Of a stretch of 64,000 bases of DNA, positions 1-64,000 are shown piece by piece (within the stretch, counting starts at the first letter, position 1; the number at the start of each line of letters is the position of its first letter). Both the position numbers and the translations under genes were made by a program. This DNA is from an uncultured Saprospiraceae bacterium. Its GTDB lineage: Bacteria > Bacteroidota > Bacteroidia > Chitinophagales > Saprospiraceae. The stretch lies in the NCBI GenBank assembly GCA_938015595.1, contig CALLPI010000015.1, positions 60,138-124,137 of the forward strand. Reading direction: 5' to 3'. Under the pieces are notes generated by a model. It was not told the origin of the DNA and searched no databases. It saw only the letters and a program-made list of their open reading frames with translations.

Positions 1-1520
1 CCTGGTTCGTTGGAGATGAGCATACCGGGCTGTATAGCGGTGAGCGCCTTGGGGCCAGGCGTAGGCGAAATACTCTGTGGGCCCTCGTGTACGTTGAGAA
101 AGTAGCCCACGCCGTGGCCAGTGCCATGTCCGTAGTTTTTTGCTTGTTTCCATAGTGGGAGGCGCGCCAGGGGGTCTAGATGTAGCCCTCTGGTACCTTG
201 TGGAAACCAAGCTGAAGCCAGCGCAATATGGCCCTTGAGCACTGCCGTAAAAGCTTCTTTTTGTGCTAGTGAAGGCTCGCCCAGCGCTAGAGTTCGGGTA
301 ATGTCGGTAGTACCGTGCAGGTATTGGCCGCCGCAGTCTATCAGCAGGATGCCTTCCGGCAGGATGCGAGCAGCAGTATCAGTATCAGGGGTGTAGTGCA
401 CAATAGCGCCGTTGGCCTGATAGCCTACAATGGCCGGAAAACTCTCGCCTATGTAGTCGCTTTGCTGGGCGCGTAGTTCGGCTATTTTCTGGGCTACGTC
501 GTATTCAGATATATTTTGACTGTGAATAGCTTGCTCCAGCCATTGAAGCAGATGCGTCAGTGCTACGCCGTCTTTGCACATGGCATGGCGAATGTGGGCA
601 ATTTCTATTTCTGATTTGATGGCCTTCAAGGGGGCTACCAGGTTATCGCCGGCCAGAGATTGCTCGGCAGTTATAGCTCGGAAAAGCCGCGCGTTCACGC
701 TGGCACGGTCGAAGGCTATTCGCCGGTTTTTAGGCAAATGGCGAAGCCAGTGTTCGATACTATGGTAAGAGTGAAGCACAATGCCATCGTTTACGAGTTT
801 TTGTACCAGCGCATCGGGTATTCTGTGGGCATCCACAAACCAATGAGCGCTTTTTTCATCCACAACCAGCCAGGAGATACACACTGGGTTGTAGTCCACG
901 TCGGCAGCGCGAATGTTGAGTGTCCAGGCAATATCGTCAAGGGTACTGACCAGGTAGGCATCTGCACCTTGCTGTTGCATGGCCTGACGAATCTGGTTCA
1001 GTTTTTCAGTTCTGCTTGCGCCAGCGTAATGCAACGGCAGCTCAAATACAGACGAATGGGGTAGGGGTGGTCTGTCAGTCCACATTTCGGCTATTAGATC
1101 GAGGTCAGTGCGTAGCTCAATACCTTGCGGCTGGAGTTTTTTCTCCAACTGTCGCAGCTGGGCCAGAGAAAAGAGCGAGCCGTCCAGCCCTATCGTGCTG
1201 CCTCGCGGCAAATGCTCTGCTAGCCATTCGATGTGTTCCGGGGCATGGGCTACCACTTGTTTGTGTAGAGCGATGCAAGTGCCAGTCAGTTGTTGTTCTG
1301 CCTGAATGAAATAGCGCGAGTCTGTCCAAAGTCCAGCATGATGGGCGGTGACCACTAACGTGCCTGCTGAGCCACTGAACCCAGAAAGCCACTCGCGGCT
1401 TTTCCAATGGGCGGCGGTGTATTCGCTTTGGTGAGGGTCGGCGGAGGGCGCCAGCCAGGCATCGAGGTGGTGGCGTTGCATAAGGCTTCGCAGTAGGGCG
1501 ATTTTTTCGTTGACTTGCAT
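1..1520 (-). CDS. Xaa-Pro aminopeptidase, M24B family (3' end cut by window edge)
   Basis: This frame is absent from the ORF track because its stop codon lies outside the window. Translating the minus strand from the ATG at 1520 gives about 506 open codons beginning MQVNEKIALLRSLM. Two creatinase-like N-terminal domains come first (motif GFSGSAGTLVVT, then TDSRYFIQAEQQL), followed by a pita-bread metallopeptidase domain. Dinuclear metal ligands are visible as Asp in LIDCGG, Asp in GTTDITRT, His in GTGHGVGYF and Glu in SNEPG at the very edge; the last expected Glu is off-window. The family removes an N-terminal residue that precedes proline, usually in the cytoplasm during peptide turnover. 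No signal peptide is seen. The layout resembles the long XPNPEP1-type enzymes (about 590 residues) more than short PepQ. It is divergent from the CoA transferase, with about 190 bases between them. Confidence 0.93.
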   Translation of the reverse strand, partial: MQVNEKIALLRSLMQRHHLDAWLAPSADPHQSEYTAAHWKSREWLSGFSGSAGTLVVTAHHAGLWTDSRYFIQAEQQLTGTCIALHKQVVAHAPEHIEWLAEHLPRGSTIGLDGSLFSLAQLRQLEKKLQPQGIELRTDLDLIAEMWTDRPPLPHSSVFELPLHYAGASRTEKLNQIRQAMQQQGADAYLVSTLDDIAWTLNIRAADVDYNPVCISWLVVDEKSAHWFVDAHRIPDALVQKLVNDGIVLHSYHSIEHWLRHLPKNRRIAFDRASVNARLFRAITAEQSLAGDNLVAPLKAIKSEIEIAHIRHAMCKDGVALTHLLQWLEQAIHSQNISEYDVAQKIAELRAQQSDYIGESFPAIVGYQANGAIVHYTPDTDTAARILPEGILLIDCGGQYLHGTTDITRTLALGEPSLAQKEAFTAVLKGHIALASAWFPQGTRGLHLDPLARLPLWKQAKNYGHGTGHGVGYFLNVHEGPQSISPTPGPKALTAIQPGMLISNEP

Positions 1521-1713
1521 ATTTTACCAAAAATGTGTTTCTAAATAGAATGCCGGCTTGCTTGTTGAGAGCTGCAAGCTACGAGTTTGAAAGAAACTTT
1601 GAGAACGCGGCATACAAAAAAAGAAGCTCCTGTGTTTCTTTTTGTAGTACGACACGCTGTTGCGCATATAAATGTAGCGTCAAATGCTCAATTTTGCCTT
1701 TTAATACAATACA

Positions 1714-2796
1714 ATGGATGTTCCTGCCCCTTTTTTCAATGGCTTGAAAGTAGTAGAGTTGGCTTCTGTACTGGCTGGCCCAGCAGCGGGTATGTTTTTT
1801 GCCGAACTGGGTGCTCAAGTGCTCAAGGTAGAAAACAAGTTGGCTGGCGGCGACGTAACCCGCCACTGGAAAGTACCTGAAGAAGACCCCGCTGCATCTG
1901 TATCTGCTTATTACGCCTCGGTCAACTGGGGCAAAAAGTCGTGGATATGCGACTTGACCCACCCAGAAGACTACCAGCAATTAATCCAATATCTCAAGGA
2001 TGCCGACATCGTCATCAGCAACTATCGCCCGGCCACAGCACAAAAACTGGGCGTGAGCTACGAGCAGTTGCAGGAGTACAATCCGCGCCTGATTTTCGGG
2101 CAGATATACGGCATGGGCAAAGACGACGATACGCCCGCCTTTGACATTGTACTGCAGGCTGAGGCGGGATTCCTATCTATGACGGGCGAGCCAGGTAGGC
2201 CGCTTGTCAAAATGCCCGTAGCACTCATTGATCTGTTGGCCGCCCACCAACTTAAGGAAGGGCTGCTCCTGGCCTTACTACGGCGGGAACGCTCTGGCAA
2301 GGGAGCTTTTGTGTCGGTATCTCTTCTTGAAGCTGCTATTGCCTCTTTGGCCAATCAGGCTGCCAACTGGCTCATGGCTGGGCATCTGCCTCAACCTATG
2401 GGTAGTCTGCATCCTAATATTGCGCCCTATGGCGACGTGTTTTACACTGCCGATGATAAACCCATCGTACTAGGGGTAGGCACGGAGCGACAGTTTCAAA
2501 CCCTGTGCAGGCATCTGGGCTTGAGCGAATACTGCACAGACGAGCGCTTTTGCACCAATACTGCCCGCGTGCGCCATCGTCCAGCTCTGCAAGAGGCCTT
2601 GGCCTCGGCGATTCGCCTGCGCTACCGTGACGAACTCATAGCCCAGCTACGCGCTGCCGATGTACCCTGCGCAAGTGTTCGCAATATGCAGGAGGTATTT
2701 GAGCATTCGCTTGCACAAAACATGATATTGGAAACCATAGACGAAACTGGACGCACCGCCCGATGTGTGCGCACCACGGCCTTCGAAATCCGATAA
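1714..2796 (+). CDS. CaiB/BaiF-type (family III) CoA transferase
   Basis: A 360-residue protein starting MDVPAPFFNGLKVVELASVLAGPAAGMFFAELGA, the typical family III opening that binds the CoA nucleotide. The motif AFDIVLQAEAGFLSMTGEPGRP carries the Asp that forms the acyl-aspartyl anhydride in this family (AFD). Members move CoA between carboxylic acids such as formate/oxalate, carnitine/crotonobetaine or succinate/2-methylacyl substrates; the substrate here cannot be read from sequence. The protein is slightly short for the family (about 380-430), with the C-terminal part compact. The stop lies 4 bases before the tilS ATG, so the two are probably co-transcribed although functionally unrelated. 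The start at 1714 is the first ATG that gives the full N-terminal motif; longer upstream alternatives are not in this frame. Confidence 0.9.
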   Translation: MDVPAPFFNGLKVVELASVLAGPAAGMFFAELGAQVLKVENKLAGGDVTRHWKVPEEDPAASVSAYYASVNWGKKSWICDLTHPEDYQQLIQYLKDADIVISNYRPATAQKLGVSYEQLQEYNPRLIFGQIYGMGKDDDTPAFDIVLQAEAGFLSMTGEPGRPLVKMPVALIDLLAAHQLKEGLLLALLRRERSGKGAFVSVSLLEAAIASLANQAANWLMAGHLPQPMGSLHPNIAPYGDVFYTADDKPIVLGVGTERQFQTLCRHLGLSEYCTDERFCTNTARVRHRPALQEALASAIRLRYRDELIAQLRAADVPCASVRNMQEVFEHSLAQNMILETIDETGRTARCVRTTAFEIR

Positions 2797-2800
2797 TGCC

Positions 2801-4159
2801 ATGCTGGAATTATTCAAGGCATATCTTACCGAAGTGTGCGGCTTGCAGGCCGGACAACGCGCATTGCTAGCCGTAAGCGGCGGGCTGGATAGTATGGTCA
2901 TGGCTCATTTATTTCGCCTGATAGCATGGCCGCATGGCCTGGCACATTGCAATTTTCAGTTGCGCGGCTCAGAGGCCGATGCCGATGAAGATCTGGTGCG
3001 AGGATATGCGCAAGCGTATGAAGTGCCATTCTTCAGCCAGTCATTTGATACTAATGCGGAAGCTGAACGCACGGGCGAGTCCGTCCAAATGGCTGCCCGA
3101 CGGCTGCGCTATACTTGGCTGGAAAACGTACGACTGACGGAGGGATTCGATTGTATAGCCACCGCCCATCATGCCGACGACAACGCTGAAACGGTGCTCT
3201 ACAACCTGGTCAAAGGGTGTGGTATCAGGGGGTTGCACGGCATTCCGGCCAAGGCAGGCGCTATCATTCGGCCATTGCTGTTTGCTTCACGTAGCGAAAT
3301 ACTGGACTGGGCAGAGTGTCATCAAGTGCAATGGCGGGAAGACGCCTCCAACCAAGAAAACTATTACGCTCGCAACTGCATTCGGTTAGAGGTAGTCCCT
3401 GTTTTCAAGCGCATTAATCCTGCCTGGACGCGCACCATGATGGCTAATATCCGTAGATTCCAACAAGCGGAAGCGTTGATGCAGTGGGCAGTGGCGCATA
3501 TCGCTACACAAGTCACCTGCGATGAAGCGGGAGTGGGTATGACCATTGATGTCCAAAAGTTACTTTCTCTTCCGGCGCCAGAAACAGTGCTGTACGAGTT
3601 GTTGAGTCCTTGTGGGTTTAGCCCAGCGCAAGTGGAGGATATGTTGAGAGCCGCTCAGCGGCAGTCTGGCGCTATGTTTCAGAGCGCGCAATACCGTTTG
3701 CTGGTCGACAGGGGGCGCTTGTTGGTTCAATCTTTACCAGCAGCTACCCACAGCGAGCCGCCTTTGATAGAAGCGCACACGCGTTCCGTAGCCGTTGGAG
3801 ACGAAGTGCTGGTACTGACCTGGCATGAAGGCCATCCTGAACACTTCAGTTCGGATACTCGCCTGGCATATCTGGATGCCGATCACCTGAGCTGGCCGTT
3901 GCGCCTGAGGCGGTGGCGCTCAGGGGATTATTTTTACCCGCTGGGTATGTCGGGGCAGCGCAAAAAACTACAGGATTTTTTTACCGATCTTAAGATGTCG
4001 CGCTTCGACAAAGAAAAAATCTGGGTGCTGGAAACTGCACAAGGCGAGATCTGCTGGGTGGTAGGCTACCGTGCCGATGACCGCTTTCGCATACGGGGGA
4101 GTACAACGCGTTATGTGGAGCTTATTTGGACGACTTCACCGCCCCAGTTGCCCTCCTAA
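2801..4159 (+). CDS. tilS: tRNA(Ile)-lysidine synthase
   Basis: TilS attaches lysine to C34 of the tRNA-Ile CAU anticodon, so that it reads AUA and is charged with isoleucine; the gene is normally essential. The PP-loop ATP-pyrophosphatase motif SGGLDS is at residues 26-31. The family motifs HCNFQLRGSEADADE and ATAHHADDNAETVL follow, with GIRGLHGIP after them. The C-terminal TilS domain is visible as LRLRRWRSGDYFYPLGMSGQRKKLQDFFTDLKMSRFDKEKIWVLE. The ORF track starts at 2765 inside the CoA transferase gene; I prefer ATG 2801 (MLELFKAYLTEVCG), which begins just after that gene's stop and matches the usual short N-terminus. This gives 452 residues. Confidence 0.95.
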   Translation: MLELFKAYLTEVCGLQAGQRALLAVSGGLDSMVMAHLFRLIAWPHGLAHCNFQLRGSEADADEDLVRGYAQAYEVPFFSQSFDTNAEAERTGESVQMAARRLRYTWLENVRLTEGFDCIATAHHADDNAETVLYNLVKGCGIRGLHGIPAKAGAIIRPLLFASRSEILDWAECHQVQWREDASNQENYYARNCIRLEVVPVFKRINPAWTRTMMANIRRFQQAEALMQWAVAHIATQVTCDEAGVGMTIDVQKLLSLPAPETVLYELLSPCGFSPAQVEDMLRAAQRQSGAMFQSAQYRLLVDRGRLLVQSLPAATHSEPPLIEAHTRSVAVGDEVLVLTWHEGHPEHFSSDTRLAYLDADHLSWPLRLRRWRSGDYFYPLGMSGQRKKLQDFFTDLKMSRFDKEKIWVLETAQGEICWVVGYRADDRFRIRGSTTRYVELIWTTSPPQLPS

Positions 4160-4382
4160 AGCCCTATCCTGGCTCTTATTTGGCTTATGCGGGGGCAATG
4201 CTTGTGAGGATGTGCAGGGGGCCGCTCGGAGCAAGTGTTTATATTTTTTTATCGGTGAAACCTTACCATTAGGCACATTTATAGCCTTGATGGCAGAATA
4301 CTACAGAACAAATACGCAAACACTTCCGTTTTAGTAGAGTATGGACAGGTAGCTCTTGCTCCCCCATCGTCAAAACCTTGTA
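4160..4382. other. Intergenic region tilS / M50 protease
   Basis: About 220 bases with no convincing gene. The 87-residue frame at 4071-4334 overlaps the tilS end and looks like chance. AT-rich stretches around 4240-4310 could hold the promoter of the next gene, but I found no clear TTTG/TAnnTTTG pair. Confidence 0.5.
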
Positions 4383-5522
4383 ATGAACGCTTCCTTGCGC
4401 ATAGCCAAGATATTCGGTATTCCAGTCAGAATCCACTGGACTTTCGCCTTGCTATTAATTTGGATTTTTTACTCCGGCCATATCCAGGGGCTCAGACTAC
4501 TCCAAACAGTATATCTGGCTAGCTTCACGCTGCTGCTTTTCTTGTGCGTAATACTCCATGAGTTTGGCCACGCCCTCACTGCTCGGCAATTTGGCGTGGG
4601 CACGCGCGACATCACCATCTCTCCTATAGGGGGCATTGCCCGCTTGGATACTATGCCTGAGAAGCCATACCAAGAATTCCTCATAGCCATAGCTGGTCCG
4701 TTGGTCAATGTGGCCATTGCCTTGGCACTTTCTGGGTACTACACCATTGTGAATGGCATGGAAGGGGGCAATCTATTGCGCGCGTTGTATGGCTTTTTTA
4801 CACGCGACACTGACTTTCTGCCAACAGATGGCACCTTGCTTGATTATTTTCTATTTGGCATGATTGCGCTCAATGGCATTCTGGCGGTATTCAATATGAT
4901 GCCTGCCTTTCCTATGGATGGAGGTCGCGTACTGCGGGCACTACTCAGCATTCGGCTGGGGCGCCCATTCGCTACGCTTATTGCTGCGCGTATAGGGCAG
5001 GCTGTGGCTGTGGGACTAGTGGCTTATGGCATCTGGCAGGGCAACTGGATCACTGTATTCATCGGCGTATTCGTCTTCATGGCTGCAGCGCATGAGAACC
5101 GCTACGTACGCCTGGAGGCCTTCCTGTCAGATTACCGGGTGGCCGATGTAGTGCGCACTGCTTTCACTCGTTTACAGGCCAGCGACTCCATACATGCTGC
5201 TGTACACGCCATGCAACACGGCCTAGAGCGCTATTTTCTCGTATTCGATGAAAATTATGCACTGGTGGGGGCTGTATCTGAAGGGCACATCGTACAGGCA
5301 GCACGCCAATCGCAGCTCCATCAGCCACTGGCCACCATCATGGACACTCGCTTGTTTCACTTGCAACCCAATACCATGCTTAAGGACGTTTGGCGCCTGT
5401 TTCAGAGTCGGCAAACCGCCCCTATCTTGCCCGTTGTGGATGCAGGTGTAGTCATCGGAGTGATTGACTATGCCATGATGGAGCAATTTCTAAACACTCA
5501 GCAGAAAATCAAGTATCTATAA
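4383..5522 (+). CDS. Site-2 protease-type (M50) intramembrane metalloprotease with CBS domains
   Basis: A 379-residue membrane protein. The zinc motif HEFGH is at residues 59-63 inside a hydrophobic segment, and the second metal-binding segment NMMPAFPMDGGRV is at 171-181; both are hallmarks of S2P-like rhomboid-independent intramembrane proteases. Roughly five or six membrane segments occupy residues 15-230. Residues about 240-375 look like a CBS pair (VADVVRTAFTRLQASDSIHAAVHAM and TIMDTRLFHLQPNTMLKDVWRLFQSRQTAPILPVVD), which in such proteins binds nucleotides and may gate activity. Known relatives cleave membrane-bound regulators such as anti-sigma factors; the target here is unknown. The track start is a TTG at 4356; the ATG at 4383 (MNASLRIAKIFGIPVRIHW) fits the family. 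The gene ends 16 bases before the LEA-like gene, suggesting one operon. Confidence 0.9.
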   Translation: MNASLRIAKIFGIPVRIHWTFALLLIWIFYSGHIQGLRLLQTVYLASFTLLLFLCVILHEFGHALTARQFGVGTRDITISPIGGIARLDTMPEKPYQEFLIAIAGPLVNVAIALALSGYYTIVNGMEGGNLLRALYGFFTRDTDFLPTDGTLLDYFLFGMIALNGILAVFNMMPAFPMDGGRVLRALLSIRLGRPFATLIAARIGQAVAVGLVAYGIWQGNWITVFIGVFVFMAAAHENRYVRLEAFLSDYRVADVVRTAFTRLQASDSIHAAVHAMQHGLERYFLVFDENYALVGAVSEGHIVQAARQSQLHQPLATIMDTRLFHLQPNTMLKDVWRLFQSRQTAPILPVVDAGVVIGVIDYAMMEQFLNTQQKIKYL

Positions 5523-5538
5523 CCAAAAAAGCATAGTT

Positions 5539-6525
5539 ATGAGCCTGGTCAATGATCTGAAAAAGCTACTTTTCGGCGCCAAAGCCGTCACCAAATCTGC
5601 AGCTGACACCGCCATGCAGGCCGGTAAGGAAGCCAGGGAAGAAATACTGGAAAAAGGTACCGAACTACTGGATACCACTCGGGAGAAAGTCGCTGAGGTG
5701 TCGGAAAAAGTAGCCGAATCAGCCGGTGATTTCCTTGAAAAAGCTATGCAAACTGCCAATTCCATCGGCGAAGCTGTCAGCCAGAAAACCGATGAAATCT
5801 GGGATAGTCTCATGGCCGAAAAGCCTGCTTCCGCGCCCGATGTGCCATCCCAGCAGAGTTTTTCCGGTGCTGCTGCTTCTTCGGCCGATCCCAACCTCCT
5901 GCCTCCTGATCCTCCTACATCTAAAGTGGAAGAACTGGGTAGAACCGTAATCAACACCGCCGAAAAGGTGGGCGCGCAGGTGATAGAGCATAGCGGCGAA
6001 GCCCTAGACAAAGTACTTCACGTAGCTGAAAAAGTAGGCGAAAAAGTACTTCAGGCCAGCGAAGGCGCTGGAGAGAAAATCATACACACGGCAGAAAACA
6101 TCGGCGGAAAAATTCTGGAAAAAGGCGGCGAAACGCTCGAACATGCTAAAGACCTAGGGCAGCAGTTTTGGACAAAGGCATCCAGCCTCATGCAAAAAGC
6201 CCAGGAAGAAGCTGCCAAAGAAGACATGGAAGCCACCCTGCGCCAAGCGGAGGAAATAGAGCGCAAGACTGCACAGCAGGCCAATGCTGCAACTAGCGGA
6301 AGCAATGACAGCCTGCTAAACAAGCATGAGAGCTTCTTTGAGCGTGCTTCACGTTTTGCAGACGGCGATTATCACGCTGAGTCGGCCGAGCCTACTATCG
6401 GTAAAGACCCCGACTTTGCGCCCAGCGCCAAAGCAAGCGGAACTGCCGCCGGATTTACCGATCTCGACGGTGACGGCAACGAAATCATCGATGATGCTAT
6501 TCTTGAAGACGGCGATAAATCTTGA
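5539..6525 (+). CDS. LEA/apolipoprotein-like helical repeat protein with acidic Asp-rich tail
   Basis: A 328-residue protein of no assigned function. No signal peptide or membrane segment is evident. Two long amphipathic helical regions (about residues 1-95 and 130-240) are rich in Ala, Glu and Lys and show an 11-residue rhythm (for example VAEKVGEKVLQ / ASEGAGEKIIH / TAENIGGKILE), as in group 3 LEA, YtxH-like or apolipoprotein-type proteins. A Ser/Pro linker (about 96-125) separates them. The C-terminus is strongly acidic with DLDGDGNEIIDD, an EF-hand-like calcium-loop pattern seen only once. It sits 16 bases after the M50 protease. A role in membrane-surface or stress protection is plausible but unproven. 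The end of the gene (AAGACG at 6506 pairing with CGTCTTTTT at 6531) may form a weak terminator. Confidence 0.8.
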   Translation: MSLVNDLKKLLFGAKAVTKSAADTAMQAGKEAREEILEKGTELLDTTREKVAEVSEKVAESAGDFLEKAMQTANSIGEAVSQKTDEIWDSLMAEKPASAPDVPSQQSFSGAAASSADPNLLPPDPPTSKVEELGRTVINTAEKVGAQVIEHSGEALDKVLHVAEKVGEKVLQASEGAGEKIIHTAENIGGKILEKGGETLEHAKDLGQQFWTKASSLMQKAQEEAAKEDMEATLRQAEEIERKTAQQANAATSGSNDSLLNKHESFFERASRFADGDYHAESAEPTIGKDPDFAPSAKASGTAAGFTDLDGDGNEIIDDAILEDGDKS

Positions 6526-6540
6526 AGTGTCGTCTTTTTG

Positions 6541-8010
6541 CTAAAACCGGAACCCTAGCGTCATTACAGCCAAACTGCGTGTACTACGCGAACTCACTAC
6601 CTGCTCAGGCGCCTGCGCTGTGAGGTAAGGACGATAAAGTTGATCCAGAACTGCATGGCGATAGGCTACATCTAAAAAAAACATTTCTGCTCGAATACCA
6701 AAGCCGCCGCTTAGGGAGACATTCGGCGAAGTGGCTTCCTTCAAGCCTGCAGAGCTTACACCTATCCCTGTACGAAAGCGAAATCTGTTGTGAGCATACT
6801 CGCCGCCTAGCCGCAGATTGAGCGCAGAGGCCAGCCGGTCGGCTATACGCTGGTTGGCATCTTCTTCATCCTGAGGAAAATCGCGAAAGCGCAACTTGGC
6901 GCGGCCATAATGAACGTACTCGGTTTCGGCAGAGATGAAGCCCTTTTTGCCAATAATCATAGCGGCATGACCTAAAAATCGCCAGGGCGTGACGAGCGTG
7001 TAGCGGAAGTTGCCCTCGGGAGAGCGGCCCGTGCCAGTTTGTGCTTGGCCTGATTCGGTATAGTTGTAGGTTATTTGCGAAGAGTAGTTGTCTTCCAGGC
7101 GCAATCGCGTAGGTGTATGCACAGCTGCGCCCAGGCGAAACATTTGTACCGGACGTATTACTACACCTACTTTGGTATTAAACCCCACACCGTTAGTGCG
7201 CAAGTTTTCTTCGTACTGTAGGTTGTCAAAGAAAGGTATGGCGCTGTCGAGGTCGTCTTCATCGTAATTTTTAATTTCGCTGTAGCGCACGCTGGGCAGT
7301 CCAATAGAGGCGCCAATCATCAATACGTCTTTGTAGTTGGCGCCGAAGGCCATGACCAACTCCTGCATGGCGCCCGAGGTATTGATGGTTTGCTTGCGGC
7401 GGATGATGGCGTCGGGTGCAAGCTCTACATCGGAGTCATAGAAGCCATCGTTGTTGAAGTCATAAATAGCACCAGCATCAAAGGCAGGCCCAGCCTCTAG
7501 TTGATCCAGCCCAGTAGATGAGTTGGCAATTTCCTGAAAACGGTCAATGATAGAGCCTCTTGAATTACCCTCAAAATAGAACTGGCGGTTGAAATTTTGA
7601 ATTCGATTAACACCCAGGGCGAAGTTAAAGGCGCGCCAGTCGGGGCCGCTCGGGTCGGAGGTGAACACTATGCCTACGTTGCCAAAGTGTAAATTGCCTT
7701 TGCTCTCGGAAATCTCGCTGTTGCCCTGGCCAGAAAGCAGCGTGCTTCGCGTATTGGCCAACAGAAACCCCGGTGTAAAAGTGATTTCACCCTTGCGGTA
7801 CCAAGCCAACCCCGCAGGATTAACCGCCGCTACAGAAAAGTCAGCACCCAGTGCGCCCATAGTACCGTGTACTCCAATAGCCCTAGCAGAGCCCTCAGGA
7901 TTGAAGCTGGAAAAACGTAGGGCGTCATTGGTGCCTTGAGCAAGGAGGAAATTTGGGCAGGCCATCCAGACCATGAAGAAGATACCGATCCAATACGTGC
8001 GTTTGATCAT
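6541..8010 (-). CDS. FadL/OmpP1-type outer-membrane beta-barrel protein
   Basis: A 489-residue secreted barrel. It has a signal peptide (MIKRTYWIGIFFMVWMACPNFLLAQ), then the motif FSSFNPEGSARAIGVHGTMGALGADFSVAAVNPAGLAWY. The ARA-G..GAlGaD...NPAGL pattern is shared by FadL-like and PorV-like Bacteroidota outer-membrane proteins. The rest is a series of alternating amphipathic strands ending in an aromatic C-terminus (SLAVMTLGFRF), typical of BAM-inserted barrels. FadL family members carry long-chain fatty acids or other hydrophobic compounds across the outer membrane; the substrate here is unknown. It converges with the LEA-like gene (15 bases apart) and lies downstream of the terminator that ends the upstream minus-strand gene, so it probably has its own promoter within 8011-8100. 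Confidence 0.82.
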   Translation of the reverse strand: MIKRTYWIGIFFMVWMACPNFLLAQGTNDALRFSSFNPEGSARAIGVHGTMGALGADFSVAAVNPAGLAWYRKGEITFTPGFLLANTRSTLLSGQGNSEISESKGNLHFGNVGIVFTSDPSGPDWRAFNFALGVNRIQNFNRQFYFEGNSRGSIIDRFQEIANSSTGLDQLEAGPAFDAGAIYDFNNDGFYDSDVELAPDAIIRRKQTINTSGAMQELVMAFGANYKDVLMIGASIGLPSVRYSEIKNYDEDDLDSAIPFFDNLQYEENLRTNGVGFNTKVGVVIRPVQMFRLGAAVHTPTRLRLEDNYSSQITYNYTESGQAQTGTGRSPEGNFRYTLVTPWRFLGHAAMIIGKKGFISAETEYVHYGRAKLRFRDFPQDEEDANQRIADRLASALNLRLGGEYAHNRFRFRTGIGVSSAGLKEATSPNVSLSGGFGIRAEMFFLDVAYRHAVLDQLYRPYLTAQAPEQVVSSRSTRSLAVMTLGFRF

Positions 8011-8102
8011 GGTTGAAGAGGTTGTGTAAGGTGCGCCAGGGACATTCTTCGAATCCCGGTTCCCTTGCGCCAGAAGTTAAAAGGCAATGCTTACAGGCAA
8101 AT

Positions 8103-8146
8103 AAAAAAAGTGGGCGGAAGTTATGTTAAGCAACCGTTCCGCCCAC
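8103..8146 (-). terminator. Rho-independent terminator after the aromatic-rich secreted gene
   Basis: Read on the minus strand: a perfect 10-bp stem GTGGGCGGAA / TTCCGCCCAC with a 17-base loop, followed directly by seven T residues. It lies about 45 bases beyond the stop of the gene at 8193-9422 and upstream of the FadL-like gene, so it separates the two transcripts. Confidence 0.85.
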
Positions 8147-8192
8147 CCTTTCTGCAAAGATATTCATCTACAGAATTATGCATAACAGAGAT

Positions 8193-9422
8193 TTAGTTGC
8201 CTCGGGTACGCGTGGCGCCACTGCTGGGCGTAGCGCTGCTACCTGAGCTGGGGGATGTGCTGCGCGAAGGCGCATCATAGCTACGCGAAGGCGTGGTGTT
8301 GTAATTACGAGAGGGTGTATCGTAGCTGCGCGAAGGCGCATCATAGCTACGCGAGGGCATAGGCGTTTCTCTGCGAGGGGCAGGAGCTGTTTCTCTCGAA
8401 GGTGCAGGAGCAGTGCGCGTGGGCGCGTCATAGCGCGAAGGTGGATTAGCGCGCGTGGGAGGCGTATCGTAAGATGGGCGATCATATGTGCGGGTGCGCT
8501 CAGATGCCGGTGCTGTACGCACAGGAGGAGTATCGTAGGTGCGAGTGCGCTCCGTGCCGGCGTCGCGTACTGGCGTAGTGGCGGTGCGTGTTCTTTCTAC
8601 AGTGGGGTTGGCTGCGCGGGGTGCCTCTAGCGAGCTGATGCGCGTACGCGGTGCGCCAGTGCGCGGATTGGCTACTGCATCAGTATTGCGCGGGCCGTAG
8701 TAAGTGCTATTGGGGTTGGTGTTGTTGTTGTTGATGACATTCACGGTATTGTAGGGGATGCCTGCACCCCAAGACGGCGGGCAGTAGTAGTTAGATACAA
8801 AGCCTCCGCCCACACCATAGAAGTTATTAACAGCAAAGTTATTAGCAAAGGATGGGCCAAGCCACGGATCCCAGTTGTTCCAGTCCCAGTTGTTTACGCG
8901 ATTCCAGCCCCAGGCCCTATAAAAGGGCGTGTAAGGTTGCCATCCCCAGGTGGCGAAAGTGTTGAAGCGGTTCCAACGGTTCCAGCGGCGCCAGGAGTTA
9001 AAAGCGCTGTAGGAGTAGAAGTTGTCATAAATGAGTACCGTAGCACCGGGAGTAAATACTGGGTCATAATAGTACAGATCTACGTAGTATGGGTCAAAGT
9101 AGTTGAACCCATAGAGCGGGCGGTTGAAGCGGCGAATGCGCGAAGTGTAGTAGTAGTCGTATTCATTATCGTCGGCAGCAGCAGGAGAGCCGAAGTCATA
9201 GCTGCTATCGTCATACGTGTAATTGTAGCGATTGCCAGTAGTGCTGCTAGAGGGTGCAGTAAAGGCATCGTTGCTGCGCGAGTAGCGACTGCCTTTGGAA
9301 TAAGTGGAAGGCGCATCTCGATTGGGATCGAAATACACGTCGTCGTACTGAGCTTGTGCCAGTGTAAAAGTCAAGGCTGCCAACGCGAAGCTAAGAATGA
9401 GGGTTAATTTGTTGATTGCCAT
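8193..9422 (-). CDS. Low-complexity secreted protein: Tyr/Trp/Asn-rich core, Arg/Ser/Pro repeat tail
   Basis: A 409-residue protein that I do not recognise as a characterised family. A clear signal peptide (MAINKLTLILSFALAALTFTLAQAQ) is followed by three parts. Residues about 26-100 are Ser/Tyr/Asp-rich. Residues about 100-245 are extremely aromatic and Asn-rich (YDNFYSYSAFNSWRRWNRWNRF; WGWNRVNNWDWNNWDPW). Residues about 255-409 are Arg/Thr/Pro/Ser-rich with imperfect short repeats (ERTRTYD, SRSYDAPSRSYDTPSRNYN). There is no T9SS sorting domain, lipobox or barrel signature. Composition resembles adhesive or structural matrix proteins, but that is only analogy. A strong terminator follows it. 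Upstream on the minus strand, TTTG-N18-TAGCTTTA is a possible promoter near 9436-9470. Confidence 0.78.
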   Translation of the reverse strand: MAINKLTLILSFALAALTFTLAQAQYDDVYFDPNRDAPSTYSKGSRYSRSNDAFTAPSSSTTGNRYNYTYDDSSYDFGSPAAADDNEYDYYYTSRIRRFNRPLYGFNYFDPYYVDLYYYDPVFTPGATVLIYDNFYSYSAFNSWRRWNRWNRFNTFATWGWQPYTPFYRAWGWNRVNNWDWNNWDPWLGPSFANNFAVNNFYGVGGGFVSNYYCPPSWGAGIPYNTVNVINNNNTNPNSTYYGPRNTDAVANPRTGAPRTRISSLEAPRAANPTVERTRTATTPVRDAGTERTRTYDTPPVRTAPASERTRTYDRPSYDTPPTRANPPSRYDAPTRTAPAPSRETAPAPRRETPMPSRSYDAPSRSYDTPSRNYNTTPSRSYDAPSRSTSPSSGSSATPSSGATRTRGN

Positions 9423-9459
9423 TGTAGTCGTTTTTTTTGAAGGTAATTACCTAAAGCTA

Positions 9460-9493
9460 TTTGCTGTTTACAACACGCAAATTACTACTTTTG
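9460..9493 (+). promoter_or_regulatory. Putative Bacteroidota-type promoter for proS
   Basis: TTTG at 9460-9463, a 22-base spacer, then TACTTTTG at 9486-9493, matching the TTTG/TAnnTTTG elements of the primary Bacteroidota sigma factor. It lies about 100 bases upstream of the proS ATG in the divergent region shared with the aromatic-rich gene. Confidence 0.5.
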
Positions 9494-9596
9494 CGCGCAT
9501 TTTTTAGTTAAAACTGATTTAAACCCGTCGGAGTACACTGTTAAAATTGTTAACAACTGCGAATCCGGCTGGTTTCAGCGCCTCAAAGTTAAAAAA

Positions 9597-11063
9597 ATGG
9601 CCAAAGAAATTACTCGGAGGAACGAAGATTACTCACAATGGTATCTTGATATTGTCAAAAAAGCCGATCTGGCCGACAACTCCGCCGTGCGGGGCTGTAT
9701 GGTCATCAAACCGTACGGATTCGCCTTGTGGGAGAATATGCGCGACCAATTGGACCGCATGTTCAAAGCTACCGGCCACGTCAACGCCTACTTTCCCATT
9801 TTCATCCCCAAGAGTTTTCTTAGCAAAGAAGCCGAACACGTAGAGGGCTTTGCCAAAGAATGTGCCGTAGTAACCCACCACCGCCTCATGAACGACCCCA
9901 ATGGCAAGGGGGTAGTGGTAGACCCCTCGGCCAAGCTCGAGGAAGAACTCATCGTGAGGCCTACATCCGAAACCATCATTTGGAGCACCTACCGCAATTG
10001 GATCAGCTCGTATCGCGACCTCCCCCTGCTCATCAACCAGTGGGCCAATGTAGTACGCTGGGAACTGCGCACCCGCATGTTTTTGCGCACCGCTGAGTTT
10101 TTATGGCAAGAGGGCCACACCGCCCACGCCACTCGCCAGGAAGCTATTGACGAAACTCTGCTCATCCTGGACGTATATGCCCGCTTCGCCGAGGAGTATA
10201 TGGCCATGCCTGTCATCAAGGGCGTGAAAACACCCAATGAGCGCTTTGCTGGCGCCGACGAAACCTACACCATCGAAGCGCTCATGCAGGATGGTAAAGC
10301 CCTTCAAGCCGGCACTTCGCACTTTCTGGGGCAAAACTTTGCCAAAGCCTTTGATGTCAGGTTCCTCAATGAAAACAACATAGAGGAGTACGTCTGGGCT
10401 ACATCCTGGGGCGTATCCACCCGACTCATCGGCGGTCTGATCATGGTACATTCCGACGATGATGGGCTGGTACTGCCACCTCGTATCGCGCCATTACAAG
10501 TGATGATTGTACCCGTGCCCAAGCCGGCGCCTGAACTCAACGAAGCAGCCCAGCAAATCATGCGTGCCTTGCAGGCTAAGGGCATCTCCGTGAAATACGA
10601 TACCGACGACCGCAAGCGCCCGGGCTTCAAATTTGCCGAACACGAAATGCGCGGTGTACCCGTACGCCTGGCCATAGGCATGCGCGACTTGGAGCAAAGG
10701 CAGGTAGAAGTAGCTCGCCGCGATACCAGAGAGAAGACCCTCCAGCCCATCGAAGGTATCGAGCACCATGTGGCTCAATTGCTGGAAGATATTCAGCAAA
10801 ACCTCTATCAAAAAGCACTAACCTACCGCAACGAGCACACTACCCGCGTGGATACCTTCGAAGAGTTTCAGCACGTGCTCGGTACCAAAGGGGGGTTTAT
10901 CTCTGCCCACTGGGATGGTACAACTGAAACCGAACTGAAAATTAAAGAGCTAACTAAAGCCACCATTCGCTGTATTCCGCTGGATGCCCAGGACGAACCC
11001 GGCAAGTGCGTGCTAACTGGCGCGCCCAGTCAACGCAGGGTGCTCTTTGCTGTGGCTTACTGA
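9597..11063 (+). CDS. proS: Prolyl-tRNA synthetase, archaeal/eukaryotic-like type
   Basis: ProRS charges tRNA-Pro with proline in the cytoplasm. The 488-residue length, the absence of the large editing insertion and the C-terminal extension identify the short archaeal/eukaryote-like class common in Bacteroidota. Class II motifs are visible: [38 protein letters not shown] near the N-terminus, [27 protein letters not shown] (motif 2 and following), and [29 protein letters not shown] (motif 3). An anticodon-binding domain follows ([10 protein letters not shown] onward). The tail [30 protein letters not shown] retains two Cys but not a full four-Cys zinc site. Its last 7 bases overlap the convergent creD 3' end. 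Confidence 0.96.
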
Positions 11064-12478
11064 GTTGTGCGCTCTCCATGGTTTGCTCTGCCTAGGTTGT
11101 ACCAATCCACTTTGCGCGAGTAGTACATCACCGCAGCCAGCGCGATGAATATACCAATGCTACCAGCAAGCAGCGCGTAGTCTTCCAGTTGCAATACCAC
11201 GAAGATGAAACCATAAATGGCGCACAGCAAAAGTGTGAGTTGTATTACCAATGGCTTGATTTTGAGTATGGAGGCGCTGTAAAAGGCGATCAATCCGATA
11301 GTGGCCGATGCGGCAATGCCGTAAGCAACGTCAAAGCCAAACTGCTCGGAAAGCGAAAGCAACAACAGGTAAAACACTGTGAGCGCCAGCCCTACCAGCA
11401 GGTATTGAAAAGGGTGGATCTGAAAGCGGTGCAGCGCTTCAAAAAAGAAGTAAATCAGGAAGGTAAGTCCAATGGTCAAAATGGCGTACTTTACCGTGCG
11501 ATCGTTTTTGAGGTATTCGTTCACAGGCAGTACAAGGCGCACGCCGAAATGAGCATCGCCTTCCTCGTCGTCAATGGGCGTGTAGCTGTCGCCGTCCTCG
11601 TTTGTTGTATTCAACGGCACAGCCGGTTTGAATCGGTAGCTCAGGTCTTTCCATTGCTGAGGGTAGTGGCGGTTTACATCTAGTATCTTCCATTGGGCAT
11701 CAAACCCTCTGGCGCTGATGTTGCGCTTGTCGGGCAAGATGCGGCCGACGAAGCCCGGCGACGGCCAGGTGGCTTTCAATTGAGCGGTGGTCAGGCGGCC
11801 TACGGGTTCAAAGTAAAGGGCATCTGTACCATTCAGTTTGAGGGGGATAGAAAAAGCAAATGACTCTGCGTCAATTGAATAGCTTACCGGTACGCTTACC
11901 CCTGGGCCAAGTAGCTTGGTAGCTGTTCCTGGCTCCATGCGCTGTTTTTGACCATTCCATTCCAGCTCAATAATATTTTTGATGCCGGTCATACTTGAAA
12001 TACCCACCGATAGACGAGCCTCTCCCCAGCGTATGTCTTCAGGGGCGATGTTCAGTTCGCGCACGGCTGGCTTATCAAACTTGCCGCTCAGAGTTAGCTC
12101 AGAGCGATATAGCACAGCATCGAAGATGCCCTTACGACGTATTTCATGTTGCGCATCACCTTTGATGTGCAGCTCCTGCGGCAGGATGTGTAGCGTGTGC
12201 CAATGTGCGGTTTTCTTGCCTTTTTCTTCTTCTTGCCATTCTACGTAGGGGATGCTCAGCACTGGGCCGGTCACCGATTGTATGCCACCCCATGACTGGC
12301 TGATTTCTCTTACCACCTGTTCTTTTCGGCCTTGTCGCTCGTAGATCAGGCTTTGAATCATAGCACTTGGGATGAGCAACAACAGCACAATAATGCCAAT
12401 GGAGGTCAGTTTGACTAATAAGGATATGCGCAGCCAGTGACTGAAGCGGGCAGCGAATGAATTTGCGTTGTTTTCCAT
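11057..12478 (-). CDS. creD: CreD family inner-membrane protein
   Basis: A 473-residue membrane protein. There is one N-terminal membrane segment ([34 protein letters not shown]), a large periplasmic domain with the family opening [27 protein letters not shown], and about five membrane segments at the C-terminus after [36 protein letters not shown]. CreD (Cet in E. coli) is an envelope-stress-linked protein of unclear biochemical role, induced by CreBC in enterobacteria. Here there is no CreBC pair. Instead a winged-helix regulator and a small membrane protein precede it (68-base gap), an arrangement I recall as frequent in Bacteroidota. Transcription converges with proS and the stop codons overlap by 7 bases. 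Confidence 0.9.
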
Positions 12479-12546
12479 GGTTGAAGGAATTTTTAAAGAG
12501 CTTTAAATTTTAAAGTTTAAACGTAAAAAATATGCCGACTGGCAGC

Positions 12547-12846
12547 TCAAGAGCTGTTTTTGATAATGTTTTCCAGTGCTTCCAGGTGTTTTTCAAATGC
12601 GAGGCGACCTTCTGGGGTGATGACAAAGCGGGTGTTGGGTTTGCGCCCGACGAAAGATTTTTCCACCCGGATATAGCCGGCTTGTTCCAGTGCGCGCGTG
12701 TGGCCGGCCAGGTTGCCGTCGGTCAGGCAGAGGAGTTCCTTGAGTGCATTAAAGTCCATATAATCATTGACCATCAAGGAAGACATGATGCCGAGGCGTA
12801 CTCGGCTTTCAAAAGCTTTATTCAGTTCTTGGAAGTAGTTTTTCAC
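12547..12846 (-). CDS. Winged-helix transcriptional regulator (HTH_34-like)
   Basis: A 99-residue protein made almost entirely of a winged-helix domain: FESRVRLGIMSSLMVNDYMDFNALKELLCLTDGNLAGHTRALEQAGYIRVEKSFVGRKPNTRFVITPEGRLAFEKHLEAL. The recognition helix is around DGNLAGHTRAL and the wing around VGRKPNTRF. The ORF track starts at 12930 with an implausible prefix inside the neighbour. The GTG at 12846 (VKNYFQELNKAF) overlaps the upstream gene's TGA as GTGA, a classic translational-coupling junction, and gives the family length. It probably regulates this membrane protein/creD operon; the signal is unknown. Confidence 0.88.
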   Translation of the reverse strand: MKNYFQELNKAFESRVRLGIMSSLMVNDYMDFNALKELLCLTDGNLAGHTRALEQAGYIRVEKSFVGRKPNTRFVITPEGRLAFEKHLEALENIIKNSS

Positions 12847-13481
12847 TTGGCAGCAGGGTGTTTGCGTTCGTACTTCCAATGTAGCAACACTCCATACACA
12901 ATGTGTAACAGACCAAACCCCATTGCCCAAAATAGCAGCCCTTTGCTAGGAAAGATCGCTGCCAGCAATCCTGTAAACATCTGCAGCATGCCCAGCGTGC
13001 GTACGTCGCTGAAGGTAAAATTGCCAGCGTTTAGTAGCGCCAAGCCGTAAAAGATCAGCGTGGAGGCAGCAATCAAGCCGTAGTAGCCTCGCACATACAA
13101 CACAACGATAAAGACGACCCCGGCCATCATGGGGATGACGAAGTTGGCCAGCGCCCGGCGTGCGGATCTTGTCCATAGCCTTTCTCCTGCTTTTCGGGCT
13201 TTGTGCCAGCTCAACCCAATACCCGTGGCAGCGGCCATCACAAACACGCTGCCAGCAATAAGCAGTAGTGGAACTACCTGCGGGGCAAACAGATTGTTCT
13301 GCAAATGCCCGTACAATACCTGTGGCGCAAAGTAAATGTACTTGTACGCCAGCCATGCCCCTACAAGGGCATATACCCCAGCTAGTAGCGACGCCCAAGC
13401 ACTCAGCGAAAGAAAACGGGTGGAGCGCTCCATGATGGCTCTTATCTGGGCAATGTCGTCTTGCTTGTTGTGTGATAGCAT
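12843..13481 (-). CDS. Polytopic inner-membrane protein of the creD operon
   Basis: A 212-residue protein with about six hydrophobic segments (for example FLSLSAWASLLAGVYALVGAWLAYKYIYF, VVPLLLIAGSVFVMAAATGIGLSW, FVIPMMAGVVFIVVLYVRGYYGLIAASTLIFYGLALL). I recognise no catalytic motif. The chosen start is ATG 13481 (MLSHNKQDDIAQIRAIMERSTRFLSLSAW); the track's longer start adds 59 residues of unlikely sequence. It is the first gene of a minus-strand unit: this gene, the winged-helix regulator (4-base overlap) and creD. It may sense or transmit envelope state to the regulator, but that is inference from position only. Confidence 0.75.
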   Translation of the reverse strand: MLSHNKQDDIAQIRAIMERSTRFLSLSAWASLLAGVYALVGAWLAYKYIYFAPQVLYGHLQNNLFAPQVVPLLLIAGSVFVMAAATGIGLSWHKARKAGERLWTRSARRALANFVIPMMAGVVFIVVLYVRGYYGLIAASTLIFYGLALLNAGNFTFSDVRTLGMLQMFTGLLAAIFPSKGLLFWAMGFGLLHIVYGVLLHWKYERKHPAAK

Positions 13482-13656
13482 ATAAAGAGCTTTATGACAC
13501 AAAGTTAATGAAACTTCTGAAATCAAAAAAAAACGGTAATGCATTTTATGCATTGGAGGCGGGTAAGTAAAGACATCTGCCCAGATATACCGATTTTTTA
13601 AAATATACCGCTGAACCATCTGCAGCCTTTCGCGTTGTTCTGCCAATTTTAATGTC

Positions 13657-14292
13657 ATGCGCGCTTTTACTACTTCCGACTTTCATCAGATGGAGCGCCG
13701 CTACAGGGCAGCTTTTTTCAATAGCATTGGTGGGTTCAAATCTGTTAGTTTAGTTGGTACAACAGACGCGCAAGGTCATGCCAACCTGGCTATTTTCAAC
13801 TCCGTAGTGCATTTGGGTGCCGATCCACCATTGCTTGGTATGGTGGTGCGGCCACATATTGTAGAGCGGCATACATTGGAAAACATCCTGCAAACCGGTG
13901 CTTACACGCTAAATCACGTTAGTGAGGCGATATTCCGGCAGGCACATCAAACCAGCGCCAAGTATCCGCGCGAAGTATCGGAGTTTGAGGCTTGCGGACT
14001 GACTCCAAAGTACCTCGACTTTTGCCCAGCACCCTTCGTACAGGAAAGCCCTCTGCAGATAGGGTTGGCATTTGTAGAGAAAATTGACATTAGGCACAAT
14101 GGCACGCATCTCGTCATTGGCCGTATCACTGGTGTAGTGGCTCCAGAAGACTGTATTTGCCCAGATGGCTTTGTGGACATAGAGCGTGCCGGCAGCATTA
14201 CTTGCTCGGGCCTGGACGCCTATTACCGCGCCCAACGGCTGGCCCGGCTATCGTACGCCAAACCCCACATTTCGCTTACTGAAATACTCTAA
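13657..14292 (+). CDS. Flavin reductase-like (FMN-binding split-barrel) protein
   Basis: A 211-residue protein of the flavin reductase / flavoredoxin class: FFNSIGGFKSVSLVGTTDAQGHANLAIFNSVVHLGADPPLLGMVVRP matches the FMN-binding segment, with HTLENILQTGAYTLNHVSEAIFRQAHQTSAKYPREVSEFEACGL following. These proteins bind FMN and use NAD(P)H or a partner to reduce flavin or other acceptors in the cytoplasm. ATG 13657 is chosen because it follows AT-rich intergenic sequence and leaves a normal N-terminus. It is the first gene of a compact three-gene run (5 bases, then 2 bases to the next genes). The donor and acceptor are not predictable. Confidence 0.87.
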   Translation: MRAFTTSDFHQMERRYRAAFFNSIGGFKSVSLVGTTDAQGHANLAIFNSVVHLGADPPLLGMVVRPHIVERHTLENILQTGAYTLNHVSEAIFRQAHQTSAKYPREVSEFEACGLTPKYLDFCPAPFVQESPLQIGLAFVEKIDIRHNGTHLVIGRITGVVAPEDCICPDGFVDIERAGSITCSGLDAYYRAQRLARLSYAKPHISLTEIL

Positions 14293-14297
14293 CTGAC

Positions 14298-14774
14298 GTG
14301 AAAAAGCCCTGGAATCTACCCGACTTGCCAGTATATAGCCTGGCTACCGCTGGCGAGGCCGGCTTCAATATGAACATCTGTACCTACGTATCGGCGGTAA
14401 GTATGCAGCCCAAACGCTTCATAGTAGCCGTGTATCATGGTACGCGCACCCTGGAGAACATGTATGCAAGTGAGCAAGCCGTACTGCAACTGTTGGATGC
14501 CTCACAAGTGGATCTGGTGCGCACCCTTGGTAAAAAGAGCGCCGTACGCTACGACAAGCAGGCGTGGCTGCGCAAAAAGAACGCACTGACCCAGTGGCGT
14601 GGCTTCACCGTGCTGCGTGCTGCTGCTGCCTGGATGCTACTTCAAAAGCTATGGCATCAAGACGCTGGCGACCACGTGCTCTTCCTATTTGATGTGCTTC
14701 AGTACAGGGTCAACTCACCTGATAATATCTTGACGCTTGATGCCTTGCGCCAGCGCAAGATCATTTCAATATAA
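14298..14774 (+). CDS. Second flavin reductase-like protein (shorter)
   Basis: A 158-residue protein with a GTG start at 14298, 5 bases after the preceding gene. MKKPWNLPDLPVYSLATAGEAGFNMNICTYVSAVSMQPKRFIVAVYHGTRTLENMYASEQAVLQLLD has the split-barrel flavin-reductase pattern (N.CTYVSAVSM.P..F.V..Y..T.TLEN). It is distinct from its larger neighbour, so this is a paralogous pair rather than a recent duplication. Tandem placement suggests a shared redox function or a heteromeric complex (inference). Confidence 0.8.
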   Translation: MKKPWNLPDLPVYSLATAGEAGFNMNICTYVSAVSMQPKRFIVAVYHGTRTLENMYASEQAVLQLLDASQVDLVRTLGKKSAVRYDKQAWLRKKNALTQWRGFTVLRAAAAWMLLQKLWHQDAGDHVLFLFDVLQYRVNSPDNILTLDALRQRKIISI

Positions 14775-14776
14775 CC

Positions 14777-14977
14777 ATGACCGAGCAAGACATCAACCGC
14801 ATTATTGAAATGGCCTGGGAAGACCGCACCCCATTCGAGGCTATTCGGGTGCAGTTTGGCTTATCTGAGGCTGCGGTTATCACCTTGATGCGCCGCCAGT
14901 TGAAGCCCTCTAGTTTCCGTCGTTGGCGCGCGCGGGTAAGCGGCCGCAAAACCAAGCATGCACGCTTGCGCAGCTAG
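14777..14977 (+). CDS. DUF2805 / TIGR03643 family small basic protein
   Basis: A 66-residue basic protein, MTEQDINRIIEMAWEDRTPFEAIRVQFGLSEAAVITLMRRQLKPSSFRRWRARVSGRKTKHARLRS. It matches the small family with the D.I.RIIEMAWEDRTPFEAI..QFGL.E..V..LMR..LK..SFR.WR.RV.GR.TKH pattern, which I recognise as DUF2805. The first half looks like a helix-turn-helix and the second half is very basic, so nucleic-acid binding is likely; the function is unknown. From memory, relatives often sit near photolyase/cryptochrome or flavin genes, which would fit the two flavoproteins upstream (2-base gap, same operon). Confidence 0.85.
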   Translation: MTEQDINRIIEMAWEDRTPFEAIRVQFGLSEAAVITLMRRQLKPSSFRRWRARVSGRKTKHARLRS

Positions 14978-15360
14978 GCGAATGTATGGCCATTGCATGA
15001 GATGTAGTAGTACACCAAACTAAGCCGCACCGATAAGCAAGTCGTTGGCCACCAACAGACTCTGCCCTTGGTTCAGCCAGCGGGCCTGGCCTGGTATTGG
15101 CTCGCCAGAGTGCCTTCCGTACCGTGCATGAAGGTGGTGTTGTCAAAGGGTGGGCAAACCCCTTGTATGGGGTTGCAATTCTTACGACAAAAGTGCCAAG
15201 AAGAAATCCAACCGAAGGCAATAACACAGAAAAAGTGGCTTCATAGGCCTGTTTTGCGCGGGGTTCAGTTGTAAGTGCTTGTATCGTAGCGAAATAAGTT
15301 TAAATTTGCAGTGTATTTTGTGACGGACCGTTGCGGATTTCGTCTAAACAGCAGGATTTT
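14978..15360 (+). other. Intergenic region upstream of the C39 exporter
   Basis: About 380 bases without a convincing gene. It contains a short hairpin AACCCC-TTGTAT-GGGGTT (15157-15174) without a T tract, and the promoter listed separately. A 68-residue frame at 15068-15274 includes SKGG but lacks a proper double-glycine leader and is not called. Confidence 0.6.
15279..15308 (+). promoter_or_regulatory. Putative Bacteroidota-type promoter for the C39 ABC exporter
   Basis: TTG at 15279-15281, a 19-base spacer, and TAAATTTG at 15301-15308, a full TAnnTTTG match. The predicted transcript would start about 45 bases before the ATG at 15361. Confidence 0.6.
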
Positions 15361-17550
15361 ATGCCCAAAGTGTTCCCGTTTTACAAGCAATTGGATGCCA
15401 ATGATTGCGGCGCCTCCTGCCTGCGCATGATTGCCAGGCACTACGGGCGCTACTATTCGCTGGACACCCTTCGGGAACTGACCTACATTGGTAAGCAAGG
15501 TGTATCCTTGCTGGGCATTAGCGATGCTGCTGAGCGTATCGGTTTCCAAACCTTGGCAGCCAAGACCACCTACGAAAAACTCTGCACTGATCTACCCCTG
15601 CCCTGTATTGCCCACTGGAAGCAGGAGCACTTCATTGTAGTGTATAAAGTCACGGAAAAGCACACCTGGGTGGCCGACCCTGCCGCTGGCAAATTCAAAC
15701 TCACTCGAAAGCAATTCCTGGCCGGATGGGCCAGCGATATGGAGGCCGGTGTACCTGCCGGTATTCTACTCTTGTTGCAGCCCTCTGCTAATTTTCATGA
15801 CTACGAAGATCAGCAAACCGACAAGGGAAGCCTTGGCTATGTATGGACTTACTTCCGCCACTACGGGGCATTCTTGGCCCAAATTGTGGCCGGCCTGTTG
15901 GTAGGCTTGCTCTTGCAGATTGCCTTTCCCTTCATTCTCAAGGAAATTGTAGACTCCGGCATCCTAAAGGAAGATGTCAAGCTTATTCATGCGGCCATAC
16001 TGGGTATGTTCGTGCTGTTTTTCTCCCAACTTTTTGTGGAGTACATCCGCGGCTGGATTATGCTACACCTGGGGGTGCGCGTCAACATCAGCCTCATCTC
16101 AGACTTTCTTATTAAGCTCACCCACTTGCCGCTTAAGTATTTTGACACCAAAATGACCGGCGACCTGCTCCAGCGCATTGCCGATCACGAACGCGTGCAG
16201 CGCTTTCTATCTTCCACCTCGCTGTTTTCCATTTTTTCCTTTTTCACCTTCATGGCCTTTTTTGCCGTGCTGGCGGCCTGGAATCTCACTGTATTATCCA
16301 TATTTGCCACGGGTATCCTGATGGCAGTGCTCTGGTTTTACATTTTTTCATCTTATCGTCGCGACTTGGATTACACTCGCTTTGACCAGGCTACCGACAA
16401 CCAGAACAGCCTCATAGAGCTCATCAACGGCATGCCCGATATCAAGCTGCACAATGCCGAAAAACAGCGCCGATGGGCATGGGAGCGCTCGCAAGCCCGG
16501 CTGTTTCGCACTGCTCTGGATACCCTGCGCGTGGACCAAATACAAAAAACCGGCGCACAGTTTATCAATGAGGCCAAAAACTTCATTATCCTGTTTTACG
16601 TCTCGCTCCAGGTTGTAGAAGGCCACATGAGCCTGGGCATGCTAGTTGCTATTCAGTATATCATTGGCCAGCTTAATGGCCCTATCAATCAGTTTGTGGA
16701 CTTTATCCGCTCTCTCCAAGAAGCCCGCATCAGCCTCCAGCGCATGAACGAGGTACACAACCGCGAAGACGAAGAGCGCATCGAAGACAAAATCAACTTG
16801 CTACCCGAATGGGGAGACCTTGTGCTCGACAAAGTCTCCTTTCAGTACGAAGGCCCTAATTCCCCAATGGTGCTCAAAAACATATCCCTGCGCATACCCA
16901 AAGGCAAGACTACCGCCATTGTGGGAGCCAGTGGCAGCGGCAAAACTACTCTGCTCAAGCTGCTGCTCAACTACTACCAGCCTACAAAAGGTGTGGTGAG
17001 GGTAGGCGATGTCAATGTGTCGCAAATTCTCAACCGCTTGTGGCGGCAAAAGTGCGGCGCGGTGCTCCAGGAAGGCTATATCTTTAATGATACCATAGCC
17101 CGCAACATAGCCCTGGGCAACGACATCATTGATAAGAACCGACTGCTCCAGGCCGTGCGCGTAGCCAATATTCAGAGTTTCATCGAATCACTGCCGCTGG
17201 GCTACAACACCCGCATTGGCATAGATGGGGCTGGTCTTAGCCTGGGGCAAAAGCAGCGCATCCTCATTGCCCGGGCGGTATATAAATCTCCGGAGTACCT
17301 GTTCTTTGACGAAGCCACCTCTGCCCTGGATGCCTACAACGAAATGCTGATCATGGAAAACCTGGCCGAGTATTTTCAAAAGCGCACCGTCGTAATCGTT
17401 GCCCACCGCCTCAGCACTGTAATGAATGCCGATTATATTGTGGTACTCGATTCCGGTGAAATTGTGGAGCAAGGTACTCATGCTCAGCTCACGTATGCCC
17501 GCGGGGCTTACTATCACTTGGTCAAAAACCAGTTGGAGCTGGGTGCCTAA
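15361..17550 (+). CDS. Peptidase C39-containing ABC exporter (type I secretion / bacteriocin type)
   Basis: A 729-residue fused protease-transporter. Residues 1-130 form a C39 peptidase: QLDANDCGASCLRMIARHYG has the catalytic Cys at residue 16, HWKQEHFIVVYKV has the His and VADPAAGKF the Asp, so the protease looks active. Six membrane helices follow (about 160-450). The ATPase has Walker A GASGSGKTT, signature LSLGQKQRILIARA and Walker B LFFDEATSALD. Such transporters cleave a double-glycine leader and export the mature peptide through a HlyD adaptor and TolC-like channel; the HlyD gene follows after 24 bases. The chosen start is ATG 15361 (MPKVFPFYKQLDANDCG), not the track's 15331. No leader-bearing substrate gene was found beside it. 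Confidence 0.94.
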   Translation: MPKVFPFYKQLDANDCGASCLRMIARHYGRYYSLDTLRELTYIGKQGVSLLGISDAAERIGFQTLAAKTTYEKLCTDLPLPCIAHWKQEHFIVVYKVTEKHTWVADPAAGKFKLTRKQFLAGWASDMEAGVPAGILLLLQPSANFHDYEDQQTDKGSLGYVWTYFRHYGAFLAQIVAGLLVGLLLQIAFPFILKEIVDSGILKEDVKLIHAAILGMFVLFFSQLFVEYIRGWIMLHLGVRVNISLISDFLIKLTHLPLKYFDTKMTGDLLQRIADHERVQRFLSSTSLFSIFSFFTFMAFFAVLAAWNLTVLSIFATGILMAVLWFYIFSSYRRDLDYTRFDQATDNQNSLIELINGMPDIKLHNAEKQRRWAWERSQARLFRTALDTLRVDQIQKTGAQFINEAKNFIILFYVSLQVVEGHMSLGMLVAIQYIIGQLNGPINQFVDFIRSLQEARISLQRMNEVHNREDEERIEDKINLLPEWGDLVLDKVSFQYEGPNSPMVLKNISLRIPKGKTTAIVGASGSGKTTLLKLLLNYYQPTKGVVRVGDVNVSQILNRLWRQKCGAVLQEGYIFNDTIARNIALGNDIIDKNRLLQAVRVANIQSFIESLPLGYNTRIGIDGAGLSLGQKQRILIARAVYKSPEYLFFDEATSALDAYNEMLIMENLAEYFQKRTVVIVAHRLSTVMNADYIVVLDSGEIVEQGTHAQLTYARGAYYHLVKNQLELGA

Positions 17551-17574
17551 AGTCTGACTTTACCTGCGTGAACC

Positions 17575-18855
17575 ATGCGACATGACACCGAAGATATAGA
17601 ACTGCGCAGCGAAGAAGTACAGGAAATACTGGGTACGCCTCCGGGCTGGCTGGCGCGCTGGGGCACCTTGGCAGCACTCGTAGCCTTGGTGGCCTTGGCC
17701 TGGGCTGGCTATTGGATTGAGCTGCCCGAAACTATTGAGGCCGACGTAAAAATTACCAGCAAAGACCCGCCCCGGCGCTTGTACGCCCCTACTGCTGCCA
17801 TGCTTAAAGAAGTACTGGTGGAAAACGAAATGCGCGTGGACAGCGGCAAAGTGCTCGCCCTGTTTCAGAGCAAAGCCCACCTCGGGCACATCCTAAGTCT
17901 CGAGAATGACCTGTTCTTGATTAGGTCTGATTCACAACTAATTGATTATCAACCACCTCGTGATTTTCTCCTCGGCGAAATTCAGGACGCCTACTATGAC
18001 TTCCTCGAAAAGTGGGACCAGTACCACCTGGTAGCCGCCAGAAAATTAGACTACACCAGCCGGAGCGAAATGCAAAACCGCATACGGGAGCTTGAAAATG
18101 CCAGCGCCGACCAACGCCAACGCAAGGAACGCCTGCAGCGCCACTTGGATGAAGTGCGTGCCCGCCTGGAAAAAGAGCAAGAACTCCTGTCTAAAGGTAT
18201 GCTCACCCGCGAAGACCTTAATCCCACCCGCAGCGAAAAAGACCGCCTAGAACGCGATATCCAGGACATAGAATCGGATATTCGCACCAAAAACTTCCAG
18301 GTGGCTGCACTGCGCGACAAGAGCCGAAGTGACAGCGGTAGAGCCAAGGCGCTTGAGGATCAATCGGCCAATCTTAGTCTGCTCAAAGATAGCTTTGCCA
18401 AATTGCGCAATCGCCTTGTGGACTGGAAGCGCAGCTATACCTTGGTTGCTCCAATAGAAGGTACGGTTGTTTTTGTAAAAGATAATATGACCCCCGAACA
18501 GTACGTACAATCCGGTGCGCTTATGGCCATAGTGTTGCCCTTGACAGTGTCCGGCACAGTGGGCAAAATGGAGTTATCGCCCGAAGATGCCGGTCAGGTG
18601 CATCAAGGTCAAAAAGTGATGGTGAAGCTGTATGACTACCCCTTTCCTGAGTACGGCGCCGCCTGGGGCTTGGTAGAAGGTAAAGGCAAAATTCCTTCTG
18701 CCGGCAAAATTCCGATTGACATCCGCTTTCCCGGCGACACCCTCGTCACTACCAAGGCTGGGCGCATACATCCCGAAGGCGAAATGCGGGGCAAAGCCAT
18801 CATCATTCTCTCCCAAAAAAAACTTATTCAGAGACTGTTGGGCGTTGGAAATTAA
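17575..18855 (+). CDS. HlyD-family membrane fusion protein
   Basis: A 426-residue periplasmic adaptor for the upstream ABC exporter. It has a short cytoplasmic start, one membrane helix (WGTLAALVALVALAWAGYWIEL), a first lipoyl half (RRLYAPTAAMLKEVLVENEMRVDSGKVLALFQSKA) and a long alpha-helical hairpin (about residues 150-285, rich in Glu/Arg/Lys with heptad spacing). The second lipoyl half is YTLVAPIEGTVVFVKDNMTPEQYVQSGALMAIVLP, followed by the beta-barrel domain (GKMELSPEDAGQVHQGQKVMVKLYDYPFPEYGAAWG). This is the standard adaptor layout for C39-type exporters in Bacteroidota. No TolC-like gene follows, so the outer-membrane channel must be encoded elsewhere. Confidence 0.93.
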   Translation: MRHDTEDIELRSEEVQEILGTPPGWLARWGTLAALVALVALAWAGYWIELPETIEADVKITSKDPPRRLYAPTAAMLKEVLVENEMRVDSGKVLALFQSKAHLGHILSLENDLFLIRSDSQLIDYQPPRDFLLGEIQDAYYDFLEKWDQYHLVAARKLDYTSRSEMQNRIRELENASADQRQRKERLQRHLDEVRARLEKEQELLSKGMLTREDLNPTRSEKDRLERDIQDIESDIRTKNFQVAALRDKSRSDSGRAKALEDQSANLSLLKDSFAKLRNRLVDWKRSYTLVAPIEGTVVFVKDNMTPEQYVQSGALMAIVLPLTVSGTVGKMELSPEDAGQVHQGQKVMVKLYDYPFPEYGAAWGLVEGKGKIPSAGKIPIDIRFPGDTLVTTKAGRIHPEGEMRGKAIIILSQKKLIQRLLGVGN

Positions 18856-18881
18856 AACGAGCAGAAACTTTTCCGCTATAA

Positions 18882-18913
18882 TTTGCTTTGCGCCACAAAA
18901 CCCCTTAATTTTG
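18882..18913 (+). promoter_or_regulatory. Putative Bacteroidota-type promoter for the dockerin/T9SS gene
   Basis: TTTG at 18882-18885, a 20-base spacer and TAATTTTG at 18906-18913, ending 25 bases before the ATG at 18939. This indicates the T9SS cargo gene is transcribed separately from the exporter pair. Confidence 0.65.
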
Positions 18914-18938
18914 TAAAATTCATAATATCACAAGGTAT

Positions 18939-21482
18939 ATGGTAAAAAGCTTCTACAATACCGCATTTGCGGTTCTCTTCTTATTTACAGGATGGATCCT
19001 GCATGCACAGGGTAGCAATTCGCACAATTACGAAATACGCTTCCCAAAAGATGCCGAGGTCAATTGTGCAACCCCTAACCCCGACACCATCCTCACAGAA
19101 GAAATTGCCAATTGCGATTTGCTGGCCGTCAGTGTGCAGGATCAGTTCTTTTCTGCCTCTGGCAATGAGTGTTATAAAATAATGCGCACCTACGGTGTTA
19201 TCAATTGGTGTGAGTACGATGGCCAGGCGCCACCCGTCATTGTCAGCCGCGATGAAGACTGTGACGGTATCCCTGGCAATGCGCACATCTGGGTGCTGGT
19301 GCGCCCCAATGGCACCACGTATTTTGACGCCGATAATAACCAGGCCAACAACATTCCCGCTGCCAATACCCGACCCAACGGTTGCGATGGATACACCAAC
19401 CCTGCCGGCCACTGGATTAACAGCACCCTCAAGCCTGCCATTGCTTCGCGGGGGTACTGGTACTACACTCAGTTTATAAAAGTGTATGACAACATAAACC
19501 CCATGATCAACCTGGCGGCCTACCATACATTCTGCAGCTACGACACCCCCACCCAGGCTGACTCTGTATGCCATGGACCGGTGGCGCTTCAGTTTTCTGT
19601 GTCGGAGCTTTGTACGCCCAACGACGTTACTATCAAGGTGTTTCTAGATTTGTTCAACGATGGTATCTTCCCCTTTGACTACAATGTCCGCCGCAACCCC
19701 AACGGCTTGCTTTCAGGCAGTACCCAGGTCTTTACCATACAAGGTAGCTATCCCAACTACACCATTGTTAGCCAGGGGCAGGGGTTGCCTATTGGCACAC
19801 ACAAGTTTGAGATACACGCCGAAGACGGTTGCCGAAATACCGCCGCTGTCAGCGCCGTTGTACAAGTGAGAGACTGCAAGGCTCCTGCACCGATATGCCA
19901 CAACGGCCTCACCATCAGCCTCATGCCGGTGGATACCAACAATGATGGCCAGCTCGATGACGGTATGGCCGAAGTGTGGGCTACCGACTTTATTGCCAGC
20001 CCGATTGTGGATTGCACCCCGCCTATACACTACTCGGTGCGCCGCCCAGGGCAAGCCCCTGACATCAACCGCCTGAGCGTGACCTATACCTGCGAGGATT
20101 ATGACCATAGCATTGGCCCTGGCGGCACGCCGCACACGGTGTTTATTGACGCCTGGGATGGCGCCGGCAACCGCGATTTCTGTGAAACTTACTTGCTGCT
20201 TCAGTACTCTGGCAATGTATGTCCAGGCCCTCTTGTGACGGCTAATATTTCCGGACAACTGCGCTCGGCAGGTACGGGATATGGCGTGCAAAACTTTGCC
20301 GTGAGGTTGCAAGACGCCGGCCAGTCGCTCACGCTTACAGATACAGCTGGCTACTATCAATTTACCTCTTTGCCAGCATATCAAAACTATACAGTGCGAC
20401 CGCTTTCCGGTTCGCAGGTGGATTGCGTGACCACTTATGATGTCCTGCTGATACAGCGCCACATCCTGGGCATCCAGTTGCTCACCGGGCCGTACGTGCT
20501 CATTGGCTGCGATATCAATCGCTCTGGTAGCATCACTGTGCTGGATTTGATCCGCTTGCAACGCCGCATTTTGGCCATAGACACGCCCAGCGAACCCCTT
20601 GACTTTCATCGCTTCATTCCTGCGGACTATGTGTTCTCCAACCCAGCGAACCCCTGGCAAGATCCATTCCCAGAGCAAATTGCATTTGACAGCATTAGCC
20701 CAGGCGACCATCCTAACCAAGACTTTATAGTGATATGGGTAGGCGATGCCAGCGGCTGCAACACTCCCTCAATAGATGAGGTGGAGGAGCGCGGTACGTA
20801 CGTTGAAGTCGTCTTGGAAGACCGCTTAGTGCAAAAGGGAGAAACACTAACCGTAACCTTGAGTAGCGAGCAATTGGCCTCCATGGCTGGTTTTCAAATG
20901 GCCCTGCGTTTCAATCCTGAGGCGTTGCAATGGCAAGGCGCTGAATTCGACGGGGTGTTGGCGGAGGAAAACCTCGGTGCTCGCTTTGCCGCAGAAGGCG
21001 CGCTCTTATTCAGTTGGCTTAATCCCAATCAGCGCCGGCCTGGTACATATGGGCGCCGGCTGGTTCGCCTTGTGTTTGAAGCCTTGCAGTCAGGCCGTCT
21101 TAGTGATTGGATTAGTCTAAAGCCGCAGAGCGGATTTCCCAACGAAGCTTACGACCCGTCTATGGCCATTCGCGGGATTTCCCTGCGTTTTGAAGCACAT
21201 TCATCGGTTGCTGCTACGGCATTTCAATTGTATCAAAATCAGCCCAACCCAGCTTACAAGACGACTACCATCGGATTTACCCTACCGGAGGCTGTGCCGG
21301 CTCGCTTGAGCATCACTGACTTGCAGGGGTGTGTGCAATGGACGCAAGCCATACCGGAAACCTGGGGCGCTGGCTATCATCAGGTGGAGGTACCTACTGA
21401 TAAGCTACCGGCAGGCGTATGGTTTTACACACTTTCAGCAGGTAGCCATATTGCTACCCGACGTATGGTGGTGGTGCGCTGA
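18939..21482 (+). CDS. Secreted T9SS cargo protein with dockerin-like and cohesin-like modules
   Basis: An 847-residue protein. Signal peptide MVKSFYNTAFAVLFLFTGWILHAQG; a Cys-rich N-terminal region of HYR-like character (CDLLAVSVQDQFFSASGNECYKIMRTYGVINWCEYDG, and RDCKAPAPICHNGL later). Next comes a carboxypeptidase-regulatory-like beta-sandwich (ANISGQLRSAGTGYGVQNFAVRL...TDTAGYYQFTSLP), then a type I dockerin-like pair (DVLLIQRHILG and DINRSGSITVLDLIRLQRRILAID), a cohesin-like segment (VVLEDRLVQKGETLTVTLSSEQLASMAGFQMALRFNPEALQWQGAEF) and a type A T9SS sorting domain (FQLYQNQPNPAYKTTTIGFTLPE...GVWFYTLSAG). It is probably cell-surface attached or released through T9SS. The ligand of the dockerin is unknown; in this phylum such modules are not necessarily cellulosomal. 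Confidence 0.88.
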   Translation: MVKSFYNTAFAVLFLFTGWILHAQGSNSHNYEIRFPKDAEVNCATPNPDTILTEEIANCDLLAVSVQDQFFSASGNECYKIMRTYGVINWCEYDGQAPPVIVSRDEDCDGIPGNAHIWVLVRPNGTTYFDADNNQANNIPAANTRPNGCDGYTNPAGHWINSTLKPAIASRGYWYYTQFIKVYDNINPMINLAAYHTFCSYDTPTQADSVCHGPVALQFSVSELCTPNDVTIKVFLDLFNDGIFPFDYNVRRNPNGLLSGSTQVFTIQGSYPNYTIVSQGQGLPIGTHKFEIHAEDGCRNTAAVSAVVQVRDCKAPAPICHNGLTISLMPVDTNNDGQLDDGMAEVWATDFIASPIVDCTPPIHYSVRRPGQAPDINRLSVTYTCEDYDHSIGPGGTPHTVFIDAWDGAGNRDFCETYLLLQYSGNVCPGPLVTANISGQLRSAGTGYGVQNFAVRLQDAGQSLTLTDTAGYYQFTSLPAYQNYTVRPLSGSQVDCVTTYDVLLIQRHILGIQLLTGPYVLIGCDINRSGSITVLDLIRLQRRILAIDTPSEPLDFHRFIPADYVFSNPANPWQDPFPEQIAFDSISPGDHPNQDFIVIWVGDASGCNTPSIDEVEERGTYVEVVLEDRLVQKGETLTVTLSSEQLASMAGFQMALRFNPEALQWQGAEFDGVLAEENLGARFAAEGALLFSWLNPNQRRPGTYGRRLVRLVFEALQSGRLSDWISLKPQSGFPNEAYDPSMAIRGISLRFEAHSSVAATAFQLYQNQPNPAYKTTTIGFTLPEAVPARLSITDLQGCVQWTQAIPETWGAGYHQVEVPTDKLPAGVWFYTLSAGSHIATRRMVVVR

Positions 21483-21539
21483 GTGCCAAGCGTCGTACGT
21501 TATGAAGCTACAGCTATCATCATAGGTGTAATGAGTACC

Positions 21540-22000
21540 TAGAGTGGCCTTCGGATGAGCAATTGGCACTCTTTTATCCAGTATTGTTACTGACAGTGCA
21601 GGATGCTATACGCACTCCGGCTATTCGTCGGTTCAGGTGCACATCACCCTCCAAGCGCTAGGAGACTATCTCAACGGCATCACCACTGCCGGCTTGGTGC
21701 GCATACAAAAGTACTTACCTGAGGATTGCCGCCGATGTTAATTTGTCCAACTTTATTTCGCTGCAGGATATCATTTGGCTGCGTCGGTTAATCCTGGACG
21801 TTATCCAGGAGCTACCTTTCCAAAAAAGTTGGTGGTTTATTCCTACAAGCCACAGTTTCCCCAAGCCTGATAAAATCCCAGGCACGAATCCTTTCAGGAG
21901 AGCGTGTCAGTTCATACAGATGCAGGAGTATGCTTCGAGAGGCATTTCAGGGCGGTCAAGTTGGGTTACTATGAACTTCAGCGCGGCGGTTCCTTGATGC
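21540..22000 (+). pseudogene. Decayed fragment of a second dockerin-type protein
   Basis: No long ORF, but three frames together recover the module order of the upstream gene. Frame A (from about 21580): TDSAGCYTHSGYSSVQVHITLQALGDYLNGITTAGLVRIQKYL, the sandwich end plus first dockerin helix, then a stop (TAA near 21737). Frame B: AADVNLSNFISLQDIIWLRRLILDVI then WWFIPTSHSFPKPD, the second dockerin repeat and linker. Then, split between frames, NPF/SFQESVSVHTDAGVCFERHFRAVKLG and finally MNFSAAVP, which resembles the GDVN-SA end of such modules. The intact neighbour reads TDTAGYYQF...VTTYDVLLIQRHILG...NRSGSITVLDLIRLQRRILAID...RFIPADYVFSNP. Several frameshifts and a short deletion between the dockerin halves make this a non-functional remnant, ending just before the smc stop. 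Confidence 0.75.
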
Positions 22001-22012
22001 AGGCTTTGTCAC

Positions 22013-25000
22013 TCATCCGTTCTTTATGGGGGTAGCCTCCGTCATTTCAGGGCTGAAGTGAAACTCGCGGAAGTCCACCTGGCTCACACCTGATACGCCC
22101 TGTTCGGCCATATAGATACCATAGATGGTATCCACGGCGGCCATGGTGAGTTTGTTGTGGGTAACTATGATGAACTGGGAGTCTTTAGAAAATTTCTTGA
22201 TAATTTTGTTGAACTTGGCGATGTTGGTATCGTCAAGGGGGGCATCTACTTCGTCGAAGATGCAGAAAGGCGCAGGCTTAAGCAGATAAAGGGCAAAGAG
22301 TAGTGCTATAGCTGTGAGGGTCTTTTCGCCACCGGAGAGCTGGCTGATGGTTTGAGGGCGCTTGCCCTTGGGCCGGGCTACGATTTCAATTTTGGATTCA
22401 AGGGGGTTATTGCGTTCCAGAAGGATAAGGTCGCAGGTGTCGTCTTCGGTAAACAGACTTCGGAACACCTCGATGAAGTGTAGTCGTGCCCGCTCAAATG
22501 CGTCGAGAAACTGGGCGGTGGCAGTGTCCTCAATTTCTTGCATGGTTTGCAGCAAGGAGGCTTTGGCCTGGAGAATATCGTGGCGCTGGGCGGAAATAGT
22601 ATCGTAGCGCTCTTTCATTTCATCATAGGCTTCTACGGCCATGGGGTTTATTTCACCGTAAGTATCCAAGCGGCTTTTGAGGCGCTCTGTGCGTAGTTCA
22701 AGTTCCTCGATGGGTGTTTCGGAAGGCTGCTGCACCTGCATGATCTGATTGATGTCCACTTCAAACTCGATGTGCAGGCGTTGTGCTAAGGCGCCAAGTT
22801 CAAATTTGACCTCTGTAAACTTGTCTTTAAGATTATTGATGAGCATCTGGGCATCCTGGCGGACTTTGCCGGTTTTTCGCAGGCGTTCCTCCAATTCGTT
22901 GATCTGGCCGCGCGTTTGGAAGTAGGTCTGTTCAGCTTCGGACAAGGAAGTTTCGCGCTCCTTGCGCGCTTCCAGCGCCTGGGTTACGCGCTCGTGCAAT
23001 TGATCAATTGCTTTTTGTGCGGCGCGTATTTCTTGCTGGCTTTCGTCCAGTTTGCGTTGGCTGTTTTGTAGGGAGGTATGGAGTTCGGCAAGTTGCTTTT
23101 CGCGGAATTGGAGCTCTTGCTGCAGGGTAGCCCACTTGTTTTGTTGGCGGATGAACTGGATGTTTTTGTCGTTGAACAGTGCAGAAGCCTGGCTAAGTTG
23201 CTCAGCTGCATGCAGAAAGGAGCTATCCACGCCCGAAATGCGAGTTTTGGCCTGAGCAAGTGCTTGTTGTTTTTGCACCAGCAGCTGGTCAATGCTGACA
23301 GTGGCTTCTTGCAGCGCTTGTATTTTAGCTTGAGCTTCCATTTGCTGTGCCTGGCTGGTACGTATGAAGGATTCAAAACTTTCGATACGGGTGGCCAGGG
23401 ATACTTTCTGCTGGGCGAGCTGGTGTAGCTTGTTGCGCTCCTGCTGAATGCGCTCGGCGCCGCGTGCAGCTTTAAGTTGTTCTATCTTGCCTTTGCAAGC
23501 GGCATAAGCAGCAGCATATTGAGTGGCTTCGACCTCCAGGCGTTTGATAGCATTGTCGAGCACCTCTAGGTTTTTCTTGCGTCCAATGCGCTTGCCTTCA
23601 AACAAGCCAATGGAGCCTCCAGTAGCGCTGTGTGGCCGCTGGATGAAGCGCCCGCTGCGGGATAGGAGTATGATGTTGTCTTGAGCGGAGAGGGGCTGCA
23701 GGTCGTCATTTTCGGTAATGAGTACGCGCTCCAGCAAGAAGTCGCAGAGATTGCGATAGGCGGGGTCAGTTTCTACCAGATCGGAGGCGCGCAGGGTGTT
23801 AGGCAGTACGACAAGCGGAGCTACGTAGTCGTTGAAGGCTTCAAGAATGAAAAAGTTGGCCTTACCCTTTTGAGATTTGCTGAGCAGATTGATGGCTTGC
23901 CGGGCGTCGTCCAGGGAGGGTACTACGTAGTAGTTGAGGTAGGGTTCGAGATAGTTTTCAATGGCTACGCGATATTCCTCTTTCACGTAGATGATGTCAG
24001 AGAGGAGCGGAGCGTCCTTCTTCCACTCTTTGGAAGCACTCAGAAATCGGATGGATTCAGGAAATCCCTCCAGGTTTTCCACCATACTTTTGGTGAGCTT
24101 GAACTCGTTACGTCTGGCATCTAGTTCGCGGTTGATGCGGGTGAGTTGCATGGTGAGTTCATCCAGTTCCTTCTCGGTGGCTTGTAGATCATCGCGGCGC
24201 TTTTGCTCGGCTGCTTCGAGTGCTGTTACTGCCTTGGCTTGTTGGTGTTCTTTGGCTTGGAGGTCGTCCATTTGGGTTTGGAGTGTAGCCATTTCGCTAC
24301 TGCGCGCTTGCATTTGCAGGAGGTTGCGCTCTATATCTGCCTGGATATTTTGCCATTGGCTTTGGTTGATGGCCTTTTGCTTTTCCAACTCATATACTTC
24401 GCGTTCCAGCGTTTGCTGATGGCGCATGATGTCGTCGAGGCTGGCTTTGATGGCGCTGTGGCTCTGGCGTATTTGCATGAGGCTTTGTTCGGCGGCAGCC
24501 AGTTCCTGTTGTAGTTGTATCTCTATCTGCTTTTCGGTGTTGAGTTGGGCTCGATAGCGCTTGAGGTCGTTTTCTAGTTGGTTGATTTTGAGCTGGGTAT
24601 TGTTGATTTCTTCGCGTAGGCGCACCTCGTTGGTGTGGGCAAACTGCAGGCGCTGCTCCTGTATGCGCAGGTCGTTTTCAGTGTTGCGCAGTTGACCAAC
24701 GAGCTCGTTGAGGGCGCGCTGCTTCTCGCTTAGGTTTTTTTCTTTGTCTAAGTTGGCCTTTTTTTGCTGCTCGAGGGCGGCTTCGAGTTGTAGTACTTCC
24801 GTTTCAATACTTCTGTAGTGGTCTTCTTCGGTCTGGAGTTGAGTTTGCAGGGCGTGGTATTGCTGTTTCAGCCCCTGGGTTTTGTGCAGGGTCAGGTCAA
24901 TGCTGAGTGTTTTGTATTCTTGGCGGAGTTCGTAGTAGCGTTTGGTGCGTTTAGCTTGTTTTTCGAGGGTTTTGAGGTTGTTGTCAATTTCGAAAAGGAG

Positions 25001-25579
25001 GTCTTCGACGCGGTCGAGGTCGGCGGAGGCGCTCTCGAGTTTGGAGAGAGTTTCGCGCTTTTGTGCTTTGTATTTGGATATGCCGGCTGCCTGCTCAAAC
25101 ATGCGGCGGCGGGAGTTGTCCTTGTCATTGAGGATGTCATCTACCATACCCAGCGCGATGATGGCATAGGAGTTGGATCCGATGCCAGTATCCATTAGCA
25201 AGGTGGTGATGTCCTTAAGGCGGCAGGGCACGTTGTTGAGCCGGTACTCACTTTCGCCGGTGCGATACAACATGCGGGTGATGGTAACGGTGTGGTATTC
25301 GGTGGGCAGGAGGTTGCGGGTGTTTTCAAAGGTCAGCGAGACAGAGGCGACATTGCCGGGCTTGCGGTTTTTGGCACCGTTAAAAATGACGTTGGTCATT
25401 TGGTCTAGGCGTAGTTCGCTGCTTTTTTGCTCGCCTAGCACCCAGCGCACGGCATCTACGATGTTGGATTTGCCTGACCCGTTGGGGCCAACAATGCCAA
25501 TGACATTCTCATTGAAGTGGATGGTCGTTTCGGTAGCGAAACTTTTGAATCCCTTTATTTCTAGAGTTTTCAGCCGCAT
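22013..25579 (-). CDS. smc: Chromosome segregation SMC ATPase
   Basis: SMC forms a dimeric ATP-driven ring that organises and helps segregate the chromosome. The 1188-residue protein has the N-terminal Walker A GPNGSGKS at residues 31-38 after [30 protein letters not shown]. Two long coiled-coil arms flank a hinge near residues 510-640 ([29 protein letters not shown] through [25 protein letters not shown]). The C-terminal ABC signature and Walker B are [38 protein letters not shown]. The ATG at 25579 gives the canonical N-terminus; the track start adds nine unlikely residues. The HD-domain gene lies 42 bases upstream. No scpA or scpB is nearby. Confidence 0.97.
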   Translation of the reverse strand: [1188 protein letters not shown]

Positions 25580-25621
25580 AGGGTTGCAAAGGTAGAAAGA
25601 ATGCAAAGAAAAACCACTATG

Positions 25622-26215
25622 CTAAGGATGGTCATAATTGGTCACTACTGCTCGCAGGTGTGCTAAATGCCTGGCTTTGCGAGCACTGCGCCGGCGTATG
25701 CTGGTAGGGGTGAAGAAGGTGTGTTTTTCCAGGAAGGATACCTGTAGGCGGTTCCACGCTTTTTCGTCCTGGAGGACTTGGTACATCTTCAACTCTTGGA
25801 AAAGTGTGAAGCCAATGTCGTAGAAATCGTCGCGCCCTAGGTAGTCCAGGTCGGCATCACATAGAATGGCTTCCAGAAAATTGGCGGGCGACTGAGGTAT
25901 TTTTGTGGCCATGATCATGCCACAGATGCGCTCGATTTCAATGGGGGTGTAATCAAAACGGGGCAAGTGCTCACGTACCAGGGTGCAGCTAAGCTGCTCA
26001 TGGTCTTTGTTGCTTTTGATGAAGCCGGAGTCATGAAACAGCGCAGCAGTCTTGAGCAATATGGATTCGTAGGGAGCAATGGATTCAGCCAGGCATAGCT
26101 CCTCTGTGACACGCAGCACGTCTAGTGTGTGGTGCAGGCCATGGTAAGACAGGCTAGCGGAGAGTTCGCGTGCTAGTTTGTCCAAGATGAAAGCCTTGGC
26201 TGCGTGATAGTTCAT
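25622..26215 (-). CDS. HD-domain phosphohydrolase
   Basis: A 197-residue soluble protein with the HD-superfamily metal residues: His in YHGLHHTLDVLRV (about residue 24), the HD pair in AALFHDSGF, and Asp in LEAILCDADLDYLG. The segment KSNKDHEQLSCTLVREHLPRFDYTPIEIERICGMIMATKIPQSP is typical of small HD proteins that hydrolyse nucleotides or phosphate esters. No partner domain is fused, so the substrate is open. It lies upstream of smc on the same strand with a 42-base gap and may be co-transcribed with it. The start at 26215 gives MNYHAAKAFILDKL, a normal helical N-terminus. Confidence 0.88.
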   Translation of the reverse strand: MNYHAAKAFILDKLARELSASLSYHGLHHTLDVLRVTEELCLAESIAPYESILLKTAALFHDSGFIKSNKDHEQLSCTLVREHLPRFDYTPIEIERICGMIMATKIPQSPANFLEAILCDADLDYLGRDDFYDIGFTLFQELKMYQVLQDEKAWNRLQVSFLEKHTFFTPTSIRRRSARKARHLAHLRAVVTNYDHP

Positions 26216-26279
26216 TTACTCACAGTATGCGTAGCGTAAACGAGGTAATTGAGGGATAAATTGCCGCAAAGGCGTGAAG

Positions 26280-26311
26280 GTTGGGGCAGTACGTACTTGT
26301 TTTGCCCCAAC
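26280..26311 (-). terminator. Strong stem-loop downstream of the DUF4920 gene
   Basis: Perfect 9-bp stem GTTGGGGCA / TGCCCCAAC with a 14-base loop, about 15 bases past the stop of the gene at 26326. There is no T tract on either side, so it could stabilise an mRNA end rather than terminate on its own. Confidence 0.5.
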
Positions 26312-26325
26312 ACTTTACTTAAAGC

Positions 26326-26811
26326 TTACTTGCCTTTGTCCAGTAGGATAACCCCAGAAGCCAAGAAGTTGAGCTTTTTGGCAGGCTGCGTAATCAAAGC
26401 GATTTCCTCCTGTGTTTTACCGGCGTCTTCAGCGTAGTGACGGAGTTCTTCTACTGAAGTGACCTCGTAAAAGGCGTATCCGTTGATGATGACTTCCCTG
26501 CCGGCAATGTCTTTGGGCATGAAAAAACCGTAGTCCTTGAAGCGTACCATCATCTTCTCGCCGTTGTTGGTGGAGGAGACGATGTTCATCCAGCATCCTT
26601 TGGCTTGGCATACGCTTTCTACGGTACCGCGTACTTTGGCGTTCATTTTTTGCTTGCCTTCTATGCGCTTGAGCATTTGGTCATAACTCATTACTTTGGA
26701 AGGCTTGAAGGCTTCACCAAACACCTTGCCCTGGGGCGCGGAGGAGGCACCTTTCTGGGCAATACCGAGCATGGGCAAGCACAGCACTAGGACAAAAAGA
26801 TACTTTAGCAT
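26326..26811 (-). CDS. Secreted DUF4920 protein
   Basis: A 161-residue protein with a signal peptide (MLKYLFVLVLCLPMLGIAQKG) and a compact C-terminal domain: KVRGTVESVCQAKGCWMNIVSSTNNGEKMMVRFKDYGFFMPKDIAGREVIINGYAFYEVTSVEELRHYAEDAGKTQEEIALI, recognisable as DUF4920. Cys-Gln-Ala-Lys-Gly-Cys-Trp looks like a possible metal or redox site, seen in the family but of unproven role. The chosen start is ATG 26811, which places the signal peptide at the N-terminus; the track's 26874 start adds 21 residues. It is probably periplasmic. A TACATTTG element upstream at 26894-26901 may be its promoter core. Confidence 0.85.
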   Translation of the reverse strand: MLKYLFVLVLCLPMLGIAQKGASSAPQGKVFGEAFKPSKVMSYDQMLKRIEGKQKMNAKVRGTVESVCQAKGCWMNIVSSTNNGEKMMVRFKDYGFFMPKDIAGREVIINGYAFYEVTSVEELRHYAEDAGKTQEEIALITQPAKKLNFLASGVILLDKGK

Positions 26812-27115
26812 GTTGATAACAAAGGTTAAATGAAAGAATAAGCGCCTTGCACAAAGCGTTAAAGCACTGTGCAATAAACACCCAATACAGCGGCAAATGT
26901 AAGGATTTTTTTAAAACCCGTCCAGCGCACAACAATATGTCTTCGGAGTAGTTATTACATTCAGATTTAAAAAACCTTCATATTTAACTCAGCCAGAATT
27001 GCTATTGCATCATCGCTACTCATTCGTAAAAGCAGCTACCGGACGGTGCCCTTCCAGCAATGAGATTGGCTAAGGCCGGGCTGCGAGGCTATCACTTGTC
27101 AAATACCCTTACGCA
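26812..27115. other. Divergent intergenic region, DUF4920 gene / MORN-caspase gene
   Basis: About 300 bases without a gene. On the minus strand a TACATTTG element (26894-26901) fits a -7 box for the DUF4920 gene, without a clear -33 partner. The leader between it and the ATG holds an inverted repeat TTGCACA...TGTGCAA (26847-26874). No promoter could be assigned with confidence to the plus-strand gene. Confidence 0.45.
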
Positions 27116-28642
27116 ATGAGAGCGATATTGAGTTTGTCTGCGGCTTTAGCCTGCTTTGTTTCTGTAAAAGCCCAGTATCAATGTATCAAAGGCAACTGCT
27201 GGAACGGCTATAGCGAATGCGTCTATCCCAGTGGCGCGCGCTTTGCCGGCAACTTTGTGGACGGCAAAATCCACGGAGAGGGTTCTATCACTTTCAGCAA
27301 TGGCGACCGCTATGTCGGTCACTGGAAAGATCACTACCGGGAGGGTCAAGGGCAGTTCTTCTTTGCAGATGGGCGCGTGTACAAAGGTAGTTTTGTACGC
27401 AATCGCTTCCACGGGCAAGGGGTACTTACCTGGCCTAATGGCGACCGCTATGAAGGCGCCTTTGCTGATGGCTATCGCCACGGTACAGGCACGCTCTATC
27501 AAGCCGACGGGAACACCTTGAGTGGGCTGTGGGAGCAAGACTGCTACCGTCCGGAGTGGCACAAAGGCATGATAGTGAGTGATACAACTAAGCTGCGCAA
27601 TTGCAACGTGGTGTATTGTGCCGATGGCGTAGGGCGTTACGTCTTTAAAGATGGCTCTCGCTACTATGGGCTTTTTGTCAAAGGTTTTCCGCAAGGACAA
27701 GGGCTCACGCTCTACCCCAGCGGCGACCGCTACGAGGGAGAATGGCGCAACAATGCGCCCCACGGTAAGGGGGTGATGTACTACAAGAGTGGCAAGGTAC
27801 TTGGCGCTGTGTGGGAGAACGGCAAAGCAGTGCGCCAGTTGTTCTACGAAAGTGAGCACTTCAGCCGAAATGGCGTAGCTATTGAGTACAGCAACGAAGT
27901 GCGCATTTGGGCAGTGCTCATTGGCGTGGCACAGTACAATCATATGCCAACCTTGCGTTATACTGACGACGATGCCTATCAACTGTTTGCCTTCCTCAAA
28001 AGCCCGGAGGGCGGCGCCTTACCTGACAACCAGATACAACTGCTCATAGATGAAGATGCTACCCGAAAAAACATCCTGGATGCTATGCGCATGGTATTGC
28101 TGCGCGCCGATGACAACGACGTAGTCATCTTTTACTTTTCCGGGCACGGGCTGCAGGGCTGTTTTCTGCCTTTTGATTACGACGGCCTTCAGAATAAACT
28201 CGGCCACCAGGAAGTCAGAGAACTGCTCTTGGCTAGCCGCGCCAAACACAAAGTCGTACTGGCCGACGCCTGTCATGCTGGCTCATTGCAAAGCCCGGCT
28301 TTGGCCGCCCGCGCCACAAATATAGGTGCAACACTGCAAGCCTACTACGAAGCGTTCGACAATTCGGAAGGCGGCCTGGCACTTTTACTTTCTTCCAAAG
28401 GCGAGGAGTACTCGCTGGAAGATGGCGGCTTGCGCTCTGGTGTGTTTAGCCACTTCCTGATTCGCGGCCTCAAAGGAGAAGCCGATAAAGACCGCAATCG
28501 CATTGTGACTATCCAAGAGTTGTATGACTTCGTGTATGGTCACGTTCGCCGCTACACCGCAGGGGTGCAGTCGCCCGTTCTCAGCGGGCAGTTTGACAGC
28601 AATATGCCGGTGGGCATTGTGCGCCTGGAGGCCAACCGCTGA
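27116..28642 (+). CDS. Secreted MORN-repeat / caspase-fold (C14-like) protease fusion
   Basis: A 508-residue protein. Signal peptide MRAILSLSAALACFVSVKAQ. Residues about 30-245 hold roughly seven MORN repeats (for example GDRYVGHWKDHYREGQGQFFF, GDRYEGAFADGYRHGTGTLYQ, GDRYEGEWRNNAPHGKGVMYY), interrupted by a short Cys-containing insert. Residues about 260-500 are a caspase-like domain: VRIWAVLIGVAQYNHMPTLRYTDDDAYQLFAFL, catalytic His344 in IFYFSGHG and Cys386 in VLADACHAG, so the dyad is intact. Metacaspase-type enzymes usually cut after Arg or Lys. MORN repeats often bind lipids or act as scaffolds; in this fusion they may position the protease at a membrane (inference). It has no T9SS sorting domain, so it is probably periplasmic. 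It is transcribed alone and converges on the giant adhesin gene. Confidence 0.92.
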   Translation: MRAILSLSAALACFVSVKAQYQCIKGNCWNGYSECVYPSGARFAGNFVDGKIHGEGSITFSNGDRYVGHWKDHYREGQGQFFFADGRVYKGSFVRNRFHGQGVLTWPNGDRYEGAFADGYRHGTGTLYQADGNTLSGLWEQDCYRPEWHKGMIVSDTTKLRNCNVVYCADGVGRYVFKDGSRYYGLFVKGFPQGQGLTLYPSGDRYEGEWRNNAPHGKGVMYYKSGKVLGAVWENGKAVRQLFYESEHFSRNGVAIEYSNEVRIWAVLIGVAQYNHMPTLRYTDDDAYQLFAFLKSPEGGALPDNQIQLLIDEDATRKNILDAMRMVLLRADDNDVVIFYFSGHGLQGCFLPFDYDGLQNKLGHQEVRELLLASRAKHKVVLADACHAGSLQSPALAARATNIGATLQAYYEAFDNSEGGLALLLSSKGEEYSLEDGGLRSGVFSHFLIRGLKGEADKDRNRIVTIQELYDFVYGHVRRYTAGVQSPVLSGQFDSNMPVGIVRLEANR

Positions 28643-28668
28643 TGCACATCTAGGAGGTGGCGCTCCGC

Positions 28669-31600
28669 TTATCTGATTAGTGACACATCTCCTTTGTACA
28701 GGATGACTTCTCCGTCGGCGAACTCTACTTCGGCCCAGAACACATATACACCGGGGTTCATAAACTGCCCGCGATACTTGCCGTTCCAGCCAAAGGTCAA
28801 GTCATTGGGTGGAAAATGCCGCGCCTTGTATATGAGTTCGCCCCAGCGGTTGGAGATGGACAACTGGCGAACTTGCGTCACCTGGTTGCCATCTGCAAAG
28901 ATAGTAAACACGTCGTTTACGCCGTCTTCGTTGGGCGAGAAAGCAGATGGTATGAACACCTTGCGCACACGACGTACAAAGATGGTGATGTCGTCCTCAG
29001 CGCGGCAGCCATTTCCGTCGGTCACTACTACTCGATAAGTGGTAGTGGTGGTCGGGAGTACTTCTACCGACAAGGCACTGCTAAATGTCGAATCTGATTG
29101 CCACATTATCGTAGGTATGCCGCTACCGCCGCTTACAAGTGCTTGCAGTATCGCGCTTTCGCCTTGTTCAATCAGGTTATTGGCCGTTGGTGAAAGGTTG
29201 GTAGCAATGTTTACACTCAGCACAGGCGGCTCTGTCAGCTCCACCATGAGTTCGGTAAAGCAGCCTTTAGCATCCCTTACTACAAGGGTGTGGATACGCG
29301 CACCTAGCCCTGTAAAAAAACGATTACTGCCAAAGCTGCCGCCGTTGAGCGCCAGCTCGTAGGGCGCTCTGCCACCAGTTATGTTTACTACATTTATGCC
29401 GCCGTCGTGGGTTCCAAAACAGGAAATGGGAGTACGTTCCACTTCAACGATCGGCGCTTCGAAGTCAGCCTGGACTTCTACTTCGTCTGCACTGCTGCAG
29501 CCTGTAGTATTGGTTACAAGCAGCCGATATACACCTGGTTGAGCTACTTCTATGACGCGCGCTGTGGTGTTGGCTATCACCACGCCAGGCGTAGTACTGC
29601 TCCACAGGTAGCTGATACCTGGCCCTGTATCAGTCTGGCCACCGCCTATGCTCACCATGCCCATGTTGCAAGTCAGGAGCTGGTCTGAGCCGGCATCAGC
29701 TATGGGGGCGGGTTCCAGTATCACGGTCACGGTAGCTTGGTCTTGTGGGCAAGGAACCGGGCCAGAAACGGTATAAGTAAACAGGTACGTACCTGCTGCC
29801 TGGCTGAGGGTTCGGAACGTACCATTTGTTGGGTTGAAGGCACCACCGGTTGAAGGCACGGCAGAGGTTTCTGCCCATACACCGTTTGGGCTGGCGCCCG
29901 TCAGCATTTCGCTCAACGCAATAGAGGTGTCTGTGCCTGCACACAGGCGAAGAGGCACTGCTGCTGTACCTGCTCGCTGTGGTTGTGCCACAAAAACGGT
30001 CCAGCTGGCGTTGGAGGGATAACTGCAAGCAGGCAGGGTATTGTCCACGATAGACAAAGCAGTAATGGTAGTAGTAGTGGTTGTATTTATCGGCAGGGTT
30101 TGACCATTGACGAAGGTAGAAGTGATGGGCGTACCGTTGTTGATTTGATAGGTAACGGTGAAAGGCCCTTGGCTTGAGCCGGCAAAGTTAAATGCGACTT
30201 GCGCAGGCTCTCCTGCACAGACCGATACCGTGCCATTGATGACTAGCAAAAGCGTAGGACAGTTTTGCGCTACACAAGAGGCAGAAGCCCTGCTATTGCC
30301 ACATGCGCCGGCACCAATGGCTGTCACCTCTACCTGGACGGTTTGCCCTGGCGATAGCCCTGCAATGGTGTAGCTTGTTCCGCTCAGTATGCCTTGGGGG
30401 CCGCTCAGTACGTTGACTTGGTAACCCGTAGCGCCTTGTATGGGCAGCCAATTAAAGGTAATTGAAGTGCTGGTAGCATCGCAACTTATCTGCGGTGTAG
30501 CCAGGGGAGCATCCACTTGCACAAGGCGTGTAGCAGGGGCTGAAATGCAATTATTGTCGTTGACTGTCAAGGTGATGGTTTTGGTACCTGGAGTGGACCA
30601 AGACACAGTATGCGGCCCAACGCCTGTGCCCGGTAACGCCGCGCCGCCATCGAAGTCCCAGGCAAATATTGCTCCTGGCGGAGCAATGCCTGTAAATGAC
30701 ACAACTCCCTGATCGCTAGTACACAAAATGGCAGGCGCATCAAGTGATACTTGAGGTTGAGCCCGCACGGTGATACTTACAGAATCTCTGTAAGTACAAC
30801 TGCCTTCTTGGTACTGGTACAGTAGCGTATGCACGCCTGGGCCAGCTGCAGCAGGATCAAATAATCCAGTATTGCTGATTCCTGTGCCAGACCAACTGCC
30901 TGTACCCCCTCCTCCCGAACTGCCACTGACTGTGGCGCTCAATTGTACAGGTATCGTGTTGGGGGTCAGACAAATCGGTTCTGTACCAGTCAGCGCAATA
31001 CTGATGGGTGGGCAAGCCTGGGCGGTACAGCTAGCTTGTGCACTGCTTGGCGGGCAAGGGCCATTATTGGAAGCCTCAACTCTGATACTAACCTGATCGT
31101 TGGGGCTGAGGCTACTTACTACATAGGTGTTGCCAGATTGTATGCCTTGCGGGCCGCTCAGTACAGTGACTTGGTATTGGGTTGCACCTGCAACCGGATT
31201 CCAGGAAAATGCTACTTGCGAAGGTGTAGCGCTGCAGGTAATGATCGGTGGTGCCAATGGGAATACCACTTGTACTGGCAGGATCAGGGTAGGAGAGGAG
31301 CAACCATTTTCGGAAGTCACCACTAAAGTTACGGCTCTTTGCCCGCCAGTCGGCCAGGATACAGTATGCGGGCCTATACCTGTACCTGGGCTGGCATTAC
31401 CTCCGGCAAATGACCAAGTGTAAATGTCTCCCGCTAGAGCATTCCCGATGTAGGTCACCGTTGCGCTTTGACCAGTGCAAAGGGTATCAGTGCTGAGGGT
31501 GAAGGCAGCTTCAGGTGTTCGGAGTACCTCTACAACTCGGGTGGCGGTGGTTATGCATGGGCCAAGTGTGTAGGTAAAAGTGATGGTGTGCTGCCCGATT

Positions 31601-34600
31601 CCTGCTACTTCGGGGCTAAAAGTACCTGCTGTGGCATCAATAATGCCTGGCCCTGACCACAGGCCTATACCTGCGGAGGCACCATATACGGTAGCTGTTA
31701 GCGTTTGGTTAGGTAGATTTGGAGAAAAACACAGGGGTGGCAACGGGTCAAAAGCAATGCTAACACTCGGGCAAGCAGCAGCGGCGCAAGTGGCTGTAGC
31801 TTCTGACGAGCCGCATGCGGTATTACCCAGCGCGCGCACCCTTATTTGCACAACCTCCTGGGGCGTCAGTCCACTCACAGCATAAGTGTTGCCAGAAAGC
31901 AAGCCTGTTTGTCCACTCAGTACAACAACTTCAAATTGATTAGCGCCTGCAACTGGCAGCCAACTGAAGGCAACAGAAGTAGTAGTGGCATCTCCGCAGG
32001 AAATCACTGGTGTTGCCAGGGTGTCTTGTACGTCCACCATTAGGCTGAAAGGTGAGGAGGTGCAGCCGTTTTCTGTTACAATCAGCGATATACTCTGGGC
32101 ACCAGCGCTTGTCCATCTTACACTGTGCGGGCCTTGCCCTGTACCGGAGGTGGCCATGCCCGTACCAAAATCCCAGGAGTAAGTAGCGCTTGCAGTAGCA
32201 TTGCCTGCATACATCACGCTGGAAGCATCGGTAATGCAAACCGGGCTGGTTGCCGTAAAGTGGGCTGTAGGCCTTGTAGCAACGTTTATAGTTATGGAAC
32301 TATTCCAACTGCAAGGGCCTTCCCGATAGGTAAACTGAAGTATGTGCGAACCAGGCCCAGCTATGCGTGGGTCAAAAATATTAGTATTTGGTATTACTCC
32401 TGGTCCGGTCAATACACCACTGCCGTTGCCTGCTCCTCCTGTGATGGCTATGTCGAGACTTACTGTGGGCGTGTTTGCCTCCAGGCAGATGGGCTCTATC
32501 GGTGCTATTTGGATGTTCACGCTTGGGCATGCCTGGGCAGTGCAATTCAACTCGGCGCTGCTCGGCCCACAAGGCCCGCTGTTTAGTGCAGTTACTCGAA
32601 TACGGGCAGAGTCGCCGGGCATAAGGTTGGCAATGGCGTAGGTATTGCCATTTTGCGTGCCAACCACTCCGTTGAGCAGTACGACATCATAACCGCTAGC
32701 GCCGGGCACTTCGTTCCAGGAAAAAGTGATCTCTGTATTGGTGGCAGCACAGTTGATAATAGGCACTGCGAGCGGTTGTTCTACAGTGATCTGATGAGAA
32801 AATGCAGTGGATATGCAGCCGTTTTCAGAAACGATCAGACTTATTGTTTTTGTACCCGATACAGCCCAACTGACGAAGTGTGGCCCGACCCCGGCACCAG
32901 GTATGGCTACACCGCCGTCAAAGCTCCAAATGTAATTGGCCCCGCCTCCGGCACCACCTGAATAAGTTATACTAACTGGCTGCTCTGTACACACTGCAGC
33001 AGGTTGTACAGAGAACTGGGCATTGGGTGTATTGAACACCTGAATGACCCGGCTTGCCGTACCTGTGCATGGCCCTTCGGTATAAGTGATGGTGATGGTG
33101 TGCTGCCCTGGGCCGGCTACATTGGGGTCAAATATCCCCAGAGCGGCATTGACGATACCTGGGCCAGACCATGTGCTAGAACCTGTACCGGTGCCGCCAC
33201 TTATCGTAGCTATCATAGTTTGGGTAGTAGCATTAGCTGTAAGGCAAATATCTGGCACAGGGAGTATGTTAATCGCAAAATTGGGACATGACGATGCAGT
33301 GCAGGAAGCCGTAGCGCTCACTGGCCCACAAGCTGTGCTCCCCGATGCCGTAATACGTATTTCCACTGCCTGCTCGGGTTGAAGGCCTGTTATGGTATAA
33401 GTTGTATCCAGTAGTGTGCCTTGCGGACCGCTTAGTACTTCTACCGAATAGTTTTCTGCGCCGGGCACAGTGTTCCACACAAAAGATGCAGAGGTAGTGG
33501 TGGCGGTTCCGCAAGTAATGACAGGTGGGCTCAGGGGCGCGTCAATCACTACTGTTTGGCGGACTGTATCCGAAATACAACCATTCTGCGAAACCACCAA
33601 ACCAAGCGACTTACTGCCCACGGTCGGCCAGGATACCGAGTGCGGTCCTATACCTACGCCAGGGTGAGCCACCCCTCCGTCAAAGAACCAGGTATAAACT
33701 GCGCTGGTATCTGCTGTGCCTGTATAAGTAAGCGTCAGACTATCGGTGAGGCAAATCGTATCAGGCAGTGCTACAAAATCTGCATCAGGCCTGGGAAAAA
33801 CCTGTATGATCATGGTATCTCTATACACACAAGAGCCTTCTGTGTAAGTCAAAATGATAGAATGAGTACCCACGCCGGCAGTATCGGCGTGAAAGACTCC
33901 TGCTACTGTATCAATAATGCCTGTGCCGCTCCAGGTTAAGGTGCCGCTGCCGCTGCCGCCGCTGATGACGGCAGTAAGGGGGTCGGCCTGGTTGCCGGCG
34001 CCAAAGCAATAGCTTGGCGCTTGAGCTATGTCCACGTTCACCAGTGGGCAACTCAGTGTTGAGCAAGTAATGGTGGCGCTGGTGTTGGGGCATATGGTGC
34101 CAGAGTTAGCCACGACTTGTATAGTCACGGGCGTATCGGGTGATAACCCGTTTACAGTGAAGGTAGTGCCCGAAAGAGTTCCGGTTTGGCCGCTGAGCAC
34201 ATTCACGGAATACCCTGTAGCATTAGGTACCGGCGGCCAGGAAAAACTCACAGAGTTGGACGTAGCAGCACTACATACTGGAGCAGGACTTACCATAGGT
34301 TGCACTACATTCACAGTGGTAGAAGCTACTGACTGACACCCATCTACGGCTGTTACGGTTACCTGGTAAGTAGTAGTGACCATTGGAGCTACAGTAATGC
34401 TGGGGGCTAAAGCCATGTTGCTCCAACTGTAAGTAGCGCCGCCGCTAGCAGTCAGGGTAGAGGTTTGCCCTTGGCAGATGGTAGCCGGAGAAGCCGATAC
34501 TGAGGCCGTGGGGTTTGGGAATACAATTACAGTAGTGCTGGCTACGGCGGTACAACCCTGGCTGGTGGTGGCCGTCACCGAGAAGGTGGACTGTGGCGCT

Positions 34601-36540
34601 TGCAAATCCACGGCTGTTGGATTGCCGGCTTGGCCTGTACTCCACATATACTGCGCAAATGGCGCGCCCACGGCAAATAGCGTGGTGACGCTTCCGTCGC
34701 AGCCTGTTGGTGGGGCAGAAATGCTCAAGGCAGGAACTGGATGGGTGTTGACAGTCACACTTCGCACTACATAGCACCCAAGGGAGTTGGTAGCCGTTAC
34801 GGTGTAGGTAGTAGTCTGGTTGGGATTTACCACAATAGAATTGCCCGTCTGACCCGTGCTCCATTCGTAAGACAGCGCCCCGGAAGCCGTAAGTGTGGAG
34901 GGCGCGCCGGGGCATACTGCAGCTGGGGAGGCAGTGACATTGGCAAAGGCCGGCTGAAATACGACATTTGTAGTAACTGGCGGAGTGGGGCATCCATCTA
35001 CATTAACCACAAGCGTGTATGTGCCTGCCTGGGTGGCGTTCGTGGGGTTTTGTTGGTTGGAGGTAAAGCCACCAGGCCCCGTCCATTGGTAAGTGACCTG
35101 AGTAGCCGGACTTCCAAAAGTAAAACTCCCTTGTAAGGATATTGGATCACCTGGGCAATACGGCCCACCATTGGAAGCCATGGCCTGTGGAGGTGCTCCT
35201 GCAGCTACGTCCACTAGGCGCGAGCGCTGGCAGCCAGACTCTACGTTGACTGCCAGCACAGAATAAGAGCCGGCAAGTAAATTATTGGCTGTGACCGGGC
35301 CTACAACACCTAACGCCTGAAATACTATCTGCCCTGAGCTATTGAAAATGTAGTAATTATAGGGCTTGCCTGGTGCGCCTCCCTCGGTTGTGATAGTGCC
35401 GTCAGAAGCCTGCGGACAACGTGTAGGAGTAGAGGAGGCACTGGGGTTTGCATCATCACAACACACAGCTGAAGCCAGAAAATTATACTGGTTGCCAGAG
35501 TTACAACCTGTTACTGTCCAGCTACCTGAATCTCCGTCCGACCAAACGCTCACGTTCATGCTCAAGTCTGTGCCTGTACTGATACCTGGGCAGGAGGCTA
35601 CAGTGACTGACCAGCAAAACTGTACCTGAGCAGGCGTGCCGTCGCCTATAGTAGCGCAAGGCCCCAGGCCATCGCCCCAGTTATTGCCGGGATTACCATC
35701 ATTGGGAGAGCCGCCGCACATTACTCCGGAACTGGAGTCGTAGGCAAAACCAGGGCCAAAAGTTTGGCCGGTATTACAACTGACCCAACTATTGTACCAA
35801 CCCCAAGAACCATCTCCGCCGCAAGAAGGCGGAGGCGTAGTCGTCAGAGTGCTTAGGTCCCAGCCAGCGCCAAATTGTATGGTAATGGCGTGTAGCCATT
35901 CTATAGTGTTGGTAACGTCCCAGCCAGTTATTGTAAAACAAAAGTTCACGGTCTGGCCAGAATTATAAGTGCCATTCAACGGGGGCGGAGATGCAACAAA
36001 AGTGGTGGATTGTAAGCACGGGTTACAATCTCTTATGCTGGTCATAGTCAGGTTGAAATCGGCCTGGTCGTCAAGAGAACCTCCTGATATCATCAAAAAA
36101 TAGGTCTGACCGGGTATGGTATTGATACCGATAGTGAGGGGTGAGGAATTGCCCCGCGCACACTGTATGGCGTTTAGAAACTGGCAGTTGGAGCCTTGGA
36201 AAATAACTATATTGGGCGTAGCCAGCCCTCCGTCGAGCGTAATAGTCAGTTGGTTGGCCGTGGCTGTAAAACTAAACCATACTTCTGCTGCAGGCGCACT
36301 AGTAGTACCGCCTGTAATACAACCGTTGAAGGTAGGGTAGGGGGTAGTAGGCGTTGCACCAATATTAGTGTAGTTGAAGGTATTGCTCACCGAGCCGCCT
36401 GTCGGGCAGTTAGGCGGCGTACTCAACGGCAAATTGATTGCGCCTGCACATTCGTCATTGGCAGGTTGTGCAATAGCCCCGAAACCAGCCACCAGGAAAA
36501 ACAGGGGGAGAATCTTTTTTGTGTAGTCCTTCGCTTTCAT
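28669..36540 (-). CDS. Giant repeat protein with T9SS type B (gliding-associated) C-terminal domain
   Basis: A 2623-residue secreted protein. Signal peptide MKAKDYTKKILPLFFLVAGFGAIAQ. Residues about 26-165 form a beta-sandwich (EVWFSFTATANQLTITLDGG...IVIFQGSNCQ). A Cys/Gly/Trp-rich domain (about 170-360) and several Ig/PKD-like strands with SVSASPATICQGQTSTLTASGGATYSWS follow. Residues about 744-2090 hold five full Fn3-plus-PKD modules and a sixth Fn3 half (see repeat entry). Ig-like and SprB-like repeats (DAKGCFTELMVELTEPP) follow, ending in the type B sorting domain RKVFIPSAFSPNEDGVNDVFTIFADGN...RWGELIYKA...NPGVYVFWAEVEFADGEVILYKGDVSLIR. It is probably exported by T9SS and displayed on the surface as an adhesin or motility-related filament protein. 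A promoter lies 50 bases upstream. Confidence 0.93.
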   Translation of the reverse strand: MKAKDYTKKILPLFFLVAGFGAIAQPANDECAGAINLPLSTPPNCPTGGSVSNTFNYTNIGATPTTPYPTFNGCITGGTTSAPAAEVWFSFTATANQLTITLDGGLATPNIVIFQGSNCQFLNAIQCARGNSSPLTIGINTIPGQTYFLMISGGSLDDQADFNLTMTSIRDCNPCLQSTTFVASPPPLNGTYNSGQTVNFCFTITGWDVTNTIEWLHAITIQFGAGWDLSTLTTTPPPSCGGDGSWGWYNSWVSCNTGQTFGPGFAYDSSSGVMCGGSPNDGNPGNNWGDGLGPCATIGDGTPAQVQFCWSVTVASCPGISTGTDLSMNVSVWSDGDSGSWTVTGCNSGNQYNFLASAVCCDDANPSASSTPTRCPQASDGTITTEGGAPGKPYNYYIFNSSGQIVFQALGVVGPVTANNLLAGSYSVLAVNVESGCQRSRLVDVAAGAPPQAMASNGGPYCPGDPISLQGSFTFGSPATQVTYQWTGPGGFTSNQQNPTNATQAGTYTLVVNVDGCPTPPVTTNVVFQPAFANVTASPAAVCPGAPSTLTASGALSYEWSTGQTGNSIVVNPNQTTTYTVTATNSLGCYVVRSVTVNTHPVPALSISAPPTGCDGSVTTLFAVGAPFAQYMWSTGQAGNPTAVDLQAPQSTFSVTATTSQGCTAVASTTVIVFPNPTASVSASPATICQGQTSTLTASGGATYSWSNMALAPSITVAPMVTTTYQVTVTAVDGCQSVASTTVNVVQPMVSPAPVCSAATSNSVSFSWPPVPNATGYSVNVLSGQTGTLSGTTFTVNGLSPDTPVTIQVVANSGTICPNTSATITCSTLSCPLVNVDIAQAPSYCFGAGNQADPLTAVISGGSGSGTLTWSGTGIIDTVAGVFHADTAGVGTHSIILTYTEGSCVYRDTMIIQVFPRPDADFVALPDTICLTDSLTLTYTGTADTSAVYTWFFDGGVAHPGVGIGPHSVSWPTVGSKSLGLVVSQNGCISDTVRQTVVIDAPLSPPVITCGTATTTSASFVWNTVPGAENYSVEVLSGPQGTLLDTTYTITGLQPEQAVEIRITASGSTACGPVSATASCTASSCPNFAINILPVPDICLTANATTQTMIATISGGTGTGSSTWSGPGIVNAALGIFDPNVAGPGQHTITITYTEGPCTGTASRVIQVFNTPNAQFSVQPAAVCTEQPVSITYSGGAGGGANYIWSFDGGVAIPGAGVGPHFVSWAVSGTKTISLIVSENGCISTAFSHQITVEQPLAVPIINCAATNTEITFSWNEVPGASGYDVVLLNGVVGTQNGNTYAIANLMPGDSARIRVTALNSGPCGPSSAELNCTAQACPSVNIQIAPIEPICLEANTPTVSLDIAITGGAGNGSGVLTGPGVIPNTNIFDPRIAGPGSHILQFTYREGPCSWNSSITINVATRPTAHFTATSPVCITDASSVMYAGNATASATYSWDFGTGMATSGTGQGPHSVRWTSAGAQSISLIVTENGCTSSPFSLMVDVQDTLATPVISCGDATTTSVAFSWLPVAGANQFEVVVLSGQTGLLSGNTYAVSGLTPQEVVQIRVRALGNTACGSSEATATCAAAACPSVSIAFDPLPPLCFSPNLPNQTLTATVYGASAGIGLWSGPGIIDATAGTFSPEVAGIGQHTITFTYTLGPCITTATRVVEVLRTPEAAFTLSTDTLCTGQSATVTYIGNALAGDIYTWSFAGGNASPGTGIGPHTVSWPTGGQRAVTLVVTSENGCSSPTLILPVQVVFPLAPPIITCSATPSQVAFSWNPVAGATQYQVTVLSGPQGIQSGNTYVVSSLSPNDQVSIRVEASNNGPCPPSSAQASCTAQACPPISIALTGTEPICLTPNTIPVQLSATVSGSSGGGGTGSWSGTGISNTGLFDPAAAGPGVHTLLYQYQEGSCTYRDSVSITVRAQPQVSLDAPAILCTSDQGVVSFTGIAPPGAIFAWDFDGGAALPGTGVGPHTVSWSTPGTKTITLTVNDNNCISAPATRLVQVDAPLATPQISCDATSTSITFNWLPIQGATGYQVNVLSGPQGILSGTSYTIAGLSPGQTVQVEVTAIGAGACGNSRASASCVAQNCPTLLLVINGTVSVCAGEPAQVAFNFAGSSQGPFTVTYQINNGTPITSTFVNGQTLPINTTTTTTITALSIVDNTLPACSYPSNASWTVFVAQPQRAGTAAVPLRLCAGTDTSIALSEMLTGASPNGVWAETSAVPSTGGAFNPTNGTFRTLSQAAGTYLFTYTVSGPVPCPQDQATVTVILEPAPIADAGSDQLLTCNMGMVSIGGGQTDTGPGISYLWSSTTPGVVIANTTARVIEVAQPGVYRLLVTNTTGCSSADEVEVQADFEAPIVEVERTPISCFGTHDGGINVVNITGGRAPYELALNGGSFGSNRFFTGLGARIHTLVVRDAKGCFTELMVELTEPPVLSVNIATNLSPTANNLIEQGESAILQALVSGGSGIPTIMWQSDSTFSSALSVEVLPTTTTTYRVVVTDGNGCRAEDDITIFVRRVRKVFIPSAFSPNEDGVNDVFTIFADGNQVTQVRQLSISNRWGELIYKARHFPPNDLTFGWNGKYRGQFMNPGVYVFWAEVEFADGEVILYKGDVSLIR
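30240..34315 (-). repeat. Tandem 755-765 bp modules (Fn3 + linker + PKD) inside the giant gene
   Basis: Module starts fall near 34310, 33545, 32790, 32030, 31275 and 30520, a regular 755-765 base spacing. Each begins with P-x-I-x-C...SFSWxPVxGAxxYxVxVLSG...GLxPxxxVxIRV and continues ACPxxxIxxxxxxxICLxxN...GPGxHTIxxTYxEGxC to the PKD-like YxWxFDGGxAxPGxGxGPHxVSWxxxGxKxIxLxVxxNGC. Five copies are complete; the sixth has only the Fn3 half. Copies have diverged at protein level, so the array is old rather than freshly amplified. Confidence 0.88.
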
Positions 36541-36589
36541 GGCGGTTAATGCAAATGTTAATTTTATAAAATGTTATCTGCTATATTTG

Positions 36590-36621
36590 CAAAATTACGA
36601 ATGTATGCGTAATTTTACAAA
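36590..36621 (-). promoter_or_regulatory. Putative Bacteroidota-type promoter for the giant T9SS gene
   Basis: On the minus strand: TTTG (36621-36618), exactly 20 bases, then TAATTTTG (36597-36590), 50 bases before the ATG at 36540. On the plus strand TATATTTG at 36582-36589 is a -7-like box for the divergent gene at 36665, so the two promoters abut. Confidence 0.65.
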
Positions 36622-36664
36622 ATGCGCAAATCTTCCGCTAAGGAAAATGCCCAACATTTGCACA

Positions 36665-37243
36665 ATGAGACATTATATTATGCTTGCTGGCGCAGCACTT
36701 GCTTTTCAGTTGGAAGCCTCAGGCCAGGTATATTTTCGGAATCCCTCTTTTGAAGGCAAACCCCAGGATGCCACTGTGCCCGTGGGGTGGCTGGCTTGCG
36801 AACCTGGTTCCACGCCCGACATTCTGCCCGGCGTATGGGGGGTGTACCAGGAAGCTGCGCATGGTGCTACTTGTGTAGGGCTGATTACTCGCGAAGATGG
36901 TACTTGGGAGAGCATCGGCCAGCGCCTGGAAGCACCGCTGGAAAAAGGTCAGTGCTATCGCTTTTATTTGTCTTTGTCCACTGCAAAGACTTACGCTGGC
37001 TACGGTCAGCCTATTAAACTCCGCATCTGGGGCGGGGCGGAGAAGTGCGTTAAGCAGCAACTTCTTTGGGAATCGCCCTTGATATCGCATCAGCATTGGG
37101 TGCGATACTCTGTAGAGTTCACTACACTACTCACTGTGCATTATATCATACTTGAGGCGTTTCACAAAGAGGGCATATTCTCGCACAAAGGCAATGTGCT
37201 GATTGACCATCTATCGGTCATTATGAAGTGCGTGAGGGCTTAG
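36665..37243 (+). CDS. Secreted single-domain beta-sandwich (galactose-binding-like) protein
   Basis: A 192-residue protein. Signal peptide MRHYIMLAGAALAFQLEASGQ, then one jelly-roll-like domain: VYFRNPSFEGKPQDATVPVGWLACEPGSTPDILPGVWGVYQEAAHGATCVGLITREDGTWESIGQRLEAPLEKGQCYRFYLSLSTAKTYAG. The NPSFEG...P.GW opening and GLITREDGTWE...QRL segment are a pattern common in secreted Bacteroidota proteins, where it resembles carbohydrate-binding folds; ligand binding is inferred only. No sorting domain is present. ATG 36665 is chosen over the track's 36539, which would overlap the divergent promoter. It converges with the DUF4249 lipoprotein gene. Confidence 0.78.
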   Translation: MRHYIMLAGAALAFQLEASGQVYFRNPSFEGKPQDATVPVGWLACEPGSTPDILPGVWGVYQEAAHGATCVGLITREDGTWESIGQRLEAPLEKGQCYRFYLSLSTAKTYAGYGQPIKLRIWGGAEKCVKQQLLWESPLISHQHWVRYSVEFTTLLTVHYIILEAFHKEGIFSHKGNVLIDHLSVIMKCVRA

Positions 37244-37258
37244 TGGCGCATGAGGCCA

Positions 37259-38200
37259 CTACCACACTACGCGGATGGAGTCCATCGCTGCGCTAAACCC
37301 AGCAAATACGCCGCGTCCTCGCTGCACGTTGCTGTACACAATGACAGGCTCGGTGTAAGGTGGGCCGGGGTTGTTCTTGTTGCGCGCTATCGAACTGTGA
37401 AACTTATAGTATTCTTCAGATACAGTGCGCAATTCTACATAAAAACCGCAGGGAATCTCTCTACCTGCGCGAATACGCATTTGTACAGAGAGGGGTAAGG
37501 TGAGGGTACGACCGTTAAACCAGATATCATCCAGCAATACGCCGTCCTCCAGGTAAGCAGTAACAGCATTGTTGTTGATGGATGCACCAAAACCTAGGTG
37601 CTGTAACGAGCGCCCAGTGAGAACAGTGTCTCCACTTTCAGACAATTTAAACTCCTGTACTTCTTGGTGAATGCGTAGGTGATAATAATTTCGATGTTGT
37701 GCAGGGTCATTGAAAACAACTTCAAAGTTGAATGTGCACAGCAACTCTTCCAGGTTTTGACTCGGCGCATACCCTGCAAAAGTGGTTCTGGTTCGCTCCA
37801 AGGGCACAGGTGTAGGGATGATGCTCTGAGCGATCACCGGCTCGAATCCCGGTGCTGATACTTTGATGGTGTAGCGCGTATTGGGCTGTGCTCTATACTC
37901 CGTGCTGGTGTAATAGGATATAGACTGGAAAGTTTCTTCTACACGTTTCAGCCTTTCCAGGGGGGTGTCTCCCTGCCAGAGCGTGACTTCTGCATCCCGA
38001 ACGTACGTAACGGGCGTGGCGGGTAAGGCTGCCCGTGTGCTAGTTACTGAGACTTTGAATGGCTGCCCAACAGAAAAGGTAGAAGACAACACCAACTCAG
38101 GCTTTGGTATCTCCATATCGGGCACGGCAGGCCGCTCACAGGCTGCACAAAGCCAGCACGCTCCAAGTAGCGCTATTGTTATCATCACATATTTTGACAT
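37259..38200 (-). CDS. DUF4249 outer-envelope lipoprotein
   Basis: A 313-residue lipoprotein. The signal MSKYVMITIALLGACWLCAACERP carries a lipobox ending at Cys21. The DUF4249 pattern is clear: PDMEIPKPELVLSSTFSVGQPFKVSVTSTRA...YVRDAEVTLWQGDTPLERL and YRAQPNTRYTIKVSAPGFEPVIAQSIIPTPVPL, followed by a beta-rich C-terminal half. Family members commonly sit beside TonB-dependent receptors in Bacteroidota; none is adjacent here, so this is an orphan copy of unknown ligand. A good promoter match lies 42-71 bases upstream. Confidence 0.9.
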   Translation of the reverse strand: MSKYVMITIALLGACWLCAACERPAVPDMEIPKPELVLSSTFSVGQPFKVSVTSTRAALPATPVTYVRDAEVTLWQGDTPLERLKRVEETFQSISYYTSTEYRAQPNTRYTIKVSAPGFEPVIAQSIIPTPVPLERTRTTFAGYAPSQNLEELLCTFNFEVVFNDPAQHRNYYHLRIHQEVQEFKLSESGDTVLTGRSLQHLGFGASINNNAVTAYLEDGVLLDDIWFNGRTLTLPLSVQMRIRAGREIPCGFYVELRTVSEEYYKFHSSIARNKNNPGPPYTEPVIVYSNVQRGRGVFAGFSAAMDSIRVVW

Positions 38201-38241
38201 ACGCTGTAGGAATGTCGTGTGGGAGAGTTAAGTTGGTTATT

Positions 38242-38271
38242 CAAAAGTACAGACTTTTTCATATTTTCAAA
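38242..38271 (-). promoter_or_regulatory. Putative Bacteroidota-type promoter for the DUF4249 gene
   Basis: On the minus strand: TTTG (38271-38268), an 18-base spacer and TACTTTTG (38249-38242), about 42 bases before the ATG. Both elements match the phylum consensus. Confidence 0.65.
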
Positions 38272-38302
38272 AATATAAAGCGAACTTTTCCTTAGCGGCC
38301 TT

Positions 38303-39649
38303 CTATTTTTTTACTTGTTGCAGTGCTCGCCGATACGCCTCCAGGCAGCGCTCGCGCGCCCATTTGTGCTCTACAATAGGCTTGGGGTAGGCGGCAGTAC
38401 CGTATTCTGGTATCCAGCGGCGTATGTAAGCCAAGTCTGGATCAAACTTCTCCTGCTGTGCTAGCGGATTGAATACCCTGAAATAAGGCGCTGCATCCGT
38501 GCCGCTTCCGGCCGCCCATTGCCAGCCACCACTGTTGGATGCCAGGTCGAAATCGAGCAGTTTTCGGGCAAACCAGGCCTCGCCCCAGCGCCAGTCTATG
38601 AGCAGGTGCTTCGTCAGGAAGCTAGCCGTCACCATTCGTACGCGGTTGTGCATATAGCCCGTGGCAGCCAGCTCGCGCATGCCCGCATCTACCAAAGGAT
38701 ATCCAGTGCGGCCTTCGCACCAAAGTTGAAACTCCCGTTCATCATTGCGCCACTCTATCAAATCGTATTCCGGCTTGAAAGCCTGGGTGGCCACATGCGG
38801 GAAGTTGGCCAGTATCATAGCATAAAAATCACGCCAGATCAGCTCATTCAGATAGGTATCGTTTAACTTAGCAGCATGTCGTGCTTTTTCCCGAACACTG
38901 ATAGTGCCGAAGCGAAAATGTACGCCCAGCCGGGAAGTGCCGTTCACCGCTGGGAAATTGCGCGTTTTGTCGTATTGCCGAATCAGCCCTTGAGTTACTT
39001 GCATTGGAGGGAACGAGACGCCTGTTCGAATAAACCCCATTGCCTCTAAGCTGGGTACAGGTAGAGGTGCCGCGCGCCACAATCGCGAGAAGTATCGCTC
39101 CGTAGGGTAGCTCTTTAAATAAAATGAAGCAGCGGGGTCGGAAACTGCCGAATCAGGGCGGCTTGCCAACAAGGCGCGCCACTTGCGCGAGTAGGGAGTG
39201 AATACGGTGTAGGGTTTGCCGTCATCTTTTACAATTTCCTGCCGCTCAAAAATAACGTGATCTTTGTATGTGTAAAAAGGTATCCCCTGTGAGGCCAACA
39301 AACGCTTGACTTTTTCATCACGTTCGTGGGCGTAGGGTTCGTAGTCGTGGTTGGTATATACCGCACCAATGGGGTACTGCTGCAATAATCGCACCCATAC
39401 TTCCTCTGGCTTGCCGTGTGCCACCAGCATAGTGCTGCCCATACTGGCCAGCTCTCGAGCCAACACCGACACGTGGTCGTGTATGAACTCTACACGCGCA
39501 TCGGCTTTGTCTTCTAGTTTGTCAAGAATGTGGGTATCGAAAATAAAAAGTGGAAGCACAGGATAAGGACCTCTCAAGGCATGATAAAGCCCGGCGTTGT
39601 CATGTAAACGAAGGTCGCGGCGATGCCAGAATACACTGATTTTTTCCAT
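38303..39649 (-). CDS. phrB: Deoxyribodipyrimidine photolyase (class I CPD type)
   Basis: A 448-residue flavoprotein that repairs UV-induced cyclobutane pyrimidine dimers using light. The N-terminal photoantenna domain starts MEKISVFWHRRDLRLHDNAGLYHAL. The FAD domain shows TSRLGVHFRFGTISVRE, LNELIWRDFYAMIL, GRTGYPLVDAGMRELAATGYMHNRVRMVTASFLTKHLLIDWRWGEAWFARKLLDFDLASNSGGWQWAAGSGTDAAPYFRVFNP. The NSGGWQW segment fits class I photolyases; a cryptochrome-like role cannot be excluded from sequence. ATG 39649 is chosen; the track start at 39778 would run into the neighbouring gene's coding sequence. It lies 62 bases downstream of the tectonin gene. Confidence 0.95.
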   Translation of the reverse strand: MEKISVFWHRRDLRLHDNAGLYHALRGPYPVLPLFIFDTHILDKLEDKADARVEFIHDHVSVLARELASMGSTMLVAHGKPEEVWVRLLQQYPIGAVYTNHDYEPYAHERDEKVKRLLASQGIPFYTYKDHVIFERQEIVKDDGKPYTVFTPYSRKWRALLASRPDSAVSDPAASFYLKSYPTERYFSRLWRAAPLPVPSLEAMGFIRTGVSFPPMQVTQGLIRQYDKTRNFPAVNGTSRLGVHFRFGTISVREKARHAAKLNDTYLNELIWRDFYAMILANFPHVATQAFKPEYDLIEWRNDEREFQLWCEGRTGYPLVDAGMRELAATGYMHNRVRMVTASFLTKHLLIDWRWGEAWFARKLLDFDLASNSGGWQWAAGSGTDAAPYFRVFNPLAQQEKFDPDLAYIRRWIPEYGTAAYPKPIVEHKWARERCLEAYRRALQQVKK

Positions 39650-39711
39650 GCCAACCGAGTTGATTGGATGCAAAACAGCGTATAGCTGGATATGTTCGAG
39701 AACTCGGTCGG

Positions 39712-42669
39712 TTATAGCCTCACGATAAACAATCCTCTGCTGTAAGTAGCTACAATAATCTCTTGCGGAGTACGCCAAAAGTAACTCACGGGCATGAAAA
39801 CACCAGAGTGCGGCAGTTGCCTCCAGGTATTGCCTCCGTCAGTAGAAGCAAAAATACCTTTGGAAACGGTTCCTACTAAAGCCACGTCGGGGTCAAATGG
39901 AGAAAAAGCCACACTCCAAATGGCGAAAGAGCCGCCATTGGAGAAAAACTGCCCGCCCGTGCGTTCATATACACTTCGAAAATCGCCAGCTTCAACCCAG
40001 TTATGCCCTCCATTACGGCTCATGTTCAAGTAGCCTGTTGATTTTTCTACTGCCAGTAGATGCTGTGGATCATTAGGGTTTACCGCAAACACAGGCCTGA
40101 AAAGAAACTGGCTACCCACCATGGCAATTCCTCCTCTCAATCCCAGCATGAAGGGATACTGCCAAGTAGGTATTGGCACAGAACTTCGACCTCCAGGATT
40201 TTCCAGGCGTCCTATTATCAAAGTATCATTAGGAGGATTCCCCTTTCGCATACCCACGGTAAGCCATATTGAATGATAGACGTTTTCTCCCACATGAGCA
40301 GGTTGCAGCGCAGTAGAGAATCCATCGCCGGGGCCACCTACCCGTACATATTGCGCTGCTGGTAAGTCTAGCCAGGAGCAGCCATTGTCTTTGGATATTT
40401 TCCACGGAAAAGTGACTTGCCCAGCAGCAGGCCTTGCATCGTGTATGAAGATCCCTTCGCCTAACCATATTGGCGAGCCCCAGCCGCTACCACTGGGGGA
40501 GTTAAATATGTTAGAATCCGCAAGACGGCATCCTTCGTACAGCCTGAACCCAGCGCTGTAGGGTACAAGCCCTGGAGTTTCAGACCATACAATAGTTTGA
40601 GGAGAATACTCAAATGGCCATAATCCCCTGCGATTGACTACCCAGCCTTCATTCCCGCCTCCTATTTCCCATGTACTCAGATCAAGCGCATTAGTATAGC
40701 CAAAGCTATTATCCATGGTGCCGATTATGAAGTCTCTTCCATTGCCGGTCAGGCCAAATAACTGCAAGGCATTCAAGCCACTGTTGGTTCCTTCGGTAAC
40801 CCAGTTCAGGCGCTCCAAAGCCGAGTTATTCATGTCGGCATGATGAAGCCCTCCATCGGAAGTAAGGATTATTTTCTGCCCTGCGCTAGAAGGTACAATA
40901 ACAAATTGCCGTATATCGTCATGTCCTGCAGTATAACCTGACGGACTTGGAAGCCAGCCAAACGCAGTGTTGGTTATCGCCGCTTGCAAGGCTGCCACGG
41001 CATTGCTGCCAGGCGCATACCCATAAAATGCCTTGAATTCATTAGATAGGTGTATTTCCAATTGGCGAGACATATTGTTGTAAAACAATGCTGTACTCAA
41101 GTACCCACCAGCGGGTACTTCATTCCTGTCTCTGCCAAGAATATTGCCCCTGCAAGGTGTCGTAAAATTCTGCCATGTGTACCCTGTATCGGCTGTAGCA
41201 TAGAGCTGCAGTGTCTTAAATTGGTCAATTTTACGGCAAGCAACCGCAACATTGCCATTCTGGTCAGTAGCCAAGCTATGGGTTTGGATGACCGGCAATG
41301 TCCAACTTCTGGGAATGTTCATGACCGATATCCAAGATCTCCCTTCGCTTTCTGCAGAAGAGCGGAAAATACCGTTTCTTCCCAGCCCTATCAATGAGCC
41401 GTTGCTCATGGTTTCTATGCTCACAAGACCAAGCGTGTTGTTATATACCACTTGCCACTCAGACGAGGTTGCCGGTTTGTACGCCACGCCAAATCTCCCA
41501 ATGGCATACAGGTCATTGTTTACTTTACTTTTCACGATTTTGTAAGCATCAATTTCGTTGCTTTGCAGTCGGGTAGAGGCAGTAAAAGTTGCTGGTTGCC
41601 AATTGCCGCCTGATATGCGTTGCCATATCAGTGGAGTAGCTTGGTTGTGGTAGGTATTCATTGTAGTAGCCCATACCCCGGCAGTGGCCGTCCAAAGCAA
41701 GCTGGTTACATTGTGCTGTCCGAAGTTGCTATGATGTGTCCAGGTGCGCGTACTGCTTAGGAAATTATTGCACTCAAAAACGCCGCCTGATTCGCCCGCT
41801 ACCAATACCTGGTTGGGGTCTGCAGGGTTGACTGCTATAGCAGCAATACGGCCATTCATAGGAAAGTTCATCGTGACAGGGGTTACCGTTGGCGAGGCAC
41901 TCAGGCGGTTGGGCGTGTAAACGCGCTGATATATTTCGCCGGCGCTGTTTACCAACCAGGGGCGGCCGTTCGTTTCTACGGCTATTTGCGTACCACCTCC
42001 ATCTACCTCGCCCCATTCTTCGCCATTTCTGAAATGTACGCTGAAATCAGAAGGGCCTCGGCGTATAGCGCCAATTACCCATACAGCGCCCGAGGCACCT
42101 ACAGCTATGTCCTTTCCGGCACCCCTGTATTCTTTCCAACTGCGGTCGGGCAATAGCTGGAAAATGCGGTCTCGGTCATTGACAATCCAGGGTCTGCCTG
42201 ATGGGCTTACTGAAATGCGCACGCCACCGCCAGGAATGGTTTCCCACCTGTTAGCACTTACATAGCGCTGTATGGCAAAACCTCCGCTTACAGCAGACTG
42301 GCTAATGATCCATACGCTGCCGTCGGCGCCTATGCCTATATCACGAGCGCGAGCGCCTACTACTTCTATCCAGCGGTTACCTTCCCGCCGCCATATCGTG
42401 CCGGCATCATTCACTACCCATGGCGCTCCGGCAGGGTCCACCGCTATGCGCACGCCGCCGCCATCTATTTGCTGCCAGGCGCTTCCCGTCCAGCGCTGTA
42501 TGGTAAAACCGCCTCCGGTAGGCGTGGCGCCAATTGCCCACACTGCGCCATTGGCGCCGATAGCTATGTCTTTGGCTCGGCCAGGACGGATACGCCATTC
42601 GTCTGCTCGTGAAGAAAAGCAAACGAACAACATAAGCAATACTGTCAAAATGTTTTTGTATGCTTTCAT
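39712..42669 (-). CDS. Secreted tectonin-repeat / BNR beta-propeller protein
   Basis: A 985-residue protein. Signal peptide MKAYKNILTVLLMLFVCFSSRADEW. Residues about 28-255 contain six tectonin-like repeats in three pairs (DIAIGANGAVWAIGATPTGGGFTIQRW, IAVDPAGAPWVVNDAGTIWRREGNRWIEV, and so on), which in other organisms form beta-propellers that bind lipopolysaccharide or sugars. Residues about 280-985 look like sortilin/BNR-type propellers with Asp-box fragments (LYATADTGYTWQNF, MSRNGGHNWVEAG, FASTDGGNTWRQLP). No T9SS sorting domain is visible at the C-terminus (TPQEIIVATYSRGLFIVRL), so secretion beyond the inner membrane is unresolved. A role in recognising surface glycans or foreign envelopes is inference. 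Confidence 0.88.
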   Translation of the reverse strand: MKAYKNILTVLLMLFVCFSSRADEWRIRPGRAKDIAIGANGAVWAIGATPTGGGFTIQRWTGSAWQQIDGGGVRIAVDPAGAPWVVNDAGTIWRREGNRWIEVVGARARDIGIGADGSVWIISQSAVSGGFAIQRYVSANRWETIPGGGVRISVSPSGRPWIVNDRDRIFQLLPDRSWKEYRGAGKDIAVGASGAVWVIGAIRRGPSDFSVHFRNGEEWGEVDGGGTQIAVETNGRPWLVNSAGEIYQRVYTPNRLSASPTVTPVTMNFPMNGRIAAIAVNPADPNQVLVAGESGGVFECNNFLSSTRTWTHHSNFGQHNVTSLLWTATAGVWATTMNTYHNQATPLIWQRISGGNWQPATFTASTRLQSNEIDAYKIVKSKVNNDLYAIGRFGVAYKPATSSEWQVVYNNTLGLVSIETMSNGSLIGLGRNGIFRSSAESEGRSWISVMNIPRSWTLPVIQTHSLATDQNGNVAVACRKIDQFKTLQLYATADTGYTWQNFTTPCRGNILGRDRNEVPAGGYLSTALFYNNMSRQLEIHLSNEFKAFYGYAPGSNAVAALQAAITNTAFGWLPSPSGYTAGHDDIRQFVIVPSSAGQKIILTSDGGLHHADMNNSALERLNWVTEGTNSGLNALQLFGLTGNGRDFIIGTMDNSFGYTNALDLSTWEIGGGNEGWVVNRRGLWPFEYSPQTIVWSETPGLVPYSAGFRLYEGCRLADSNIFNSPSGSGWGSPIWLGEGIFIHDARPAAGQVTFPWKISKDNGCSWLDLPAAQYVRVGGPGDGFSTALQPAHVGENVYHSIWLTVGMRKGNPPNDTLIIGRLENPGGRSSVPIPTWQYPFMLGLRGGIAMVGSQFLFRPVFAVNPNDPQHLLAVEKSTGYLNMSRNGGHNWVEAGDFRSVYERTGGQFFSNGGSFAIWSVAFSPFDPDVALVGTVSKGIFASTDGGNTWRQLPHSGVFMPVSYFWRTPQEIIVATYSRGLFIVRL

Positions 42670-42729
42670 AAGCCAGAGGTATTTAGGATTTTAAGATGAT
42701 TTGGTGATTCTGCCGTTGCACGTGGGCAA

Positions 42730-42764
42730 TTTGTGCTCAAAGTTATAAAACATATCTAACTTTG
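42730..42764. promoter_or_regulatory. Back-to-back divergent promoter elements (tectonin gene / TPR lipoprotein gene)
   Basis: Plus strand: TTTG 42730-42733, a 23-base spacer, TAACTTTG 42757-42764, 18 bases before the ATG at 42783. Minus strand: TAACTTTG (42745-42738), about 70 bases before the ATG at 42669. The two -7 boxes are identical in sequence and face away from each other, so RNA polymerase binding may be mutually exclusive. Confidence 0.5.
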
Positions 42765-42782
42765 CCGTGAAATTTGCATTTT

Positions 42783-43577
42783 ATGAAAATTCAATATATG
42801 ACATTGCTGTCGGCCTTGCTACTAGGAGCGACGGTATGGACATCCAGCTGTAGCCGGCGCTCTACTGCTGAACATGCGGCTTCGCTCGAAAAATTCATTG
42901 CCCAAGCCGATGCGCAAACGGCTGCCGATACCCTCGTTGCCTTGTTGCGCAGCGGAAGTACAATTAAGCCGGCTTCTGAACTGGCCTTGCAACTAGCCAC
43001 TGTATATGCCGAAAAAGCAAAAGACCCTGAAAGTGAATTATCTGTATATCAAGCTATTATATCAGCTTTTCCCAATACGGATGCCGCGCGCATAGCAGCA
43101 GGAAAACTTCCGGATAGCATCCCGTCATTGACAAAGCGCATTAGCCAAATGCAGGATAAAATTTATGACCCTACCAAACTGATGGCCGACCCTGCGTTGG
43201 TCAGTAGCTACCTGCGCTCCAGCATCGCTTATGCGGCGCTGCTGCCCAAAGATGCTGCTACGGAGCAAATACTCTACAAGGCGGCAGAAAATGCATATTA
43301 CACGCAGCAATTTGAGCAAGCGTTGACCCTATATCAGTGGTTTGAAACAGCTTTCCCCTTGAGTATCAAGGCTTCGCAGGCACTTTTTATGCGCGCTTTC
43401 ATATACGACGAAAATCTGCAGCAATACGAAAAAGCAGGTCAGCTTTATCAAGCCTTCCTTCAAAAATACCCCAGCGATGAGTTTGCCGACGATGCCGCCA
43501 CGTTGTTGGAGAACCTCGGCAAAACGCCAGAGGAAATGATCCAGATGCTGGAAGACCGCAAGCAGCTCAACCAATAG
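42783..43577 (+). CDS. TPR-containing lipoprotein (BamD/YbgF-like organisation)
   Basis: A 264-residue protein. An export signal MKIQYMTLLSALLLGATVWTSSCSRR has a weak lipobox (TSSC). The rest is alpha-helical with tetratricopeptide character: AYYTQQFEQALTLYQWFETAFPLSIKASQALFMRAFIYDENLQQYEKAGQLYQAFLQKYPSDEFADDAATLLENLGKTPEEMIQMLE. The layout resembles periplasmic scaffold lipoproteins such as BamD or YbgF, but there is no neighbour to specify a complex. The track start at 42774 is a TTG; the ATG at 42783 is preferred and sits 18 bases after a TAACTTTG box. Confidence 0.82.
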   Translation: MKIQYMTLLSALLLGATVWTSSCSRRSTAEHAASLEKFIAQADAQTAADTLVALLRSGSTIKPASELALQLATVYAEKAKDPESELSVYQAIISAFPNTDAARIAAGKLPDSIPSLTKRISQMQDKIYDPTKLMADPALVSSYLRSSIAYAALLPKDAATEQILYKAAENAYYTQQFEQALTLYQWFETAFPLSIKASQALFMRAFIYDENLQQYEKAGQLYQAFLQKYPSDEFADDAATLLENLGKTPEEMIQMLEDRKQLNQ

Positions 43578-43601
43578 GGTAGGGGAGTACTATACCCCAC
43601 C
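43578..43601. terminator. Possible bidirectional stem-loop between convergent genes
   Basis: GGTAGGGG (43578-43585) can pair with CCCCACC (43595-43601) around a 9-base loop with one bulged A. It fills almost all of the 31-base gap between two convergent genes; no strong T tract follows. Confidence 0.4.
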
Positions 43602-43608
43602 GTGGTGG

Positions 43609-44706
43609 CTATTCTTTCCTTGGCCTGAAATCCAGTAGCACTGAAATGACGTGCGAGAAGGTGTTTTGCCGGGAACCCAAGTCAGTGAAGGCGTAGTCTA
43701 GCCGGAGTGCGCCAACTTTTACTCCTGCGCCAATGGAGGGGCGTGCGCTTAGGATTTCCTCGCCACCAAAATCACGCTCGCGCTGAAACTGGCTTGTACC
43801 GCCTCGTAAAAACAGAAAGCGCTTGTAGTCCAGCTCAAGGCCAATGGCTGGGTCTATACTAAATGGGTTGCCCGAAATCAACGCGTTGCGTCGCCCATCG
43901 GTAGTTGCTATCAAGTCTATTTCTGGTGCAATACCCAGGTTTTTCCACACAAACCTGGATGTAATGCCGGCAATCAATTGAGGTCGAGTAATCTCTACGC
44001 TATTGATAGGTATCTCGTTGTTGGTCAGCTCAAGCACCTGTTTTTCTTGGTCGGTAAACTGAAACGACCAGGCGTTGAATGTGGTGGTAATGTCGCGTGC
44101 CAGTACACCCACGCGCCACTCACCCACTTTGTACAGTAGGCCGGCATCCGCACCGAAGCCCCACGAAGTAGCAAACGGCCCAATGCGGCGATGTACAATC
44201 TTCAAGTTGCCCCCCACGGCCAATTTACCCGAGGTAGGATTGAATAACTGTGCGTAGCTGAACAGCACGGCATAATCAGCTGCGGAGAACTCGCGCAAGT
44301 TGTCGTAGTTAATTGTGCCATCACTTTCATACAATGTCAGGGTATTGGGTATTTGGTCAATGCCGAATCGGATCAGTGAAAGCCCCAGGCGGCGGTGGTT
44401 GCTGGCCAGCGGAAGCACTACACCTGCATAGTCGAATTTGCCTACACCGCCAAACCATTCGGAGTGCATGGCGCCAAGCTGAAACCCACTGGGCAATTCC
44501 ATAGCCGCCAGTCCAGCCGGATTCCACACGCCTGACGTAACATCAGCCCCACTGGCTATCACCGCCAGTCCCATGCCTTGTGCACGAGCACCCACGCCAA
44601 TTGACAGAAATTCGTTACTGTATTTTTGTGCCTGTACAAGTCCGGCAAAGCAGCTCCAGGCCAGCAAAAGCAATTTTAGTCGAGCAGGAAGGTGGATGTA
44701 CTTCAT
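43609..44706 (-). CDS. PorV/PorQ family outer-membrane protein
   Basis: A 365-residue barrel. The signal peptide (MKYIHLPARLKLLLLAWSCFAGLVQAQ) is followed by the family opening YSNEFLSIGVGARAQGMGLAVIASGADVTSGVWNPAGLAAME and a run of amphipathic strands, ending LRLDYAFTDLGSRQNTFSHVISVLLDFRPRKE. PorV shuttles T9SS cargo to the attachment complex and PorQ is a related outer-membrane component; this paralogue could serve either role or be one of several family copies. It is relevant to the T9SS cargo encoded in this window. The track start at 44709 is a TTG; ATG 44706 is preferred. Confidence 0.88.
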   Translation of the reverse strand: MKYIHLPARLKLLLLAWSCFAGLVQAQKYSNEFLSIGVGARAQGMGLAVIASGADVTSGVWNPAGLAAMELPSGFQLGAMHSEWFGGVGKFDYAGVVLPLASNHRRLGLSLIRFGIDQIPNTLTLYESDGTINYDNLREFSAADYAVLFSYAQLFNPTSGKLAVGGNLKIVHRRIGPFATSWGFGADAGLLYKVGEWRVGVLARDITTTFNAWSFQFTDQEKQVLELTNNEIPINSVEITRPQLIAGITSRFVWKNLGIAPEIDLIATTDGRRNALISGNPFSIDPAIGLELDYKRFLFLRGGTSQFQRERDFGGEEILSARPSIGAGVKVGALRLDYAFTDLGSRQNTFSHVISVLLDFRPRKE

Positions 44707-44941
44707 CAAAAATTGTGGTTTAACTTCAATTCTTGCAGAACGTTCTTTTTGTGCCTATATTTTGCGAGAAGGGCAGGAGGAAAAGATTGGTTTAACATAA
44801 TACAAATTATAGGAGAAACATTTAGAGTTATGCACGGATGCACGAGGTTAATTACCTCCTCCTTACTTCGGCGAGCAGTTATTGGTGTTTGGGATGGAAT
44901 GCTTCGAGCCTCTGTTTAGTATTTAACATAATATTGCAATA

Positions 44942-45718
44942 CTATTGAAATCTCAATTCCACCATGTCTTCCAGTTCTAAGCCAAGTAAAGTAGTGGCTT
45001 TCCCCATGTACACGGCTATTTTCAGATAACCGGCATGATTGAATAAACACATTGCTTCGCCCACCGGAACATCGCTGTAGCGCTGCGAGAGTATGCACAG
45101 GGGGGCGTGGCGCTTGAATTGAAGGGTGAAGCTCCTCCCCTGCCCTATTGACTCGAAGAGCTGGCGCGAGACGTTGGTCACTGCATTGCCAAAGCTGTCC
45201 ACTTGTACTACAATGCCGCGGATGAAGTTGGCGCCTATGACGGGATGCAAGGCTATAGCCTGCCGGATAGACTGAACCGGCTCGCCAATTTGCTCCAACG
45301 GCCTGCCAGAAGCAATGTGCTCGGCTACAAAGGCATATAGCTGCTGAGCCTTGAAATTTACATCTTCGCTGTGCTCAATAGCAAACACAATACACTGTAA
45401 ATGAGGAAATAACAATGAGAAAAACCCATTGTCGGGGCCTACGAAGTAGTGCCCGTCTTTGGCAAAAGCCAGGAACTTGCGCTCCTGTGCGTACTCTATG
45501 CTGAGCCATACCAAATGTATGGTACCTATTGGAAAGTACTGCCATGCGCCACCCAGGGCAAAGGCGCCCGCTACAATGTCGAACCCTGATATGCCATGCG
45601 CTATGTCTACCAATTGCACTGCCGGCTGCGTGCACAATCTGTTCAGCAAGCAGCCCTTTAGTGCAGCCAGCGCGTAATCATTGTGGCTGAGGTCTGTAGT
45701 GATGGTTACAATCTGCAT
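44942..45718 (-). CDS. DUF62 (SAM hydroxide adenosyltransferase/fluorinase fold) protein with altered active site
   Basis: A 258-residue protein of the fluorinase/chlorinase/SAM-hydrolase fold: VTITTDLSHNDYALAALKGCLLNRL, VDIAHGISGFDIVAGAFALGGAWQYFPIGTIHLVW, HYFVGPDNGFFSLLF and, near the end, VVQVDSFGNAVTNV. The usual DUF62 enzymes contain DPGVGT.RR and FHGRD, supplying an Asp-Arg-His triad that activates water to split SAM into adenosine and methionine. Here those segments read SIEYAQERK and FKAQQ: the Arg remains, while the Asp and His are replaced by Ser and Lys. The protein may be inactive, use another nucleophile or bind SAM as a sensor. It follows the K+ channel gene by 44 bases on the same strand. 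Confidence 0.85.
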   Translation of the reverse strand: MQIVTITTDLSHNDYALAALKGCLLNRLCTQPAVQLVDIAHGISGFDIVAGAFALGGAWQYFPIGTIHLVWLSIEYAQERKFLAFAKDGHYFVGPDNGFFSLLFPHLQCIVFAIEHSEDVNFKAQQLYAFVAEHIASGRPLEQIGEPVQSIRQAIALHPVIGANFIRGIVVQVDSFGNAVTNVSRQLFESIGQGRSFTLQFKRHAPLCILSQRYSDVPVGEAMCLFNHAGYLKIAVYMGKATTLLGLELEDMVELRFQ

Positions 45719-45762
45719 GGTATGTAACTAAGGTCTCAGCAGTTAAGGTAAAGATTTTTACA

Positions 45763-46605
45763 CTATCCTTCGTTTTCAAGGTTTTGACCACAGTACTTGC
45801 AGTAAGCGGCGTCTGTGTCGTGTCCCTCGCTTAAACAGTGCGGACAAACCTGCGTGGTAATTTTCTCAGGCGTTTTTTTCATCAACTCAGAAGTAATAAT
45901 ACCCGTAGGCACAGCAATAATAGCATATCCAATGACCATCAGCATACTGGCCAAAAATTGCCCAAGAGGTGTCACGGGGGAGATATCGCCGTAGCCGACC
46001 GTAGTGATAGTCACAATGCACCAGTATATGCTGCGAGGAATACTGTCAAATTTCTCATTTACACCTCCTTCTACAAAGTACATGACGGAGCCGAATACTG
46101 CGGTAAGCAGTAGTACAGCATAAAGAAAAATGGAGATTTTTTCCCGGCTTGCCTTGAGGGCAGCCATAATAATATTGCCTTGATGCAACAGGCTGGTGAG
46201 CTTGAAAATCCGAAATACACGAAGTAAACGCAGCACTCGTATGACCATTAAGCTCTGAGCGCCACCCAAAATTAAGCTCAAGTAAGTAGGCAAAATGGAT
46301 ACCAGGTCCACTACGCCAAAAAAACTGAACACATACTTTACACGTCTGCGCACCGCGTACAGTCGTAGTAAATATTCCAGGGTAAAAATACCAGTAAACA
46401 CCCACTCAAGTATCGCAAAAACCCTGTGATAAAGTGTCGAAAAACTTTTGATACTTTCGAGCATTACTACCAGTACACTTAAAATGATGGAAATAAGCAA
46501 CGCTACATCAAATAAACGGCCCTTTGGCGTATCAGCCTCGAAGATAATGGTGAATAGCCTATCCCTCAGCGCGTCATTTCCGTTTCCTTTGGGTTGTTTT
46601 TTCAT
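45763..46605 (-). CDS. Voltage-gated potassium channel with C-terminal zinc ribbon
   Basis: A 280-residue six-helix channel. S1-S4 include the voltage-sensor helix MVIRVLRLLRVFRIFKL with regularly spaced Arg. The pore region IYWCIVTITTVGYGDISPVTPLGQ contains the K+ selectivity filter TVGYGD, followed by S6 (LASMLMVIGYAIIAVPTGIITSEL). It works in the inner membrane, letting K+ flow in response to voltage. The unusual part is the short cytoplasmic tail CPHCLSEGHDTDAAYCKYCG, a CxxC...CxxC zinc-ribbon arrangement that may control tetramer gating or bind a partner. It lies between the aminotransferase (49 bases) and the DUF62 gene (44 bases) on the same strand. Confidence 0.93.
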   Translation of the reverse strand: MKKQPKGNGNDALRDRLFTIIFEADTPKGRLFDVALLISIILSVLVVMLESIKSFSTLYHRVFAILEWVFTGIFTLEYLLRLYAVRRRVKYVFSFFGVVDLVSILPTYLSLILGGAQSLMVIRVLRLLRVFRIFKLTSLLHQGNIIMAALKASREKISIFLYAVLLLTAVFGSVMYFVEGGVNEKFDSIPRSIYWCIVTITTVGYGDISPVTPLGQFLASMLMVIGYAIIAVPTGIITSELMKKTPEKITTQVCPHCLSEGHDTDAAYCKYCGQNLENEG

Positions 46606-46654
46606 GGTGGCAAAACAGCGTTTATCTCAACCTATTAGCGAAAAACAGTGGTGC

Positions 46655-47815
46655 TTATTGGAATGCTGCTTGCCGCAAACAAGCTATCAATATCTCAAGA
46701 TCACCTTCAGTATTGTACACATACGGTGCGATGCGTATGGCGTCGCCCCTGAAGGACACATATACCTGGTGCGCCAACAGTGCTTCCCGGAGCCGCTCTA
46801 AATGGAAATACGGCCCCAGCCGTGCGCCAAAGAGGTGTGCTGCTCTGTTGGGCGATTGGTCTAGGATTAAGCCCAAGGCCTGCATCTCTTCCACTGCAGC
46901 ACCGGAAATCTTCTGGCAATAAGCTTGGATAGCTTCTACATTCCAAGCTAATATTTGCTGCAAAGCAGCCTGCATCATGGCTACCAGTATGAAGTTGCTT
47001 TGCTCGCCTACGCTGTAACGAGTGGCTAGCGGGCGGTATTCCGGCTGATACTGCGCCAGTTTTTGGAAGATATGGCTTTCCTCGCGGTTGATCCAGTTTT
47101 CTTCTATAGGTACGCCATTATCGAATAGTGGCCCGTAGTAAGCCAAGCCAATGGAGTATGGCCCAAGCAACCACTTGTAGCCTGCGCAAATCAGGGCGTC
47201 AGGCTGAATGGCTTGCACATCAAATGGCAGTACTCCTACCGACTGGGTACCGTCTATAATCAAGGCGGCGCCGCAAGCCCGCGCCCGCGCCCCAATTTCC
47301 TGCAAATCGAAAACCGTACCGTCGGCCCAGTGTACGTGTGCCATGGCCACTACGGCCGTTTGAGGAGTAATGGCTTCGCACACGCGCGCTGTCCATTCTA
47401 CTGCTCGCTGTGCGGCGTGCGGGGGAGGCGAAATGATTTTGAGCTTTGCGCCCTTTTCGGCTGCCACGCGCTCCCAAATATAGTAATTGCTGGGGAACTG
47501 CTCCTCCATGAGCAGTATGGTTTGTCCGCGCTGCACAGGTGTGTTCCGAGCGGCATTAGCCATGCCATAAGACACCGATGGAATGATGGCTATGCGCTGC
47601 ACTTGCGGCACATTGACCAATTGGGCGAAGGCAGCCTTTAGTTTTTCCACTGGCTCAAAGAAGTCCTCAGTTGTGATGTTGAAAGGTCTTGCCTTCTTTT
47701 GAATGGCCGCGATGCCGGCGTCTGATACAGCTTTGAGAGAGGGCGACATGTACGCCCCGTTTAGGTAAACCACGTTGTCGGGCAGGTCAAAGAGGTGTTT
47801 CTGGCAGGCCAACAC
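46655..47815 (-). CDS. Class V PLP-dependent aminotransferase-fold protein
   Basis: A 386-residue cytoplasmic enzyme of the cysteine desulfurase / isopenicillin N epimerase / kynureninase-like group. It starts (GTG 47815) MLACQKHLFDLPDNVVYLNGAYMSPS. The PLP site shows the Asp-containing strand ALIIDGTQSVGVLPFDV and the Schiff-base Lys in LICAGYKWLLGPYSIG; HVHWADGTVFDL supplies the His stacked on PLP. No Cys loop typical of NifS-type desulfurases is obvious near the C-terminus, so amino-acid racemase, lyase or aminotransferase activity is more likely. It is the last gene of a tight run after the exported RidA (11 bases). Confidence 0.88.
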   Translation of the reverse strand: MLACQKHLFDLPDNVVYLNGAYMSPSLKAVSDAGIAAIQKKARPFNITTEDFFEPVEKLKAAFAQLVNVPQVQRIAIIPSVSYGMANAARNTPVQRGQTILLMEEQFPSNYYIWERVAAEKGAKLKIISPPPHAAQRAVEWTARVCEAITPQTAVVAMAHVHWADGTVFDLQEIGARARACGAALIIDGTQSVGVLPFDVQAIQPDALICAGYKWLLGPYSIGLAYYGPLFDNGVPIEENWINREESHIFQKLAQYQPEYRPLATRYSVGEQSNFILVAMMQAALQQILAWNVEAIQAYCQKISGAAVEEMQALGLILDQSPNRAAHLFGARLGPYFHLERLREALLAHQVYVSFRGDAIRIAPYVYNTEGDLEILIACLRQAAFQ

Positions 47816-47826
47816 GCAGGAGCACT

Positions 47827-48354
47827 TTATTTTATTTCCACAATCATCTCTACCTCTACGGCAATATCCAAAGGCAGCGACACCATGCCTACGGCTGAAC
47901 GGGCGTGCTTGCCGCGTTCACCGAAAACTGCCACCATGACATCAGAAAAGCCATTTATGACTTGTGGGTGCTGGGTGAACTCTGGCCCGGCATTGACCAT
48001 ACCTAAGACTTTCACAATGCGCTTGACGCGGTTTAGGTCGCCGATTTCAGCCTTAAGTGCTGCCAGCTGATTGATGGCTACCAGGCGTGCGGCCTCATAG
48101 CCTTCTGCTATCGTGAGATCTATGCCCACTTTGCCAGTAACGTAGGAGCCGTCGTCCTTGCGGGGGCCCTTGCCCGCCATGAAGATGAGCTTGCCGCTGC
48201 GCACGGCATTCACGTAGTTAGCCACTGGCGCAGATACCGAAGGCAGTGTTATGCCAAGTTCGGCCAGTTTGGCTTCCGGCGAGGAGATACTTTTTTGTGC
48301 ATAAAGCGCAACGCCCCAACATAGTGCAAAGCTAATCAGTAGTTTTTTGCGCAT
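47827..48354 (-). CDS. Exported RidA/YjgF-family protein
   Basis: A 175-residue protein with a signal peptide (MRKKLLISFALCWGVALYAQ) ahead of a complete YjgF-type domain: SVSAPVANYVNAVRSGKLIFMAGKGPRKDDGSYVTGKVGIDLTIAEGYEAARLVAINQLAALKAEIGDLNRVKRIVKVLGMVNAGPEFTQHPQVINGFSDVMVAVFGERGKHARSAVGMVSLPLDIAVEVEMIVEIK. Cytosolic RidA deaminates reactive enamine/imine intermediates; the conserved Arg in HARSAVGM is present. A periplasmic location is unusual. ATG 48354 is chosen (the track start 48399 adds 15 residues before the signal). It lies 22 bases after the M20D amidohydrolase, which is also exported, suggesting paired periplasmic chemistry (inference). Confidence 0.88.
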   Translation of the reverse strand: MRKKLLISFALCWGVALYAQKSISSPEAKLAELGITLPSVSAPVANYVNAVRSGKLIFMAGKGPRKDDGSYVTGKVGIDLTIAEGYEAARLVAINQLAALKAEIGDLNRVKRIVKVLGMVNAGPEFTQHPQVINGFSDVMVAVFGERGKHARSAVGMVSLPLDIAVEVEMIVEIK

Positions 48355-48376
48355 TTCTACCCCAGTTTTAGTATGC

Positions 48377-49672
48377 TCAATGTTTTTGCATGTAGTCAAT
48401 TGTCAAGCTACACAGTGTTTTTACGCCTAGGAGCATGCCTGCTTCGTCAATGTAGAAATCCGGCGTGTGGTGCGGTGGTGCGGTAGCAGGGTCTTGGCCA
48501 GGCGTCATGCCGCCCAAAAAAAGAAACAACCCCGGCACCTCGCGAGCGTAGTAGGCAAAGTCTTCCGCCCCTGTGACCGCCTTGGTCAGTAGTACGTTTT
48601 CCTTGCCAGCTACCAGGTGCAGGATGGGCATCATCTTTTCGGTTAGGTCTGGGTCATTATACACTACTGGTACATGCTTGAATATTTCCAACTTGGCCGT
48701 AGCGCCCATGCTTTCAGCAATGTTAGTAACCATGCGCTCTATATCGCCATGGATTTTGGCCTGCATACGAGTATCCAGCGTGCGAATGGTGCCTTCTATT
48801 TCTACCTCTTCTGGTATGATGTTATTGCGTACACCGCCCTGAATGCGCCCTACACTTATGACGGCAGCTTCGTTGGTTAGGTCGGTCTGGCGGCCGATGA
48901 TAAATTGAAACCCCTCTACAATCTGTGCCGCTACAGTGACGGGGTCCACGCCGGTCCAAGGGGTGGAGCCGTGGGTTTGCTTGCCCTTCACAGTGATGAG
49001 GAAGCGGTCAGCAGCGGCCATGGCGCCTCCGGGTTTGTAGCGGATTTTGCCTACCTCAGTGGCGGAGTTGATGTGTAGTCCGAAAATGACGTCCACTGTA
49101 GGGTCTTTGAGTACGCCTTCTTCTACCATCATTTTGGCACCGCCGTTTTCGCCGGGAGGTGCACCTTCTTCAGCTGGCTGAAAGATGAACACTACTGTGC
49201 CGCGCAGTTGGTCTTTCATTTGCGTGAGTACTTTGGCAGCGCCCATGAGCATGGCTACGTGTGCATCGTGCCCACAGGCGTGCATGACGCCCACTGTCTG
49301 GCCAGCATAAGTGCTTTTTTCTTTGGAAGCGAAGGGCAAGTCCACGCGTTCGGTTACGGGCAGGGCATCCATGTCGGCACGCAAAGCCACTACTGGGCCA
49401 GGCTTGCCTGTGCGCAGTATGCCTACTACGCCGGTATGTGCAATTCCGGTGCGTACTTCCAGTTTCAGGTTGTGCAAATGCCGGGCTACGTACTCGGCGG
49501 TTTTGTACTCGCGGTTCGACAATTCGGGATACTGGTGGATGTGCCGCCGCCATTGAATGACTTCTGGCTCTACCATACGCGCCAACTCATCTACTCTCGC
49601 GGTGAAGTGGTACTGCGCGGATGCTCCCAACGCCCAGGCAAGTAAAGCCATTCCTATAGATAAGCGCTTCAT
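48377..49672 (-). CDS. Exported M20D amidohydrolase (ILR1/hippurate hydrolase type)
   Basis: A 431-residue metal hydrolase with a signal peptide (MKRLSIGMALLAWALGASAQ). Family motifs: IQWRRHIHQYPELSNREYKTAEYV; VVALRADMDALPV; GVMHACGHDAHVAMLMGAAKVL (metal-binding Cys and His); FIFQPAEEGAPPGENGGAKMMVEEG (Glu-Glu catalytic pair); and the dimerisation domain RFLITVKGKQTHGSTPWTGVDPV. Members release amino acids from N-acyl or amide conjugates. Export to the periplasm suggests use of external N-acyl amino acids. It is 3 bases after the dipeptidase gene and 22 bases before the RidA gene, within one probable operon. Confidence 0.93.
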   Translation of the reverse strand: MKRLSIGMALLAWALGASAQYHFTARVDELARMVEPEVIQWRRHIHQYPELSNREYKTAEYVARHLHNLKLEVRTGIAHTGVVGILRTGKPGPVVALRADMDALPVTERVDLPFASKEKSTYAGQTVGVMHACGHDAHVAMLMGAAKVLTQMKDQLRGTVVFIFQPAEEGAPPGENGGAKMMVEEGVLKDPTVDVIFGLHINSATEVGKIRYKPGGAMAAADRFLITVKGKQTHGSTPWTGVDPVTVAAQIVEGFQFIIGRQTDLTNEAAVISVGRIQGGVRNNIIPEEVEIEGTIRTLDTRMQAKIHGDIERMVTNIAESMGATAKLEIFKHVPVVYNDPDLTEKMMPILHLVAGKENVLLTKAVTGAEDFAYYAREVPGLFLFLGGMTPGQDPATAPPHHTPDFYIDEAGMLLGVKTLCSLTIDYMQKH

Positions 49673-49675
49673 GGT

Positions 49676-51067
49676 CTATGAATTTTTGAGTGCTGCGTAG
49701 TTTTCATAAAAGTATGGTATAGTTTCGATACCTTTGTAGAAATTGAATACGCCGAAGTGTTCGTTGGGCGAATGTATGGCGTCAGAGTTGAGACCAAACC
49801 CCATAAGTACTGATTTGACACCTAGTACGCTTTCAAACAAGGCCACAATAGGGATACTGCCGCCTTCGCGCGAAGGTAGCGGCGCCTTGCCAAAGGTAGC
49901 TTCCATGGCTTTATGTGCTGCTTGGTATTCGGGGGTGTGGGTGGGCGTCACTACCGGAAACCCACCATGATGTGGCTTGACGACCACCTTCACCGAGGGT
50001 GGTGCAATGCTCTTAAAGTAGCGGGTAAACAACTCCGTAATCTTGTCGGGGTGCTGATGTGGTACTAAGCGCATGCTAATTTTGGCATAGGCTTTAGATG
50101 GCAGTACAGTTTTAGCGCCTTCGCCGATATATCCACCCCAAATGCCATTCACGTCGAGTGTGGGGCGTATGGAGGTACGCTCATGAGTGGTGTAGCCTTT
50201 TTCCCCCATCACCTCGTCAATGCCTAGAGCTGCTTTGTACTCATCTTCATTATGAGGTGCCTTGTTCATTTCAGCGCGCTCTGCAGGGCTTATTTCCTCT
50301 ACGTCGTCATAAAAGCCAGGTATGGTGATGTGGCGATCTTCGTCGTGCAGGGAGGCGATCATCTGGCAAAGTACGTTGATGGGGTTGGCCACAGCACCGC
50401 CATATACGCCGGAGTGGAGATCGCGGTTAGGGCCGGTCACCTCTACTTCTACGTAGCTGAGGCCACGCAGTCCAGTGGTGATGGAAGGTGTGTCGTTAGC
50501 TATGATGCTGGTATCGGAGATAAGCACTACATCGCAGGCGAGTTTGTCTTTGTTTGCTTCACAATACTTGCCCAGATTGACTGAGCCGACTTCCTCCTCG
50601 CCTTCGATCATGAATTTGACATTGCAGGGCAAGGCATTGCAGGCCATCATAGCCTCGAAAGCCTTTACGTGCATGTACACCTGGCCTTTGTCATCGCAGG
50701 AGCCGCGCGCAAAGATAGCGCCTTGTGGGTGCAAATCTGTGGGTTTGATAACTGGGTCAAATGGGCCAGATTCCCAAAGGTCAATCGGGTCGGGTGGTTG
50801 TACATCGTAGTGGCCATAAACCAATACAGTAGGTAAGTTAGCACCTATGATTTTTTCGCCATACACAATAGGGTGCCCTTCAGTAGTGCACACTTCTACG
50901 GCATCAGCGCCAGCAGCGCGCAGTTTATCCGCTACGGCTTCGGCCATGCGCTGTACATCAGCTTTGTAGGCAGGATCGGCACTAATGGAGGGAATGCGCA
51001 GCCAATCGAGCAATTCGTGGAGGAAGCGCTCTTTGTGTTCAGCAATATAAGCCTGTACTTTTTGCAT
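49676..51067 (-). CDS. M20 family dipeptidase (CNDP-like)
   Basis: A 463-residue cytoplasmic metallopeptidase. It shows LLDWLRIPSISADPAYKADVQRMAEAV, the metal-site motif VYGHYDVQPPDPIDLWESGPFDP, RGSCDDKGQVYMHVKAFEAM, the catalytic FMIEGEEEVGSVNLG and VLISDTSIIANDTPSITTGLRGLSYVEVEVTGPNRDLHSGVYGGAVANPINVL (dimerisation lid). C-terminal ligands lie near GFGLNSDAIHSPNEHFGVFNFYKGIETI. It resembles carnosinase/cytosolic nonspecific dipeptidase enzymes that cleave a range of dipeptides. No signal peptide is seen. It is the first gene of the run leading to the amidohydrolase, exported RidA and class V enzyme. Confidence 0.95.
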   Translation of the reverse strand: MQKVQAYIAEHKERFLHELLDWLRIPSISADPAYKADVQRMAEAVADKLRAAGADAVEVCTTEGHPIVYGEKIIGANLPTVLVYGHYDVQPPDPIDLWESGPFDPVIKPTDLHPQGAIFARGSCDDKGQVYMHVKAFEAMMACNALPCNVKFMIEGEEEVGSVNLGKYCEANKDKLACDVVLISDTSIIANDTPSITTGLRGLSYVEVEVTGPNRDLHSGVYGGAVANPINVLCQMIASLHDEDRHITIPGFYDDVEEISPAERAEMNKAPHNEDEYKAALGIDEVMGEKGYTTHERTSIRPTLDVNGIWGGYIGEGAKTVLPSKAYAKISMRLVPHQHPDKITELFTRYFKSIAPPSVKVVVKPHHGGFPVVTPTHTPEYQAAHKAMEATFGKAPLPSREGGSIPIVALFESVLGVKSVLMGFGLNSDAIHSPNEHFGVFNFYKGIETIPYFYENYAALKNS

Positions 51068-51111
51068 ATAGTTGAATTGATTTTATTTTGAAAGCGCCAA
51101 GATAGGGACTT

Positions 51112-51921
51112 TCACGAATAATACTGCTGCAGTAGTGCTGCAACTTCAGTTTCTTCGAGTTTTCGTTTGAGCTCACCCTCATAGGCCATGGAGATATAGC
51201 CAGTTTCTTCCGACACTACAAAGGCGGCTACGTTGGCTCGCTCGGTGATGCCTACAGCTGCGCGGTGGCGCAGCCCCACACTTTTGGGCAGGTCTATCTT
51301 ATCGCTCAGTGGCAAGATACATCCCGCCATGAGCACCTTCCCCTCCCCTATCAGCACGGCGCCATCGTGCAGCGGGCTTTCCTTCTGAAAAATACTCTCT
51401 ATAAGCTGTACGCTAATTTCAGCATTGAGTACAAACCCCTGGTTTACAATGCCTTCGAGTTTGATATTGCCTGCCAATACGAGCAAAGCTCCCATTTTTT
51501 TGCGGCTCATGCGTAGCAGTGCTTCTGTAAGTGCCTGTACTTGCCATTCGCGTTGCCTGGATTGAGGCAGATTGTTGTCGAGCAACGACCCCAGTATGCG
51601 GGCTTGTCGCTTGAAGGCTGTGTCGCCCAAGTATAGGAGAATGCGCCGGATTTCCTGCTGGAAAATGATAACCAATACGATAACCCCCACATTCACAAAT
51701 TGATCCAGTACGGCCGAGAGCAAATCCATCTTAAGCCGGGCCACCAGCCACCACACAACGTAGAGCACCATTAGTCCGGCAAAAATAGTGTAGGCAATGG
51801 TACCCTTGAGGAGCTTATACAATTGGTAGATTAAAAACCCCACAATGAGGATGTCCAGCAAATCCCATATGCGGATAGGCAAAAACCCAATGCGCGCCAA
51901 CAAACAAAGCAGTGAATACAT
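51112..51921 (-). CDS. cdaA: Diadenylate cyclase
   Basis: CdaA makes the second messenger c-di-AMP from two ATP at the inner membrane; in many bacteria c-di-AMP controls K+ uptake, osmotic balance and wall homeostasis. Three N-terminal membrane helices (WDLLDILIVGFLIYQLYKLLKGTIAYTIFAGLMVLYVVWWL; VNVGVIVLVIIFQQEIRRILLYLG) precede the DAC domain with the two signature motifs DGA (SPLHDGAVLIGEGK) and RHR (GLRHRAAVGITE). Start chosen: ATG 51921 (MYSLLCLLARIGFLPIRIWDLLDIL), giving 269 residues; ATG 51948 is an alternative. The track start at 52320 would overlap the divergent gene. No cdaR or glmM is adjacent. Confidence 0.94.
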   Translation of the reverse strand: MYSLLCLLARIGFLPIRIWDLLDILIVGFLIYQLYKLLKGTIAYTIFAGLMVLYVVWWLVARLKMDLLSAVLDQFVNVGVIVLVIIFQQEIRRILLYLGDTAFKRQARILGSLLDNNLPQSRQREWQVQALTEALLRMSRKKMGALLVLAGNIKLEGIVNQGFVLNAEISVQLIESIFQKESPLHDGAVLIGEGKVLMAGCILPLSDKIDLPKSVGLRHRAAVGITERANVAAFVVSEETGYISMAYEGELKRKLEETEVAALLQQYYS

Positions 51922-52003
51922 GCTACAAAAAAAGCGAATATCGGGCATTGCTCGCAAAATTTGCGTATTTTTGCCCATTCCCATGTGCAAAACCGAGCAA
52001 AGT

Positions 52004-53227
52004 ATGCAAACTTTACATCTGCTGGCCGCCACCGTTCTCATCTTTTTCGGCGGGTTGCTGCTGCCAGCGCCACTCCCTGCCCAAGAGATCCGCACCAATG
52101 AAAAAGGCGAGAAAATCATCGTGTATCCCGACGGCTCCTGGCAATATTTCACCATTTTTGGAGGTTCTAAAGATGTGCTGTTCGACCCCAAAGACGCCCC
52201 CAGTGCCCGCGAGGAGTCGGATTTTGCCAGCAAGTACCCCGTTTTCAGAGGCGAAATAGCACCCATGGACCTGGCACTGGCTATCCCCGAGGAGTACGCT
52301 CGCAAAATTGCCGTGCGCAAGGCTCAAATTGCCGCTGAAGCCCGCGACATCGCCCAGAAACGCGCTAGCGAAGCCCAGAACCAATTGCAAAAACTAGAGC
52401 AAGACCTCATACGCCTGCGCCAGCAAAACGCTCCTGAAGCCGACGTCCAACGCCTGCAACTACGCCTGGAATCGGCTCGTAAAACCCAGCAGGAAACCCA
52501 GCAGGAAGTAGCTATAGCTCAGCGCACTGCTGCCGAAGCCGACCAACTCACCCAAAAAGGCGTCTATCTGAAGCAGCTGCGCTCCCAGCGCAAAAGCGAA
52601 CTCAAGGCCAATAAAGCGCCATCCGTCGCTGGTGCCACCCTTCAATCGGCCGATCTCCTGGCTGGCCTAGCCCTAGCCGACATGCCTCCCGGTACCCTCA
52701 ACACTGCAGAACTGCTCTATAACGCCCCTTCGCCGGGCTGCCGTATTGCCTTTGAAGGTGTGGATCCTGAACTCAGGCAATATCGCCGCGATGTACAAAA
52801 ACAAACTTTCTTTACCTATACTGACGAACGCCTGCGGCGCTTTCTCAAAGACAAAGAGTACCTGCGCTGTGAAGGCTACGCCACCTCCATCGGCGGTTAT
52901 CGTTTCATCTCTCTGCAATTTTCCTTTGCCTACCCTAATGCCCGCGAAGCCTATGGTTTCATCGAAAAGGGCAGTATCCTCACTATTAAGTTATTAGATG
53001 GCAACTTTATCAACCTACGCTCCGGCAAAATGGATAGAGGTAGCTACAACACCCAAACTGGGGTACTTACCTACAGCGTCCACTACCCTATTGATCGAAG
53101 CCAGATCAACCTCCTGCGACAAAGCGAAGTGGATAGCGTACTCGTCTTCTGGAGCAGCGGCTATGAAGAATACGAAGTCTTTGAAATTGACTTTTTTATC
53201 AATCAACTGACCTGCCTCGAAAAATGA
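52004..53227 (+). CDS. Secreted coiled-coil protein of unknown function
   Basis: A 407-residue protein. Signal peptide MQTLHLLAATVLIFFGGLLLPAPLPAQ, then EIRTNEKGEKIIVYPDGSWQYF, a short motif I recognise from many exported Bacteroidota proteins. Residues about 95-215 are a long Gln/Glu/Ala-rich coiled coil (AAEARDIAQKRASEAQNQLQKLEQDLIRLRQQNAPEADVQRLQLRLESARKTQQETQQEVAIAQR). The C-terminal 190 residues form a beta-rich domain (CRIAFEGVDPELRQYRRDVQKQTFFTYTDERLRRFLKDKEYLRCEGYATSIGGYRFISLQFSFAY). ATG 52004 is chosen because it begins the signal peptide. Its stop overlaps the miaE start (ATGA), so the two are translationally coupled. Function unknown. Confidence 0.8.
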   Translation: MQTLHLLAATVLIFFGGLLLPAPLPAQEIRTNEKGEKIIVYPDGSWQYFTIFGGSKDVLFDPKDAPSAREESDFASKYPVFRGEIAPMDLALAIPEEYARKIAVRKAQIAAEARDIAQKRASEAQNQLQKLEQDLIRLRQQNAPEADVQRLQLRLESARKTQQETQQEVAIAQRTAAEADQLTQKGVYLKQLRSQRKSELKANKAPSVAGATLQSADLLAGLALADMPPGTLNTAELLYNAPSPGCRIAFEGVDPELRQYRRDVQKQTFFTYTDERLRRFLKDKEYLRCEGYATSIGGYRFISLQFSFAYPNAREAYGFIEKGSILTIKLLDGNFINLRSGKMDRGSYNTQTGVLTYSVHYPIDRSQINLLRQSEVDSVLVFWSSGYEEYEVFEIDFFINQLTCLEK

Positions 53228-53856
53228 ACCGGTACGAACACGACACTCTCGAACAAGAACTCAAAAGCATACAGATGCTAGGCCTCCAGCTTCCTACTGA
53301 CCCCCGCTGGGTAAACTTAGCCGAAATGGAACTGGAGGAAATCCTGACCGACCACGCCTATTGCGAGCAAAAAGCCGCCACCTCCTGCATCTCGCTCATC
53401 CAGCAATACCCCGACAAGACAGATATGGTTAAGAGCCTGGCGCCCATCGTTACAGAGGAGTGGGGGCACTTCCGCGCCGTACTGGCCGAAATGGAGAAGA
53501 GAGGCCTGAAACTAGGCCGCCAGCGCAAGGATGAATACGTGAATGAGTTGCTCAAGTTTCAGAAAAAGGGCGGCAGCCGCGAAGATGCTCTCTTGGAAAA
53601 ACTCCTGGTGTGCGCCCTCATAGAAGCTCGCAGTTGCGAGCGCTTTCGCCTACTATCGCTCTACATTAGCGACCCCGAATTGCGTGGTTTTTACCACCGC
53701 TTCATGGTGTCAGAGGCTGGGCACTACCGCCTGTTCATTGACCTGGCTAAACAATATGCCGGCGAAGCAAAAACCCGCCAACGCTGGCAGGAATATCTGG
53801 CCAAAGAGGCCGAAATCATGCGTGAACTGGAACTTAGAGGGGATAGAATGCATTGA
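53224..53856 (+). CDS. miaE: tRNA-(ms2io6A)-hydroxylase
   Basis: MiaE is a non-haem di-iron monooxygenase that hydroxylates 2-methylthio-N6-isopentenyl-adenosine at tRNA position 37. The 210-residue protein shows the ferritin-like iron ligands: Glu in LEEILTDHAYCEQKAA, EE..H in VTEEWGHFRAVLAEMEKRGL, EARSCERFRLLSLYI, and E..H in MVSEAGHYRLFIDLAKQY. Length matches the family. The ATG overlaps the stop of the secreted coiled-coil gene by 4 bases. In Bacteroidota, MiaE is widespread although the immediate partners (miaA, miaB) are not in this window. Confidence 0.93.
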   Translation: MNRYEHDTLEQELKSIQMLGLQLPTDPRWVNLAEMELEEILTDHAYCEQKAATSCISLIQQYPDKTDMVKSLAPIVTEEWGHFRAVLAEMEKRGLKLGRQRKDEYVNELLKFQKKGGSREDALLEKLLVCALIEARSCERFRLLSLYISDPELRGFYHRFMVSEAGHYRLFIDLAKQYAGEAKTRQRWQEYLAKEAEIMRELELRGDRMH

Positions 53857-54166
53857 TTAGCCATTCGGAGTACATCTGCTAATGTCAAAATAACAAACAT
53901 GTAAGCCATGACAATGGCCAGCGCACAGAGATTTTTGCAATGTGCGCTGTAAAAATTCTTGTAGTTTACAAAAAGTTGCTACTTTTGAGCTTGACTGTCA
54001 TCCTTTTCTACTGGCATTTCACATAAAAGCGAGGTAGCGGCTCCAACTGGCAAACCTGGGCTTCATACGCTTACTATATGAACCCAAAGCATCGCTTTTT
54101 CGCCAGAGCAAAAAACCTTCATGCTGACTTTCCATTTTTTTTATATTGCAAAAACATTGACACACC
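53857..54166 (+). other. Intergenic region with stem-loop and promoter
   Basis: About 310 bases without a gene. A perfect 9-bp stem CAGCGCACA / TGTGCGCTG (53919-53949, 13-base loop) may end the miaE transcript, although no T tract follows. A promoter match follows and is listed separately. The AT-rich end precedes the small lipoprotein gene. Confidence 0.6.
53959..53987 (+). promoter_or_regulatory. Putative Bacteroidota-type promoter for the small lipoprotein gene
   Basis: TTG at 53959-53961, an 18-base spacer, TACTTTTG at 53980-53987. It lies about 180 bases before the ATG at 54167, leaving a long leader. Confidence 0.5.
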
Positions 54167-54541
54167 ATGAAAATCCTACCGCTCTTTGCTTCATTGCTGC
54201 TGATTGTAGCCTGCAACTCTACCAAAAAAGCCGAGCGCGTCTATGGTGATGCGCTCTTTCAGCATTGGATTCACTCCTTTGAGGATGATACCGACAGCTA
54301 CAAGGCCTATCGCCCAGCGGCGTATGCCTTCCCGCCAGCACGTGGCCGCGAGGGCTTCGAGTTGAAAAAAGACGGCAACTTTACGTTCTACGCCATTGCG
54401 CCTACCGACGGCAGCCAGGCCATTGCAGGCACCTGGAAACTAACAGGTAAGCGAACACTCAGTATCCAGTTGAAAAATGGTACGGCTATGACTATTGAAC
54501 TGTTGGAAGTGGGGCAAGACATGCTCAAAGCTATCAAATAG
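54167..54541 (+). CDS. Small lipoprotein, lipocalin-like
   Basis: A 124-residue protein with a lipobox (MKILPLFASLLLIVACNSTKK; lipidated Cys16) and a small beta-rich domain: HWIHSFEDDTDSYKAYRPAAYAFPPARGREGFELKKDGNFTFYAIAPTDGSQAIAGTWKLTGKRTLSIQLKNGTAMTIELLEVGQDMLKAIK. The pattern of a folded shell with F.L...G.F.....G....AGTW.L.....L.I.L resembles lipocalin-like domains common in Bacteroidota lipoproteins. Ligand unknown. A long leader precedes it, and the next gene begins about 150 bases later. Confidence 0.8.
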   Translation: MKILPLFASLLLIVACNSTKKAERVYGDALFQHWIHSFEDDTDSYKAYRPAAYAFPPARGREGFELKKDGNFTFYAIAPTDGSQAIAGTWKLTGKRTLSIQLKNGTAMTIELLEVGQDMLKAIK

Positions 54542-54691
54542 CAAAGAAGAGTTCGTACACAAAGGAAGCAAAGGTCGCAAAGTTTAGTAGCGCTGTGCTT
54601 GCGCTGTTTTTCGAGCAGAGGAGTGCAAAGGCCATCCGCCTACTGCTGGCTGCTCATTGACTTGAATACTTCACCAAAACCGCTTTTTACA

Positions 54692-57637
54692 ATGAAAAAT
54701 CTTACGTCCCAATTGCTGCTGTGGGCCTTGCTACTGGCGGCGTCTCTCGGTGCGCTCCAGGCGCAAACACTAGAGTCTTTTCAGACGCGCCTTCAGCAGC
54801 GCGAAGCTACCTACATTCCTATGCTTCGCAGCAAAGCGGCAGGTCTAGACGCTCCTACCCTACCTCTATTAGAATACACGCCGGAGCCGCAACAGCGCAC
54901 TTGCCACACTATGCATGCCGATGCTGACCTGCGCGCTCACTACCCCCAGCTTGGCACACTCGACGATTTTGAAGCCGCTATGCAGATGCACTTGGGCGTG
55001 TATTCGAACCAAGTAGAAACTCGCGACCCGCAGGCTAACATCATCACCATACCTATCATCGTACACGTAGTACACAACGGCGAACCCGTAGGCACGGGCG
55101 CCAACATCAGCGCTGCGCAGGTGATGTCACAGATTGCCGTGCTCAACGAAGACTTTGGCCGTACTGGCGCAGGCTTCAACGATCATCCTGCCGGCGCCGA
55201 TACTGAAATTCGCTTTGCGCCTGCCCTGCGCGACCCCAACGGCAACCTCCTGGCTGAGCCTGGCATCCGCCGCGTCAATGGCATGCGCGCCTTCTGGACC
55301 TACGATGCTATTCAGGCTACCCTCAAGCCCAATACCATCTGGGATCCTAACCGCTACCTCAATGTGTGGACGGTGCAATTTGGTGGGGCAGACCAAGGAT
55401 TGCTCGGCTACGCCCAGTTCCCCAGTTTTTCTAACCTCCCGGGGTTTGAGCAAAACGAAGGTCCAGCCAGTACCGATGGCGTAGTCATTCGATGGCAAAC
55501 CTTTGGCCGCACCGGCAACGTACAAGCGCCCTACAACCGCGGGCGCACCACCACCCACGAAATAGGCCACTGGCTGGGTTTGCGCCATATATGGGGCGAT
55601 GGTGGCTGCGGTGTGGACGACTTCTGCACTGACACGCCCACTTCTGGCCAGCCCAATTACAACTGCGTGGCCGTAACCAGCTGCGGCAGCCCTGATATGA
55701 TTGAAAACTATATGGACTACTCCCAGGACGCCTGCATGAATATTTTTACCCAGTGCCAAAAGGAACGCATGCGCACCGTGCTCAACAACAGCCCGCGTCG
55801 CAAGGAACTGCGCAACTCCAACGTACACATCAATACCGGCGGTAACCCCATGGCGCCAGTAGCACAGTTTACGGCAAATCGCACCAATATATGCTCCGGG
55901 CAAAACATTATCTTCACCAGCCAGTCCACCAACAATCCCACTACCTATACCTGGCGAATTTTTGACGAAGACGGCATGCTGCTCAACACCTTTAACGGCC
56001 CCAGCCTAAATCTTACCTTCAACACGCAGGGTATTTATAGCATAGAACTCAGCGTGAGCAATGCCGCCGGCACTAGCACCGTACGCCGCGAAAACTTCGT
56101 CACGGTACTGTCTGCTACTACCTACACCCAACTCATTGAAGATGCCGAAAACCTCAGTACAGCCTTTCGCGACTGGCTGCTATACAACCCGGATGCCGAC
56201 CGCACTTTTGAGTACGCCAACGTCAGTTCCTTCGGTATGGGCGTGCGCAGCATCCGGTTTGACAATTACAGCACCGACGACGATCCTTCCGGCACAGTGG
56301 ACGCGCTGGTTAGCCCGGCCATCAACCTGAGCAATAACCCCAACCCCTACTTATATTTCGAGCATGCTTACGCCCAGTATGATGGCGAGTATTCCGACAC
56401 GCTGGTGTTGTTTTACTCTACCGACTGCGGGGCGACTTTTACCCCTTTTTGGTTTAAAGGCGGTAGAGAATTAGCCACCGCGCCGCCCACTACCAACGCC
56501 TTTGTGCCCAGTGCCAACCAATGGGCTGCTAACCAGATCAGCCTGGGATTCCTGGCTGGGCAGCCTAGGGTACATTTCCTGATTGCCAATTTCTCCGGTT
56601 GGGGCAATAACCTGTATCTCGATGAAATCTCGTTTGTAAATGCTCAGAACTTCACCAATGGCCCGCCGCAACCCAACCTATATACCGCTCGCCGCGCGGT
56701 ATGTGCTGGCGAAACCATATTATTTGAAGATATTTCCTCCAACTTCCCACGCCAGTGGCAATGGCAGTTTCCCGGAGGTACGCCTTCTACTTCTACTGCC
56801 CAGCATCCGCGCGTGCAATACGATACTCCCGGCACATACTCTGTTGGTCTGGCGGTGTCTAACAACCTGGGCAGTAATGCTGGCACCGCTCAAAACTACA
56901 TCCAAGTACTGGCACTACCCAATATTTTGGTCACAGCCAGTCAGTTGCCTGCATGCGGAGGGACGCCCGTAACGCTTATCGCCTCTGGAGCCAGTACATA
57001 CGAGTGGTACGACCAACGCAGTGGCAACCTCATTTTTGAAGGTGATCAACTCACCGTGCGCCTGTATAGCGATTGGGACTTTGTAATCATCGGAACCAAT
57101 AGCGCGGGGTGTAGTCATGCAGTATCGCTCACAGTGCCGGTCAGTGGGCCACCAGCGCCTACCATCACCCAAAACGGCAACATTTTGACCAGTAGCACGG
57201 CCACGGCTTACCAATGGTACTTTAATGGCAATACCATTCCGGCCAACCAAGGCGGTACATCGCAATCCATACAGGCGCTGGCTTCGGGGGTATATGTGGT
57301 GCAGGTATTCAATGCGGCAGGATGCTCTAGCCTGTCTAATCCGTTCCAGCTCACTTCTACGAGTAGCAGCAGTGTACAAGATATCAGCCAAGCCATGTAC
57401 GTGTTTCCCAACCCCAGCCAGAGTAGCCTGCAAGTGTCCTTGGTGCATGCGGCGCGTGGTGCGTTTGGCCTGGAATTGCACAACATCCTGGGACAATGCG
57501 TGTACCGAGAACAAATCCAAAAAGACGGCGAGCAGTTAGAGCATCGCCTCGATATTGGCACTCTGCCCGTCGGGGTGTACTGGATTTCGCTGCGCCACGC
57601 CCAGTATCGCGGCGTAGTCAGGGTGGTGAAGGAGTAG
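54692..57637 (+). CDS. Secreted M43 (cytophagalysin/pappalysin-like) metalloprotease with T9SS sorting domain
   Basis: A 981-residue exported protease. Signal peptide MKNLTSQLLLWALLLAASLGALQAQ, a propeptide, then the metzincin zinc motif HEIGHWLGLRH (residues 289-299), followed by CGVDDFCTDTPTSGQPNYNC and the Met-turn ENYMDYSQDACMNIFT. PKD-like modules follow (NICSGQNIIFTSQSTNNPTTYTW; QWQWQFPGGTPSTSTAQHPRVQYDTPGTYSVGLAV), with a beta-sandwich containing YFEHAYAQYDGEYSDTLVLFYSTDCG. The type A sorting domain MYVFPNPSQSSLQVSLVH...LPVGVYWISLRHAQYRGVVRVVKE closes it. It is probably exported by T9SS as an extracellular endopeptidase for protein degradation. ATG 54692 is chosen over the track's 54599, which starts upstream of the signal peptide. 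Confidence 0.95.
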   Translation: MKNLTSQLLLWALLLAASLGALQAQTLESFQTRLQQREATYIPMLRSKAAGLDAPTLPLLEYTPEPQQRTCHTMHADADLRAHYPQLGTLDDFEAAMQMHLGVYSNQVETRDPQANIITIPIIVHVVHNGEPVGTGANISAAQVMSQIAVLNEDFGRTGAGFNDHPAGADTEIRFAPALRDPNGNLLAEPGIRRVNGMRAFWTYDAIQATLKPNTIWDPNRYLNVWTVQFGGADQGLLGYAQFPSFSNLPGFEQNEGPASTDGVVIRWQTFGRTGNVQAPYNRGRTTTHEIGHWLGLRHIWGDGGCGVDDFCTDTPTSGQPNYNCVAVTSCGSPDMIENYMDYSQDACMNIFTQCQKERMRTVLNNSPRRKELRNSNVHINTGGNPMAPVAQFTANRTNICSGQNIIFTSQSTNNPTTYTWRIFDEDGMLLNTFNGPSLNLTFNTQGIYSIELSVSNAAGTSTVRRENFVTVLSATTYTQLIEDAENLSTAFRDWLLYNPDADRTFEYANVSSFGMGVRSIRFDNYSTDDDPSGTVDALVSPAINLSNNPNPYLYFEHAYAQYDGEYSDTLVLFYSTDCGATFTPFWFKGGRELATAPPTTNAFVPSANQWAANQISLGFLAGQPRVHFLIANFSGWGNNLYLDEISFVNAQNFTNGPPQPNLYTARRAVCAGETILFEDISSNFPRQWQWQFPGGTPSTSTAQHPRVQYDTPGTYSVGLAVSNNLGSNAGTAQNYIQVLALPNILVTASQLPACGGTPVTLIASGASTYEWYDQRSGNLIFEGDQLTVRLYSDWDFVIIGTNSAGCSHAVSLTVPVSGPPAPTITQNGNILTSSTATAYQWYFNGNTIPANQGGTSQSIQALASGVYVVQVFNAAGCSSLSNPFQLTSTSSSSVQDISQAMYVFPNPSQSSLQVSLVHAARGAFGLELHNILGQCVYREQIQKDGEQLEHRLDIGTLPVGVYWISLRHAQYRGVVRVVKE

Positions 57638-57644
57638 CGTGCCA

Positions 57645-57663
57645 GGGGGCACTCAAAGCCCCC
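57645..57663. terminator. Short GC hairpin between convergent genes
   Basis: GGGGGC-ACTCAAA-GCCCCC, a perfect 6-bp stem just after the M43 stop and about 70 bases beyond the end of the convergent Roco gene. The T tract is poor, so termination is uncertain. Confidence 0.4.
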
Positions 57664-57731
57664 ACCCTTCTCTGAGCAGTGCCGAGGGTTTGAACTTTCG
57701 GATTTAGTAGTATCACTTGCCGGCGCGCAGG

Positions 57732-60641
57732 CTATTTCTTCAAGGCGTCCCGAATCCGCTTGGCCACAGTGCTGAGCGCTTCCTCGGGATTGTCCCACAG
57801 GCTGACGGCTTTCAGGCGCCCATCGGCGTCCTTGGGGACGATTTCGAAGTCCTGAACTTTCATCTCTTCTCCTTGCGATGAGGCGGCGACGCCGGGCAAG
57901 GCGCCTAAATCCATCGGCTCGATGAGCAGCGGAATGAACTGCTTCTTTTTCTCTAAAAAGCCTTTGATGGCGGGTTTCAGCTCCTTGTCCCAGATGTAAT
58001 CTGAGGCGATGGCGTCGGCGGAGAGCAGGAGGATGAACACGTCGGCTTCTTTCAGCTTTTGCTGGATGACTTCGTCCCACTGCTCGCCGGGCAGGATTTC
58101 CTGGTCGGTCCACAGCTCCACGTCGTCGGAGCGGCGCAAGCCGCTGAGGTGCACCCGCAAGCGGTGAAGCCACTCGGTGTTTCGGTGCGAGTAGGACAAG
58201 AACACCCGCTTGGCGCGGCGCGGCGGGCGCGGCAGCAGCACTTCAAAGCGCCGGATGAGCAGCGTTTGCTCCTGACCCGCCTTGTCCTTGCCCGGGATTC
58301 GGATGTGCCCGCGCTCCGCGGCTTGGCGCAATGCGGCATATTTCACGAAGTAGGCGCCGTCGTAGGAGACATCCATCCTGGGCGCCGCCTTTTCATCCAA
58401 CCTAAGGATTGGGATGCTCGCAGGCGCCTCATCTTCCGTGGGCGCCGCTTCGGAAGACTTGCTCATCTCCGAGCCTTTTGTGCTCTGCGGCTGTGCCGCT
58501 TCTATTTTTCCTTGCAGAAAATGCTTGCATTGCGCAAAAATCTCTTTTTGCAGTTCCAGCGCTTCGCGCTTGCCTTCTGCGGCGCCCTCCACGCCGATCA
58601 GGAGCACGCCGTCGTGTTCGTTTTCGGCGGGGTACAGCCCTTTGAGCAATACCCGCAAGCCGTTTTTCAAAAAAACGATGCCGTGCTTCCAGAAGTGCCG
58701 CGCCTCTGAGCGCTCCTCCTGCGCATAGTGCAGGATGAGGCGGTGCATCAGTTTTTTGTAGTGAAACAGCGGCACGCGCAGCCAAAAAGCCGACTGCCAG
58801 ACTCCCTGCGCCGCAATGCGGAGCAAATCTTCTATCGGGTGCTCGTCGGGCAGGTACTGCGGAGCCACGTACCAGCCCTTGCGCAGCGGATGCGGGAAGA
58901 TCAGCTCCAATTGCTTGGCGACATCGAGAAATACCTGCTTGAAATCGCCTACGCTGCCGAGTTCGTCCGGATGAAACTCACCTCCCTTTGCCAGCACTTG
59001 TTGGTTCAAAATGTCGTGGATGCGCCGGGTCAGCTCGGCGGGCTTCAAAAAAACGCGGTTGCGAAGGGCTTCGGATTGCTCGAAAAACGCCACCACGCCG
59101 CCGCGATGGAAGGTGCGGGGCAGGTCTTGCGGTTCGAGACCGGTAGCCCTGCCCATGATTTTAGCCGCGGCTTGCTCGAATTCGCCGAGCCAAACGGAGC
59201 CGTCTTCTTTCAAATACTCTTGAAAAGGGTTGTCGTTCTCTGAGTTTCCTTCTTGCAGGTCGAGGATGCGCTGCCGCACGGTGAGCCAAATGGGAGGTAA
59301 CGAAGCGCTGTCGGCGGCTTCGGCGATGGCCGCCTCCAGTTCGCGCTCGAAGAGCCGGAGGGCTTGCTGTTGGCGGGGGTGCTGCGGGTCGCAGCCTTGG
59401 CAGAGGCTGATGTGCAGCGATTCGCGGATGCGGTAGTCGTCGTGGAGCGGCTGGTCGAGGCGGCGTTTGCCCGCTCCGAGGTCGGTTTTGTTTTGCACCA
59501 CGAGGAGCGGGGCGTTGTTGCGCTCGCCGGCGTAGTGCTGCACGGTGTCGAGCCAGTAGCGAAGTTCGAAGTGTTCCAACGGCACTTTGGCTTCGCCGGT
59601 ACGCAAGCAAGTGTCTTGGCGACCGTTGAGGTTGGTGGCGGCATCCCAGAGCAGCAGATAGACGGCGTTGTCGCTCATGAAGAGCCGGTAGGTCTCGTGG
59701 TAGTATTCCTGCCCGCCAAAATCCCACACGCTCACTGCCACGTCTTGGAGTAGAGGAAAGCGTTCGGAGTTGGGCAGCCAGCGGTGCACCTTCAGCCCGT
59801 GCGTGCTGTCTCTTTGATCTAAATAATCTCCCGTCTGCAAGTAGTGCAGCAGCGTGGTCTTGCCCGCATCGCTGTTGCCCAGCAGGATGAGCTTGACGTC
59901 GCGGCGGGTATCAACGTCTTTGGGCAGTGGCTTTTCATCCGGTAGCGCATCGAAATATTGCCTGAGCAGTTCAATGTTGCGCTGCTGATAGATGTCCGCA
60001 GGGCAGTCTTCGATGGGGCACCCATCCACACGGAAAACCCGCAGCGCCTTCATCTCCTTGAGCGGGCGTATTTTTTTTACCTGGGTGTCGGAGCAGTAGA
60101 GCTCTTGCAACTGGGTCAATTGGCTGAGCGGGCTGAGGTCGCTCACCCGGGTGTCGGAGCAGTCGAGTTTTTGCAACTGGGTCAATTGTCTGAGCGGGCT
60201 GAGGTCGCTCACCGAGGTGATGGAGCAGTAGAGCATTTGCAACTGGGTCAATTGTCTGAGCGGGCTGAGGTCGCTCACCAAGTTGTTGGAGCAGGTGAAC
60301 GTTTGCAAATGTGTAAGTTTGCGGAACAGGAAGAGGTCAGACAGTGACCATGGATTAAATTCATCACCGATGAATAACTTTTTCAAGCCTTTCAGTAGGG
60401 CAAGGCGTGCGGGCAGCGCTCTGAGGCGGTTTTTTTCGCCTTTGTTCTGGCTTATTTTTTCTACCCATTTTTTTTGCTCCTCGTCGTATTCCTGCCACCT
60501 GTTGCTCAGGATGAGGGTTTCGAGCCAGGTGCAGTCGCCAATCTCGTCGGGCAGGTGGGTGAGACCGCAGTTGCCGAGGTCGAGCACAGGGTTTCGGGTT
60601 TGCTTGTTTTGTTTGATGAGTTGGAGGGCGAGTTCGGACAT
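57732..60641 (-). CDS. LRR-Roc-COR-TIR protein (Roco family GTPase with TIR effector domain)
   Basis: A 969-residue multidomain protein. Residues about 18-215 are leucine-rich repeats, including three nearly identical 22-residue units (VSDLSPLRQLTQLQ). Residues about 247-440 are a Ras-like Roc GTPase: P-loop GNSDAGKT at 255-262, DFGGQ at 307-311 and NKTD at 384-387. Residues about 480-720 fit a COR dimerisation domain (VWLGEFEQAAAKIMGRATGLEPQDLPRTFHRGGVVAFFEQ...VAPQYLPDE). After a linker, residues about 809-945 form a TIR domain: RVFLSYSHRNTEWLHRLRVHL, DDVELWTDQEILPGEQW and SADAIASDYIWDKEL with the likely NAD-processing Glu887. This links a sensor, a nucleotide switch and an effector in one chain, as in innate-immune receptors. 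It has no same-strand partner: the neighbour upstream is divergent and the one downstream convergent. Function in phage defence or signalling is inferred. Confidence 0.93.
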   Translation of the reverse strand: MSELALQLIKQNKQTRNPVLDLGNCGLTHLPDEIGDCTWLETLILSNRWQEYDEEQKKWVEKISQNKGEKNRLRALPARLALLKGLKKLFIGDEFNPWSLSDLFLFRKLTHLQTFTCSNNLVSDLSPLRQLTQLQMLYCSITSVSDLSPLRQLTQLQKLDCSDTRVSDLSPLSQLTQLQELYCSDTQVKKIRPLKEMKALRVFRVDGCPIEDCPADIYQQRNIELLRQYFDALPDEKPLPKDVDTRRDVKLILLGNSDAGKTTLLHYLQTGDYLDQRDSTHGLKVHRWLPNSERFPLLQDVAVSVWDFGGQEYYHETYRLFMSDNAVYLLLWDAATNLNGRQDTCLRTGEAKVPLEHFELRYWLDTVQHYAGERNNAPLLVVQNKTDLGAGKRRLDQPLHDDYRIRESLHISLCQGCDPQHPRQQQALRLFERELEAAIAEAADSASLPPIWLTVRQRILDLQEGNSENDNPFQEYLKEDGSVWLGEFEQAAAKIMGRATGLEPQDLPRTFHRGGVVAFFEQSEALRNRVFLKPAELTRRIHDILNQQVLAKGGEFHPDELGSVGDFKQVFLDVAKQLELIFPHPLRKGWYVAPQYLPDEHPIEDLLRIAAQGVWQSAFWLRVPLFHYKKLMHRLILHYAQEERSEARHFWKHGIVFLKNGLRVLLKGLYPAENEHDGVLLIGVEGAAEGKREALELQKEIFAQCKHFLQGKIEAAQPQSTKGSEMSKSSEAAPTEDEAPASIPILRLDEKAAPRMDVSYDGAYFVKYAALRQAAERGHIRIPGKDKAGQEQTLLIRRFEVLLPRPPRRAKRVFLSYSHRNTEWLHRLRVHLSGLRRSDDVELWTDQEILPGEQWDEVIQQKLKEADVFILLLSADAIASDYIWDKELKPAIKGFLEKKKQFIPLLIEPMDLGALPGVAASSQGEEMKVQDFEIVPKDADGRLKAVSLWDNPEEALSTVAKRIRDALKK
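60105..60302 (-). repeat. Three 66-bp near-identical tandem units encoding leucine-rich repeats
   Basis: Units start at 60105, 60171 and 60237. On the plus strand the first 43 bases are identical in all three copies except one position (base 19 of the unit); the remaining 23 bases vary and encode the residues on either side of the CS doublet (LYCSITSV, LDCSDTRV, TFTCSNNLV). A fourth, diverged unit begins at 60303. The conserved frame with variable surface residues suggests recent duplication or gene conversion. Confidence 0.92.
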
Positions 60642-60969
60642 GGCGGCGCCGGGTGGGTTGTCTTTTTTGAAGATAGCGGGTTGCGGGAGGGCTTTTTGGA
60701 GCGTTCGCCCAACGGGAAGCGGTTTTTTCTTCTCAGGAGGGGCGCTTTTGCACGCGCGAATGCATGCTCAGCGGCAAAAATGAGGGGCTGTCTCTGTACT
60801 TTTTATAGTTGCGTTTGTATTTTTTACAGGCGATAATCCTTTTTTTTCAAAAAAGCAATGATCAATTATTTTTTAAATGAGGACAAGTGTCATGTTGGCT
60901 TTGGCGCGTACTCCCGCACCTTTGGGTGTGTTATTTTTCTCATGGTTCAAACTAAAAATATCTGTGTGT
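60642..60969. other. Divergent intergenic region, Roco-TIR gene / CstB-like gene
   Basis: About 330 bases without a called gene. Homopolymer runs (T8 near 60840) and a possible TTTG at 60814 are present, but no complete TTTG/TAnnTTTG pair could be assigned for either gene. The track's extended start at 60877 for the plus-strand gene translates to sequence unlike the family. Confidence 0.5.
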
Positions 60970-62382
60970 ATGAAGGTAGAACAATTGTATACCGGTTGTC
61001 TGGCGGAAGCCGCCTACTACATCGAAAGCGAGGGAGAAGCGGTCATCATTGACCCGCTGCGCGAGGTAGCGCCGTACATCGAGCGCGCCGAAAGAGACGG
61101 GGCCAAGATCAAGTACGTGCTGGAGACGCACTTTCACGCCGACTTCGTGTCGGGGCATTTGGATTTGGCCAAGAAGACGGGGGCGAAAATCGTCTATGGC
61201 CCGACGGCGAAGCCCAACTTTGAGGCATACATCGCTCAAGACGGCGAAGAGCTGCCGGTAGGGAAGGTAAAAATCCGCGTTTTGCACACCCCGGGGCACA
61301 CGATGGAGTCGTCGTGCTTTTTGTTGCTCGACGAGAACGGCAAGGAAGTAGCCGTTTTCACGGGCGACACACTGTTCATCGGCGATGTAGGTCGTCCGGA
61401 TTTAGCGGTGAAGTCGGACTTGACGCGGGAGGATTTGGCGGGCTATCTGTACGACTCGCTGCGCTCGAAGATTATGACGCTGCCCGACGATGTGCGCGTT
61501 TATCCGGGGCATGGGGCGGGTTCGGCATGCGGCAAGAAGATGGCTAAGGAGACGGTTTCGACAATTGGTCAGCAAAAGCAGTTGAACTACGCCTTGCGGG
61601 CCGACATGACGCGCGAGGAGTTCATCCGCGAAGTAACGACGGGCTTGGTGGAGCCTCCGCAGTATTTCCCGAAGAATGCCGTGCTCAACCGCATGGGCTA
61701 CGAGAGCATTGACGAGGTATTGCAACGCGGGGTTCGTCCGCTGTCGGTAGAGGAATTTGTGGCGGTGGCGGAGGTGGAAAACGCTCTTATTTTGGACACG
61801 CGCTCGGAACAAGAGTTTGTCAAGGGGTACATTCCCGGCGCTGTTTTCATTGGGTTAGACGGCCAATTTGCCTCTTGGGTGGGTACGCTCATTCCCGATC
61901 TACAACAGCCCATATTGCTGGTGTGCCCGGCTGGTCGTGAGGAGGAAGCGGTAACGCGCTTAGCGCGGGTGGGCTACGACAACGCGCTTGGCTATCTGAA
62001 AGGCGGCTTTGCCGCGTGGCAGGCTGCTGGGAAAGATATAGACAGCATCGAAAGCATCAGCGCAGAGACGTTCGTCAGCCGCATGAAGGCCCCCAACGCG
62101 GTAGTGCTCGATGTGCGCCGCAGGAGCGAGTACGAAACCGAACACGTCATCGGTGCTCAGAACTTCCCACTCGATTTCATCAACAAAAACATGGCGGAGC
62201 TGCGCCAAGACGTCCAGTACTTGGTGCATTGCGCAGGGGGCTACCGCTCCGTCATCGCCATCAGCATTCTCAAAAACCGCGGGTTCGACAACATGGTCAA
62301 CGTAGAGGGCGGCTTCAAGGCCATTAAGGCGACCGGCAAAGTGGCCTTGTCGGAGTATCGCGAACAGATCACCGAGCTGTAA
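60970..62382 (+). CDS. CstB-like persulfide dioxygenase fused to two rhodanese domains
   Basis: A 470-residue sulfur-metabolism protein. Residues about 1-245 are a metallo-beta-lactamase-fold dioxygenase of ETHE1/CstB type: iron-site motif THFHADFVSGH, then LHTPGHTMESS, FTGDTLFIGDVGRPDL and YPGHGAGSACGKKM, whose Cys matches a reactive Cys known in CstB. Two rhodanese domains follow (about 265-365 and 375-465), with loops VCPAGREEEA and HCAGGYRSV, so both retain a Cys. The family oxidises persulfides to sulfite and transfers sulfur, giving thiosulfate and detoxifying sulfide. Start chosen at ATG 60970 (MKVEQLYTGCLAEAAYYIES). A strong terminator follows, so it is monocistronic. Confidence 0.93.
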   Translation: MKVEQLYTGCLAEAAYYIESEGEAVIIDPLREVAPYIERAERDGAKIKYVLETHFHADFVSGHLDLAKKTGAKIVYGPTAKPNFEAYIAQDGEELPVGKVKIRVLHTPGHTMESSCFLLLDENGKEVAVFTGDTLFIGDVGRPDLAVKSDLTREDLAGYLYDSLRSKIMTLPDDVRVYPGHGAGSACGKKMAKETVSTIGQQKQLNYALRADMTREEFIREVTTGLVEPPQYFPKNAVLNRMGYESIDEVLQRGVRPLSVEEFVAVAEVENALILDTRSEQEFVKGYIPGAVFIGLDGQFASWVGTLIPDLQQPILLVCPAGREEEAVTRLARVGYDNALGYLKGGFAAWQAAGKDIDSIESISAETFVSRMKAPNAVVLDVRRRSEYETEHVIGAQNFPLDFINKNMAELRQDVQYLVHCAGGYRSVIAISILKNRGFDNMVNVEGGFKAIKATGKVALSEYREQITEL

Positions 62383-62419
62383 GGGCTAGCTTCAATGCCG
62401 AGAGGTGTAAGGCATCGAA

Positions 62420-62451
62420 GGCCATCGGAGGTATTGCTCCGGTGGCCTTTT
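62420..62451 (+). terminator. Rho-independent terminator after the CstB-like gene
   Basis: An 11-bp stem GGCCATCGGAG / CTCCGGTGGCC (one G-U pair) with a 6-base loop, followed by TTTT. It lies 38 bases beyond the stop codon. Confidence 0.85.
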
Positions 62452-62591
62452 GCATAGGCGAAGAGCAGCCCGATGTGCCCTTATTTTGTACCTCAGCGCC
62501 GTTTAAACGGATGCGTTGTAGGCGGGTCTTAAGGATATTCCGCTTTTGCGGCCATTGCCGGAAGGGGAGTTTTGGAGAAAAACTCGACGCC

Positions 62592-64000
62592 ATGAAGAAG
62601 AATACTTTGATTTTCGGACTGTTGGTTGGAGCCATCTCTTGGGCTTGGGGGCAGGTGGTGGTCAACACCGCTCAGGGTGCTGTTCAGGGGTTGGTTCAGG
62701 ATGGCGTTTATGCTTTTTTGGGCATTCCGTACGCGCGTCCTCCGGTGGGGGCGTTTCGCTGGGCGCCGCCGGAGGCGCCGTTGGGGTGGTCGGGGGTTCG
62801 GCTGGCGCAGGTTTTTCCGCCGGCGTGCCCGCAAAAGGAATTTGCTCCGGGCGATACGGTCGGCAAGGCGATAGGTCAGGAGGACTGTCTGTACCTCAAC
62901 GTCTGGACGCCCGACTTGAGCGGTCGGCTGCCGGTGATGGTCTTTGTTCACGGGGGCGGCAATCAGCAAGGCGCTACGGGACAGGTTAGCGGCGGTGCGC
63001 GTCTCTATGAGGGCAAGAACTTAGCCAAGCGGGGCGACGTAGTGGTGGTTACTCTTCAGTATCGGCTTGGGGCGTTAGGTTTTATGGTGCATCCGGGTTT
63101 GGAGGCGGAGAGCGCTTGGGGCAAGGCGGGCAACTACGGTGCCCTCGATCAGGTGGCTGCGCTACAATGGGTGCAGCAAAACATCGAGGCTTTTGGCGGC
63201 GACCCTGCGAGGGTAACGGTTTTTGGCGAAAGCGCCGGCGCGGTCAATGTGGGCAATCTGCTGGTCATGCCGGCGGCTCGAGGGCTTTTTCACCGCGCCA
63301 TTTTGCAGAGCGGCTCGCCACGCCTCAAAGACTATGCTACTGCGCGCGCTGAGGGTGTCGCCTTCGCCCAAAAACTCGGCGCCGCCGGCACTGCTGCGCA
63401 GCAAGTGGCCTACCTTCGGGCGTTGCCGGCCGACTCGCTGGTCAGCGGCGACTCCAGCCCCATTGCAGGCAACGGCCTTACGCGGGCGCCGTGGCAGCCG
63501 GTGTTGGATGGCTATTGGTTTCCGCAAAGCCCTTTCGAGGCCATACAAAGCGGCCAGCACCACCGCGTGCCGCTCCTTGTTGGCTCCAACAGCGAGGAAA
63601 TGAGCCTCTACGCGCCTGCAGTAGTAACCCCCCAAATGTTGCAGGCGTTCGTGCAAGCTACTATACCACCCTTCTACCGCCCTCAGGTGCTGGCCGCCTA
63701 CCCGCCCGGCACGACCAACGAGCAGGCGCGCGCCGCCTACGTGGCTTTGGTCAGCGACCTGCAGTTTACAGCCCCAGCGCGGCGCGTAGCCGATTGCATC
63801 AGCAAAAACCAAACAGAACCCGTCTGGCGCTACTTCTTCACCTTTCGCCACACCGTGCCCCTCTTGCAGCCCTTCGGGGCCTATCACGGCATGGAGCTGT
63901 TCTACGTGTTTAACACCTGGGAAAATGCTGCGCTCGGCAGCGGACCGCTCTTCCGGCCCGCCGACGACAGCACGCAGCAAAACGCGCTGCGCTATTGGAC
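62592..64000 (+). CDS. Exported type B carboxylesterase (3' end cut by window edge)
   Basis: About 469 codons are visible; the gene runs off the right edge and is missing from the ORF track in this frame. Signal peptide MKKNTLIFGLLVGAISWAWGQ. The alpha/beta-hydrolase family motifs are present: DGVYAFLGIPYARPPVGAFRWAPPE, EDCLYLNVWTP, VMVFVHGGGNQQG (oxyanion hole), and the nucleophile elbow VTVFGESAGAVNVG with the catalytic Ser; the acid appears as SNSEEM and the His near YHGMELFYVF. These enzymes hydrolyse carboxylic esters; a secreted form likely acts on external esters or drugs/xenobiotics. It follows the CstB-like terminator by about 140 bases and is probably transcribed alone. Confidence 0.93.
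   Translation, partial: MKKNTLIFGLLVGAISWAWGQVVVNTAQGAVQGLVQDGVYAFLGIPYARPPVGAFRWAPPEAPLGWSGVRLAQVFPPACPQKEFAPGDTVGKAIGQEDCLYLNVWTPDLSGRLPVMVFVHGGGNQQGATGQVSGGARLYEGKNLAKRGDVVVVTLQYRLGALGFMVHPGLEAESAWGKAGNYGALDQVAALQWVQQNIEAFGGDPARVTVFGESAGAVNVGNLLVMPAARGLFHRAILQSGSPRLKDYATARAEGVAFAQKLGAAGTAAQQVAYLRALPADSLVSGDSSPIAGNGLTRAPWQPVLDGYWFPQSPFEAIQSGQHHRVPLLVGSNSEEMSLYAPAVVTPQMLQAFVQATIPPFYRPQVLAAYPPGTTNEQARAAYVALVSDLQFTAPARRVADCISKNQTEPVWRYFFTFRHTVPLLQPFGAYHGMELFYVFNTWENAALGSGPLFRPADDSTQQNALRYW

Follow-up and report, generated by a model that had tools for sequence, protein, structure and literature searches.

The DNA analysed here, a 64-kb stretch from an uncultured Saprospiraceae bacterium that we refer to as the window, carries on its minus strand an intact, ATG-initiated open reading frame encoding a 258-aa protein, the only PF01887 gene of its genome (Table 1). 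Two Pfam domains, SAM_HAT_N (PF01887; 109.5 bits, cut-off 26.3) and SAM_HAT_C (PF20257; 80.7 bits, cut-off 25.5), together span the product and place it in the SAM_HAT/DUF62 superfamily. Its AlphaFold (AF2) model (pLDDT 93.8, pTM 0.84) predicts the alpha/beta/alpha N-domain and beta C-domain of this fold, and a Foldseek search of the PDB with this model matched 2zbu (E 6.5e-23), with all 40 matches at E ≤ 0.001 falling in the SAM_HAT/DUF62 family, hydrolases and halogenases included. A pseudogene reading was rejected on the grounds that the frame is intact and that pN (0.3) is far below pS (0.8), values which, though dS is saturated, suggest constraint at the protein level.

A voltage-gated K+ channel gene lies upstream on the same strand, 44 bp away. 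Two further minus-strand genes were noted. One (43609-44709) encodes a 366-aa protein lacking a Pfam match, which we take to resemble the PorV/PorQ-type outer membrane proteins of the type IX secretion system. The other (39712-42669) encodes a 985-aa secreted protein, the N-terminal third of which repeats GGxxIQRW...W..I.GGG; these are presumably tectonin-like motif repeats, followed by BNR-like repeats. No known RNA element or riboswitch was found in the 64-kb window or at the loci of five relatives.

Table 1. Features of the DUF62 gene in the window and of its product (triad residues in PH0463 numbering)
Feature	Position in the window	Strand	Basis
Bacteroidia-type (triad-less) DUF62/SAM_HAT protein, 258 aa	44942..45718	-	PF01887 + PF20257, AF2 model
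Asp9, equivalent of fluorinase Asp16; 100% in both groups	45692..45694	-	Conservation; active-site residue in PMC4859513
SIEYAQERK, residues 73-81, on DPGVGTERR	45476..45502	-	Alignment; column entropy in triad-less branch near top
Asp68 to Ser73	45500-45502	-	Alignment
Arg75 to Arg80	45479-45481	-	Alignment
PDNG, residues 95-98, equivalent of the PxNGL motif	45425..45436	-	Conservation; motif in PMC4859513
FKAQQ, residues 122-126, on FHGRD	45341..45355	-	Alignment
His127 to Lys123	45350-45352	-	Alignment
DSFGN, residues 174-178; IDxxFGN motif	45185..45199	-	Asp174 and Asn178 (fluorinase Asn215) 100% in both groups; PMC4859513

Triad residues of the window protein

The Asp-Arg-His triad is the conserved feature of SAM hydroxide adenosyltransferases (PMC4859513), and its conservation among DUF62 proteins has been called strict (PMC10491745). 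The first-pass annotation had read the window protein as one that lost two of these three residues while keeping the motifs of the fold, and both points were borne out. When the protein was aligned with PH0463, MJ1651 and the Thermotoga and Thermus proteins, phmmer and MAFFT paired SIEYAQERK with DPGVGTERR and NFKAQQ with TFHGRD without gaps; counting residues along the PH0463 sequence gave 68, 75 and 127, exactly the published triad numbers (PMC4859513). The window protein has Ser73, Arg80 and Lys123 at these positions, and its TTD, GPDNG and VDSFGNAVTN motifs are present.

The arginine that remains is present in only 5 of 38 Saprospiraceae and 8 of 108 triad-less relatives across the class, and since it is thus unconserved, the whole triad is in effect free to vary. 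Within the triad-less branch as a whole, the Asp persists in 26% and the His in none. We also considered that Asp and His might be supplied by adjacent residues, and rejected this: no conserved His, Asp or Glu occurs in either loop across the branch, and a search up to 8 columns away from the His position found no His in 91 of 108 triad-less relatives, so that no neighbouring residue consistently substitutes.

Triad loss across the class Bacteroidia

To place this loss, we gathered PF01887 genes at family, order, class and phylum level, and found one in 218 of the 247 genomes of the class sample. Among the 154 distinct proteins compared, 41 carried both DPGVG and FHGRD and 113 carried neither; the 41 consist of 29 proteins from other classes of the phylum and 12 canonical copies, most of them second copies, from a small number of Bacteroidia genomes, while all native-type copies of the class (113/113) lacked both motifs, as did all 80 named loci from the GTDB collection. 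Twenty additional, lower-scoring loci outside the class likewise carried FHGRD, 19 of them together with DPxVG, which brings the relatives checked outside Bacteroidia that keep FHGRD to 49 of 49. Triad loss is an ancestral feature of the class, and not special to the window gene.

Masking the motif columns before tree building left the triad-less copies on one side of a single branch (bootstrap 92, SH-aLRT 80) that was seen in 89% of bootstrap trees, and in a quick tree of 152 rows a single change sufficed to account for the loss (support 84). The canonical copies inside Bacteroidia fell in two other tree groups, and for this reason look like later acquisitions beside the native gene. In at least ten Bacteroidia genomes a triad-less copy coexists with a canonical one that is placed elsewhere in the tree, as if the two had different jobs. 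Separately, two Bacteroidia genomes (G190 and G392; loci L112 and L062) have a canonical DRH copy and no detected triad-less copy, and are possible replacements. No viral relatives were confirmed, and among the papers searched we found none on Bacteroidia DUF62 proteins or their linkage to phoH, though they may have been mentioned before.

The window copy grouped with the triad-less copies under masked columns, its nearest relative being that of the same-genus locus L055 (100/96). It shares its branch, its losses and, in most cases, its single-copy state with other native Bacteroidia DUF62 proteins, such as those of Saprospira grandis and Neolewinella, and is 36-54% identical to most Saprospiraceae copies. 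Its end branch is longer than that of its congener (0.51 vs 0.23). A three-residue insertion (LCT, residues 28-30) that occurs in at most 2% of relatives, and departures at two near-invariant positions, Gly11 to Ser and Glu233 to Lys, mark it as the odd copy of its genus.

Gene neighbourhood

A divergently oriented phoH gene lies directly upstream of 35 of the 49 class-level triad-less loci and of none of 11 canonical loci (Fisher p 1.3e-5), and an ABM-family gene (PF03992) lies downstream of 23 of these 49. Taken over all loci, the counts are 100/147 for phoH and 66/147 for ABM, these not being fully independent because the GTDB-collection loci partly overlap other sampled genomes. Often purC is found beyond phoH, and in a few loci gldF/gldG-like genes lie downstream. 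The divergent pair of DUF62 and ybeZ-like phoH, with ABM downstream and purC beyond phoH, was observed among loci L092-L171 and L174-L253 and is kept across much of Bacteroidia; in one family of the same order (f2; loci L101, L109 and L147-L151), a same-strand SDR gene stands upstream in place of phoH.

The window genome has lost this arrangement: its phoH lies on contig C10 and its DUF62 gene on C15, with no divergent phoH beside it, whereas phoH adjoins DUF62 in both congeners. Unlike most native Bacteroidia copies, the window copy lacks a phoH link; it also evolves faster than that of its congener, and may for these reasons not be typical.

Conservation of the pocket and of the old catalytic loops

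We then compared the columns of the pocket with those of the triad. Pocket features on record are fluorinase Asp16 and Asn215 and the PxNGL and IDxxFGN motifs (PMC4859513), and in the triad-less branch D9, D14, K21, D38, N97, G98, D174 and N178 are conserved at 97-100%. Placing those beyond the documented features on the nucleoside side is an assignment of our own. The columns surrounding the triad behave otherwise: their mean entropy rank rises from 0.08 in the canonical group to 0.79 in the triad-less branch, a shift that none of 20,000 sets drawn at random from the canonical-conserved columns equalled in a permutation test (p 5e-5); the pocket set remains at rank 0.02.

No fixed replacement residue was found in the old triad loops, either class-wide or within Saprospiraceae, and this speaks against a nucleophile site newly fixed there. 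Newly conserved positions of the branch lie outside these loops (His68, 100%; Arg195, 89%; Phe197; Phe226; Asn227). The Ser of the canonical GSxG loop is found in 55% of the branch and is His228 in the window protein; presumably the loop at 228 contacts the methionine end, as in the fluorinase structure, in which case the relaxed Ser would mean that the ligand may not be intact SAM. Together, the kept pocket and the freed catalytic loops suggest a nucleoside binder that left its old chemistry, and fit a new fixed nucleophile less well.

A proposed non-hydrolysing nucleoside-binding protein

The reading that we favour, with moderate confidence, is that the native Bacteroidia DUF62 is a non-hydrolysing protein that binds a nucleoside or SAM and is linked to PhoH in most relatives. 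It would represent an old, vertically inherited lineage within the SAM hydroxide adenosyltransferase fold, from which the Asp-Arg-His triad disappeared a single time, when the class arose or earlier. Such a protein would fold, and probably trimerise, as its relatives do, and most likely would still bind SAM or another adenine nucleoside, for instance adenosine, where its subunits meet; it would no longer activate water and hence presumably not hydrolyse its ligand. Its role would then be that of a ligand-binding sensor, carrier or partner subunit, in most Bacteroidia probably tied in function to the divergent phoH, which encodes a ybeZ-like NTPase, and often to the downstream ABM gene as well. 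The SAM-binding sensor proposed in the first-pass annotation is possible, and close to this reading. Counting against the reading are the moderate branch support, the chance that the window copy is atypical, the uncertainty about SAM as the ligand that follows from the GSxG Ser, and the fact that the same fold carries out adenosyl transfer without a triad in fluorinase and chlorinase (PMC10491745, PMC4859513).

This last point leads to the alternative that survives best, although we consider it unlikely: that the window protein is an adenosyltransferase using another nucleophile, a halide or a small molecule, as do SalL and fluorinase. It resembles SalL and fluorinase (FlA/FDAS) in overall fold (TM 0.78-0.86), in the missing triad and in the retained pocket Asp and Asn, the contacts of Asp16 and Asn215 type that the halogenases keep (PMC4859513, PMC10491745); its AF2 model matches SalL and fluorinase at TM 0.82-0.86. 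It differs from them in its low identity over the structural alignment (20-22%), and the triad-less branch has no fixed halide-site residues. In an ungapped motif alignment, Tyr76 takes the place of SalL Tyr70/fluorinase Thr80 and Ala124 that of Ser158/Gly131, yet neither is conserved in the branch, and the SalL-like Tyr, though present in 24 of 38 Saprospiraceae, was kept as a weak lead at 28% class-wide. The nucleophile side moreover ranks with the branch's most variable regions, and the match to the fluorinase/chlorinase equivalog model TIGR04507 is partial (42.2 bits, cut-off 400). With almost nine in ten Bacteroidia genomes having the gene, its product would also have to be very widespread and yet have escaped notice so far.

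Next, and rather doubtful, is that the triad-less protein still hydrolyses SAM, perhaps (R,S)-SAM, by substrate positioning in place of the triad. Like the SAM hydroxide adenosyltransferases PH0463, MJ1651, TM 2ZBU and StDUF62, the window protein has both Pfam domains, the whole fold (TM 0.71-0.85), the PDNG and DxFGN motifs and the pair Asp9 and Asn178; its pocket residues are intact, one quarter of the branch retains the Asp, and the SN2 reaction of the halogenases needs little beyond positioning. Unlike these enzymes, it lacks the Asp and His of a triad to which water activation is ascribed (PMC10491745, PMC4859513). The loops around the nucleophile are unconstrained across the branch, and genomes that gained a canonical copy have retained the two side by side. 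The protein also falls far under the cut-offs of the NCBIfam (R)-SAM hydrolase equivalog models (83.1 bits against 350 and 65.3 against 470).

That binding of SAM or adenosine has been lost altogether in the branch, which would have been recruited instead as a structural element or partner of PhoH or ABM proteins, strikes us as improbable: the phoH and ABM linkage and the new conserved residues His68, Arg195, Phe197 and Asn227 outside the old loops would agree with it, but if no ligand is bound, it is difficult to see why Asp9, Asp174 and Asn178 should be invariant. Finally, a role as regulator of, or a shared operon with, the adjoining K+ channel, which the first-pass annotation had thought worth testing, is highly improbable and the operon was rejected, since despite the shared strand and short gap the channel lies directly upstream at 0 of 158 other loci, and in the two congeners its orthologues are found on a different contig or at a distance of 18 kb, with phoH beside DUF62 instead. 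Homologues with the same changes do form a distinct clade; a link of that clade to channel genes is not supported.

Returning to the favoured nucleoside-binding protein, a bolder version of it, quite unlikely as it stands, is that the class Bacteroidia turned a SAM hydrolase into a non-catalytic sensor of SAM or an adenine nucleoside that works with the PhoH/YbeZ NTPase, which would link methyl-donor status to RNA or ribosome metabolism. The class-wide loss of the triad means that the names 'SAM hydrolase' and 'halogenase' are probably misleading for this gene in most Bacteroidia genomes. The triad-less branch would constitute a natural experiment in how a fold can give up its chemistry and still retain the pocket for its ligand, and the conserved divergent phoH partner offers a concrete handle for testing its function.

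Follow-up and report, generated by a model that had tools for sequence, protein, structure and literature searches.

A single-chain LRR-Roc-COR-TIR protein as a probable stand-alone conflict receptor of bacteria

Structures of bacterial Roco proteins are used to model LRRK2, the Parkinson's protein, yet to our knowledge no function of these proteins has been established. In the literature searched, which includes few subscription journals, we found neither published experiments on any bacterial Roco protein in defence nor an experimentally established function of any bacterial Roco. The closest described systems are those of Kaur et al. (2021, eLife; PMC8195603), who reported prokaryotic AP-GTPase (Roc) and COR proteins with rapidly evolving N-terminal leucine-rich repeats (LRRs) and at least 24 different interchangeable C-terminal domains, TIR included. 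They predicted a role for these proteins in conflict with invaders, tied such systems to a multicellular habit, and listed 11 paralogues in Haliscomenobacter hydrossis, a member of the Saprospirales according to the taxonomy line of its record. The nearest solved structures belong to the Roco protein of Chlorobaculum tepidum (6hlu, 8r4b, 3dpu). Free of nucleotide, this protein forms a dimer; with GTP it becomes an extended monomer, its LRR swinging by about 135 degrees (PMC11052575).

We analyzed a 64,000-nt stretch of DNA (the window; all coordinates are positions within it unless another record is named) that encodes an LRR-Roc-COR-TIR protein, here called Roco-TIR. Its features are listed in Table 1. 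The four domains make up one polypeptide. Pfam matches for LRR_4 (2e-23), Roc (4e-19), and TIR_2 (1.3e-15) were above the gathering score, while COR-A (4e-5) fell under its cut-off (24 vs 35.3 bits). We nevertheless consider the COR domain genuine, because both a profile and a fold search matched RocCOR. A profile built from 24 members aligned with C. tepidum Roco (6hlu) over profile positions 91-780, spanning LRR-Roc-COR (E=2.6e-163), and the RocCOR tandem 3dpu matched the full-length AlphaFold2 model with a TMt of 0.71. That model had a mean pLDDT of 82.5, and its top match in the PDB was again 6hlu (Foldseek E=2.6e-31). The predicted COR sits directly after Roc, and the small ordered module that precedes the TIR in the models is possibly the remainder of COR-B.

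Table 1. Features of the Roco-TIR gene and its product, with residue ranges and window coordinates.
Feature	Position	Strand	Basis
Roco-TIR gene	57732..60641	-	ORF call; ATG start; 969 aa; coordinates stop-inclusive
LRR, aa 16-215 (sensor)	59997..60596	-	Pfam LRR_4; strands and helices of the model
Three near-identical 66-bp LRR units, aa 125-190	60072..60269	-	Hypervariable mainly at concave-face codons
Roc GTPase, aa 245-445	59307..59909	-	Pfam Roc; model
P-loop GNSDAGKT, aa 255-262	59856..59879	-	Motif read; conserved in 24-member alignment
G3 motif DFGGQ, aa 307-311	59709..59723	-	Motif read; alignment
G4 motif NKTD, aa 384-387	59481..59492	-	Motif read; alignment
COR (COR-A about aa 450-600, COR-B core about aa 601-710)	58512..59294	-	Sub-threshold Pfam COR-A; model; 3dpu fold match; 6hlu profile
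Linker, aa 711-750, low-confidence, probably disordered	58392..58511	-	Single very-low-confidence stretch of the full-length model, pLDDT <50 at 713-749
Small ordered module preceding TIR, aa 752-806	58224..58388	-	Full-length and TIR models
TIR, aa 810-969 (effector)	57735..58214	-	Pfam TIR_2; PADLOC ThsB 6.9e-20; fold
Glu887 codon, at the catalytic-Glu position of enzymatic TIRs	57981..57983	-	Invariant in 24 homologues; aligns with the Glu of Cat1

The original prediction, made from the sequence, had claimed these four domains and an intact P-loop, DFGGQ, and NKTD. Pfam, profile, and fold searches recovered every domain. The checks proposed with it gave a 3dpu-like RocCOR fold and a TIR fold in structure prediction, and Roc and TIR above cut-off in HMM searches, with COR-A below it but clear with the 24-member profile. 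The G1, G3, and G4 motifs typical of Roco proteins are at the expected residues of Roc, and none of the 24 homologues deviates at G255, G260, K261, T280, or the DFGGQE core. A sensor, a GTPase switch, and a TIR domain are thus joined in one chain, as had been proposed. What did not survive is the novelty of that joining. An N-terminal LRR, AP-GTPase, COR, and C-terminal effector in a single polypeptide is the architecture of Kaur et al. (2021; PMC8195603), from which this protein does not differ, and because the counter-invader role was also predicted there, neither idea is new.

The gene stands alone, also as predicted. A convergent gene for an M43-like, T9SS-tagged protease (54599-57637) lies on one side and a divergent MBL-fold/rhodanese gene (60877-62382) on the other, and none of the adjoining genes is a same-strand partner that could form an operon with it. 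The TIR belongs to the fold family of Thoeris ThsB and other defence TIRs; in contrast to Thoeris, however, the sensor is within the same polypeptide and no ThsA-type gene adjoins the TIR gene, the neighbours being the protease and MBL/rhodanese genes. Plant TIR-NLRs (RPP1, RPS4) and bacterial STAND/NLR-like proteins likewise combine an LRR or other repeat sensor, an NTP switch, and a TIR in one chain, but here a Ras-like GTPase plus COR, not a STAND ATPase, does the switching, and the domain order is reversed. The LRR-Roc-COR core resembles that of C. tepidum Roco in both sequence and fold; that protein is described as LRR-Roc-COR only, with no TIR reported. LRRK2 and DAPK share the Roc-COR core and have a kinase where this protein has its TIR.

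The right end of the contig (57640-64000) holds the Roco-TIR gene, the MBL/rhodanese gene, and a carboxylesterase-like gene. Near 57.7 kb, GC content rises from about 0.48-0.57 to mostly 0.57-0.64 over the rest of the contig. The last 3.2 kb (60801-64000) are about 99.5 per cent identical to a genome assigned to another genus (G328), and elsewhere in the host genome the MBL/rhodanese gene has two more copies, both diverged. The M43 gene on the opposite flank finds its closest match within the genus of the host. The Roco-TIR gene and its right flank therefore look foreign to the host genome, most simply because they were transferred very recently or because the contig end is chimeric. Under either origin the Roco locus diverges faster than its flank, since Roco sequence just past the 99.5 per cent region is only 86-94 per cent identical to G328. 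In that genome a CusB-like gene adjoins the Roco gene on its 3' side, provided that two contig-end pieces form one gene.

We compared the three 66-bp units of the window gene (consensus LSPL[RS]QLTQLQxLxCSxTxVSD) with those of G328 (the same as G102; loci L117 and L050, with the array region at L117 8208-8880), for a total of eight full units. At the amino-acid level, thirteen of the twenty-two unit codons are invariant across all eight, and the four most variable (codons 12, 14, 17, and 19) are all x positions of LxxLxLxxNx, that is, on the concave face. Mean pairwise amino-acid difference across the eight units is 0.65 at the six concave positions and 0.065 elsewhere. This excess gave an exact subset P of 3e-4 for the eight units, 4e-5 for G328 alone, and 0.02 for the window gene alone, in a small sample in which the units of one gene are not independent. 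With the single unit of a full-length, 85 per cent identical homologue (L040) included, concave positions have a pN/pS of 4.6, against 0.8 for the rest. Unit number changes as well, from one in L040 to three in the window and at least five in G328, where the contig ends inside the array, and the three genes share no unit with one another. Fast change at the exposed LRR face, concave diversification at the level of the unit, and change in unit number are what is new here.

The rapidly evolving LRRs of the Kaur et al. (2021) systems are thus found in the window gene. Among 57 distinct Roco ORFs, eleven (the window gene included) had usable near-identical units; pooled, these gave a weaker effect, with a pN/pS of 0.81 at concave positions vs 0.32 elsewhere, which points to relaxed constraint but an average not above 1. 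As a rule for all Roco ORFs, LRR diversification therefore holds only in part. A diversity-generating retroelement is an unlikely source, because the host genome has no RVT_1 (PF00078) match and no second copy of the LRR unit that could serve as a template repeat, and we discarded it. We suggest tentatively, and at somewhat under even odds, that the recognition surface of this bacterial LRR is remodelled rapidly, much as in hypervariable NLR/VLR arrays, through gain and loss of 66-bp units and diversification of concave codons, so that relatives with about 99.5 per cent identical flanks differ in unit number and share no unit. Diversifying selection on the concave face, if true, would be a bacterial parallel to the hypervariable immune receptors of plants and animals.

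Matches to Roco-TIR were found in 57 of the 101 genomes searched, a count that takes in single-domain matches (TIR or LRR alone); some genomes had at least fifteen. A scan of named genomes identified 57 loci, most of them from Saprospiraceae or other Bacteroidota, and the close homologues are labelled Saprospiraceae. The C-terminal slot of these relatives is occupied by TIR, EAD11+TIR, EAD1+CHAT, CHAT, caspase C14, SIR2_2, EAD7, or EAD1, the variable effector slot of the Kaur et al. (2021) systems. Distribution is patchy. Among 398 genomes of the host's family, only about five matched the 5' part of the gene closely at the DNA level, and the flanks of L040 differ from those in the window. We also considered phage-borne homologues, but among the matches listed these covered only query residues 94-239, in the LRR, in records filed as Listeria phages.

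We next looked at genomic context, comparing 120 neighbour proteins of sixteen chromosomal homologues with 108 control proteins. The neighbours are mostly housekeeping. Stand-alone ThsB/TIR-like proteins were slightly in excess (5/120 vs 0/108), and apart from this there was no enrichment of defence genes around the sixteen chromosomal copies. The survey had been proposed as a check of the original prediction, and on this result we dropped the defence-island argument for the window gene. Plasmid relatives present another picture. Two plasmids of H. hydrossis carry Roco loci (L212, NC_015512.1; L213, NC_015511.1). On pHALHY02 the COR protein adjoins BrxC and DUF1788 (BREX) genes and DUF4433/macro (DarTG-like) genes, and on pHALHY01 it adjoins type I restriction-modification genes. 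Both proteins end in EAD11, not TIR.

Within the bacterial LRR-AP-GTPase(Roc)-COR-effector family, Roco-TIR is best explained as an NLR-like conflict receptor that works alone and uses TIR as its effector, a reading to which we give a probability of about 0.6. It agrees with the effector swap, the patchy distribution, and the settings of relatives on plasmids and in defence islands. Of the self-contained defence or death device first proposed, the single chain, the isolated gene, and these features of the relatives speak in favour, while its own locus has no defence-island signal. Also counting against a conflict receptor are the mostly housekeeping chromosomal neighbours, the EAD11 ends of the defence-island relatives, the modest TIR fold scores, and a Glu887 that is not diagnostic (both below). 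Some of the same observations could be read differently. The protein might be a regulated switch for cell death or development that is not directed at phage, its LRR reading a self or neighbour signal (kin recognition or stress) and its TIR causing growth arrest in filamentous or aggregating bacteria. This would suit a family rich in paralogues (sixteen or more matches in one genome), chromosomal copies without defence-gene enrichment, and the link to a multicellular habit drawn by Kaur et al. (PMC8195603). Rapidly changing LRRs and exchanged effectors are typical of conflict, however, and with plasmid relatives in defence islands we consider such a switch unlikely.

Whether the TIR is itself an enzyme bears on a second alternative. 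A TIR-only model (pLDDT 92.3) matched SPARTA TIR-APAZ, C. elegans TIR-1, SARM1, RPP1, and AbTir; the top matches (SPARTA, TIR-1, SARM1) are enzymatic TIRs, at moderate scores (query TM about 0.5). PADLOC matches were likewise to TIR-type models (ThsB and, at 2e-9, SAVED-TIR), plus a weak bSEFIR. The 'catalytic-type Glu' of the original prediction is in place at residue 887, as in enzymatic TIRs, but that aligned stretch contains a Glu in TLR1, TLR6, and a TLR15/2 entry as well. Since these non-enzymatic TLRs share it, the residue is not diagnostic of an NADase, and judged by sequence NADase activity is compatible with it, not proven. The TIR could then serve in assembly or as an adaptor, with no enzymatic activity, and recruit another TIR or effector encoded elsewhere, and the protein would not be self-contained. 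The TLR precedent, three further TIR_2 proteins encoded by the host genome, and the stand-alone TIR genes near some homologues would agree with this, but the enzymatic character of the best fold matches and the invariance of Glu887 across 24 homologues make it a little less probable again than the developmental switch. Last, a role in ordinary intracellular signalling unrelated to immunity, in keeping with the housekeeping neighbours and with the lack of an experimentally established bacterial Roco function in the literature searched, is highly improbable given the toxin-type effectors in the relatives' C-terminal slot and the patchy distribution.

For the conflict receptor, we infer recognition, NAD+ cleavage, and cell death in the following order. 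The LRR would recognise a protein that comes from an invader or is linked to damage. This binding, together with GTP exchange, would then swing the LRR off Roc-COR and change the dimer state, by analogy with C. tepidum Roco. The TIRs, behind a flexible linker of roughly forty residues, could come together in an NAD+-cleaving arrangement, and NAD+ cleavage would lead to growth arrest or death of the infected cell. TIR enzymes, NADases among them, generally act as assemblies. Because GTP makes C. tepidum Roco monomeric while TIR NADases generally need assembly, two alternatives suggest themselves: the apo/GDP dimer may be the TIR-active form, or the TIRs may drive a separate higher-order assembly. 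How a monomerising switch might turn on a TIR is a real and testable question. In a TIR-bearing Roco, NAD+ loss would be a direct readout of GTPase-cycle control over an attached effector, and such a protein would make it testable whether Roco proteins originated as immune switches, as has been proposed.

Several other Roco loci were seen along the way. In Photobacterium toruni (L218, NZ_CP101696.1 181804-198640) a COR (Roco) gene at 7746-10484 sits within a Tn7-like type I-F CRISPR-associated transposon, in its core, with tnsA/TniB-type genes on one side and tniQ-csy2-csy3-cas6f on the other; like the H. hydrossis plasmids, this setting counts towards the conflict reading. At an Acaryochloris locus (L220, NZ_CP071723.1; 7370-10161) LRR and COR are encoded by separate genes and a DUF4062 gene comes next, which may be the Roco-effector design spread over several genes; a recent report describes DUF4062 as a TIR-like NADase family (PMC13174449). 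No clear defence neighbours were present at the other plasmid relatives inspected. A related Roco gene at L131 9780-11580 (G041:C21) has an in-frame stop and frame breaks and is apparently a decaying pseudogene, and it too contains near-identical LRR units.
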